NCBI GenBank assembly: GCA_018883245.1
Contig: VEQL01000026.1
Location: forward strand, 1-36,839
Length of the DNA stretch: 36,839 nucleotides
DNA from: Chthoniobacterales bacterium
GTDB lineage: Bacteria; Verrucomicrobiota; Verrucomicrobiia; Chthoniobacterales; JACTMZ01
Reading direction: 5' to 3'
In this document: positions 1 through 36,839 of the stretch, piece after piece
Numbering within the stretch: position 1 is the stretch's first letter
Layout of the letters: each line of letters opens with the position of its first letter
Position numbers and translations under genes: made by a program
Notes under the pieces: model-generated
Seen by the model: only the letters and a program-made list of their open reading frames with translations
Database searches by the model: none
What the model was told of the DNA's origin: nothing

Positions 1-361
1 TTTTCTTCCGTGGCTGCGTCGCGGCGCTCGGGACTGTATCGCAGAGGATACAGCCACATCGCTTGCTCCTTGCCACAAACGAAAATTATCCGCAACGCCA
101 CCACGCCAGGTTTTGGGATAGGTTCTAATACTCGGACGAACCCAAGCTGTCTGTGTCATAGAAGACTACCCGCAGCTGTCAGCAGGAACGCCAGCAGTTC
201 CAGAGTGAAGCAAAGTCGAGCAGGGTGTGTTTAAAGTGCATTCCAGTCCTGCGCAACAAGCTATAACTACCTGTAAATGGGCAACTGTTCATGTCACATC
301 CCGCCTCGGGATGCCACCGCGTCATTCTTGCCAAAAAAACGCAGCCGCGCATGATGCGCGC
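1..361. other. Gene-free left edge with inverted repeats
   Basis: No convincing gene lies here. Short open frames exist, but none has a recognisable protein or a ribosome site. The first 60 bases hold an imperfect palindrome: GTGGCTG at 10-16 matches CAGCCAC at 51-57, and TGTATC at 35-40 matches GATACA at 47-52. A second hairpin, CATCCCG/CGGGATG with a 3-base loop, sits at 297-313 without a T-tract. The stretch just before 362 contains a near-palindrome, GCGCATGATGCGC. It could be the tail of an upstream repeat element or the leader of the following gene. Confidence 0.5.
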
Positions 362-718
362 ATGACCCTTCTGATCACGAAATACGCGGTGACCGCCTTC
401 ATCATCGTCTTGGTTTCCGAGTTGGCGAAGCGGAGCGACCGCCTGGGTGCGCTCGTGTCGTCTTTGCCGTTTGTCACGATCATGGTGCTGATCTGGCTGC
501 ACTTGGAAAAGCAGGGAACATCAAAGCTCTCCAATCATGCGTTTTACACGTTCTGGTATGTGATCCCGACGATGCCGATGTTCCTGCTCATGCCGTGGTT
601 GCTCAACAAAGGCGTGGGTTTCTGGTGGTCCCTGCTCTGGTGCGCCCTGCTCACGTTCGTCTGCTTTGTCATCACCGCGCTGGTGGCAAAAAGATTCGGG
701 GTCGGGTTGATGCCCTGA
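362..718 (+). CDS. DUF3147 family small membrane protein
   Basis: The 118-residue protein is almost entirely hydrophobic, with about four predicted membrane segments: residues 3-20, 32-48, 65-85 and 90-110. The pattern KYAVTAFIIVLVSELAKRSD followed by LGALVSSLP resembles DUF3147 inner-membrane proteins, whose function is unknown. The open frame extends upstream to 227, but residues before the ATG at 362 are non-hydrophobic and unlike the family, so I place the start here. No strong ribosome site is visible. It stands alone ahead of a lipoprotein gene on the same strand. The family call is from memory of the pattern. Confidence 0.75.
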   Translation: MTLLITKYAVTAFIIVLVSELAKRSDRLGALVSSLPFVTIMVLIWLHLEKQGTSKLSNHAFYTFWYVIPTMPMFLLMPWLLNKGVGFWWSLLWCALLTFVCFVITALVAKRFGVGLMP

Positions 719-795
719 CTCGTCCGCCCAAGCAACGAAGGCCGTGCCAAAAATGGGTTGCGCCGTCGCGATTCTGGCTTCACCTTTCGCTTGTT

Positions 796-1296
796 ATGAA
801 ATCCTACATTTTGACCATTGTTTCCGCAGCGGCTTTGGCCGGTCTGGCGGGATGCGACCAAGCTGCCAAAGACACGCAGAAAGCGGTCGAGAAAACCGGT
901 GAAGCTGTCGAGGCGACTGCCCAAGGCGCTGCCGCCGTGAGTGAGGGCACTTGGGATGCGACCAAAGATGTTGCCGGTGGCGCCGCCGCCGATGTGTCCG
1001 CCTCCGTAAACGCGGCCGGCGAGGCGGTGAAAGAAACCGCCGAAGGTGTCAAAGCTACGGCCGAGGGAGTTGCGCACGACGCTTCCTCGTCGGTCAATGC
1101 CGTCGGCGAGGCGATCACCACCACCGCGGAAGGCGTGAAAACCGCCACCGAGGGCGCATACGACGCGACCAAGATGACGCTCGAGGCCACGGGTGCCGCC
1201 GTCGAGGACGTGTCCACCAGCGCGATGAAAGCCGCCACCGATCTCGGTGAAGGTGCGAAGAGCGCCGGCGAAGCGCTCGAGAAGAAAGCGGAATAA
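796..1296 (+). CDS. Amphipathic repeat lipoprotein (LEA/apolipoprotein-like)
   Basis: This 166-residue protein starts with a lipoprotein signal peptide; the lipobox LAGC places the acylated cysteine at residue 20. The mature part is rich in Ala, Glu, Lys, Thr and Gly and should form long amphipathic helices. Residues 70-98 and 99-126 are a tandem repeat, each starting SVNA.GEA and containing TAEGVK. Such proteins resemble LEA or apolipoprotein-like envelope lipoproteins, but no specific function can be given. The start at 796 is chosen because the signal peptide begins there; the frame is open to 595. A strong terminator follows at 1323-1357, so the transcript probably ends with this gene. 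Confidence 0.8.
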   Translation: MKSYILTIVSAAALAGLAGCDQAAKDTQKAVEKTGEAVEATAQGAAAVSEGTWDATKDVAGGAAADVSASVNAAGEAVKETAEGVKATAEGVAHDASSSVNAVGEAITTTAEGVKTATEGAYDATKMTLEATGAAVEDVSTSAMKAATDLGEGAKSAGEALEKKAE

Positions 1297-1322
1297 TCTC
1301 CGCGACGCAGCGAAGTTTCACG

Positions 1323-1357
1323 CACCGCCGCCCGTTCGCGGGCGGCGGTGTTTTTTT
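1323..1357 (+). terminator. Intrinsic terminator after the repeat lipoprotein
   Basis: A perfect 12-bp stem pairs 1323-1334 with 1339-1350 around a TTCG tetraloop, followed by seven T (1351-1357). It lies 27 bases after the lipoprotein stop and points in the plus direction. It also argues against the GTG at 1348 as the start of the next gene, because that codon is inside the stem. Confidence 0.92.
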
Positions 1358-1413
1358 GTCTGCCTCCCGTGAATGCGCTTGATCCGGAGTGCGCCCGGTT
1401 TGACGCTCGGCCC

Positions 1414-1917
1414 ATGCCGTGTGAATTGGGCGGACTTCCGCCGGTTTTCCTCCTCCGGTTTTCCGTCACGATGATGATGTCCTTGCTTCTCGCCGGTTGC
1501 GGGGGCGGGGGATACGAGGGCTACAAGGACGCCCCCTACACGGTTCGCGGCCAGCGCTATTATCCGATGAGCCCTCAGCAGGCGGTCGGGCATGTCGAGA
1601 CCGGCACGGCCTCGCATTACCGCGGAGGATTCCTGGTTTTTCCCGGAAAGACCGCCATCGGGGAAAGGATTTTCCCGTGGAGCAAGGGCGCCGCGCACAA
1701 GACCCTGCCTCTCCCGTGCCGGGTGCGGGTCACCAACCTCGAAAACGGACGCCACACCGTTGTCCGCGTGAACGATCGCGGTCCGTTCATCGGCGACCGG
1801 GCCATCGACATGACAGAGGCCAGCGCGAAAAAACTGGGCTTCCACAGCCAGGGACTTGCACCCGTGCGCATCGAAGTCCTCAGCGTCGGTGACGGGCGCT
1901 ACCGCTTGCGCCGATGA
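1414..1917 (+). CDS. rlpA: RlpA-like septal ring lipoprotein
   Basis: The product matches the double-psi beta-barrel domain of RlpA, a lytic transglycosylase that cleaves naked glycan strands at the division septum. Visible family motifs are GAAHKTLPLPCRVRVTN, the strand VVRVNDRGPF containing the catalytic Asp, and RAIDMTEASAKKLGF. The lipobox LLAGC gives an acylated Cys at residue 29. There is no SPOR domain, so septal targeting through denuded glycan is not evident. The start is uncertain: GTG 1348 lies inside a terminator, and the ATGs at 1471-1479 give too short a signal, so 1414 is preferred. Its stop overlaps the next start (ATGA). Confidence 0.83.
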   Translation: MPCELGGLPPVFLLRFSVTMMMSLLLAGCGGGGYEGYKDAPYTVRGQRYYPMSPQQAVGHVETGTASHYRGGFLVFPGKTAIGERIFPWSKGAAHKTLPLPCRVRVTNLENGRHTVVRVNDRGPFIGDRAIDMTEASAKKLGFHSQGLAPVRIEVLSVGDGRYRLRR

Positions 1918-2609
1918 AAAAACACCCTCGTCTGCACTGGATCGTTGTCGGGATTCTTGCCTGGGCTGTTGCCGCCTACTTGCTTGCACCTTGGGCCTGG
2001 CGCCAACTTTCCCGTCATGATCCCGCGTTCGACGGCGCCCCGCACATCACACACACAGCCGATGGTCATCCCGGCGATCCGCTCAATATCGCCTTGGTCG
2101 GAAGCGAAGCTGATGTCGTGCGCGCCATGCATGCCGCCAGTTGGTATCCGGCCGACCCGATCACCTTCGCCACCAGCGCCCGCATCGTGGCCGACTCCGT
2201 GCTTCGCAAGCCGGATGATTCCGCGCCGGTGAGCAATCTTTACCTTTTCGGGCGCAAGGAAGATCTCGCCTTCGAACTGCCGGTGGGCGACAGCCCCCGC
2301 CGGCGACACCATGTCCGTTTCTGGTTGTGGGACCGGAAATACGACGGTCGCGAGGTATGGATCGGCAGCGCGTCGTTCGACGAGCGTGTAGGACTCAGCC
2401 ACACCACGGGTGAGGTGACCCACCACATCGCGCCCGATGTGGATGCGGAACGCGATCTCATCATGCAAGGGCTGCAGAAAGCCGGTTGTGCCGCATCCGA
2501 GTTCTTCATCGATGGATTCCACAAAAAACTCGAAGGGCGCAACGGCGGTGGCGACCTGTGGCGCACCGACGGCCGCCTGGGCGTCGTGATCCTCGCCACC
2601 GGACGATAA
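1914..2609 (+). CDS. LssY C-terminal domain membrane protein
   Basis: A single membrane segment (about residues 9-30) precedes a soluble domain of roughly 190 residues. The sequence from LNIALVGSEADVVRAMHAAS, through SNLYLFGRKEDLAFE and HHVRFWL, to the later acidic HIAPDVDAERD resembles the LssY C-terminal domain, a family often found attached to PAP2 phosphatases or standing alone. No catalytic role is established. It overlaps the stop of the RlpA-like gene by 4 bases, indicating translational coupling. The orientation is probably N-terminus inside, with the domain in the periplasm. Confidence 0.75.
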   Translation: MKKHPRLHWIVVGILAWAVAAYLLAPWAWRQLSRHDPAFDGAPHITHTADGHPGDPLNIALVGSEADVVRAMHAASWYPADPITFATSARIVADSVLRKPDDSAPVSNLYLFGRKEDLAFELPVGDSPRRRHHVRFWLWDRKYDGREVWIGSASFDERVGLSHTTGEVTHHIAPDVDAERDLIMQGLQKAGCAASEFFIDGFHKKLEGRNGGGDLWRTDGRLGVVILATGR

Positions 2610-2648
2610 GGTGCAGACGGGCGGTGGCGTTTCTGATTGTCTGACGGC

Positions 2649-3110
2649 ATGAATTCTCTCCTGCGTATTTCCCTGCTCGCTGTTGCGGTTCTGTCTGCTC
2701 CGGCAATTTGTCGTGCCGCGGACAAAGAATCTGCCGGCGTCGCCTCCGGTTTCATCAATTCCTACATTGAATTCATCAGTGCAGGCACGGGCGGAGGCTA
2801 CGAGGCCGCGATCTCCTGGATGGAAAAGCGTCCGGATGTGACGGAAAACTTCTGCCGTCGTCTGGCCAAGCTCTACCGTGATGCACTCAAAGAAGATCCG
2901 GAACTCGGATATGGCGCCGATGCCGTGATCGGCGGCCAAGACTTTCCCTCGGGCTTCCGGGTGAAATCGAGTGACACCGATAGCGACAGCGCGCGTGTCG
3001 TGCTCGAGAGCGCCGATCAGGACTTTCCCATGGAGATCAAAGTCGATCTTGTTCGCTCGGAAGACGGCTCTTGGCTGGTTGATGGTTCAGGCGATTTGGC
3101 GGGGGATTGA
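2649..3110 (+). CDS. Small secreted protein, DUF3828-like
   Basis: A 153-residue product with a clear Sec signal peptide (about residues 1-24, ending at an AICRAAD-like cleavage site). The mature part contains [48 protein letters not shown] in short blocks, then a beta-rich end ([27 protein letters not shown]). This arrangement is reminiscent of DUF3828 periplasmic proteins of the NTF2-like type, but I am not certain. The ATG at 2649 fits the signal peptide better than the TTG at 2637. It ends 65 bases before tRNA-Ser. Confidence 0.65.
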
Positions 3111-3175
3111 CTGTTGTCGCCATCCGCCTGTCCCGCTTGCCAGCGCTTCTTGGGGGCGATATTTTGCGCGAAGAA

Positions 3176-3263
3176 GGAAGGGTGGCAGAGCGGTTTAATG
3201 CACCGGTCTTGAAAACCGGAGAGGCGCAAGTCTCCGTGGGTTCAAATCCCACCCCTTCCGCCA
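3176..3263 (+). tRNA. tRNA-Ser(UGA)
   Basis: A class II tRNA of 88 nt. The acceptor stem GGAAGGG (3176-3182) pairs with CCCTTCC (3253-3259), followed by discriminator G and an encoded CCA. The anticodon stem CCGGT/ACCGG surrounds CTTGAAA, giving anticodon TGA at 3210-3212. The long variable arm (about 3220-3235) and the T-arm GTGGG-TTCAAAT-CCCAC are as expected for serine. Confidence 0.97.
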
Positions 3264-3283
3264 CTTTTCACGATAATCCAGCC

Positions 3284-4144
3284 ATGAACGACAAAGACTA
3301 CGCGCATCCCGAAGCATTGGTGTCCACCGAATGGGTGGCGAAACATCTCGATGACCCGTCAGTGCGGATCGTCGAGAGCAACGAGGACGTGTTGCTTTAC
3401 GACACCGGTCACATCCCCGGTGCGGTGCATATCGACTGGCGCGCCGATTTGCAGGATCAGACCGTGCGCGACTACATCACGCCAGCGGAGTTCGCCGCGG
3501 TGTGCTCGAAGAACGGGATCGGGCCAGACACGACGTGCGTTTTTTACGGCGACAAGTCGAACTGGTGGGCGTGCTACGCGCTCTGGGTGTTCCGGTTGTT
3601 CGGGCACAAGAAAGTCAAGATCATGAACGGCGGGCGTGACAAATGGGCGGCGGAAGGGCGTCCGCTGACGCGGGAGAAACCGCACTACGCGCCGGCAAAT
3701 TATCCCGTGCCCGCGGCGCGCCTCGATGCGGAGATCCGCGCGTTTTACGAGGATGCGAAAAAGCACAGCGAGCAGAAGCTTCCGCTCATCGACGTTCGCT
3801 CACCGGGTGAATTCCGCGGCGAGATCACCCATATGCCGGAGTATCCGCAGGAGGGTGTGCTGCGCGGCGGTCATGTGCCGGGGGCGCGGAGCGTTCCGTG
3901 GAAGACGGCGGTGAACGACGACGGAACTTTCAAATCCCGTGCCGAGTTGGAGAAAATCTACACGCAGGGATGTGCGCTGGGTCCGGGCAAGGACATCGTC
4001 GCCTATTGCCGCATTGGCGAGCGGTCGAGCCACACGTGGTTCGTGCTCACTTACCTTTTGGGATACGACAAAGTGCGCAACTACGACGGTTCATGGACCG
4101 AGTGGGGCAACCGTGTGCGCGCGCCGATCGCGGTGGGGGAGTGA
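3284..4144 (+). CDS. Tandem-rhodanese sulfurtransferase
   Basis: The 286-residue protein carries two rhodanese domains, about residues 1-135 and 150-286. The second has the active-site loop with Cys near residue 242 ([12 protein letters not shown]), as in thiosulfate sulfurtransferases of the CysA/SseC type. The first domain has lost the equivalent Cys ([10 protein letters not shown]), as is normal. It transfers a sulfane sulfur from thiosulfate or a similar donor to an acceptor thiol or cyanide, probably in the cytoplasm, since no signal peptide is seen. The start at 3284 follows tRNA-Ser; the open frame through the tRNA is not coding. The physiological donor cannot be told from sequence. 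Confidence 0.9.
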
Positions 4145-4163
4145 CCAAGTCGGGCTTCGATCA

Positions 4164-4466
4164 ATGAGAACCGGCAAAAAAACGCTTCTTCCCCTCGCGC
4201 TCCTGCTCTGCGGGTGCGCCGGCATGGATCTGGGCAGCGACACGGGCGGTCCGCGCACGGCCGCCGGCAGCGGGCTGAACTCGGAGCAACGGACGCAATT
4301 GCGCCAAGCCGCCAAGTCCGGCGAACACGAGCTGGTGGCAACCGTCGGACGCATGGCCTGGGATGATCCCTCGGACGCGATCGAGTTGGGCAATTACGCC
4401 GCCTCGTTGAACCCCGACTGCACCGACCAGATCACGGCGGCGGTGACACGCGCCGTGCAGCGTTAA
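4164..4466 (+). CDS. Small hypothetical lipoprotein
   Basis: A 100-residue protein with a positively charged N-terminus (MRTGKKT), a hydrophobic run and lipobox LLCGC; the acylated Cys is near residue 18. The mature part has a short Gly-rich linker and then a helical domain (NSEQRTQLRQAAKSGEHELV, DDPSDAIELGNYAASLNPDC). I do not recognise a family. It starts 19 bases after the rhodanese stop and may share its transcript. Its end faces the minus-strand gene at 4519. Confidence 0.65.
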   Translation: MRTGKKTLLPLALLLCGCAGMDLGSDTGGPRTAAGSGLNSEQRTQLRQAAKSGEHELVATVGRMAWDDPSDAIELGNYAASLNPDCTDQITAAVTRAVQR

Positions 4467-4518
4467 GAATTTTTTCCATTCCGCTCCCGGATGTGCCGGT
4501 CCGCGGATCGGATGCTCT

Positions 4519-5025
4519 TCAAAGCAGGTCCATACGGACACTGGTGGGGCGGCCGCGCTTGCCTGCGCGCAAAATGTGCAAACGCCGGAACCCGGCGAAG
4601 CTGATGTAGGTGACCAATGGCGTGGCCAGCGTGGCAACGGTCATGCAGACGATCAGACTCAGAAGTTTGCCCTGCTGTTTGGACGGCACCTGCATCACCG
4701 CCACGGCCACACCCAGACCCATCCCGAGCGCGGCACCCCACGCGGTCGTGCGCGCTTTGGCCACCGAGTAAAGTTTGCTCCGCTCGCTGAAGCGGTAAGA
4801 AAGCCCGGAGATGGATACGCCGGCCGCGATTGCCATGACAGCCGCATAACCCGCGAGATAGTAGTTGAGGTGATTCTTTTTGGCCCACGCCCGGAAGCTT
4901 TCTTTTTTTTGGGGTGCGCGCGGAGTTTCCGCCGTTGCGGACTGCTGGGCGCGGCAATCGGCCAACGCAGGGCCGAGTGCGAGGAAGGCGGCGCATAGCA
5001 GCGCGGCTATGGCTGATTGACGCAT
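4519..5025 (-). CDS. Hypothetical membrane protein with signal peptide
   Basis: A 168-residue product. It begins with a Sec-type signal (about residues 1-23) and continues with a charged region (APQKKESFRAWAKKNHLNYY) and three likely membrane segments: about residues 56-75, 94-110 and 122-145. The C-terminus is basic (LRAGKRGRP). I do not recognise the family. It lies 16 bases after the beta-helix gene on the same strand and is likely the last gene of the suhB-ispF-cysS transcript. The plus-strand frames over it are shadows. Confidence 0.65.
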   Translation of the reverse strand: MRQSAIAALLCAAFLALGPALADCRAQQSATAETPRAPQKKESFRAWAKKNHLNYYLAGYAAVMAIAAGVSISGLSYRFSERSKLYSVAKARTTAWGAALGMGLGVAVAVMQVPSKQQGKLLSLIVCMTVATLATPLVTYISFAGFRRLHILRAGKRGRPTSVRMDLL

Positions 5026-5041
5026 GGGGGGGTGGAGAAGA

Positions 5042-5719
5042 TCAGCCGCGCGGTGCGAGTTCGATCTGTTGCCGCAATTTGGCTATGGTTCGCGCGGGCA
5101 GGACGCCTTTCCATTGCGTGCCGGGATAAATCATCGCTTCGCGTCCCACGACAGAGCCGGGGCTGAGCACGCTGTTGCATCCGATTTCCGCGTGGTCGCC
5201 GACGATCGCTCCGAATTTGCGCAGGCCGCTGGGAAACGGGCCGCCGGGGGTATGGACAACGACCTCCGCGTGGTCGAGGCGGACATTGGAAAGAATGACG
5301 CCGGCGCCGAGGTGCGCCTTGTATCCGAGGATCGAATCGCCCACGTAGTTGAAATGGGGAACCTGCGCCTCGTCGAAGATGATGCTGTTTTTGAACTCGC
5401 AGGAATTGCCGAGCACGGCGCTGTTGCCGACGATGACGTTTTCGCGGATGTAGCAGCCGGCGCGGATCTCGCAGTTGTCGCCGATCCACGCCGGGCCCTT
5501 GACCATCGCGCCTTGTTCGATCGTCGTGCCGTGGCCGATGTAAACCGCGTTGCTGATGAACGGGCGGCCGATTTGCTTGCCGTGGATCGCCGGCTTCAGG
5601 CGGAACTGCAAATAGGAGGCGATGAGCGGGAGTGCCTCCCAGACATTGTTGACCTTTTCAAACAGCGAGCGGTGGTCGGTGTGCTCGAGCGAGAGAAACT
5701 CGGAAGGTGGGAAATTCAT
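5042..5719 (-). CDS. GlmU-like left-handed beta-helix acyl/nucleotidyl transferase domain protein
   Basis: The 225-residue protein consists of an N-terminal helical segment (about 1-55) and a hexapeptide-repeat left-handed beta-helix (about 60-200). The hexapeptide pattern is visible in IGHGTTIEQGAMVKGPAWIG, CEIRAGCYIRENVIVGNSAV and HAEIGCNSVLSPGSVVG. Such proteins resemble the C-terminal half of GlmU or UDP-GlcNAc diphosphorylases without the nucleotidyltransferase half, so a sugar-nucleotide or acyltransferase role is possible but unproven. The start codon overlaps the cysS stop by 4 bases (ATGA), showing translational coupling. Confidence 0.78.
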   Translation of the reverse strand: MNFPPSEFLSLEHTDHRSLFEKVNNVWEALPLIASYLQFRLKPAIHGKQIGRPFISNAVYIGHGTTIEQGAMVKGPAWIGDNCEIRAGCYIRENVIVGNSAVLGNSCEFKNSIIFDEAQVPHFNYVGDSILGYKAHLGAGVILSNVRLDHAEVVVHTPGGPFPSGLRKFGAIVGDHAEIGCNSVLSPGSVVGREAMIYPGTQWKGVLPARTIAKLRQQIELAPRG

Positions 5720-7119
5720 GCGCCGGTTCTGGTGAGCTTGGTGCCGTCCTTGGTGTCTTTTACCACCCAGCCGCGCCGGAGCAATTCATCCCTGAGGACA
5801 TCGCTCTTGCTCCAGTCCTTGGCCGCACGCGCGGCATTCCGCTCTTCGAGCAATGCCGTGATCTCCGCGGGGACGCCCGTGGCATCGGCTTCCAGTCGCA
5901 GCACAGAGTTGATCCGCTGCCAGTAATCGAGAATGCCGCGGGCTTCTTCCGGAGGGACCTCGCCTTTGTCCATCGCCCGGTTGGTGTCGCGCACGAGGTC
6001 GAAAAGCGCGCCAAGCGCGGCGGAAATGTTGAGGTCGTCGTCGAGGGCTCCGGCGAACTTGTCCCCCGCGACGAGCGGATGCGGCGCGCTTTGCGCGGCG
6101 GTCGAGGCCAGCTCCGACAGCCGTTGCTGCCACTCGTCGAGACGTTGGAGCGCGCTGCGCGCCCCGGCCAGCCCCTCGAAAGTGAAATTGAGCGGTAGCC
6201 GGTAATGGGCGGACAGAAGAACGTAGCGCACCTCGCGCCCGGTCCACCCTTTGTCGAGCAAGTCACGCAGGGTGTAAAAATTGCCGAACGACTTGGCCAT
6301 TTTGCGTCCGTCCACCATCAAGTGCGCGCAATGCATCCAGAGGTTGACGAATTTCGCCCCCGTGCAGCATTCGGTCTGCGCGATTTCGGCCTCGTGGTGG
6401 GGAAAAATGTTGTCCACGCCGCCGCAGTGGATATCGAGACGGTCGCCGAGCAACGCGGTAGCCATGGCACTGCACTCGATATGCCAACCCGGGCGTCCCG
6501 GTCCCCACGGGCTGTCCCACTTCACATCGCCATCTTCGCGGTCGTGCGCTTTCCAGAGCGCAAAATCGCCGATACTCTCTTTTTCGTATTCGTCGGAGCG
6601 CACGCGCCCCGAGGGGCGGAGTTCCTCGAGATTCAAGTGGGCGAGTTTCCCGTAGGACGGGAAGCTGGCGATGCGGAAATAAACCGATGCGTCCTCGGCC
6701 TTGTAGGCGTGTCCGGCGGCGACGAGTTTTTCGATCATCGCGATCATGCGTGCGATGTGCTCGGGTTCGGTGGCGCAGGGGAACCCGGCGGCGGGTTTGA
6801 TGCGCAGCGTGTCCAAGTCCTGGAAAAAGGCTTCTTTGAACGGCCGGGTGAAGTCGGCGAGGGGGATGCCCTTTTCCCGCGCGCCGCGTATGGTTTTGTC
6901 GTCCACGTCGGTGAGATTCATCACGCGCCGGACGTCGAATCCGCGGTATTCGAGGTGCCGCTGGAGGAGGTCCTCGAAAATGTAGGCGCGGAAGTTGCCG
7001 ATGTGCGCGTGGTTGTAAACCGTGGGACCGCAGGTGTAGAGGCGCACGGTTTTGCCGTCGGGATCGAGCGGCACGAACGGCTCGACCGAACGGGTGAGCG
7101 TGTTGTGGAAGCGAATCAG
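5716..7119 (-). CDS. cysS: Cysteinyl-tRNA synthetase
   Basis: Class I synthetase that charges tRNA-Cys. It shows the Zn-binding CGPTVY motif, the signature HAHIGNF in place of HIGH, a second Zn site (HIECSAMA, HCGGVDNIFPHHEAEIAQ) and KMAKSFGNF as the KMSKS loop. From 7119 it is 467 residues, a normal length. The first ordinary start codon is GTG at 7074, but the family N-terminal strand (IRFHNTLTRSVEPF) is encoded just upstream with no ATG, GTG or TTG. I therefore propose a CTG at 7119 or ATT at 7116. If only 7074 is used, the first beta-strand is lost. It sits between ispF and the beta-helix gene. Confidence 0.93.
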   Translation of the reverse strand: MIRFHNTLTRSVEPFVPLDPDGKTVRLYTCGPTVYNHAHIGNFRAYIFEDLLQRHLEYRGFDVRRVMNLTDVDDKTIRGAREKGIPLADFTRPFKEAFFQDLDTLRIKPAAGFPCATEPEHIARMIAMIEKLVAAGHAYKAEDASVYFRIASFPSYGKLAHLNLEELRPSGRVRSDEYEKESIGDFALWKAHDREDGDVKWDSPWGPGRPGWHIECSAMATALLGDRLDIHCGGVDNIFPHHEAEIAQTECCTGAKFVNLWMHCAHLMVDGRKMAKSFGNFYTLRDLLDKGWTGREVRYVLLSAHYRLPLNFTFEGLAGARSALQRLDEWQQRLSELASTAAQSAPHPLVAGDKFAGALDDDLNISAALGALFDLVRDTNRAMDKGEVPPEEARGILDYWQRINSVLRLEADATGVPAEITALLEERNAARAAKDWSKSDVLRDELLRRGWVVKDTKDGTKLTRTGA

Positions 7120-7165
7120 AAGAGTCGAGGGTTGAAGGTTGAAATTTGAAGCATGGCGGGCCGCT

Positions 7166-7645
7166 TCATGACGGCAACTCCACCGAGGCCACGGCCATGG
7201 CGGCGATGCCTTCGCCGCGACCGATGGAACCGAGGCCTTCGTTGGTCGTGGCTTTCACCCCGATCCGCGCCGGGGCCAACCCGAGGACCTGCCCCAGTTC
7301 CTTGCGCATCGCATCCACGTAAGGCCCGACCTTCGGCGCCTCGGCGATGATCGTGGCGTCGATGTTGCGGAGTTTTCCGCCGTGGGTGTTCAACAGATTG
7401 CGCGCCAACTTGAGGATTTCCATGCTGCTGATTCCGCGGAGCGACTCGTCGGTGTTCGGAAAATGGTGGCCGATGTCGCGTTCACCGATGGCCCCGAGGA
7501 TCGCGTCGGCGATCGCGTGGCTCAGGACGTCCGCATCGGAATGTCCGGCCAGACCGCGTTCGTGCGGAATGGCGACACCGCCGAGAACCAGCGCTCGCCC
7601 TTCCGCGAAACGGTGGATGTCATAGCCGAGGCCGGTGGTGGTCAT
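7166..7645 (-). CDS. ispF: 2-C-methyl-D-erythritol 2,4-cyclodiphosphate synthase
   Basis: IspF of the MEP isoprenoid pathway, turning CDP-methylerythritol 2-phosphate into the cyclodiphosphate and CMP. The 159-residue length is typical. The metal ligands appear in GYDIHRF (Asp and His) and GHSDADVLSHA (His); the loop GHHFPNTD and the C-terminal KATTNEGLGSIGRGEGIAA are family signatures. No ispD neighbour is present. It is separated from the upstream phosphatase by 37 bases containing low-complexity TCAACCCTC-type sequence, and is likely in the same transcript. Confidence 0.96.
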   Translation of the reverse strand: MTTTGLGYDIHRFAEGRALVLGGVAIPHERGLAGHSDADVLSHAIADAILGAIGERDIGHHFPNTDESLRGISSMEILKLARNLLNTHGGKLRNIDATIIAEAPKVGPYVDAMRKELGQVLGLAPARIGVKATTNEGLGSIGRGEGIAAMAVASVELPS

Positions 7646-7682
7646 GGGAAAGTCCTGGGTTCAGGAATGAGGGTTGAGGGAG

Positions 7683-8438
7683 TCAGGCGGCAACAAGGGA
7701 CGCGATATCGGCGTTGCCGCTCACGGCGCTGATGCTGAACTTGTTCGGTGTGTCGGCGTGCGGCTGGAGATCGACGACGCCTCCCGCCGCCCGCACGAGG
7801 AGCACGCCGGCGGCGATGTCCCAGAGACCGATGGAGCTTTCGATGTAGGCGTCGAGGCGACCGCAGGCCACGTAAGCGATGTCGAGTGCCGCGCTCCCGA
7901 GCATGCGCATTTTTTTCACGCGGCGGATGGCGCGGCTGAACACGGGCAGCGTGTTGTCGATGGTGTCGATGGTTTTGGATACACCCATCGAAACAATGCA
8001 GTCCTGAAGCTCCGTGCGGTCGCTTACGCGGATTTCCCTTCCGTTGAGCCGGGCCGGCCCACCGGCTTCGACCGTCCAGGTCTCGCCGCGCATCGGGTCG
8101 TGGATCACCCCGGCGACGATATCGTTGTTGCGCCGGACGGCGATGGTGGTGGCGAAATGCGGGATGCCGTAGAAGTAGTTCACGGTGCCGTCGAGCGGAT
8201 CGATGATCCACTCATGGTCCCCGGTGCCCCCGCGGATCCCTTCCTCGCCGAGGATGGCATGATCCGGGTGGAGGGCGAGGATGTGGTCCTCGATAAGGCG
8301 CTGGGTGCGGCGGTCGAGTTCCAGCTTGATGTCGTGTGCGTGCATGGCATCGACCTCGAGTGGTTTTTCGAAGTTGTCGCGCAGCAGCTTGCCGGCGAGG
8401 AGCGCGGCATCGACCGCGGTGGAGAGAAATTCGGACAT
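7683..8438 (-). CDS. suhB: Inositol monophosphatase family protein (SuhB-like)
   Basis: A Mg-dependent, Li-sensitive-type phosphatase of 251 residues. The metal-binding motifs are present in order: GEEG near residue 64, WIIDPLDGTVNYFYGIPHF near residue 80, and LWDIAAG near residue 203. The substrate may be inositol 1-phosphate or another sugar phosphate; E. coli SuhB also acts in rRNA transcription antitermination. The start at 8438 (MSEFLSTAVDAALLAGK) matches the usual N-terminal helix; the upstream extension to 8480 runs toward the terminator and is unlikely. Confidence 0.88.
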   Translation of the reverse strand: MSEFLSTAVDAALLAGKLLRDNFEKPLEVDAMHAHDIKLELDRRTQRLIEDHILALHPDHAILGEEGIRGGTGDHEWIIDPLDGTVNYFYGIPHFATTIAVRRNNDIVAGVIHDPMRGETWTVEAGGPARLNGREIRVSDRTELQDCIVSMGVSKTIDTIDNTLPVFSRAIRRVKKMRMLGSAALDIAYVACGRLDAYIESSIGLWDIAAGVLLVRAAGGVVDLQPHADTPNKFSISAVSGNADIASLVAA

Positions 8439-8478
8439 GTCCGGTGATTTGGTAGCAGATGCGGCGCGCGCCGCGGAC

Positions 8479-8510
8479 AAAAAAATCGGGAGGGGAATAA
8501 TCCCCTCCCG
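8479..8510 (-). terminator. Intrinsic terminator after the H1-like gene
   Basis: On the minus strand a perfect 10-bp stem (8501-8510 with 8487-8496) around a 4-base loop is followed closely by seven T (plus-strand A at 8479-8485). It lies 24 bases beyond the stop of the small basic protein, making that gene a separate transcription unit from suhB. Confidence 0.9.
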
Positions 8511-8533
8511 TGAACTTTCAAAACCGTGAAGGT

Positions 8534-8635
8534 TTAGCGACGACGCTTCTTCGCGGCTTTTTTCTTAGCAGCCTTTTTGGCGGGCTTGCGCTTCGCAACT
8601 TTCTTCTTGGCGGCTTTCTTCTTTTTAACGGCCAT
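8534..8635 (-). CDS. 33-residue Lys/Ala-rich histone H1-like protein
   Basis: A tiny, complete ORF: it starts at the ATG at 8635, ends TAA at 8534 and encodes 33 residues made almost only of Lys, Ala and Arg (blocks KKKKAAKKK, AKKAAKKKAAKKRRR, one Pro). The composition is that of histone H1 C-terminal tails and chlamydial Hc-like proteins, so DNA or RNA binding is likely, although not shown. A purine-rich ribosome site (AAGGGGGGA, plus 8641-8650) sits 5 bases upstream of the ATG. A putative promoter is at 8704-8732 and a strong terminator at 8479-8510, so it appears to be an independently expressed, real gene despite its size. Confidence 0.85.
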   Translation of the reverse strand: MAVKKKKAAKKKVAKRKPAKKAAKKKAAKKRRR

Positions 8636-8703
8636 CCAAAATCCCCCCTTTCGAACCGCAGTGGCGGGTTTGGAGATTGCTGTTGGGGCAACTCACAATC
8701 GTT

Positions 8704-8732
8704 TTGGTAGAACCGCTGCGCATCATCGTCAA
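8704..8732 (-). promoter_or_regulatory. Putative sigma70-type promoter for the H1-like gene
   Basis: Minus strand: TTGACG (-35, plus 8727-8732), a 17-base spacer, and TACCAA (-10, plus 8704-8709). The -35 is near consensus, the -10 is weak. It is 69 bases upstream of the H1-like ATG and directed toward it. Confidence 0.4.
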
Positions 8733-8823
8733 CGGTTTTCTGGAAAAATTTTCAAAAAATTTCGGGCGCATTGTGCGCGAGGTGCATCATTCGCGCGGGA
8801 AAAACGCGTTTGTTTCGCCGCAA

Positions 8824-9372
8824 TCAACGGCGACGCAGCATGTCGCCGACCTTCGCGGCGATGTCTTCGACCGGCCATAAACGTCCCGCGCCCTCGTATC
8901 CGCATGCGAGCATTCCTTCGTCGGGACCGATGATCACCGCGCCGCGCGCGCGCAGCACATCGGTGTTCTGCGCCGTGGCGGGATGCGACCACATTTTGCC
9001 GTTCATCGCCGGCGCGATGACGAGCGGTGCGCGTGTGGCGAGCGCGATGCAGGTGAGCGCGTCATCGGCGAGGCCGAGTGCAAGGCGCGCGATGGCCGAG
9101 GCGGAAGCGGGGGCGACAAGCAGCAGGTCGGCGCGGTCGGCCAGCTCGATGTGTCCGGGGATCCAGCCCGCTTGCTCGTCGAACAGGCCGGTCGTCACCG
9201 GATTTTTGCTCAGGGTCTGCAGAGTGAGCGCGGTGATGAAGCGCTGCGCGCCTTCGGTCATGACCACATGCACGTCGTGCCCGTCTTTGCACAGCAGGCT
9301 GGCAAGGTCGGCGGCCTTGAAGGCGGCGATCGAACCGGTGACCCCGAGGACGATGGTTTTGCGGTCGGCCAT
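8824..9372 (-). CDS. coaC: Phosphopantothenoylcysteine decarboxylase (CoaC-type flavoprotein)
   Basis: A 182-residue flavoprotein that decarboxylates 4'-phosphopantothenoylcysteine to 4'-phosphopantetheine in coenzyme A synthesis. Recognisable parts are the FMN loop GSIAAFKAA, HIELADRADLLLVAPASASAIARLALG with the catalytic His, PAMNGKMW and the substrate loop GMLACGYEGAGR. Only the decarboxylase half of the usual bifunctional CoaBC is present, so the synthetase (CoaB) must be elsewhere. The start at 9372 is one base after the gmk stop, indicating co-translation. The longer upstream frame is a gmk shadow. Confidence 0.9.
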   Translation of the reverse strand: MADRKTIVLGVTGSIAAFKAADLASLLCKDGHDVHVVMTEGAQRFITALTLQTLSKNPVTTGLFDEQAGWIPGHIELADRADLLLVAPASASAIARLALGLADDALTCIALATRAPLVIAPAMNGKMWSHPATAQNTDVLRARGAVIIGPDEGMLACGYEGAGRLWPVEDIAAKVGDMLRRR

Positions 9373-9373
9373 G

Positions 9374-9979
9374 TCAGCCCTCCAGCGAGATGATGCGCCG
9401 GCTGAGGTAGCGCTCGGCGCGGGTGATGGCGCGGAACTTGGTGAGGTCCTCCTCCATGGATCCGCTGATGATGGTGTATTTGTATTCGCGCCAGCACCGC
9501 ATTTCCACGGCGGCCGTTTGCAGGCGACGCTCAATTTGTTCCCCGGTCTCGGTGCCGCGCTTGCGCAGGCGGTGCCGGAGTTCCTCGATGTCCGGAGGCA
9601 TGATGAAAATATCGACGAGCGAGTCGCGGATGAAAGGATCGGCGTTCCGGCGGATGGTGGCCGCGCCTTGCGTGTCGATATCGACCAGCACGTCGATGCC
9701 TCGTCGCAGCTGCTCGTCGATGGTTTTGCGAAGCGTCCCGTAGTATTGGTCGTGGACCCGGGCGTGTTCGAGGAATTCTCCCGCGGCGATGCGGCGCTCG
9801 AATTCCGCGGTGTCGAGAAAGTGGTAATCTTCGCCGTCGATCTCGCCCGCGCGCGGCGGTCGCGTGGTGCAGGATACGGAATAAACCGTGTCGGGTGTTT
9901 GGCGCAGCGAGCTGCAGATGGTGGACTTGCCCGCGCCGGACGGCGCCGAGATGACGAAGAGTATGCCGAGGCGCTTCAT
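9374..9979 (-). CDS. gmk: Guanylate kinase
   Basis: Phosphorylates GMP to GDP with ATP. The 201-residue protein has the P-loop SAPSGAGKST (about residues 11-20), the GMP-binding segment SCTTRPPRAGEIDGEDYHFL and the lid region near RLRKRGTET. Length and motifs are standard. It starts 3 bases after the yicC stop and ends 1 base before coaC, so the three form a tight operon. rpoZ, often found between gmk and coaBC, is not seen here. Confidence 0.96.
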   Translation of the reverse strand: MKRLGILFVISAPSGAGKSTICSSLRQTPDTVYSVSCTTRPPRAGEIDGEDYHFLDTAEFERRIAAGEFLEHARVHDQYYGTLRKTIDEQLRRGIDVLVDIDTQGAATIRRNADPFIRDSLVDIFIMPPDIEELRHRLRKRGTETGEQIERRLQTAAVEMRCWREYKYTIISGSMEEDLTKFRAITRAERYLSRRIISLEG

Positions 9980-9982
9980 CGC

Positions 9983-10849
9983 TTATTCGACATTTTGCAC
10001 CTGCTCGCGCAGGCGCTCCAGTTCCGTTTTGGCGGCGACGACGTGGCGGGTCACGGCGGCGAGGTTGGCTTTCGATCCGATGGTGTTGCACTCGCGGAAC
10101 ATTTCCTGGGCGAGGAAATCAAGGGTGCGTCCGTTGGCGTCCCTGGCATCTAGCCCGGCCCGGAATTGAGCAATATGGCTGGCCAGCCGGCTGAGTTCCT
10201 CCGTGATGTCCGAGCGGTCGGCAAAAAGGGCAAGTTCGCGAGCCAGACGTTCGTCATCGGCGGCAAACGGCGCGGCGATTTCGGCGAGCCGGGCGCGCAT
10301 GGCCTCGCGGTGCTTGGCGGTGACGGACGGCGCGAGCTTTTCTATCGCTGCGATTTCTTTCGCGAAGCGGTCCAGCAGGCGCAGAAGTTCTTTGGCGAGA
10401 TGCGCGCCTTCCTTGTTGCGCATCGCCTCGAGTGCCTTGAGGGCTGCGCGCGCCGCCTTGCAGAGGGCCGCGGTGTCGGGCGTGGACGCACCGGCATTCT
10501 CGCGGACGGCGGCGGCGTAAAGCCGGATGACGTCGGAAAGCGACGGCTCGCCGGGAATTTTCAGCGAGCTTTGCACGCGCGAAATGTCCGCGTGAAGGCG
10601 CCGGAAGAGATCGGGATCAACGAGCGGCCGGTCTTTTTTCCCGGACGAGACGGATGCGGTGACGGTGGCGCGTCCGCGCACCACGGCAGGGGCGATGATT
10701 TCGCGCAACTGGTTTTCCGCCGGGCCGAGTTCGCGCGGCAGATTGAAGACGAGTTCCGCGTTGCGGCGGTTGACGGTGGAAATCTCGATCGAGTAGCGCG
10801 TGCCTCCGCTGATGCATTCTCCGCGGCCGAATCCTGTCATGCTTTTCAC
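9983..10849 (-). CDS. yicC: YicC/YloC-family endoribonuclease
   Basis: A 288-residue member of the YicC family, whose E. coli member is reported as an endoribonuclease that cleaves small RNA. The N-terminal signature KSMTGFGRGE and the C-terminal block (GRTLDFLAQEMFRECNTIGSKA) are diagnostic; the middle is helical and basic. I choose GTG at 10849, giving MKSMTGFG, in line with family starts; the frame continues open to 10945 with unrelated sequence. It is first in a yicC-gmk-coaC operon and divergent from the deaminase gene at 10915. Confidence 0.9.
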   Translation of the reverse strand: MKSMTGFGRGECISGGTRYSIEISTVNRRNAELVFNLPRELGPAENQLREIIAPAVVRGRATVTASVSSGKKDRPLVDPDLFRRLHADISRVQSSLKIPGEPSLSDVIRLYAAAVRENAGASTPDTAALCKAARAALKALEAMRNKEGAHLAKELLRLLDRFAKEIAAIEKLAPSVTAKHREAMRARLAEIAAPFAADDERLARELALFADRSDITEELSRLASHIAQFRAGLDARDANGRTLDFLAQEMFRECNTIGSKANLAAVTRHVVAAKTELERLREQVQNVE

Positions 10850-10914
10850 TGGACGGAATGACAGCGCTTGTCGCGCCTCGTGTCGAGCTTGCGGCTCGGG
10901 GTGCGTGGCGCCTA

Positions 10915-11373
10915 ATGTCGGGCGAGATGGCGACCGATGATCCATTTTTGCAGGCGGCGATCGCGGAGGCGCGCCGCGGACGCGAAGAGGGTGGCATCCC
11001 GATCGGCTCGGTGCTGGTGCTGGATGGAAAAATCATCGGCCGCGGCCACAATCGCCGCGTGCAGGACGGCAGTGTGATCCATCATGCGGAGATGAATTGT
11101 CTGGAGAACGCCGGAAGGCTGCCCGCATCGGTTTACCGCCGCTGCACGATTTATTCGACGCTTTCGCCCTGTCCGATGTGCAGCGGGGCCATTCTCCTTT
11201 ACGGCATTCCCAAGGTCGTGATCGGCGAGAACGAAACTTTCCGTGGTCCGGAGGGTTACGTCCGCTCGCAAGGGGTTGCGGTGGAAGTCCGGCAGGATGC
11301 GGAGTGCATCGCCCTCATGAAGGATTTCATCGCCGCGGAGCCGGACCTTTGGAATGAGGACATAGGAGAGTGA
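10915..11373 (+). CDS. Zinc cytosine deaminase, yeast Fcy1-like
   Basis: A 152-residue deaminase of the cytidine deaminase fold. It has the zinc and proton-shuttle motif HAEMNCLEN and the PCxxC motif SPCPMCSGA. The region around them (TLSPCPMCSGAILLYGIP, RGPEGYVRSQG) and the ending FIAAEPDLWNEDIGE follow yeast cytosine deaminase Fcy1 closely, so conversion of cytosine to uracil is likely; related guanine or tRNA deaminases look different at these places. Starts at 10915 or 10927 are both possible. Its stop is 16 bases from the next gene. Confidence 0.85.
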   Translation: MSGEMATDDPFLQAAIAEARRGREEGGIPIGSVLVLDGKIIGRGHNRRVQDGSVIHHAEMNCLENAGRLPASVYRRCTIYSTLSPCPMCSGAILLYGIPKVVIGENETFRGPEGYVRSQGVAVEVRQDAECIALMKDFIAAEPDLWNEDIGE

Positions 11374-11389
11374 GATAGAGGAGTGACGT

Positions 11390-12727
11390 GTGACGAGTGA
11401 GTTGTGGCGAGTTGGTGTCTTGGTGGCCGCGGGCTTGCTCGTCTCCTGCGGGCCGTCAAAGTCCCAGCCGGGAAAGGAAACCCAACCCGACAAGAAGACC
11501 GGCAGTGTCATATTCTTCCACATCGACGGTGCCGGCGTGGCGCAATGGCAGATGGCGCGCATGGTCATCGCCGGGCCCGATGGCGAGATCAACTGGGACA
11601 AAATTCCGCACATCGCGGTTTACCGCGGACACCAGGAGAACACGCTCACCACTTCATCGAATGCGGCGGCGACGGCGCATGCTTACGGGGTGAAGGTTCC
11701 CTACGATGCGTTCGGCACGGACGGCAAATCGGATCAACCCCCGCTCGCGCCATCGGGGAAGCGGCTAAGCATCATGCAGGAGGCGAAGGCTCGTGGTTTG
11801 GCTGTCGGGGTGGTGAACAGCGGCAGTGCGGTCGAACCCGGCACGGCGTGTTTTCTCACCAGCGTGCACGCGCGTGCGGATGATGCGGAGATCGTTGCCC
11901 AGCAACTCGCTTCGGGCGCCGATGTCATCCTCGCGGGCGGCGAGGAATGGTATCTGCCGGAGGGTGTGCAGGGCAGGCACTGTCCCGGCAAGCGGAAGGA
12001 CGGCCGCAATCTGATCGAGGAGGCGAAGGTTGCAGGCTATCGCGTGGTGTTCACGCGGGAGGAATTGGCCGCGCTGCCCGACAACGCCGGCAAGGTGCTC
12101 GGTATTTTCGCTTCTCAGGACACCTTCAACGATGAACCCGAGGAGGCGCTCGACGAGAAAAAATTGCCCTCTTACGACCCCCAAGGACCAACGGTTGCGG
12201 AAATGACCAAAGCCGCGCTGCGATTTTTGTCCGGCCGCCAATTTTTTCTCGTGGTCGAGGAGGAGGGCACCGACAACTTCGGCAATTGCAACAATGCGAC
12301 GGGTCTGATCGAGGCGCTCAGGCGCGGCGACGAGGGCTTGGGCGTCGCGCTGGATTTCGTGGAGAAACATCCCGACACGCTTCTTGTCACCTTCGGCGAC
12401 AGCGAAGCGGGAAACCCGGATGTGTTGGGATTGCGCGGCACCAAGGGCGAGGCGGAGATGCTGCGCACGTCGCGGGATGCCAACGGCGCGCCGCTTGATG
12501 GCGCAAAGCGAGCGCCCGAGGGTGGTATTGCCGAACCTTTCACCAGCGCGCCGGACAAGGCCGGACGGAGTCATCAGTTTGTCGTCACGTGGGGTTCCAA
12601 ACTCGACTCAAGTGGCGCGATCCTAGTGCGGGCCGCAGGGTTCAACGCCGACAAAGTCCGTGGATCTTTCGACAACACGGGGCTGTATCCGCTTTTTTAC
12701 GAAACATTGTTCGGGACAACGCCATGA
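11390..12727 (+). CDS. Alkaline-phosphatase-like lipoprotein with altered metal ligands
   Basis: A 445-residue protein with a lipobox LVSC (Cys 20), so anchored in the envelope. It follows the alkaline phosphatase fold: HIDGAG (Asp 46 as a metal ligand), TTSSNAAATAHAYGVK around Ser 90, VVEEEGTDNFGN near residue 295 and SHQFVV with His 395. By hand alignment to E. coli PhoA, the nucleophile Ser is kept, while the Asp before it is Ser and zinc-ligand positions His331 and His370 look like Asn 299 and Ser 338. It may be a phosphodiesterase, a changed phosphatase or catalytically dead. GTG 11390 is supported by GAGGAG six bases upstream. Confidence 0.82.
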   Translation: MTSELWRVGVLVAAGLLVSCGPSKSQPGKETQPDKKTGSVIFFHIDGAGVAQWQMARMVIAGPDGEINWDKIPHIAVYRGHQENTLTTSSNAAATAHAYGVKVPYDAFGTDGKSDQPPLAPSGKRLSIMQEAKARGLAVGVVNSGSAVEPGTACFLTSVHARADDAEIVAQQLASGADVILAGGEEWYLPEGVQGRHCPGKRKDGRNLIEEAKVAGYRVVFTREELAALPDNAGKVLGIFASQDTFNDEPEEALDEKKLPSYDPQGPTVAEMTKAALRFLSGRQFFLVVEEEGTDNFGNCNNATGLIEALRRGDEGLGVALDFVEKHPDTLLVTFGDSEAGNPDVLGLRGTKGEAEMLRTSRDANGAPLDGAKRAPEGGIAEPFTSAPDKAGRSHQFVVTWGSKLDSSGAILVRAAGFNADKVRGSFDNTGLYPLFYETLFGTTP

Positions 12728-12909
12728 CGGCCTACACCGAGGTGGTCTGTCCGACCTGCCACGAAAGCTTCGAGGTTCCCGCGCCGGCCTTGTCGGAGGT
12801 TCCCTGCGAATGGGATTACGACTGCGAAGTCTGCTGCGCGCCGATGCGCATTGTTTTCAGCGCGGACGATGAATTGGTTGTCGCCGAAGCGCGCGGTTTG
12901 GGGGAGTAG
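12724..12909 (+). CDS. CPXCG-type cysteine-rich zinc-ribbon protein
   Basis: A 61-residue protein with two cysteine pairs: CPTC (about residues 9-12) and CEVC followed by C (about residues 38-42), as in the CPXCG family of small zinc-ribbon proteins of unknown function. An acidic, beta-rich end follows. It overlaps the phosphatase stop by 4 bases (ATGA), so it is translationally coupled. The remaining longer open frame upstream is a shadow. Function is not known. Confidence 0.85.
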   Translation: MTAYTEVVCPTCHESFEVPAPALSEVPCEWDYDCEVCCAPMRIVFSADDELVVAEARGLGE

Positions 12910-13250
12910 ATTAGCCGTTCTTAACGCTCGAGGACAGTCGCCAAGCGCAGCAAACTTGGTTGATCCATTTGGTTAGGCATTTTTGACGTGTCGCCGAATC
13001 CAAGATGACCTGCGGCGACAATAGACCACAGCGCGCTCCAGAACGTTTTCCGCGTCGTGCGTTTAGTAGATAGCTAACGGGAAGCGGTTGGATAGCGCGC
13101 GGTGGGAACTGCGATAGGCCTTCGGATGGATGCCGAAGAAGATCTTCAACGCTTCGATATAGGCGTAAAGGCTCGCCAGAAAATAACGACTTCGCTCAGG
13201 CGCGGCTCCGACGAAGGCGGCGACGTCGCGCTGGAGTGCATTGTTGGGTG
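12910..13250. other. Gene-poor stretch with degenerate attC-like boxes
   Basis: No recognisable gene. On the minus strand there are boxes that fit integron core-site patterns: GCCTAAC (12978 to 12972, RYYYAAC), GTTAAGA (12925 to 12919, close to GTTRRRY) and GTTAGCT (13078 to 13072, one mismatch). A minus ORF from 13263 to 13063 reads through the box at 13249, giving a peptide starting MEAVAPNNALQR, which I take as translation of repeat sequence, not a gene. The base composition and lack of coding signature suggest decayed cassettes or intergenic remnants. Confidence 0.45.
13228..13249 (-). repeat. attC-like left half (R''-L'' type)
   Basis: Minus strand: ACCCAAC (13249 to 13243, matching RYYYAAC), then AATGCACTCCAGCGC. 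It begins one base after the stop codon of the cassette-like ORF, the place where an integron cassette's attC starts. I cannot find a good matching right half within the usual 60-140 bases; the nearest box is GTTAGCT at 13078. So it is a half-site or degraded. Confidence 0.45.
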
Positions 13251-13451
13251 CTACTGCTTCCATAGCTGGCCAGACCTCTCAACGATGCAGTGGTAACAAG
13301 CGCTGCTTTTACCGTCTTTGTTATACCAATCATGTTGACCACCAGCGGCCTCGCAGTCCTTCCCCTTCGCAGCGATTCCCAGGTCAATGAGAAGCCACGG
13401 TAAACGGCTGCGGACTTTGGTGCGCCACCGGTAGGGACTCGTTGGTTTCAT
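13251..13451 (-). CDS. Small Cys/His-rich cassette-like protein
   Basis: A 66-residue ORF. The C-terminal half has Cys 33, His 40, Cys 52, His 54 and Cys 55 in the spacing C-x6-H-x11-C-x-H-C, which could bind zinc; the ending ACYHCIVERSGQLWKQ has a compact, conserved look. The N-terminal part is basic (YRWRTKVRSR). I believe similar short proteins occur in environmental sequences but cannot name a family. The start lies 17 bases after an attC-like right box at 13468-13474 and the stop one base before another RYYYAAC box, so it is arranged as an integron gene cassette. Its expression is uncertain. Confidence 0.55.
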   Translation of the reverse strand: MKPTSPYRWRTKVRSRLPWLLIDLGIAAKGKDCEAAGGQHDWYNKDGKSSACYHCIVERSGQLWKQ

Positions 13452-13467
13452 CCTTAGCTTTTATTGC

Positions 13468-13533
13468 ACCCAACAGATAGTATACGACAGCGCGTTAATA
13501 TTGGGTTTTGCTACTGGTCGCATATTGCTGGGC
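13468..13533 (-). repeat. attC-like palindrome, 66 nt
   Basis: Read on the minus strand, the site starts with GCCCAGC (13533 to 13527, one mismatch from RYYYAAC) and ends with GTTGGGT (13474 to 13468, a perfect GTTRRRY). The arms pair imperfectly: CCCAGCA and ATATGCGACCAG on the left match CTGTCGTAT and TGTTGGG on the right, with unpaired bases mainly on one side, as in attC folds. The length is within the known attC range. No integrase gene is present in the window. Confidence 0.5.
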
Positions 13534-13626
13534 AGTTAGGAGCAGTTTTCAGGGTTTGGAGTGTGTCCGTGTGGGGCAATCCTGAACCGTTTTTCTTCCT
13601 GATTTTGGTGTGAATGGGGAGGCAAT

Positions 13627-13658
13627 AAAAAACCCGCGGCGCGGGCCGCGGGTTTTTT
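13627..13658. terminator. Bidirectional intrinsic terminator
   Basis: A perfect 14-bp inverted repeat with a GCGG loop: six A plus CCCGCGGC, then GCCGCGGG plus six T. It can act in both directions. On the minus strand it lies 19 bases after the glutaredoxin stop, and it isolates that gene from the cassette-like region. Confidence 0.92.
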
Positions 13659-13677
13659 GAAAGCTGGACCAGCCGCC

Positions 13678-13989
13678 TCAGGCGACGTGCTGCTTTTTGT
13701 TCTGGCAGGAGGAATTGATCGGCACCTCGACCGGGGCATCACTGCGCGAAATGCGGTCGTTGGCCACGAGCCAATTCTCCAATTCCTCGCCGCTGATGTC
13801 GGGGAGCATGTGCCCGTCGACCACCACGCACGGGGACAACTTTTGTCCGCTGCGCTGTTCCATCTCGGCACGGAACTCGGGGTTTTTCAGGATGTCCTTC
13901 TCTTCGTAGGGCAGATCGTATTTGGCCAGAATGGCGCGGACGCCGTTGCTCCAGCCGCACGTGGTTTTGAGGTAGGCGGTGATTTCCAT
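13678..13989 (-). CDS. Glutaredoxin-like protein with CGWS active site
   Basis: A 103-residue thioredoxin-fold protein. The N-terminus MEITAYLKTTCGWSNG places the active Cys at residue 11, with Ser at the resolving position (14), followed by VRAILAKYDLPYEEKDI. Further on, SPCVVVDGHMLPDISGEELENWL is the usual glutaredoxin cis-Pro/second-helix region. A monothiol-like role in glutathione-dependent reduction or Fe-S handling is plausible. It is downstream of rpsA but separated by a strong terminator, and ends at a bidirectional terminator. Confidence 0.87.
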   Translation of the reverse strand: MEITAYLKTTCGWSNGVRAILAKYDLPYEEKDILKNPEFRAEMEQRSGQKLSPCVVVDGHMLPDISGEELENWLVANDRISRSDAPVEVPINSSCQNKKQHVA

Positions 13990-13996
13990 AGTTGGG

Positions 13997-14038
13997 AAAA
14001 AATGCGCGGACGGCGCCGTTTGTCAACGCCGTCCGCGC
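13997..14038 (-). terminator. Intrinsic terminator after rpsA
   Basis: On the minus strand, a perfect 12-bp GC-rich stem (14027-14038 with 14004-14015; loop of 11) is followed by A and six T (plus-strand A at 13997-14002). It is 8 bases past the rpsA stop and also lies in the leader of the glutaredoxin gene, so that gene needs read-through or a promoter within the terminator region. Confidence 0.93.
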
Positions 14039-14046
14039 GGTGAGGT

Positions 14047-15735
14047 CTATTTCTTTTTGCCTTGGCCCGGGCGGTATTCCTCGAGTTCGGCATTTTCGAA
14101 GGCCTGCGCGAGGCCGACCATCTGTTCGCCGGAGCGCAGGGTGCTTTCCATGGCTTCGGATTCCTTGCGCAAGGCTTCCTCGCTATAGTGGGCTGCTTTG
14201 ATCGAGAGGCCGATGCGGCGCTCGACTTTGTCCACCTTGATGACGCGGGCTTCAACGTCGTCGCCGACCTTGATGACGTCCTTGACCTTGGCCACGTGAT
14301 CCTCGCTGAGTTGCGAGATGTGGACGAGGCCGTCGATGTCGTGGTCCAGCGCGACGAACGCGCCGAAGTTGGCCAGCTTGGTGACTTTGCCTTTGACCAG
14401 ATCGCCGATTTTGTAGAGGCGGTCGATTTCCTTCCACGGATCCTCGTCGAGCTGTTTGACGCCGAGCGCGATACGCTGGTTGGCTTTGTCGATGTCGATG
14501 ACCACGGCTTCGATTTCGTCGCCTTTTTTGAGCACTTCGCTCGGGTGGTTGATCTTGCGCGTCCAGCTGAGGTCGGACACGTGGACCATGCCGTCGATGC
14601 CTTCCTCGAGTTCGACGAAAGCGCCGTAGGCGGTCATGTTGCGGACCTTGCCCTTGACCTGCTTGCCGATGATGTAGCGCTGCTCGATCTCGTCCCACGG
14701 ATTGGGTTCGAGCTGGCGGACACCGAGCGAGATTTTCTGCTCTTCCTTGTTGACGCCGAGCACGACAGCCTCGACTTCCTGCCCTTGGGCGAGGACGTCG
14801 GACGGGCGCGTGATGCGCTTGGTCCAGGAAAGCTCGGATACGTGGATGAGGCCTTCGACGCCGGGTTCGATCTCCACGAACGCACCGTAGGGCACAAGGT
14901 TGGTAATTTTGCCTTTGACCTTGGTGCCGGTCGGGAAGCGCTCCTCGATTTTGTCCCACGGATTGTTTGTGGTCTGCTTGAGACCGAGGGAGACACGTTC
15001 TTTGTCCTTGTTGATTTCGAGCACTTGGAGCGTGATTTCCTGCCCGACCTTGAGCATCTCGCTCGGGTGGGTGAGGCGTCCCCAAGTCATGTCGGTGATG
15101 TGGAGAAGGCCGTCCATGCCGCCGAGATCGATGAACGCGCCGAAATCGGTGAGGTTCTTCACCGTGCCGGTGACCATGGCCCCCACATCGGTGCTCTCCA
15201 TGAATTTCTGCCGCTTCTCCGAACGCTCCTGCTCGATGAGTTCGCGCCGGCTGAGGACGACGTTTTTGCGGTCGTCGTTGAGTTTGACGATTTTGAAATC
15301 GTAGGTGTTGCCGACAAACTGGTTGAGGTCCTTCGGCGGGATGATGTCGATCTGCGAGGAGGGAAGGAATGCTTCGACCCCGATGTTGACCAGGAGGCCG
15401 CCTTTGACCACGGCTTTGACGCGGCCCTTGATGATGCCCTCGTTTTGGAAAACTTTGCTGATTTTGTCCCAGTTCTGGCGGTAGGCGGCCTTTTCTTTCG
15501 AAAGGATGACCATGCCTTCGTCGTTTTCGAGACGGACGAGAAGGACTTCCACTTCATCGCCCACGGCGACTTCCGACGGATCGTCGAACTCGGTGGCGGA
15601 GATGGTTCCCTCGGATTTGTAGCCGATGTCGACGAGAAATTCGCGGGGGCGGACTTCCAGGATGCGGCCTTTGACAATGCTGCCTTCTTTGTATTTTTTT
15701 GTCGCGTTGGCGATCAGTTCTTGGACTTGCGTCAT
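14047..15735 (-). CDS. rpsA: 30S ribosomal protein S1
   Basis: A 562-residue S1 protein with six S1/OB-fold repeats, beginning about residues 15, 100, 185, 275, 360 and 450. Typical repeat signatures are VKGRILEVRPREFLVDIG (domain 1), GLLVNIGVEAFLP (2), TDFGAFIDLGGMDGLLH (3), and YGAFVEIEPGVEGLIH and later ones. Domains 1 and 2 bind the ribosome and 3-6 bind mRNA. The start MTQVQELIANATKKYKEG at 15735 is chosen because the upstream open frame to 15876 is unlike S1. It faces the enoyl reductase gene divergently. Confidence 0.96.
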   Translation of the reverse strand: MTQVQELIANATKKYKEGSIVKGRILEVRPREFLVDIGYKSEGTISATEFDDPSEVAVGDEVEVLLVRLENDEGMVILSKEKAAYRQNWDKISKVFQNEGIIKGRVKAVVKGGLLVNIGVEAFLPSSQIDIIPPKDLNQFVGNTYDFKIVKLNDDRKNVVLSRRELIEQERSEKRQKFMESTDVGAMVTGTVKNLTDFGAFIDLGGMDGLLHITDMTWGRLTHPSEMLKVGQEITLQVLEINKDKERVSLGLKQTTNNPWDKIEERFPTGTKVKGKITNLVPYGAFVEIEPGVEGLIHVSELSWTKRITRPSDVLAQGQEVEAVVLGVNKEEQKISLGVRQLEPNPWDEIEQRYIIGKQVKGKVRNMTAYGAFVELEEGIDGMVHVSDLSWTRKINHPSEVLKKGDEIEAVVIDIDKANQRIALGVKQLDEDPWKEIDRLYKIGDLVKGKVTKLANFGAFVALDHDIDGLVHISQLSEDHVAKVKDVIKVGDDVEARVIKVDKVERRIGLSIKAAHYSEEALRKESEAMESTLRSGEQMVGLAQAFENAELEEYRPGQGKKK

Positions 15736-15914
15736 AACGGGTCCCGCGATGGCGGGAATAAGACTAACTATGGATACCTCGGTTCCGGTTTCGGCTGTTC
15801 GCGCCGGGGTCGGTGATCCCATTCGGGGCCGGCCGGAGCGGTCTGGCAGCATGTCAGCCGTGCCGAGGTGGCGCAAGCTGGAAAAAGCGGCGCGTTTTCT
15901 CTAGCTTGTTATTC

Positions 15915-16910
15915 ATGGCCATGGAGAAAACTGTCCGCGCGGCGCGCTACCACTGCACGGGTTCGCCGGCGGAGGTGCTGCAGATCGACGAAGTCGCCTG
16001 TCCGCCGCCTGCGACGGGCGAAGTTTCCATCCGCATGCGGTGGGCGCCGGTAAATCCTGCGGATCTTAACATGTTGGAGGGCAAATACGGCGAGGCTCGT
16101 CCTTTGCCCGACGTGCCGGGCAACGAGGGTGCGGGTGTTGTCACCGCCGTCGGGCTGGGTGTCGATGCCTCATGGATCGGAAAAACCGTGCTTGTGGACC
16201 GCGAGGCTTGGCGCGAGGCGGGCAACTGGCCGGCGCAGAATCTCGTTGCGGTGCCGGAAAGTCTCGATGCGCATGCGGCTTGCGTGCTGCGCGTGAACCC
16301 GCCGACGGCGTTCCGCCTGCTGCATGACTTTGTCGGGCTTCATGCCGGCGATTGGATCGTCCAGAACGCGGCGACATCCGCCGTGGGTCGCGCGGTGATT
16401 GAAATCGCAAAACATCGCGGATGGAAAACGCTAAATGTCGTCCGCCGTCCCGAAGCCGCGGCGCCACTGCGCGAACTCGGCGCCGACGCGGTCGTGGTGG
16501 ATGGTGAGAATATGGCCGCCGAGGCGGCCGCTTTGCTCGGAGGCTCAAGGCCCCGCCTCGGGCTAAACGCCGTCGGAGGCGCCTCGGCCACGCGTTTGGC
16601 CGGCCTGCTCGCGCCCGGCGGAACGCTGGCGACCTACGGCGCGATGAGCAAGGAAGCGCTGAAAATTCCCAACGGTTTTCTCATCTTCCGCGACCTTTGT
16701 TTCCGCGGATTCTGGCTTACGCGCTGGCTGAAGACCGCGGACGCCGCGGCGTGCACCTCCATGTTCGGTGAAATATTTCGGCTGGCCGCCGGGGGCTGTT
16801 TCCGTCCGCAGATTGCCGCGGAGTTCGCGCTGGAACAAGCGAAGGAAGCGGTCGCGTTGGCCGCCGGCGGAACCGTGCGGGGCAAAGTCCTACTGAAGCT
16901 CGCAGCGTGA
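15915..16910 (+). CDS. Zinc-independent MDR oxidoreductase, trans-2-enoyl reductase-like
   Basis: A 331-residue medium-chain dehydrogenase/reductase. The N-terminal GroES-like domain has APVNPADLNMLEGKYG and PDVPGNEGAGVVTAVG; the nucleotide domain has NAATSAVGRAVIEIAKHRGWKTLNVVRR. The pattern is that of MECR/Etr1 trans-2-enoyl thioester reductases, which make the last reduction in fatty acid elongation, or of related quinone reductases. Zinc-ligand cysteines are not evident. ATG 15915 or 15921 could be the start. It is followed 46 bases later by gatC. Confidence 0.82.
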   Translation: MAMEKTVRAARYHCTGSPAEVLQIDEVACPPPATGEVSIRMRWAPVNPADLNMLEGKYGEARPLPDVPGNEGAGVVTAVGLGVDASWIGKTVLVDREAWREAGNWPAQNLVAVPESLDAHAACVLRVNPPTAFRLLHDFVGLHAGDWIVQNAATSAVGRAVIEIAKHRGWKTLNVVRRPEAAAPLRELGADAVVVDGENMAAEAAALLGGSRPRLGLNAVGGASATRLAGLLAPGGTLATYGAMSKEALKIPNGFLIFRDLCFRGFWLTRWLKTADAAACTSMFGEIFRLAAGGCFRPQIAAEFALEQAKEAVALAAGGTVRGKVLLKLAA

Positions 16911-16956
16911 AACATTTCGACATCGCCGCACCGGGCGATTATCCCAATCTTTTTCC

Positions 16957-17247
16957 ATGAGTGTGCCGCATCTCGATGTCCGTTATGTCGCCGATCTCGT
17001 CCGTCTCCGCCTCAGCGCGGAGGAAATTGCCGAGTTCCAGCCGCAGCTGGACCACGTCCTTTCCTACATCGAGCAACTGCGCGAAGTGAACGTGGACGGC
17101 ATCGAGCCGACGGCGCACGCGTTTCCCGTTTACAATGTTTTCCGCGCCGACGTGCCGCGCGACTGCTTCACCCAGGAGGAAGCAACGGCCAACGCCCCGC
17201 ATTCGGGCAGCGGGCTCTTTCTTGTTCCGAAGGTAGTGGAGGGCTGA
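16957..17247 (+). CDS. gatC: Asp/Glu-tRNA amidotransferase subunit C
   Basis: GatC, 96 residues, a small stabilising subunit of the GatCAB amidotransferase, which converts misacylated Glu-tRNA-Gln or Asp-tRNA-Asn. The sequence VRYVADLVRLRLSAEEIAEF, QLDHVLSYIEQLREVNVDGIEPTAH and the end SGLFLVPKVVEG are typical. The stop overlaps the gatA start by one base, so the two are translationally coupled. No Shine-Dalgarno is obvious. Confidence 0.95.
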   Translation: MSVPHLDVRYVADLVRLRLSAEEIAEFQPQLDHVLSYIEQLREVNVDGIEPTAHAFPVYNVFRADVPRDCFTQEEATANAPHSGSGLFLVPKVVEG

Positions 17248-18674
17248 TGGATATCTCCGGTCTCACCATTGCCGATGCCCGTCGCCGGTTGAAAGCGAAG
17301 GAGCTTTCGCCCGTCGAACTGGTCGATGCGGTCAACGCCGCGATCGAGAAGACCGATCCGCAGATCGGCGGCTATCTTTCGCGCGATTACGAGCGAGCCC
17401 GCGCCGCGGCCGCCAAGGCCGACGTCGATTTGCCGCTCGGTGGCATCCCGGTGGCGATCAAGGACGTGATCAACGTCAAGGGCGAGTCCTGCGCTTGCGC
17501 ATCGAAGATCCTGCAGGGCTACACCGCGCCCTATGACGCGACGGTCATTACCAAATTGCGTGCGGCGGGAGCGATTCCTTTCGGGCGCACCAACATGGAC
17601 GAGTTCGCCATGGGCTCATCGACCGAGAACTCGTCCGTGGGCATCACGCGCAATCCGCGCGACCCGGATCGGATTCCCGGTGGTTCGAGCGGCGGTTCGG
17701 CTGCGGTGGTCGCCGCCGGCGAAGCACTCGCGTCGCTCGGCTCCGACACGGGCGGCTCGATCCGCCAGCCGGCGGCGCTCTGCGGTTGCGTGGGATTGAA
17801 ACCCAGCTACGGACGCGTTTCCCGTTTTGGCCTGGTCGCTTTCGCATCCTCGCTCGACCAGATCGGCCCCTTCACGCACACGGTGGAAGACGCCGCGCTC
17901 GTGTTGCAAGCCATCGCCGGCCACGATTCGAACGATTCGACGACACTCGATCTGCCCGTGCCGGATTATTCGGCGGGACTCAACAACGGCGTGAAAGGGA
18001 TGAAGCTCGGCGTGCCGAAAGAGTATTTCGTCGATGGCATGGATGAGCAGGTCGAAGCCCGCGTGCGCGAGGCGATCGAGGTTTATCGCGGACTCGGGGC
18101 GGAAATCGTCGAAGTCTCTCTGCCGCACACCAAGTATGCCGTGGCCGATTATTACATCATCGCCACGGCGGAAGCTTCGGCGAATCTCGCGCGTTTCGAC
18201 GGCGTTCGCTACGGACGCCGCGCCTCCGCACCGCAGGATCTGGCCGACCACTACGGGCGCACGCGCGGCGAGGGTTTCGGCCGTGAGGTGAAGCGCCGTA
18301 TCATCCTCGGCACCTACGTTCTCAGCAGCGGTTATTACGACGCCTACTACCTGCGCGCGCAAAAAGTCCGCACTCTCATCCGCCGCGATTTCGAGGAAGC
18401 ATTCAAAAAGGTGGACGGCCTGCTTTCCCCGACCTCGCCCGTGCCGGCTTTCAAAATCGGCGAACGCATGTCCGACCCGCTGCAGATGTATCTTGCCGAT
18501 ATTTTCACCATCGCCGCGAACCTCGCCGGTATCTGCGGCATCAGTGTGCCCTGCGGTGATGCCGATGTGGACGGGAAAAAGCTGCCGGTCGGTCTGCAAG
18601 TCATGGCCCCGGCCTTCGAAGAAGCCCGTCTGCTGCGTATCGCCCGCGCCTACGAGGCTTCTCGGAAATCGTGA
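17247..18674 (+). CDS. gatA: Asp/Glu-tRNA amidotransferase subunit A
   Basis: GatA, 475 residues, the glutaminase subunit that frees ammonia for transamidation. The amidase-signature catalytic triad (Lys, cis-Ser, Ser) is visible in VAIKDVINVKG, GGSSGGSAAVVAAGE and GSDTGGSIRQPAALCG. Length is standard. It overlaps gatC by one base and shares its last base with the start ATG of the following transporter. gatB is not in this window, so the complete enzyme needs a distant gene. Confidence 0.96.
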   Translation: MDISGLTIADARRRLKAKELSPVELVDAVNAAIEKTDPQIGGYLSRDYERARAAAAKADVDLPLGGIPVAIKDVINVKGESCACASKILQGYTAPYDATVITKLRAAGAIPFGRTNMDEFAMGSSTENSSVGITRNPRDPDRIPGGSSGGSAAVVAAGEALASLGSDTGGSIRQPAALCGCVGLKPSYGRVSRFGLVAFASSLDQIGPFTHTVEDAALVLQAIAGHDSNDSTTLDLPVPDYSAGLNNGVKGMKLGVPKEYFVDGMDEQVEARVREAIEVYRGLGAEIVEVSLPHTKYAVADYYIIATAEASANLARFDGVRYGRRASAPQDLADHYGRTRGEGFGREVKRRIILGTYVLSSGYYDAYYLRAQKVRTLIRRDFEEAFKKVDGLLSPTSPVPAFKIGERMSDPLQMYLADIFTIAANLAGICGISVPCGDADVDGKKLPVGLQVMAPAFEEARLLRIARAYEASRKS

Positions 18675-20362
18675 TGGGGCATTTTGCTCTGGCGCAGAGC
18701 CAGCCCGTCGCGTGGGCCGTGCTTGTGCTGTCGGCTGTGGCCATCGTCGGACTGGCCATCGCTTCGATCAAGGTGCGCGGGGTGGGGATCGGCATCGCCG
18801 GTGTTCTCTTCGCCGGAATCATTGCCGGTCATCTGGGTTTTTCCATCGACCACAGCATCATGGAATTTGTCCGCGAGTTCGGTCTGATCCTTTTTGTCTT
18901 CACCATCGGCCTGCAACTCGGCCCCAGCTTTTTCGCTTCGTTGCGCAGCCACGGTCTCAAGTTCAACGCGCTGGCCGCCGCAGTGGTCGTGCTCGGCGCA
19001 GGGATCACCCTGGCGTTCGCGGCGTTGTCCGGCGTCGATGTGCTCTCCGCCTGCGGTCTTTTCAGCGGCGCAACGACCAACACACCCTCGCTCGGTGCGA
19101 CGCAGCAGACGGTTTCCGTGCTCGCTTCGCAATCGGGCAGCGCCATCACGCCTGACCGCGCGGCCCTGCCCGCGCTCGCTTACGCGGTCGGCTATCCCGT
19201 GGGCGTGTTCGGGATCATCGGAGTGATGTTGTTTTTCCGCAAAGTTTTCCGCGTTGATCTGGGGAAAGAGGTTGCCGCCTTCCGCGCCGAGCAACTCCAA
19301 GGGATCGAGCCGCTGGACCGCATGAGCCTCGTGGTGGAAAACGCGAATCTCGACGGAATCGAGATCGGCGACATCCCCGGGCGCCACGAGACAGGCGTGA
19401 TGGTCTCGCGGATCAAGCGCAACGGTGCCGAGGAGGTGGAGGTCGCTACCGAGCGAACAATCGTGCACAAGGGCGACAAAATCCTCGCCGTGGGCCCGCG
19501 GCGCCAGCTCGAAGCTTTCCGCCTCATCGTCGGGCGCGAGAGCAGCGAGAACCTCATGCGCGTTCCGGGGCGGGTGGCGTTCCGCCGAGTTGTCGTCACA
19601 CGCAAGGAAGTGCTGGGAAAAACCGTCGCCGCGCTGGGACTCGACGTGCTCTACGGTGTGGCCGTCACGCGCGTGTTGCGCGCCGATGTGGAAATGACCG
19701 CCGTGCCCGATTTGCAGCTGCAGTTCGGGGACTTCCTGCACGTGGTGGGCGACGAGGACAACATCGCCAAGGCGGCTGATCTGCTCGGAAACTCCCTGCA
19801 GGCACTCAACGAGACGAAATTCATCCCGATGTTCGTCGGCATCCTGCTCGGCGTGACTGCGGGGCTGGTGCCGTTCCAGTTCCCCGGTCTGCCCGTGCCC
19901 GTGCGTCTCGGGCTGGCCGGGGGGCCGCTTGTGCTCGCGATCCTGCTCGGCCGCATCGGCCGCATCGGGCCGCTCGTGTGGTATATGCCGGCCAACGCGA
20001 ACTTGGCATTGCGCGAACTCGGCATCGTGCTCTTCCTTGCGTGCGTGGGGTTGAAAGCAGGCGAAAAGTTCGTGCCGACGCTGCTCAGCCACGACGGTCT
20101 TTTCTGGCTGGGCGGCGCGTTCGCAATAGCCCTGCTGCCGCTGCTCGCCGTCGGTTTGTTTGCCCGGCTCGCGCTGCGCGTGAACTTCATCGCCATCTGC
20201 GGCCTGCTCGCGGGAAGCATGACCGATCCGCCCGCGTTGGCGTTCGCCAACGCGATCAGCAAGTCCGATGCGCCGTCTGTGGCCTACGCGACCGTCTATC
20301 CGTTGACCATGCTCCTGCGCATCATATCCGCGCAGATCTTGGTGCTTTTGCTCGCCGGCTGA
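18674..20362 (+). CDS. YidE/AspT-type transporter with two RCK-C domains
   Basis: A 562-residue membrane protein of the aspartate-alanine exchanger-like family. Its layout is an N-terminal block of about five or six membrane segments (residues 10-175), a cytoplasmic region with two RCK_C (TrkA-C) domains (about 205-375), and a second block of membrane segments (380-562). The paired halves carry the repeated family pattern (LILFVFTIGLQLGP and IVLFLACVGLKAGE; GATTNTPSLGA and GSMTDPPALAF). Members include AspT and E. coli YidE; the substrate is unknown here. The ATG at 18674 overlaps the gatA stop (TGATG). It ends 6 bases before a convergent gene. Confidence 0.87.
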   Translation: MGHFALAQSQPVAWAVLVLSAVAIVGLAIASIKVRGVGIGIAGVLFAGIIAGHLGFSIDHSIMEFVREFGLILFVFTIGLQLGPSFFASLRSHGLKFNALAAAVVVLGAGITLAFAALSGVDVLSACGLFSGATTNTPSLGATQQTVSVLASQSGSAITPDRAALPALAYAVGYPVGVFGIIGVMLFFRKVFRVDLGKEVAAFRAEQLQGIEPLDRMSLVVENANLDGIEIGDIPGRHETGVMVSRIKRNGAEEVEVATERTIVHKGDKILAVGPRRQLEAFRLIVGRESSENLMRVPGRVAFRRVVVTRKEVLGKTVAALGLDVLYGVAVTRVLRADVEMTAVPDLQLQFGDFLHVVGDEDNIAKAADLLGNSLQALNETKFIPMFVGILLGVTAGLVPFQFPGLPVPVRLGLAGGPLVLAILLGRIGRIGPLVWYMPANANLALRELGIVLFLACVGLKAGEKFVPTLLSHDGLFWLGGAFAIALLPLLAVGLFARLALRVNFIAICGLLAGSMTDPPALAFANAISKSDAPSVAYATVYPLTMLLRIISAQILVLLLAG

Positions 20363-20368
20363 GGGTGC

Positions 20369-20857
20369 TCAGGAACCCGCGGGCACGATCTTCTCGATTT
20401 TTTCGAGCACCTGCATCGGGGGTTGCCATTCGTTGCCAGCCTGACCCGTCAGGTCCTTGCCGTTCTCGTCGATGAGCACGAGATAGGGAATGCCGTCGGA
20501 GGAATATTTCCGGAAGGTCTCGCTCTCAGCTTGGTCGAACTTGACCACAGGCCACGGCATCTTGTCACCTTCGATGTATTCTTTCATCGACGCCTCATCC
20601 CTGTCGGAGCTGACAAAAACCAACTCGAAGTTCGGGTGGGTCTTTTTGAAGTCCTTATACCACTCGACCAGCTTGGGCGTGAACATGCGGCAGGGCGGAC
20701 ACCAGTGGGCGGAGAAATAAAGCGCCGTGTATTTCGGCGAATCGCCGGCCGGCACATCGATGAGGTCGCCTTTGATCTCGTCGAAAAATCCGGCTTGTAG
20801 TGTGTTGAAAGCGAGGCCGAGGGCCGCGATGGATGTCAGGAGGAGTTTTGTTCTCAT
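20369..20857 (-). CDS. Secreted thioredoxin/nucleoredoxin-like protein
   Basis: A 162-residue periplasmic thioredoxin-fold protein. A signal peptide (about residues 1-22) is followed by YFSAHWCPPCRMFTPKLVEWYK, with the CPPC active site at Cys 53 and 56, then FVSSDRDEASMKEYI and the cis-Pro region GIPYLVLID. The arrangement matches the Thioredoxin_8 (tryparedoxin/nucleoredoxin-like) branch, so disulfide reduction in the envelope is probable. The start at 20857 is chosen for the signal peptide; the longer upstream frame to 21484 is a shadow of the next gene. Confidence 0.87.
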   Translation of the reverse strand: MRTKLLLTSIAALGLAFNTLQAGFFDEIKGDLIDVPAGDSPKYTALYFSAHWCPPCRMFTPKLVEWYKDFKKTHPNFELVFVSSDRDEASMKEYIEGDKMPWPVVKFDQAESETFRKYSSDGIPYLVLIDENGKDLTGQAGNEWQPPMQVLEKIEKIVPAGS

Positions 20858-20950
20858 CGGCGGGAAGTTGCCCCGCACAACAACTTTTGGCAACTCCTGT
20901 GTGGGGCTTGTCCGGTTGTCTTCCGCCTCAACGGGGTGTATTCGTCCGGC

Positions 20951-21706
20951 GTGCGACTTTTGATCCTGCTGGCGTTTCTCGCCGCACCGGCTTTGGCCTC
21001 GCAGCCCATCGCGCGTGAGGAGGGGGCGATTTATCTTTCTGATTTTGATCTTCCGCAGGTGCGTCTGGCCATGCGCCAGGAAGCGCCGTGTTATTTCGAA
21101 CTCCATGCCCGCCGGTTCGCCGGGATGTTGCGTTATCCGCAGGCGGTCAAGCTGGATGCGGTCGGCCCGGGCGGGATGCTGCGCGTGGTTGGCAATGCGC
21201 GCCAAGGCGGTGTCGCAGCGTGGGTTGACCAGGCCTTTCTCAATCCCTTGCCGGAAGGCTTTGTCGAAACGCTGCGCCGCGCGGAGAATCGCCGCAAAGA
21301 GGTCGATGCATTGATCGCGCGCAAGGAGATCGCCATCGGCATGACCACCGAAGAAGTGACGCGCAGTCTGGGCAAGCCGCAGAAACGTTCCAGCCGCTCC
21401 GGGCGCGAGGGCACGTCGCAAGTCTTCGAATACATCAAATACGAGCTTGTTCCGCAGACGGTCTTCACGCCTTCCTACGCGCAATCCATCACCGGCTACC
21501 GCCCTTCGCCGGGAGAGAAGCTCGAGACCGTGGTGATGCGCGGCAACTACGGCTACGGCGCTTCGACCATCTACGTCAAAGTCCCCGTCGGCACGGTGAA
21601 AGTGTCATTCGTCAACGGTATCGTCGAGTCAATCGAGCGGTCCGAGGGAACGCTGGCCGGCTCCCACGCCGGGGTCGTCGTCCCGCCGATCGAAGTCGGC
21701 TGGTGA
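20951..21706 (+). CDS. Hypothetical secreted protein
   Basis: A 251-residue protein with a signal peptide starting at GTG 20951 (RLLILLAFLAAPALAS). The mature part has an N-terminal beta domain (APCYFELHARRFAGMLRYPQ) with a glycine-rich turn, then a charged helix (RRAENRRKEVDALIARKE), and a region GMTTEEVTRSLGKPQKRSSR that looks like the outer-membrane SmpA/OmlA-type 'GMt.eeV...LG.P' motif. An alternative GTG at 20936 exists. No definite family; possibly an envelope assembly helper. It is divergent from the thioredoxin gene. Confidence 0.65.
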   Translation: MRLLILLAFLAAPALASQPIAREEGAIYLSDFDLPQVRLAMRQEAPCYFELHARRFAGMLRYPQAVKLDAVGPGGMLRVVGNARQGGVAAWVDQAFLNPLPEGFVETLRRAENRRKEVDALIARKEIAIGMTTEEVTRSLGKPQKRSSRSGREGTSQVFEYIKYELVPQTVFTPSYAQSITGYRPSPGEKLETVVMRGNYGYGASTIYVKVPVGTVKVSFVNGIVESIERSEGTLAGSHAGVVVPPIEVGW

Positions 21707-21761
21707 CTCTCCGCAGTGCGGCGGTTTGCTGCGTCGTGTTCCCCCGCTGCCCGGCCTGCAG

Positions 21762-22859
21762 CTACCGGGTCTGGTTGCGGAGGATAGTCTCGACCTTGGT
21801 CGCCTCGCTCACTTGGAAAGTGGCGATGTTCGTCCAACCTGTCGGCTTGTTCTCGGGGCTGAGCAGATCCCAGACCATCAGATCATACTTCGGGGTTATG
21901 ATTGTGTTTGTGCCGTAGTTGTTTGTTCCGTGGAATTCCTCCGAAGCTTTGATGATTTGCGGAGCTATCTGCGAGTAGAGAGGGCCAGTCCCATAGCGGG
22001 GATAGAATAGATAAAGCCGTCGCGCTTTTCCGGGCAAGCCGCCCCCGCCTTGCGGACTGCGTTCGCGCAGAATGTTAGGAATGCGCAGACCGCCGAGCAA
22101 CCGCAGCACATTCGCGCCGGTTTTGCTGAATTTGCCCGCAAAGTCCTCGGGCTTATCGAAGTCGTCCGCCCAATACCAACCGTCTTTCGGGTGCGGCCCC
22201 CACATGCCCTGTCCGTCCCAGACAATCAACGTGGAACCGGTGACTTTGCCCTCGCTGTCGGTCGGCAAAATGGAATCGGCCGGTTTGTCGGGTTCTCCAT
22301 GGTAGCACGGCAGCATCGCCAAAAGATCCTTGTCCACCGTCTCGTTCTTTTTTCCCGCTCTTGGACCGTAGGGATTCGTGCCCTTTTTGTCTTTGATCAG
22401 CATGACATCCTGAATGCCGAGCGTTTTGATCAGCGGCCAAGCGGTGTCGAAGGGGTTCGGCGTCGGCCAGCCGCCCGACTCATTGTCGGTCCAAGGATCC
22501 TTGGTCACCACACGCGCGATCGGCATGAAGTTTTCGCTCTTCAGCAACTCCGGAAGGCTCGTCACCAGAAATGCTGCTTGTTTCTCGCCAAAATCCGAGA
22601 GCCCGTGCTGGTGGACTTGGACGTTGGTGCTGTTCGGGAGTGTGTAGTTCGGCCAATTCGGCGCCCAACTCGTTTTCCAATTGTTGAGTGCCGCATTGTT
22701 CTTGTCCTTGGCGTCGATGAACGGATCGCGATCTTCCCCGTGCCTGATGACAATCACGACGGGCAGAAGATTGTTTGAGTTGCTGCCTTGCGCTTGGAGG
22801 CCGGACGAGCAGGCCAAAAGTCCGAGGACGGCGAGGGGCAATATTTTCGATGTGTTCAT
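21762..22859 (-). CDS. Secreted histidine-phosphatase-like protein
   Basis: A 365-residue protein with a signal peptide (about 1-23) and the histidine phosphatase signature VIVIRHGEDRD, placing the catalytic His at residue 40. HGLSDFGEKQAAFLV is the usual next motif. The family removes phosphate through a phospho-histidine; the second conserved His near the C-terminus is not obvious, the place STLIVWDGQGMWG lacking one. Therefore the role may be phosphatase, or a degenerate relative. The gene stands alone, convergent with the secreted protein before it. Confidence 0.72.
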   Translation of the reverse strand: MNTSKILPLAVLGLLACSSGLQAQGSNSNNLLPVVIVIRHGEDRDPFIDAKDKNNAALNNWKTSWAPNWPNYTLPNSTNVQVHQHGLSDFGEKQAAFLVTSLPELLKSENFMPIARVVTKDPWTDNESGGWPTPNPFDTAWPLIKTLGIQDVMLIKDKKGTNPYGPRAGKKNETVDKDLLAMLPCYHGEPDKPADSILPTDSEGKVTGSTLIVWDGQGMWGPHPKDGWYWADDFDKPEDFAGKFSKTGANVLRLLGGLRIPNILRERSPQGGGGLPGKARRLYLFYPRYGTGPLYSQIAPQIIKASEEFHGTNNYGTNTIITPKYDLMVWDLLSPENKPTGWTNIATFQVSEATKVETILRNQTR

Positions 22860-23085
22860 TGGGTAGTTGGCTGGGGGACTTGGGTGGATTGTGACAACGA
22901 ATGTGCCGACGGGGGTTTCCGGCTAAACTTGCCCGCCGAACCTACTCCTCATTCGTCCCCGCGCAACGACATTCGGAACGCCAACTTCGCTGCTGTTGTT
23001 GCCATCAAATCCGGACACCCCGTCCGCCGAGTCCCATTTTCCCCTTGCGGCGCAGGACGGTCCGGACAAAATCAACATACACTCC

Positions 23086-23156
23086 GCGGGTGTAGTTCAA
23101 TGGTAGAACGGCAGCTTCCCAAGCTGCATACGAGGGTTCGATTCCCTTCACCCGCT
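23086..23156 (+). tRNA. tRNA-Gly(CCC)
   Basis: A 71-nt tRNA. Acceptor GCGGGTG (23086-23092) pairs with CACCCGC (23149-23155). The anticodon stem GCAGC/GCTGC surrounds TTCCCAA, anticodon CCC. The T-arm GAGGG-TTCGATT-CCCTT is present with one G:T pair. The discriminator is T, and CCA is not encoded, in contrast to tRNA-Ser in this window. Confidence 0.96.
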
Positions 23157-23203
23157 TGCGCTAGCCGTTTTTTTCCGGGGTAAATCGCTGACGACAATAA
23201 GGG

Positions 23204-23671
23204 CTATGGTTTTGCTTTTGCCGGCTTCGGCATCGACGGGGGAAGAATTTTCAAGCGTGCCGCTTTGGCGAGCTGCCGCTGGCGCTCGTCGAAAGAACAA
23301 AAGGTGTCGGCTCCCAGCGACAGAGCCGATGCTGTTTGCAGGATATCCAACGAGCGCGCTGGAATGGTCGGGGTGTAGCGACGGGAAAGTTCCCGGGCCA
23401 GACGGAAAAGTTCGCTCTGCGGCGTGTCGCGCCGCGCGAGAATGCCGCTGGCAAGATCCGCTTCGATCTGGCGAAAGGCGGCATCGTGGGTCGCGCGTGT
23501 GATGATTCGCTCGCGAAGCGCGCGCCGGATTGTGTTCGTCACTTCCAACTCCGCCAGCAGCGTGTAGGGGATACTCTCGCGGAACTGCGCCGCGACCGGT
23601 AACGCATGCCTGTGAAAGAAATCACCCGGCAACAGCAGCGCCAGCAGGAAACTGGAATCACAAAAAGTCAT
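23204..23671 (-). CDS. vapC: VapC-type PIN-domain toxin
   Basis: A 155-residue PIN-domain RNase toxin. The acidic residues of the PIN core are visible: CDSSFLLALLL near the N-terminus (Asp 5), ELEVTNTIRRAL (Glu near 44), and DILQTASALSLGADTFCSFDERQRQLAKAA near the end (two Asp). The first four bases overlap the antitoxin's stop (ATGA), giving antitoxin-first order. The toxin probably cleaves tRNA or rRNA. The C-terminus is Lys/Pro-rich. The start at 23671 is chosen by domain limits and coupling. Confidence 0.88.
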   Translation of the reverse strand: MTFCDSSFLLALLLPGDFFHRHALPVAAQFRESIPYTLLAELEVTNTIRRALRERIITRATHDAAFRQIEADLASGILARRDTPQSELFRLARELSRRYTPTIPARSLDILQTASALSLGADTFCSFDERQRQLAKAARLKILPPSMPKPAKAKP

Positions 23672-23904
23672 TCGCCCCGGTCGCGGCAAAGCATCTGCAC
23701 GGCGCTTTTCTCGTGGCGCCCGGGCGCAGGAGCAGCTCCGCCGAATCTCGCGCGAAAGTCGGGCTTGGAAACGGACGGGCCCGCCGGAAGCAGTCGCGCC
23801 ACAACGCGCTTGCGTTTGGTGATGGCGATTTCCTGGCCCTCGAAAAGCAGGGCCTGCAAGCTGGGAAATGAGGTGCGAAGGTCGCGGACCGTGGCGGTTT
23901 TCAT
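23668..23904 (-). CDS. Phd/YefM-type antitoxin
   Basis: A 78-residue antitoxin. The N-terminus MKTATVRDLRTSFPSLQALL, followed by GQEIAITKRKRVVARLLPAG, is the DNA-binding Phd/YefM domain. The rest is a charged tail that would wrap round the toxin. It is translated just upstream of the PIN toxin with a 4-base overlap. It is preceded directly by a perfect palindrome (23905-23926), the likely site for autorepression by the toxin-antitoxin complex. Confidence 0.86.
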   Translation of the reverse strand: MKTATVRDLRTSFPSLQALLFEGQEIAITKRKRVVARLLPAGPSVSKPDFRARFGGAAPAPGRHEKSAVQMLCRDRGE

Positions 23905-23926
23905 TGTGAATCAAATGTGATTCACA
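23905..23926. promoter_or_regulatory. Palindromic operator of the Phd-VapC pair
   Basis: TGTGAATCA (23905-23913), spacer AATG, TGATTCACA (23918-23926): a perfect 9-bp inverted repeat. It touches the antitoxin start codon (ATG begins at 23904 on the minus strand), the usual place for an antitoxin-bound operator, so binding would block transcription or translation initiation. Confidence 0.75.
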
Positions 23927-24008
23927 TCGCACTGGCTGTCAACCGCGTCCGATGGTATCGATACGGATTTCATTGGCGGACAGTTTTGCGACGGCTTATG
24001 CTGTATTT

Positions 24009-24509
24009 GTGACAGCTCCCCGGCTGGCTCTATCGATCGTGGCAGCGCTGTTGCTTGCTGTCCCCTGTTTCGGACGTCTCGGCGAAACTTTCGATGGTTG
24101 CACCAAGCGCTACGGCAAGCATGTGCGGATCAGCAACGATGGCGGGGTCTATGTCTTCGAATCCTCGGGCTTCCGTATTTTTGCAGAATTCGACGACGGA
24201 AAAGTGGACCGCATTGCCTACAAAAAACTTCTCCCGACGAAAGACTACGTCGGTCCGCCGCTCCAAATCTCGATGAGCGAAATCCACGAGTTGCTCAACC
24301 GGAATTTCGGTGGCGGGAAATGGGAAACGCTTCATCCGGACCTTTACACGGTGGTTTACGAGTGCCCCGACAAAAAAATGTCTGCGGTCTATTCAACGCT
24401 GACCGGACGTCTGATCATCTTCACCGAAGCTGCCGGTCAGAATGCGCTCAAGGCCGCCGAGGAAGCTGCCCAGAAACAGCCCGAGGCCGCCGGCTTGGAG
24501 GGGTTGTGA
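24009..24509 (+). CDS. Hypothetical secreted protein
   Basis: A 166-residue protein from the GTG at 24009, which starts an ideal signal peptide (APRLALSIVAALLLAVPCFG). The mature part starts with LGETFDGCTKRYGKH and includes a pattern of beta strands (GVYVFESSGFRIFAEFDDGKVDRIAYKK), IHELLNRNFGGGKWE and an Ala/Gln-rich tail. An upstream ATG at 23952 exists but gives a poor signal. It may be a distant relative of small 'LG..Y...Y....Y' envelope proteins; I do not recognise it. It is divergent from the antitoxin gene. Confidence 0.68.
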   Translation: MTAPRLALSIVAALLLAVPCFGRLGETFDGCTKRYGKHVRISNDGGVYVFESSGFRIFAEFDDGKVDRIAYKKLLPTKDYVGPPLQISMSEIHELLNRNFGGGKWETLHPDLYTVVYECPDKKMSAVYSTLTGRLIIFTEAAGQNALKAAEEAAQKQPEAAGLEGL

Positions 24510-24617
24510 GTTCTGCCCGGCTTGGGGCGTGACCGCGCAGGCTACGGCATGTAAACCCGTGCAGGGCTCGCGTCGCGGTTGAACATTCCGGCCGTCTGCA
24601 GAGTCTCATCTCAAGTC

Positions 24618-26570
24618 ATGACCCGCCATATTCCGCTTCTCGCGTTGCTTTTGCCTTGTGCCGCCTTCGCCATGGAAATCAACCCTTCAAACCCGCAACC
24701 CCCGGTGATTCCTCTTCGGGATTTTTTCCGCAATCCAGTCGGGGCTGCTTACCAGGTCAGCCCCGGCGGCGACTATATTTCATGGCTCGCGCCTTGGGAA
24801 AACCGCCTCAACGTCTTCGTCCAGCCGGTCGATGGAAGCGCGAAACCGAGGCGGCTTACCGACGCGACCAAGCGCGACATCGCCGGCTATTTTTGGGCCG
24901 CGAAAGATCAGGTGGTCTATTTGCAGGACGACGGCGGGGACGAAAATTTCCACCTCTACGCGGTCAATGCGGATGGCACCGGCAAGCGCGACCTCACGCC
25001 GTTCCCGGGTGTCCGGGTGGGCGTGGTCGATGACCTGCGCGATGACGAGGACCATCTTCTCATAAGCATGAACAAGCGCGACGCGCGCGTGTTCGATGTC
25101 TTCCGCCTCAACACGCGCAGCGGCGAGATGGAACTCGTGGCCGAAAATCCCGGCAGCGTGTCCTCCTGGGTCACTGACCACGACGGCAAAGTGCGCGCCG
25201 CCGTGCAGACCGACGGAGTCAACACAGAAATGCTTTACCGCGAGACCGAGGACCAGCCATTCCGCAAAGTTCTGACCACCGATTTCCGCGAGAGTGTCGA
25301 TCCGATGTTTTTCACTTACGACAACAAGGAACTTTACGCCACCTCCAACCTCGGGCGCGACAAGGCGGCCATTGTCCGTCTCGACCCTGCGACCGGCAAA
25401 GAACTCGAACTGCTTTTCGAGCATCCGGAGGTGGACACCGGTGGTCTTATCGGGTCCGACAAGCGCAAGGTACTCACCGCGGCCGTTTTCACGCGCGACA
25501 AGACCGAATACCATTTCTTCGACGAGTGGCGCCGAAATCTGCAGGAAAAGCTCGAGAAAAAGTTTCCCGGCTCCGAGGTTGCGCTCGTCTCCACCAACCG
25601 AGACGAGGACAAATTCATCGTCCGCACCCACAGCGACCGCACGCGCGGCGCATTCTGGTTCTACGACGACAAGATCGACGAATTGCGCAAGCTGTCCGAT
25701 ATCTCCCCTTGGCTCGACGAGAATCAACTGGCGCCGATGGTTCCCGTGCGCATCCCCGCGCGCGACGGCCTCGAGTTGCCCGGTTATCTCACGTTGCCGC
25801 CCGGGCTTGAGCCGAAAAATCTGCCGGCCGTGCTGTATGTCCACGGCGGACCTTGGGCGCGCGACGCGTGGGGATTCGACGGCACCGCGCAATTCCTCGC
25901 CAACCGCGGCTACGCGGTTTTGCAGGTCAACTACCGCGGTTCAACCGGCTACGGCCGTGCGTTTTGGGAAAAAGGCTTCAAGCAATGGGGCAAATCAATG
26001 CAGGACGATCTCACCGATGCATCCAAGTGGCTCGTCGAAGAGGGCATCGCCGACCCGAAACGCATCGCGATTTACGGCGGCAGTTACGGCGGCTATGCAG
26101 CGCTGGCCGGCATGGCGCTCACCCCCGGAGTCTATGCCGCGGGCATCAGTTTCGTCGGACCTTCCAATTTGTTCACGCTTCTCGCGACTGTCCCGCCTTA
26201 CTGGGAGCCGATGCGGAAGATGAACTACGAAATGATCGGTGATCCCGAGAAGGAAAAGGAACTGCTCACTGCCGCGTCGCCGCTTTTCTCCGCCGACAAG
26301 ATCGGAGCCCCGTTGCTCATCGCCCAGGGCGCCAACGATCCGCGGGTGAAAAAGGCCGAAAGCGACCAGATTGTCGAGGCGCTGAAAAGACGCGGGATCG
26401 ACGTGCCTTACATAGTGAAAAGCAACGAAGGCCATGGCTTCGCCAACGAGGAAAACCGCCTCTACTTCTACCGTGCCGTCGAGCGCTTCCTTGCGCGGCA
26501 TTTGGGCGGACGCACCGAGCAAAGCGACGAAAAAATCTCGGAGTTGGAATCCTCTTCCTCCGGATCGTAG
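24618..26570 (+). CDS. Secreted S9 family prolyl oligopeptidase
   Basis: A 650-residue peptidase with a signal peptide (about residues 1-18). A beta-propeller covers roughly residues 40-380 (blades such as WLAPWENRLNVFVQPV and DGTGKRDLTPF), and an alpha/beta-hydrolase domain covers 400-635. The catalytic triad appears at Ser 489 (GGSYGGYA), Asp 574 (GANDPRVKK) and His 606 (EGHGFANEE). HGGPWARD forms the oxyanion region. It is an acylaminoacyl or dipeptidyl-peptidase-like enzyme acting on peptides in the periplasm. ATG 24618 is chosen for the signal peptide. The C-terminal tail is Ser/Glu-rich. Confidence 0.93.
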   Translation: MTRHIPLLALLLPCAAFAMEINPSNPQPPVIPLRDFFRNPVGAAYQVSPGGDYISWLAPWENRLNVFVQPVDGSAKPRRLTDATKRDIAGYFWAAKDQVVYLQDDGGDENFHLYAVNADGTGKRDLTPFPGVRVGVVDDLRDDEDHLLISMNKRDARVFDVFRLNTRSGEMELVAENPGSVSSWVTDHDGKVRAAVQTDGVNTEMLYRETEDQPFRKVLTTDFRESVDPMFFTYDNKELYATSNLGRDKAAIVRLDPATGKELELLFEHPEVDTGGLIGSDKRKVLTAAVFTRDKTEYHFFDEWRRNLQEKLEKKFPGSEVALVSTNRDEDKFIVRTHSDRTRGAFWFYDDKIDELRKLSDISPWLDENQLAPMVPVRIPARDGLELPGYLTLPPGLEPKNLPAVLYVHGGPWARDAWGFDGTAQFLANRGYAVLQVNYRGSTGYGRAFWEKGFKQWGKSMQDDLTDASKWLVEEGIADPKRIAIYGGSYGGYAALAGMALTPGVYAAGISFVGPSNLFTLLATVPPYWEPMRKMNYEMIGDPEKEKELLTAASPLFSADKIGAPLLIAQGANDPRVKKAESDQIVEALKRRGIDVPYIVKSNEGHGFANEENRLYFYRAVERFLARHLGGRTEQSDEKISELESSSSGS

Positions 26571-26644
26571 GCCTGCACGAGGTGTCGGACGTTTGCCGAA
26601 GGGCGGTGTCGCGGTTGAACCTCCATCTTCAATTGTTGTGCGAA

Positions 26645-26672
26645 GAAAAGGCCCCGGGTTTCCCCGGGGCCT
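26645..26672 (-). terminator. Intrinsic terminator after the surface-domain fragment
   Basis: A perfect 10-bp stem (26663-26672 with 26649-26658) around a 4-base loop, followed on the minus strand by TTTCTTC. It is 24 bases past the stop of the minus-strand ORF ending at 26697 and probably ends the lpx transcript. Confidence 0.75.
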
Positions 26673-26696
26673 GCTTGTTCCCATTGGTTGCCGCGG

Positions 26697-27215
26697 TCAG
26701 GGACTCCTGCTCAGGTAGAGCAGCGCCCATGCAGACGGTGCACATCCCTCAGTGGTTTCGTTGTGCCACGAGAGGTTGAGGTTGTCGCACAGCGTCGAGA
26801 GCAAGGCGTAGGTATAGCCCGTGGGCAACGGACCCCCGCCGAGCGCGTTTTCGGCCGCTGCGAGGATCTGGCGCACCGTGAACCCGCTTAGCGCATCGCC
26901 CGGGTTCTTGTAATACAAGTCGCCCAGACCTGCGGGTGTCGCGCCGCCGTCGCTGAGCGCGATATTCAGCTTCAGCGCGAGAACTTGCCCGCCGAAGACG
27001 CCGGAAGACGAATTCGTCGGATCGACCAAATCGGCGGTGAGTTTGTTCGGCATGCCTCCGGCCGGAAGGTAGTCCTGCACTGCAAGCGCCGAACTGAACT
27101 TCGTCGAGTGGCCGCCGCTTCCTGGGGTGCCGACCTCCACGCCAAAGCCCCGTAACAACTGCTCGATACGGCAGATGGTTTCCCTCGCAAGCTGCCTAAG
27201 GGAGCGCCAATGCAT
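26697..27215 (-). CDS. Secreted/surface-domain fragment protein, possibly a remnant
   Basis: A 172-residue ORF starting at an ATG inside the last codons of lpxB (20-base overlap). There is no signal peptide. The body (SSSGVFGGQVLALKLNIALSD, GLGDLYYKN, GFTVRQILAAAENALGGG, LCDNLNLSWHNET) resembles the C-terminal part of large secreted bacterial proteins, in which 'VFGGQVLALQLN...GLG.L...VAQVLALAN..LGG' recurs. Here only this tail is present, so it may be a truncated copy that merged behind lpxB, or a real small protein. A terminator follows. Confidence 0.5.
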   Translation of the reverse strand: MHWRSLRQLARETICRIEQLLRGFGVEVGTPGSGGHSTKFSSALAVQDYLPAGGMPNKLTADLVDPTNSSSGVFGGQVLALKLNIALSDGGATPAGLGDLYYKNPGDALSGFTVRQILAAAENALGGGPLPTGYTYALLSTLCDNLNLSWHNETTEGCAPSAWALLYLSRSP

Positions 27216-28305
27216 TAAGAATTGCGCGGGCGGGTGTCGTTGAGGAGGGGGTGATGAGTTGGGCGCGGACGGCGGTGAATTCATCCCGCATCGAGCGGCG
27301 GCAGGATACGTCATCGAGGAGTCGCAGTGCTTCGGAGGCGAGGGAATCCGGCGTGGCGTCGTGCTGGATGAACTCTTTGACGATTTCTTTCCCGGCCAAG
27401 AGGTTGGCCATGCCGAGATAGGGGACTTTCACGACGGCGCGGCCGACGATGTAGGTGAGGGGAGCGATTTTGTAAACCAGGGCGTAGGGGAGTCCGCACA
27501 ATGTCGCCTCGAGCGTGGCCGTTCCGGAGGCAACGAGTCCTGCGGATGCGGTGAGCATGAGATCGCCGGCGTTGCGCAGGCCGATATCGCAGCCCACGCC
27601 GGCCTTTGCCGCCATGCCGCGCATGAGGATTTGCAATTTCTCCGAGGAGGCCGCGGAAGCGAAGACGGTTCGCGGACGGCGTGCGAGAATCTGCTTCGCG
27701 GCACCGAGCATGACGGGAAAAATTTTGCGCACTTCTCGCTCGCGGCTGCCCGGAAGAAGCGCAAGCAGATCGGGGTTGCGCGCTTCGTCGCCGGCGGGTT
27801 CGATCTTTGCGGCCATGGGATGTCCGACAAAATCGGTGTGAAGCCCGGATTTTTCGTAGAGGTCCTTTTCAAACGGGAAAATGCAAAACATGCGATCCAG
27901 CCAGCGGGCCATGCGTGGGATGCGGGCGCGGTTCCATGCCCAGACCTGCGGGCTGATGTAGTAGAGGAGCTTGAGCGCGGGACGGCGGGGTTGGAGCGCT
28001 TTCGCCATGCGCAGGTTGAAGCCGGGGTAATCAACGAAAAGCACAGCATCCGGCTTTTCGAGGGCAAGTTGATCAAGGGCCTCGCGGAATTTTCTTCTGA
28101 ACCATCCGTAGCGGCGCAGAACATCCCAAAGTCCGACCACGGCGGCGTCGTGGGTCCAATCCTCGACCTGCGGGGAAAGTGCGTGCAGTTTCGGTCCCCC
28201 GAGACCGGCGATTTCGAGGCCCGGCCGGAGGGATTCCAATTCAGACAGCAGTGCGGCGGCGTGCGTGTCGCCGCTCGTTTCACCGGCGATGACGAAGATG
28301 CGCAT
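27196..28305 (-). CDS. lpxB: Lipid-A-disaccharide synthase
   Basis: A 369-residue glycosyltransferase (family GT19) that joins 2,3-diacylglucosamine 1-phosphate to UDP-2,3-diacylglucosamine to make lipid A disaccharide. Signatures are RIFVIAGETSGDTHAA at the N-terminus, LFVDYPGFNLRMAKAL, YYISPQVWAWNRARI, FVGHPMA, LLPGSREREVRKIFP, and SGTATLEATLCGLPYALVYK. The start at 28305 is where the motif begins; the upstream frame to 28503 is a shadow. It follows the Gfo/Idh/MocA gene by 4 bases. Confidence 0.95.
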   Translation of the reverse strand: MRIFVIAGETSGDTHAAALLSELESLRPGLEIAGLGGPKLHALSPQVEDWTHDAAVVGLWDVLRRYGWFRRKFREALDQLALEKPDAVLFVDYPGFNLRMAKALQPRRPALKLLYYISPQVWAWNRARIPRMARWLDRMFCIFPFEKDLYEKSGLHTDFVGHPMAAKIEPAGDEARNPDLLALLPGSREREVRKIFPVMLGAAKQILARRPRTVFASAASSEKLQILMRGMAAKAGVGCDIGLRNAGDLMLTASAGLVASGTATLEATLCGLPYALVYKIAPLTYIVGRAVVKVPYLGMANLLAGKEIVKEFIQHDATPDSLASEALRLLDDVSCRRSMRDEFTAVRAQLITPSSTTPARAILNALALP

Positions 28306-28309
28306 GGAA

Positions 28310-29248
28310 TCAGGCAGCCAGCTGAGGTGCGCGTTCGGCGATCTGGCGGGTGATTTGCAGCGCGAGATCGAGGGCGGCGACGGCTTCGCTGCCGCCGACT
28401 TTCGGTTGCACGCCGGCGCGGGCGCAATCGACGAAGTGGCGGAGTTCGCGCAGGAGGGGTTCGCCCTTTTCGATGGCCACGCGTTCGCGGACGATTTTTC
28501 CATCCTTCAGCCGATACATCTTCGCCGTTTGTTTTTGATAGTTGAGCGAGAGGTAGGCGTCTTCTTGGAACAGGCGGATCTCGCGCATTTTTTTCATGCT
28601 GATGCGGCTGGCAGTGACGTTGGCCACGCATCCGTTGGCAAAATGCATGCGCACGCTGGCGATATCTTCGCTCTTGCTCAAGACGGCGACGCCGACCGCG
28701 TCGATGCTCGTCACCGGCGAGCGCACGAGATGGAGTATGATTTCGAGGTCGTGGATCATCACGTCGAGGACCACGCCGATGTCGAGACTGCGTCCGGGGT
28801 AGGGCGAGAGGCGCGTGACTTCGAGGAAACGCGGACGGTTGAGGCGCTGCTCCAGTGCGTCGAGTGCGGGGTTGAAGCGCTCGATGTGGCCGACTTGGAG
28901 CACAAGGCCGCGCTGGCGCGCGAGATCAGCCATTTCGGCGGCGTGGGCCGGGTTGTCGGCGATCGGTTTTTCGACGAGCACATGGCGTCCGGCACCGAGC
29001 AGCTTCATCACGATTTCGTGGTGGAGATTCGTCGGCGCCGCCACGGACACCGCATCGCAGCGTGCGATGAGATCGTCGAGCGAAGACGCGACCGCTCCGC
29101 CGTATTTGCGCACGGCACGTTCCGCCGCGGCGGGATTCGCGTCGTAAACAGCCGCGAGTTCGGCGTTGCCGAGCTCGCTGTAAATTCGCGCGTGGTTCCA
29201 TCCCATGCTCCCGACACCGACAACGCCCGCGCGAAGTTTGCCGCTCAT
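28310..29248 (-). CDS. Gfo/Idh/MocA oxidoreductase of the lipid A cluster
   Basis: A 312-residue NAD(P)-dependent oxidoreductase. The Rossmann fold is seen as VGVGSMGWNHARIY, followed by the EKPIAD motif and GHIERFNPALDAL. The C-terminal half is the usual Gfo/Idh/MocA beta-sheet domain. It lies between lpxI and lpxB, overlapping lpxI by 4 bases. In Acidithiobacillus and Leptospira a family member (GnnA) near lpx genes oxidises the 3-OH of UDP-GlcNAc to allow amide-linked acyl chains; the same role is a reasonable guess but no GnnB transaminase is seen here. Confidence 0.85.
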   Translation of the reverse strand: MSGKLRAGVVGVGSMGWNHARIYSELGNAELAAVYDANPAAAERAVRKYGGAVASSLDDLIARCDAVSVAAPTNLHHEIVMKLLGAGRHVLVEKPIADNPAHAAEMADLARQRGLVLQVGHIERFNPALDALEQRLNRPRFLEVTRLSPYPGRSLDIGVVLDVMIHDLEIILHLVRSPVTSIDAVGVAVLSKSEDIASVRMHFANGCVANVTASRISMKKMREIRLFQEDAYLSLNYQKQTAKMYRLKDGKIVRERVAIEKGEPLLRELRHFVDCARAGVQPKVGGSEAVAALDLALQITRQIAERAPQLAA

Positions 29249-30060
29249 GACCGCACTCCGATGAGGGTGATTTTGTGTTCGGCCGCGAGCGCTTGCACGC
29301 GCTCGGGGTCGATGAGCAGGGTGCGGCCGGCTTCGACGGCGAGGGCGGACAAGCCCGATTGCGCGCCGGCTTCCATGGTGAGCGGACCGACCACGGGGAC
29401 GTCGAATCGGAAGTCTTGGTCCGGCTTCGAGACTTTCACGGCAACGGCCTGGCCGCGACCGAGGAGCGCGCCGCGCTTGATGGCCTCGTTGGTTCCCTCG
29501 AAACCCTCGACGGCGAGCACGGTGCCGTTGCGGACGACAACGGTCTGCCCGATATCCAGACGGCTGACTTCCTTGGCGATGCGAAGTCCGAAGGCGATGT
29601 CTTCGTTCGTGCGGCGGCGCGGTTTCGGGCCGGCGAAATGTCCCTCCGGGGCGAGGAACTCCCCGACAAAAGTGGTGGCAGGGAGCAGTTCGACGCCCGC
29701 TTTGTCGAGCGAGTCGGCCACCGCGCCGAAGAGCGTTTCGGCATTGCGCTCCTTGAGTTTCGCAAGCAGCAGAAGCGCGGCGAAGTCGGGTCGCAGATCG
29801 AAGAGATTTTTCGGCGCTATCTGGCCGGCCATCATGGCGTGCTTGGCGCCGGTTTCCTTGGCGTAGGCAAGCAATTTGCCGAGCTGACCCACGTGGTGCC
29901 AGCGGATGTCATCCACTTCGCCCGCGAGTGCAGGATCTGTTTCATTGTGGAATCCCACGACGCAAATCCGCTTCACGCCGGCGCGACGAGCGGCTGCAAC
30001 GAGCTGGAACGGGTAGCGGCCGTTGCCGGCAATAATCAGGAGCGGGTCAGGTATGCTCAA
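29245..30060 (-). CDS. lpxI: UDP-2,3-diacylglucosamine pyrophosphatase LpxI
   Basis: A 271-residue LpxI (DUF1009) protein, which hydrolyses UDP-2,3-diacylglucosamine to lipid X and UMP, an alternative to LpxH. Typical segments are LIIAGNGRYPFQLVAAARRAG, HHVGQLGKLLAYAKE, HAMMAGQIAPKNLFDLRPD, FVGEFLAPEGHFAGPKP, and QTVVVRNGTVLAVEGFEGT with VEAGRTLLIDPE near the end. The start TTG 30060 gives MSIPDPLLIIAG; other starts are not better. It is divergent from phrB with 41 bases between, and first of the lpxI-oxidoreductase-lpxB operon. Confidence 0.92.
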   Translation of the reverse strand: MSIPDPLLIIAGNGRYPFQLVAAARRAGVKRICVVGFHNETDPALAGEVDDIRWHHVGQLGKLLAYAKETGAKHAMMAGQIAPKNLFDLRPDFAALLLLAKLKERNAETLFGAVADSLDKAGVELLPATTFVGEFLAPEGHFAGPKPRRRTNEDIAFGLRIAKEVSRLDIGQTVVVRNGTVLAVEGFEGTNEAIKRGALLGRGQAVAVKVSKPDQDFRFDVPVVGPLTMEAGAQSGLSALAVEAGRTLLIDPERVQALAAEHKITLIGVRS

Positions 30061-30101
30061 GGCGCTGGATTCTCGCGTCGCGGGCGGGCATTGTCGAGGC
30101 G

Positions 30102-31493
30102 ATGAAGACGGCTATTCACTGGTTCCGTAGGGATCTGCGCATCACAGACAACACGGCGCTGGCGGCCGCGGCGAAGGAGGCGGAGCAGGTGGTGCCGGTT
30201 TATGTGGCCAGCGATTGGAAAAAAAAGCACCGGTGGACGGGCGCGCCGCGGCAGACTTTTCTTTGCGGGTCTCTGGCGGCGTTGGACGGAAATCTACGCG
30301 CGATCGGGAGCCGTCTCGTTATCCGCGAGGGCGATGCCGTTGCGCAGCTGGCCGATCTGGTTCGCGAGACGAAGGCGGACGCGGTGTTTGCCAACCGTGA
30401 TCCGGATCCCTTCGGGCGTGCGCAGGAGGAAAAGTTGTCCGCGGCGTTGGCCGCTGCGGGGTGTGAATTGCGCATGTTCAAGGATGCGGCGGTCCATGAG
30501 CGCGACGAGGTGAAGACGGGGGAGGGCGGGAATTTCCGCGTGTTCACGCCTTACTCGAAAGCCTGGGCCAAGCTCGCAAAAGCCGCAGCCGGTCCGGCGC
30601 TGAAAAAGCTCAACACGCCGGGCGGTATCAGGAGCGCGGCATTGCCGACGCCGGCGCATTGGGGATTGGCTGAATTCACCGGCGGGGTCGAAGCGGGTGA
30701 AAAGGCGGCGCGAGCACGGTTGAAAAAATTCCTTTCGGGCCCGATCCATTGCTATGGCGCGACGCGCGACTTGATGGGTGAAGACGGAACGTCGCGCTTG
30801 TCGCAGGATTTGCGTCACGGACTGTTGTCGATCAGGGAAGTCTATCACCGTGCAAAGGAGGCTGCGGAGGGGGCCGATGCCAACGGGCGCAACAGCGTGT
30901 GGAAATACATCGCCGAGCTGATCTGGCGGGAATTTTATTTCCAAATCCTCTGGCACTACCCGGAAGTTCTCGAGCACGAGTTCAATCCGAAATACCGCGG
31001 AATGGAATGGGATCACGACGGGGTGAAATACCGCGCGTGGTGCGAGGGCCTGACCGGTTTTCCGATCGTCGATGCGGCAATGCGCCAACTCAACGAGACC
31101 GGCTACATGCACAACCGTTCGCGCATGATCGCGGCGATGTTCCTCACCAAGGACCTGCATCTCGACTGGAGGATGGGGGAGCAATATTTCATGCAGCGCT
31201 TGATCGACGGCGAGATCGCAAGCAACAACGGCGGCTGGCAGTGGAGCGCGGGCACGGGGGCGGACGCCGCTCCTTACTTCCGTATCCAGAACCCCTGGAG
31301 CCAGACGGCGCGCTATGATGCCGAAGGCAAATACATCAAGCAATGGGTGCCGGAACTGCGCGATGTGCCGGCGAAGGCCTTCCTCGAGCCGCCGGCGGAC
31401 GGCAAGGCGCTGGCGAAAGGATATCCGCTGCCGATGGTGGATCACGCGACCGAGCGCGACGAAACGCTGCGGCGGTTCAAGGTGGTGGCGTGA
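30102..31493 (+). CDS. phrB: Deoxyribodipyrimidine photolyase
   Basis: A 463-residue DNA photolyase of the class I cyclobutane dimer type. The N-terminal antenna-binding domain starts with IHWFRRDLRITDNTAL; the C-terminal FAD domain has WREFYFQILWHYPE, YMHNRSRMIAAMFLTKDL, DWRMGEQYFMQRLIDGEIASN in blocks, and WSAGTGADAAPYFRIQNPW. It repairs UV-made pyrimidine dimers using light. Length is normal. It starts a plus-strand run with rsmE (stop to start 2 bases) and bioD. Confidence 0.95.
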   Translation: MKTAIHWFRRDLRITDNTALAAAAKEAEQVVPVYVASDWKKKHRWTGAPRQTFLCGSLAALDGNLRAIGSRLVIREGDAVAQLADLVRETKADAVFANRDPDPFGRAQEEKLSAALAAAGCELRMFKDAAVHERDEVKTGEGGNFRVFTPYSKAWAKLAKAAAGPALKKLNTPGGIRSAALPTPAHWGLAEFTGGVEAGEKAARARLKKFLSGPIHCYGATRDLMGEDGTSRLSQDLRHGLLSIREVYHRAKEAAEGADANGRNSVWKYIAELIWREFYFQILWHYPEVLEHEFNPKYRGMEWDHDGVKYRAWCEGLTGFPIVDAAMRQLNETGYMHNRSRMIAAMFLTKDLHLDWRMGEQYFMQRLIDGEIASNNGGWQWSAGTGADAAPYFRIQNPWSQTARYDAEGKYIKQWVPELRDVPAKAFLEPPADGKALAKGYPLPMVDHATERDETLRRFKVVA

Positions 31494-31495
31494 CC

Positions 31496-32230
31496 ATGGC
31501 GCGGTTTTTTGTCCCGGTGGATCGGTGGGATTCGGGGCTATTGCCCGAAAGTGAAGCCCGCCATGCCGCACAAGTTTTGCGTCTGGGTTCGGGCGACCGG
31601 GCGGTGATCTTCGACGGCGCCGGGCGCGCGGCGGACGTGGAATTGGAGAACGCCGGCAAAAAGCACGCAGGATTCCGCGTGCTGCGCGAGTGGCGCGAAG
31701 AGCGCCCACGCCCGGAAATCCATCTCATCGCGGCATTGATCAAAAACGAGCGCTTCGATTGGCTCGTGCAGAAGGCGACCGAACTCGGCGCGGCATCGAT
31801 CCGTCCGGTCGCGGCCGGGCGCAGCGTGGTGAAGCTCGGCGGCAAGGATGCGGAAAAGCGCCGCGCAAAGTGGACGCAAGTGGCCGTCGAAGCGGCGAAG
31901 CAGTGCGGCCATCTGGTGTTGCCGGAGATTTTTTCCGTCGCGCGGGCTGAGGACGCTTTCCGCGATTCTCCTGAGGGATTGAAGGGGATTCCGGCTATCC
32001 ACGCCAAAGGCGCGATGTTGGGTAATTTTTTCGCGGGAACGCCCGGCAACGTGACCTTTGCGATCGGCCCCGAGGGCGATTGGACGGACGATGAAATGGC
32101 GGCCGCGCAAGCGGCGGGATTCGTGCCGCTCGATCTTGGACGCCATGTGCTGCGCAGCGAAACGGCGGCGCTCTACGCGCTGGGCGCGGCGGCGCATCAT
32201 TTTCTCGGCGGGGTTGGGGGGATGGCATGA
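31496..32230 (+). CDS. rsmE: 16S rRNA (uracil-1498-N3)-methyltransferase
   Basis: A 244-residue SPOUT methyltransferase that makes m3U1498 in 16S rRNA. N-terminal PUA-like part: SEARHAAQVLRLGSGDRAVIFDG. The knotted SAM-binding C-terminal part has KNERFDWLVQKATELGAASIRPV, AIGPEGDWTDDE and LDLGRHVLRSETAALYAL. The start 31496 follows the phrB stop by 2 bases. The stop overlaps bioD's start by 4 bases. Upstream open frame is a phrB shadow. Confidence 0.95.
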   Translation: MARFFVPVDRWDSGLLPESEARHAAQVLRLGSGDRAVIFDGAGRAADVELENAGKKHAGFRVLREWREERPRPEIHLIAALIKNERFDWLVQKATELGAASIRPVAAGRSVVKLGGKDAEKRRAKWTQVAVEAAKQCGHLVLPEIFSVARAEDAFRDSPEGLKGIPAIHAKGAMLGNFFAGTPGNVTFAIGPEGDWTDDEMAAAQAAGFVPLDLGRHVLRSETAALYALGAAAHHFLGGVGGMA

Positions 32231-32856
32231 ACTATTTCATCACCGGCACAGATACCGATTGTGGGAAGACATTCGTTACCGCGCTGCTCGTGCGTGCAGC
32301 GCGTGAAGCGGGGATCGACGCGGTGGGCGCAAAACCGTTTTGTTGCGGCCCGCGTGACGACGCGGAAATTCTCGCTGCTGCTTCGGGCAACACAGAGCCG
32401 CTTGATGCACTTAATCCCGTGTGGTTCCAAACGCCCGCCGCACCCATGGCATGCGAGCTGCTCGGTGAGAAACCTTCTGACTACGGATCAGTTGTTCCGG
32501 CAATGCGGGAGCTTGCCGCGCGGCATGGGCAAATTTTTTGCGAAGGAGCGGGGGGGTGGTTGGTGCCGTTGCGGAAAGGGTTCACCATGGCCGATTTTGC
32601 GGTGGAGTTGGGTTGGCCGGTGATTGTCGTCGTGCGCAACAAGCTCGGGGCTCTCAACCATGCTCTTCTGACGGTTGAAAATGTGCGCTCCAAGGGGCTT
32701 CCGCTTGCGGGTTTCATTCTCAACAATGCAGATGGTCTTTCCGATGCCGCTGCACGGACAAACCGCATAATCTTGGAGGAATGTGTCGGACGTCCTCTGC
32801 TCGCCGAGGTGGGGCCCCGGGAAGATCGGATCGATCTGCCGCGCAGTCTTCTTTGA
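32227..32856 (+). CDS. bioD: Dethiobiotin synthetase
   Basis: A 209-residue ATP-dependent enzyme that closes the ureido ring of dethiobiotin from 7,8-diaminopelargonic acid and CO2. The P-loop is GTDTDCGKT near the N-terminus, with AKPFCCG, EGAGGWLVPL and VVVRNKLGALNHALLT following. Length is typical. No other bio genes are in the window, so it is a stray pathway gene coupled to rsmE through the ATGA overlap. A 10-bp repeat complementary to its last part lies downstream at 32890, before a T-run. Confidence 0.94.
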   Translation: MNYFITGTDTDCGKTFVTALLVRAAREAGIDAVGAKPFCCGPRDDAEILAAASGNTEPLDALNPVWFQTPAAPMACELLGEKPSDYGSVVPAMRELAARHGQIFCEGAGGWLVPLRKGFTMADFAVELGWPVIVVVRNKLGALNHALLTVENVRSKGLPLAGFILNNADGLSDAAARTNRIILEECVGRPLLAEVGPREDRIDLPRSLL

Positions 32857-32920
32857 GAGTGCTGCTGCGCATTTGTTGAAAACTCCAAGCACCTCGGCGT
32901 TTTTTGTGTAGGATTATGCG

Positions 32921-35900
32921 ATGTGCCCCTCGGGAGCGTTGCTGCGGTTGTCTGCCTTCGCGGCACTTTCGTGGTTTGTTGCAGGTCATTTATCGGCACA
33001 GACGGCCGAGTCCAACGGCACGGTAAGGATCGAGGCGGAATCGCCGACGACGAATATCCCGCGAACAGTGAGCGATCCGGTCAGTGGCGTAACGAACAAT
33101 TACGCTTGGACAAACTCCACGGCCATTGGCGGCTACGGCGGCACCGGGCTTATGCAGGTGTTGCCGAACGATGCGATGACGGTGGCAAGCAACTGGACGT
33201 CCGCATCACCTGAACTCCGATACACCGTTAACTTCACCAACACCGGCGCTTATTATGTTTGGGTGCGCGGCTATGCAGAGTCCGCCGAATCACTCTCCGT
33301 TTATATCGGACTCGATGGGGCAAGCCCGTCCGCCGCGCAGATCGATCTGCCGAAAACCGGCGCTTGGTCGTGGTCGAATGCCGCGGCGGGATCTGCTGTG
33401 CCCGTGGCCGTGACGGTGAATACCACGGGCACGCACACGCTGAACATTTGGATGCGCGATGCGGGGTTCGCCTTGGACAAGATGGTCGTCACGTTGGATG
33501 CGGGCTATTCGCCGGAATATTCCGCCGACTTCTGGCGCAACCAGAGCATCTACCAAATCATCACCGACCGGTTTTTTGACGGCGATTCTTCCAACAACAA
33601 TTCTTTGCCGAACTATGGACCGACAATCAGCAACCAAGCGCATGGCGGCGATTTTAAAGGCATAGAGAAGAAGCTCGACTACATCAAGGCGCTCGGGGCG
33701 ACGGCGATCTGGATTTCGCCGGTGGTCAAGAATGCCAACGGCGACTATCACGGCTATGCTGCGACGGATTTCTATGCGGTGAATCCGCGCATGGGAACAC
33801 TGACCGACCTTCAACGCCTTGTCGCCGAGGCGCACAAACGCGGGATCCTTGTGATCAACGATGTGGTCGTCAACCACGGTAGCACGTTGGTTGACAGCGG
33901 GGACGCTGGCTGGGCGAACTTCGTCTATCCGCCTTCCGGCTACAACCTGCGCTACAACAACTGGTTTAACCAGCAATACGCGGCACCTTTTGCCAACACG
34001 AACCTCACCACTGCGTTCGGAAATACGAGCCTGTCCAACATCTTCCACAACAATGGCGGCACGCAGAATTGGACGGACTCCACGCAGGTGGAATTGGGCG
34101 AGTTGGCCTCGCTCGACGACTTCCGGACAGAGTCGTCCTATGTGCGCGCGAAGATGAAAGAAATTTGGAGCTATTGGATCAGCACGGCCGGTTTCGACGC
34201 CTACCGCATCGACACGGTCAAGCACGTCGAGATGGGATTTTGGGACGAATGGTCGCCCGCCGTTCGCGCTGCTGCACAGGCCGCAGACAAACCGAATTTT
34301 TTCCAATTCGGCGAGGTGTTCGATGGCAATGACAGCAAAGTAGGCGCCTACACCGGCACCAAATCCGGCGGGAACTACAAAATGGAAAGTGCGCTCGACT
34401 ACCCGCTCTACTACCAAGTCGGCAGCGTCTTCGCGACTGCCTCAGGTAACACGGGCCAGATCGAGGGTCGTTACAACAACCTGACCACGGCGAATTACGA
34501 CACATCAGCCCTCAACTCGCTCGTTCTCAACCTCGACAACCACGACAACCCGCGCTTCCTGAGCACGGCGATCGGCGGCAACACAGCGCGTCTCGAGGTG
34601 GCACTCGCGTTTCTTTACACGTCGCGCGGAATTCCCAGCCTTTACTACGGAACGGAGCAGGATTTCGACGGAGGTGCTGATCCGTGGAACCGCGAGGACA
34701 TGTTCGACGGACAATTCGAAGGCGGACCGTCCAACGGCGACAACTTCAACATGACCAGCACGCGTTTCAAGTTGGTCGCAAAGTTGAACAACCTGCGCCG
34801 ACTTTATCCTTCCTTGCGCACGGGATCGCATAACAACCTTTGGGCGAACTATACCGCGCCCGGGCTTCTCGCCTACGCGCGCCGCCTCGGCACCGAGGAG
34901 GTCTACGTCGCACTGAACACCTCGGGCACATCGCAAACCATCGGGGAGCGCCCAACGATCCATCCCGCAGGAACGGTTTTGGTCAACGTCCTCAACCCAT
35001 CGGAAACATTAGTGACCGGCACCAACGGAATTCAGTCTATCGTGATGCCGGCGACGTCTTACAAAATGTTTGTCGCACAGTCGCAGCACAAGGCCCTCTC
35101 GCCCGTGGTCAACACGGTTTCCCCCGCGCACGACGCGGCCGGCATCTCGCCCGCTGCGGCCATTTCCGTGACCTTTGATCGGGCAATGAATCCGACCACA
35201 ACGCAGGCATCGTTTTCCACCGCGCCGCTCACGACTGGAACTTTTGCGTGGAGCGCCGGCAACACGGTGATGACTTACAAGCCGTCGTCAAACATGGCGG
35301 GGACAACGCTTTATGGCGTGCGGATTGAAAGCACTGCAACCGATGCGAACGGTCTGGCGATGTTCGCGCCGTTCGAGGCGCGGTTTACCACAGGTGCAGC
35401 ATCGACGACGGCGCCTCCGTCTATCAACTCGGTCACATTCTCCGGCGTGACAACCTCAAGCGCACTGCTTGGCACGACGGTCACGCCGAACGGCGACGCA
35501 ACATCGGTGGTGTTCGAATATGGCACAACGGCGTCTTACGGCGTAGCCACAAGTTCGCAAGGTATCGGCAGTGGAAATTCCTCGGTGGCGACCAGTGCCA
35601 CGCTCAGCGGATTGCAACCCGGCACCACGTATCACTTCCGCGTGGTTGCCGCCAACTCGCAGGACACAACCTACGGTCCGGACACGACATTCACCACGGA
35701 TGCGCTGCTGCCTGCTGTCGCGACAACGCCGGCTTCTTACATCTCAACGACATCGGCGAGTTTGAATGGCGACGTGAATCCGAACGGCCTGCCGACGAGC
35801 ATCTGGTTCGAATACGGGGTGAAATCCGATACGCTTACAACTACGACGGCTGTGCAAGATGCTGGGTCCGGCATCGGCCCTGTCGGAAAGTGGGCGTCGG

Positions 35901-36839
35901 TCCCGGGCCTGGCGCCTGAAACAACATATTATTTTCGCATCGTGGCACAGACCGGAACAAGCGTGGTGCGCGGATCAATTTTGTCCTTCACCACCTTGCC
36001 GGCGAAACCGACGCTCAACGCCGTGTCCGCGCAGAACGTTGTTCCGACGGGCGCGACCCTCACGGCCACGGTCAATCCAAACAGCACGGATTCCAAGCTG
36101 TGGTTCGAATACGGCATCGACGCGAATTACGGATCGACGACGACGCAACAAAACGTCCTCGGCTCCAGCGCATCACCAGTCGCACTTGCGGCTGATTTGA
36201 CCGGTCTCGATTTCGGGCAGACCTACCACTATCGCCCTGTTGCTCAGAACAGTTTCGGCGTGACCTACGGAATGGATCAGACATTCACAACGGGATATCC
36301 GCCACCGAGTGTCACAACCGGTCCGGTGACCGCGACGACCACCAACTCGGCCAGCCTTTCCGGGACGGTAAACCCCAACGGACCCGAGACAATTTACTGG
36401 TTCGAATACGGGACAAGCACGGCTTACGGCGCCAGCACCAAGGCCGGCGCGAGCGACAATCTTGAGTCCTACACAACGTCCACATTGGTCTATTCCTCGA
36501 CCGCAACCAATGCCACGGTGACGGCTAATGGGGGCACTGGCTTCGGACAATTCACCAGCTATGTCAGGACAACGTCGGCGAGCACAACCAACCCCAGTCG
36601 CGGCGGAATCCGTTGCGTGACGACCAACAGCATCAACGGCACGGCCGGACGTCAGATTGACGGAAACAATTCGCTTGGAGTTTATGCCGGTTCCTCCACG
36701 ACCTCCGGAACGCATTCCGGATACCGGTTGCTGACCACCCCGCGCCAGTTCGGTCAGGTGAGCTTCTCCGTGCGTTTCGATATAAGTAATGTGAAGGGGT
36801 TCACTGGCATCAACCTCAAGTCGGCGAACGGAACCACCT
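32921..36839 (+). CDS. Secreted multidomain GH13 alpha-amylase, 3' end beyond the window
   Basis: The frame is open from ATG 32921 to the right edge: at least 1306 residues, incomplete. Order: signal peptide (about 1-26), a beta-sandwich resembling carbohydrate-binding domains (about 33-195, starting GTVRIEAES), and a GH13 catalytic domain (about 201-610). The four GH13 motifs are present: DVVVNH (Asp 314), FDAYRIDTVKH (nucleophile Asp 431), FGEVFDG (acid/base Glu 465) and LDNHDNPR (Asp 542). A beta C-domain follows, then an Ig-like SbsA/Big_5 domain (about 731-825) and at least four FN3-like repeats, each with FEYG at 865, 963, 1062 and 1161. It should hydrolyse alpha-glucans outside the cell; the sequence after 1200 is of unknown type. 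Confidence 0.9.
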   Translation, partial: MCPSGALLRLSAFAALSWFVAGHLSAQTAESNGTVRIEAESPTTNIPRTVSDPVSGVTNNYAWTNSTAIGGYGGTGLMQVLPNDAMTVASNWTSASPELRYTVNFTNTGAYYVWVRGYAESAESLSVYIGLDGASPSAAQIDLPKTGAWSWSNAAAGSAVPVAVTVNTTGTHTLNIWMRDAGFALDKMVVTLDAGYSPEYSADFWRNQSIYQIITDRFFDGDSSNNNSLPNYGPTISNQAHGGDFKGIEKKLDYIKALGATAIWISPVVKNANGDYHGYAATDFYAVNPRMGTLTDLQRLVAEAHKRGILVINDVVVNHGSTLVDSGDAGWANFVYPPSGYNLRYNNWFNQQYAAPFANTNLTTAFGNTSLSNIFHNNGGTQNWTDSTQVELGELASLDDFRTESSYVRAKMKEIWSYWISTAGFDAYRIDTVKHVEMGFWDEWSPAVRAAAQAADKPNFFQFGEVFDGNDSKVGAYTGTKSGGNYKMESALDYPLYYQVGSVFATASGNTGQIEGRYNNLTTANYDTSALNSLVLNLDNHDNPRFLSTAIGGNTARLEVALAFLYTSRGIPSLYYGTEQDFDGGADPWNREDMFDGQFEGGPSNGDNFNMTSTRFKLVAKLNNLRRLYPSLRTGSHNNLWANYTAPGLLAYARRLGTEEVYVALNTSGTSQTIGERPTIHPAGTVLVNVLNPSETLVTGTNGIQSIVMPATSYKMFVAQSQHKALSPVVNTVSPAHDAAGISPAAAISVTFDRAMNPTTTQASFSTAPLTTGTFAWSAGNTVMTYKPSSNMAGTTLYGVRIESTATDANGLAMFAPFEARFTTGAASTTAPPSINSVTFSGVTTSSALLGTTVTPNGDATSVVFEYGTTASYGVATSSQGIGSGNSSVATSATLSGLQPGTTYHFRVVAANSQDTTYGPDTTFTTDALLPAVATTPASYISTTSASLNGDVNPNGLPTSIWFEYGVKSDTLTTTTAVQDAGSGIGPVGKWASVPGLAPETTYYFRIVAQTGTSVVRGSILSFTTLPAKPTLNAVSAQNVVPTGATLTATVNPNSTDSKLWFEYGIDANYGSTTTQQNVLGSSASPVALAADLTGLDFGQTYHYRPVAQNSFGVTYGMDQTFTTGYPPPSVTTGPVTATTTNSASLSGTVNPNGPETIYWFEYGTSTAYGASTKAGASDNLESYTTSTLVYSSTATNATVTANGGTGFGQFTSYVRTTSASTTNPSRGGIRCVTTNSINGTAGRQIDGNNSLGVYAGSSTTSGTHSGYRLLTTPRQFGQVSFSVRFDISNVKGFTGINLKSANGTT

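Follow-up and report, generated by a model that had tools for sequence, protein, structure and literature searches.

Results and discussion

The window analysed here is a stretch of 36,839 nt, contig C26 of the genome of a lake Verrucomicrobium (G000; 2.9 Mb in 84 contigs). It contains a 79 bp copy of an integron attachment site (attI) that is followed by two gene cassettes. A profile search found no match to an integron integrase gene (intI) anywhere in the window, in agreement with the initial annotation of this DNA, and a search of the whole genome located the integron integrase on another contig, C33. The feature is read, with a probability of about two in three, as a satellite integron platform: comparison of sequences suggests that intI was lost from an extra copy of the integron and that the remaining attI was loaded in trans by the C33 integrase.

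The attI site and its surroundings

The attI copy is at positions 13469–13547 on the minus strand. The initial annotation had taken a 66 nt palindrome in this region for an attC site; it is rather a copy of an attI of the same genome. In the genome, positions 13547–13469 match C33:1333–1412, directly upstream of intI (BLAST E 8e-15), and the alignment runs up to the G|TT crossover, at which the first cassette of C33 starts. The same 79 bp attI is present beside intI in the related genomes G002 and G003, which are identical to each other over the 74 bases before the crossover. Because this sequence is found beside intI on C33 and in both relatives and ends at the crossover, it represents an attI, and positions 13468–13533 were rejected as an attC. 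The motif GTTGGGT is present at 13474–13468 (minus) as originally noted. The last attI base is G 13474, and the G|TT crossover separates it from 13473, the first base of cassette 1. The copy is 81–83% identical to the intI-linked attI of C33 and to the attI of contig C42, and 84% identical over 79 bp to a consensus for the genus. Few copies are as diverged as that of the window, in which 12 of 74 bases depart from the consensus; four of the 12 are close to the crossover. The attI match comprises 62 of 74 bases at 13547–13474, and the next best place in the window has 34 of 74.

In the window (13523–13469, minus) and in other copies, the crossover is spanned by a short reading frame, which reads MRPVVKPNINELSYTIR in the consensus. 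It could be a leader peptide or could be due to chance; its start codon is missing in the copy G003:C52. A GTT at the left edge of the attI module was considered as a second crossover and is too weak to claim.

On the upstream side the insertion is bounded by the terminator of a glutaredoxin gene (13678–13989, minus; Pfam PF00462). The terminator, at 13627–13658, was identified from its inverted repeat and by a terminator scan, and is also conserved in G006, next to the zinc-ribbon gene. The downstream boundary is a converging CPXCG zinc-ribbon gene (12724–12909, plus; Pfam PF14255), with 15 bases between the end of the array and its stop at 12909. An Rfam scan of the window shows two tRNAs and nothing else. 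No sigma-70-like promoter was found, which counts against the satellite interpretation. The contig starts at a dispersed repeat (positions 1–127), pieces of which recur at 93–98% identity elsewhere in this genome, on C20, C33 and C42.

The two cassettes

Cassette 1 (13190–13473, minus) extends from the attI crossover to the start of homology with a toxin cassette of genome G010. It has a G|TT crossover at each end and consists of an ORF followed by an attC that is weak in place. The 66-residue ORF (13251–13451, minus) has the motif C-GG-H-WYN-DGKSS-CYHC, and its stop is one base ahead of the box ACCCAAC at 13249–13243, as first described. The protein has no Pfam or NCBIfam match and no match in plasmids and viral contigs; among 213 genomes there is one relative, 67% identical, in G080:C66. 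At that locus (L121 1490–2375) the relative adjoins an antitoxin/RelE-type pair and is situated between core genes, with no attC detected there.

The attC of cassette 1 (13184–13249, minus) has ACCCAAC as its R'' box and the G of R' at 13190. In the free circular cassette, R'' and the first bases, TTGGGT, form a complementary box pair. The bottom strand of this free form folds into a hairpin with unpaired bases between the boxes and a delta G of -23.4 kcal/mol (z -3.8, reached by 0 of 200 shuffled sequences). When the site is folded as it occurs in the chromosome, followed by cassette 2, its outer box is disrupted and the z value is -0.7. The covariance-model search proposed in the initial annotation gave a divided result. 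Two models scored the attC of cassette 1 at 11.8 bits (E 0.78) and 13.8 bits (E 0.41), short of significance, and the attC of cassette 2 is strongly significant.

The latter site (12919–12978, minus) is the top hit of covariance model R1, with 45.4 bits and E 4e-10, a model built only from attC sites of other genomes and contigs; in the broader model R2 its E value is 8.7e-4. Cassette 2 itself (12925–13189, minus) is a 3' remnant of a RelE-type toxin gene. It is 75% identical over 264 bp to G010:C1:186512–186775, the end of an antitoxin/RelE-type cassette. The antitoxin of that G010 cassette matches Pfam PF09720; the toxin has no Pfam match and is named RelE-type by appearance and position. 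The homology to G010 sets in with the base that directly follows the crossover. This fits an IntI-type deletion, by which the toxin cassette would have been trimmed between an attachment site and a GTT inside the toxin gene. A reading of the joined flanks (MRPVAKPNINALSYTIC + YFLASLYAY...) as a single gene split by cassette 1 was rejected, since the right part is the end of the RelE-type toxin and the intact G010 form starts differently.

The same locus in related genomes

The initial annotation had named a fixed intergenic position without cassette variation in close relatives as an outcome that would speak against a cassette. The position is indeed fixed; the contents vary. In G006 and G008 the zinc-ribbon and glutaredoxin genes are adjacent with the terminator alone between them, which represents the empty arrangement. 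In G003:C52 (95%) and G005:C71 (94% to the consensus) an attI is beside the same zinc-ribbon gene and is followed by other cassettes, with significant attC sites in both arrays. G010 retains 45 bases, from the start of such an attI, at the same zinc-ribbon gene (G010:C1:21267–21311).

The gene on the attI side in G003, G005 and G010 is a topoisomerase gene, in contrast to the glutaredoxin gene of the window; the glutaredoxin gene of these three genomes is elsewhere. In G010 it lies in two near-identical regions of one draft genome (G010:C5:14005 and G010:C32:121064), which represent a duplication or assembly redundancy. The orthologous attI sites of G003:C52 and G005:C71 are 85% alike, no more than non-orthologous copies, which was also counted against the satellite interpretation. 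From this and the different attI-side gene it follows that the history of the locus includes rearrangement. The attI-side spacers of the window, G003 and G005 are 65–74% similar over 80 bp (shuffled sequences: mean 58%, maximum 65%), and none of the three has a trace of intI.

The shared attI, zinc-ribbon neighbor and intI-free spacer, together with the different cassettes, suggest that intI was probably already missing at this locus before the species separated, and that the cassettes were exchanged later, in trans. That related species have this landing site in the corresponding position, filled with other genes, points to one integrase, encoded elsewhere in the genome, that can serve several such sites.

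intI genes and dispersed attI copies

The integron integrase at C33:1–906 scores 402 bits (cut-off 265); its frame is open and is cut by the contig end. The attI consensus was found at 17 places in seven genomes when 213 genomes of the order were searched. Eight copies have no adjacent intI: those of the window, C20, G003:C52, G005:C71, G005:C36, G002:C14, G010:C23 and G080:C49, the last in a genome of another family. Weaker pieces without adjacent intI are present in G006:C19, G010:C30 and G010:C1. The attI pattern has no match in viral contigs, and in a set of 85k genomes it was found at nine loci only, all in Verrucomicrobia metagenome-assembled genomes (MAGs).

The five stand-alone copies beyond the window locus (C20, G005:C36, G002:C14, G010:C23 and G080:C49) are sharply bounded. 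Identity to the intI-linked site is about 90% inside the module and falls to chance level within about 10–20 bp outside it. attC sites are present in the arrays of G005:C36, G002:C14 and G010:C23, and none were found at C20, G080:C49, G006:C19 and G010:C30. Except for the window and C20, the stand-alone sites are 92–97% identical to the consensus; four-fold sites of neighboring genes agree at 35–63% across the same species (83% for the closest pair, in one gene).

A second intI-attI copy in the host genome, on C42 (L016 8248–10107), appears to represent a decay intermediate. The intI match ends after about 147 residues next to an IS256-type transposase, the attI is intact and the first cassette is different. 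Two further copies with a broken intI, G002:C76 (L054) and G010:C1 (L048), have in common with each other the point of truncation and the neighbors, and their attI is 99–100% identical to the consensus. The truncated intI of these two faces a formylglycine-generating-enzyme-like gene. In G005, G010 and G080, which carry stand-alone attI sites, a complete intI was not found in drafts that are 88–93% complete, so some of the stand-alone copies may be fossils.

The intI DNA of G000:C33 (L013), G002:C23 (L062) and G003:C46 (L063) is 91.5–97.6% identical, and neighboring genes of these species agree at far fewer silent sites. The high identity of intI relative to those silent sites suggests that the intI-attI unit has moved horizontally within the genus.

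Proposed origin of the platform and alternative explanations

Under the satellite interpretation, an extra integron copy would have lost intI, and its attI would have stayed between the glutaredoxin and zinc-ribbon genes. The C33 integrase would recognize the window attI in trans. Circular cassettes released by any array would then enter this site through attI x attC recombination, and could leave it again by excision. We infer both the loss of intI as the origin and the action in trans. The loss is supported by the copies with a broken intI (C42, G002:C76 and G010:C1), and the interpretation as a whole by the empty version of the locus in G006 and G008 and the differently filled versions in G003 and G005, by the attC arrays and the conservation of other stand-alone copies, and by the dispersal of a second, unrelated attI type in G008. 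Loading in trans, at least in the past, is the best reading of these comparisons. The window copy, with its 84% identity to the consensus and a truncated second cassette, looks partly decayed and may now be weak or dead. A wider proposal, that the genus has a distributed integron in which one integrase gene would serve several full-length attI platforms at conserved places, loaded in trans and maintained by selection, is tentative and is given slightly less than an even chance.

It is also conceivable, though rather improbable, that the attI module spreads alone, by an IntI-mediated or other mobile route, and was never accompanied by intI at a new place. The module has an abrupt left edge at loci that are unrelated, and most stand-alone copies have no intI trace upstream; both would fit such a route, but the intermediates with a broken intI show that a route by loss exists, and no target duplication or mobile element was recognized. 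This alternative differs from the satellite interpretation in origin only.

The main rival is a dead relict: a complete integron whose own intI loaded the cassettes and was then deleted, followed by decay with no action in trans. The high divergence of the window attI (84%), the gene fragment in cassette 2 and the decayed intI copies at other loci are all consistent with it. However, the intI-free spacer is common to the window, G003 and G005 and the cassettes differ, so that turnover after the loss of intI would be needed, and stand-alone attI sites of other species are still 92–97% identical to the consensus. A dead relict is considered unlikely.

An off-target insertion of cassettes at a genomic site resembling attG, giving an ordinary cluster of attC sites lacking an integron integrase (CALIN), is a published route (PMC8618304) and would account for cassettes far from intI, but it is very improbable here, since homology of the target to attI over 79 bp excludes a random genomic site and the locus is common to several species.

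The arrangement of box, ORF and box had been the original reason for calling this region an integron cassette. The cassette is real; the boxes by themselves are not beyond chance. The minus strand of the window has 22 GTTRRRY and 17 RYYYAAC boxes, and there are two perfectly complementary box pairs at cassette-like spacing on each strand. It is the attI match and the covariance-model hit of the second attC that take the observation beyond chance, and with the empty and differently filled versions in relatives they leave a chance resemblance around an unrelated ORF hardly any probability, even if box pairs alone do arise by chance.

Relation to known systems

An integron is usually described as one attI beside one intI, and other cassette clusters are read as debris or off-target insertions. 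The window feature resembles a chromosomal integron (an intI-attI-cassette array) in attI sequence, cassette polarity, G|TT crossover and attC sites of the resident kind. It differs in that no intI is adjacent to its attI, the gene being on C33, and the array must be served from elsewhere.

A CALIN is a cluster of attC sites lacking an integron integrase (IntegronFinder, PMC9024848), scored from at least two attC sites with no intI nearby. The window has one strong and one weak attC, intI is absent nearby, and the array is far from intI, so that a standard tool would label it a CALIN or miss it. The proposal of an isolated CALIN-like cassette was correct in that the array has no neighboring integrase; there are two cassettes, however, and unlike a CALIN the array starts with a bona fide attI.

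The attG sites of Loot et al. (2024, Nat Microbiol), as cited in PMC12901181, are described there as strongly divergent from attI and attC. The likeness to that description is in cassettes placed in the genome outside the integron; the difference is that the target in the window is homologous to attI (84% identity over 79 bp) and its locus is fixed. The SGI1 complex class 1 integron (PMC7056807) also has two attI sites with separate cassettes, but both are in one mobile resistance island; the copies described here are scattered along the chromosomes of several species. Delta-attI-type cassettes of mobile integrons (PMC12901181) likewise carry attI pieces away from intI; there attI fragments replace attC inside arrays, in contrast to the full-length attI that starts the array here.

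Trans-mobilized CALINs, attG targets, a second attI in SGI1 and displaced attI fragments are thus already known (PMC12444791, PMC9024848, PMC12901181, PMC7056807). A search of the openly accessible literature found no report of full-length attI sites that occupy conserved loci around a chromosome, each with an array. Both the parts and the reaction have precedents, and what appears to be a new variant is the dispersal of attI platforms at conserved loci. If the interpretation is correct, a specific landing site could be assigned to cassette clusters of this kind, and a genome would offer several expression contexts. Detection of attI by IntegronFinder is limited to class 1 (PMC9024848), so such platforms would pass unnoticed and could be common. 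Platforms of this type may be hidden among the CALINs of other bacteria, unrecognized because attI was not searched for. CALINs at conserved loci have been described in Xanthomonas, with no attI mentioned in the relevant part of that account (PMC12444791); the prediction for such fixed-locus CALINs is a copy of the genome's own attI upstream of the first cassette.

A second attI type

Were dispersal habitual in integrons of this kind, it would be expected for another integrase as well. The intI genes of G008 are only 50–56% identical to that of C33, and their attI is unrelated. This attI type is absent from ten relatives searched and recurs within G008 on contigs C83 (91%), C46 (76%) and C93 (73%) and at two contig ends. 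The stretches read around the copies on C83 and C46 contain no match to intI, and both copies are followed by attC sites. The C93 copy adjoins an intI fragment.
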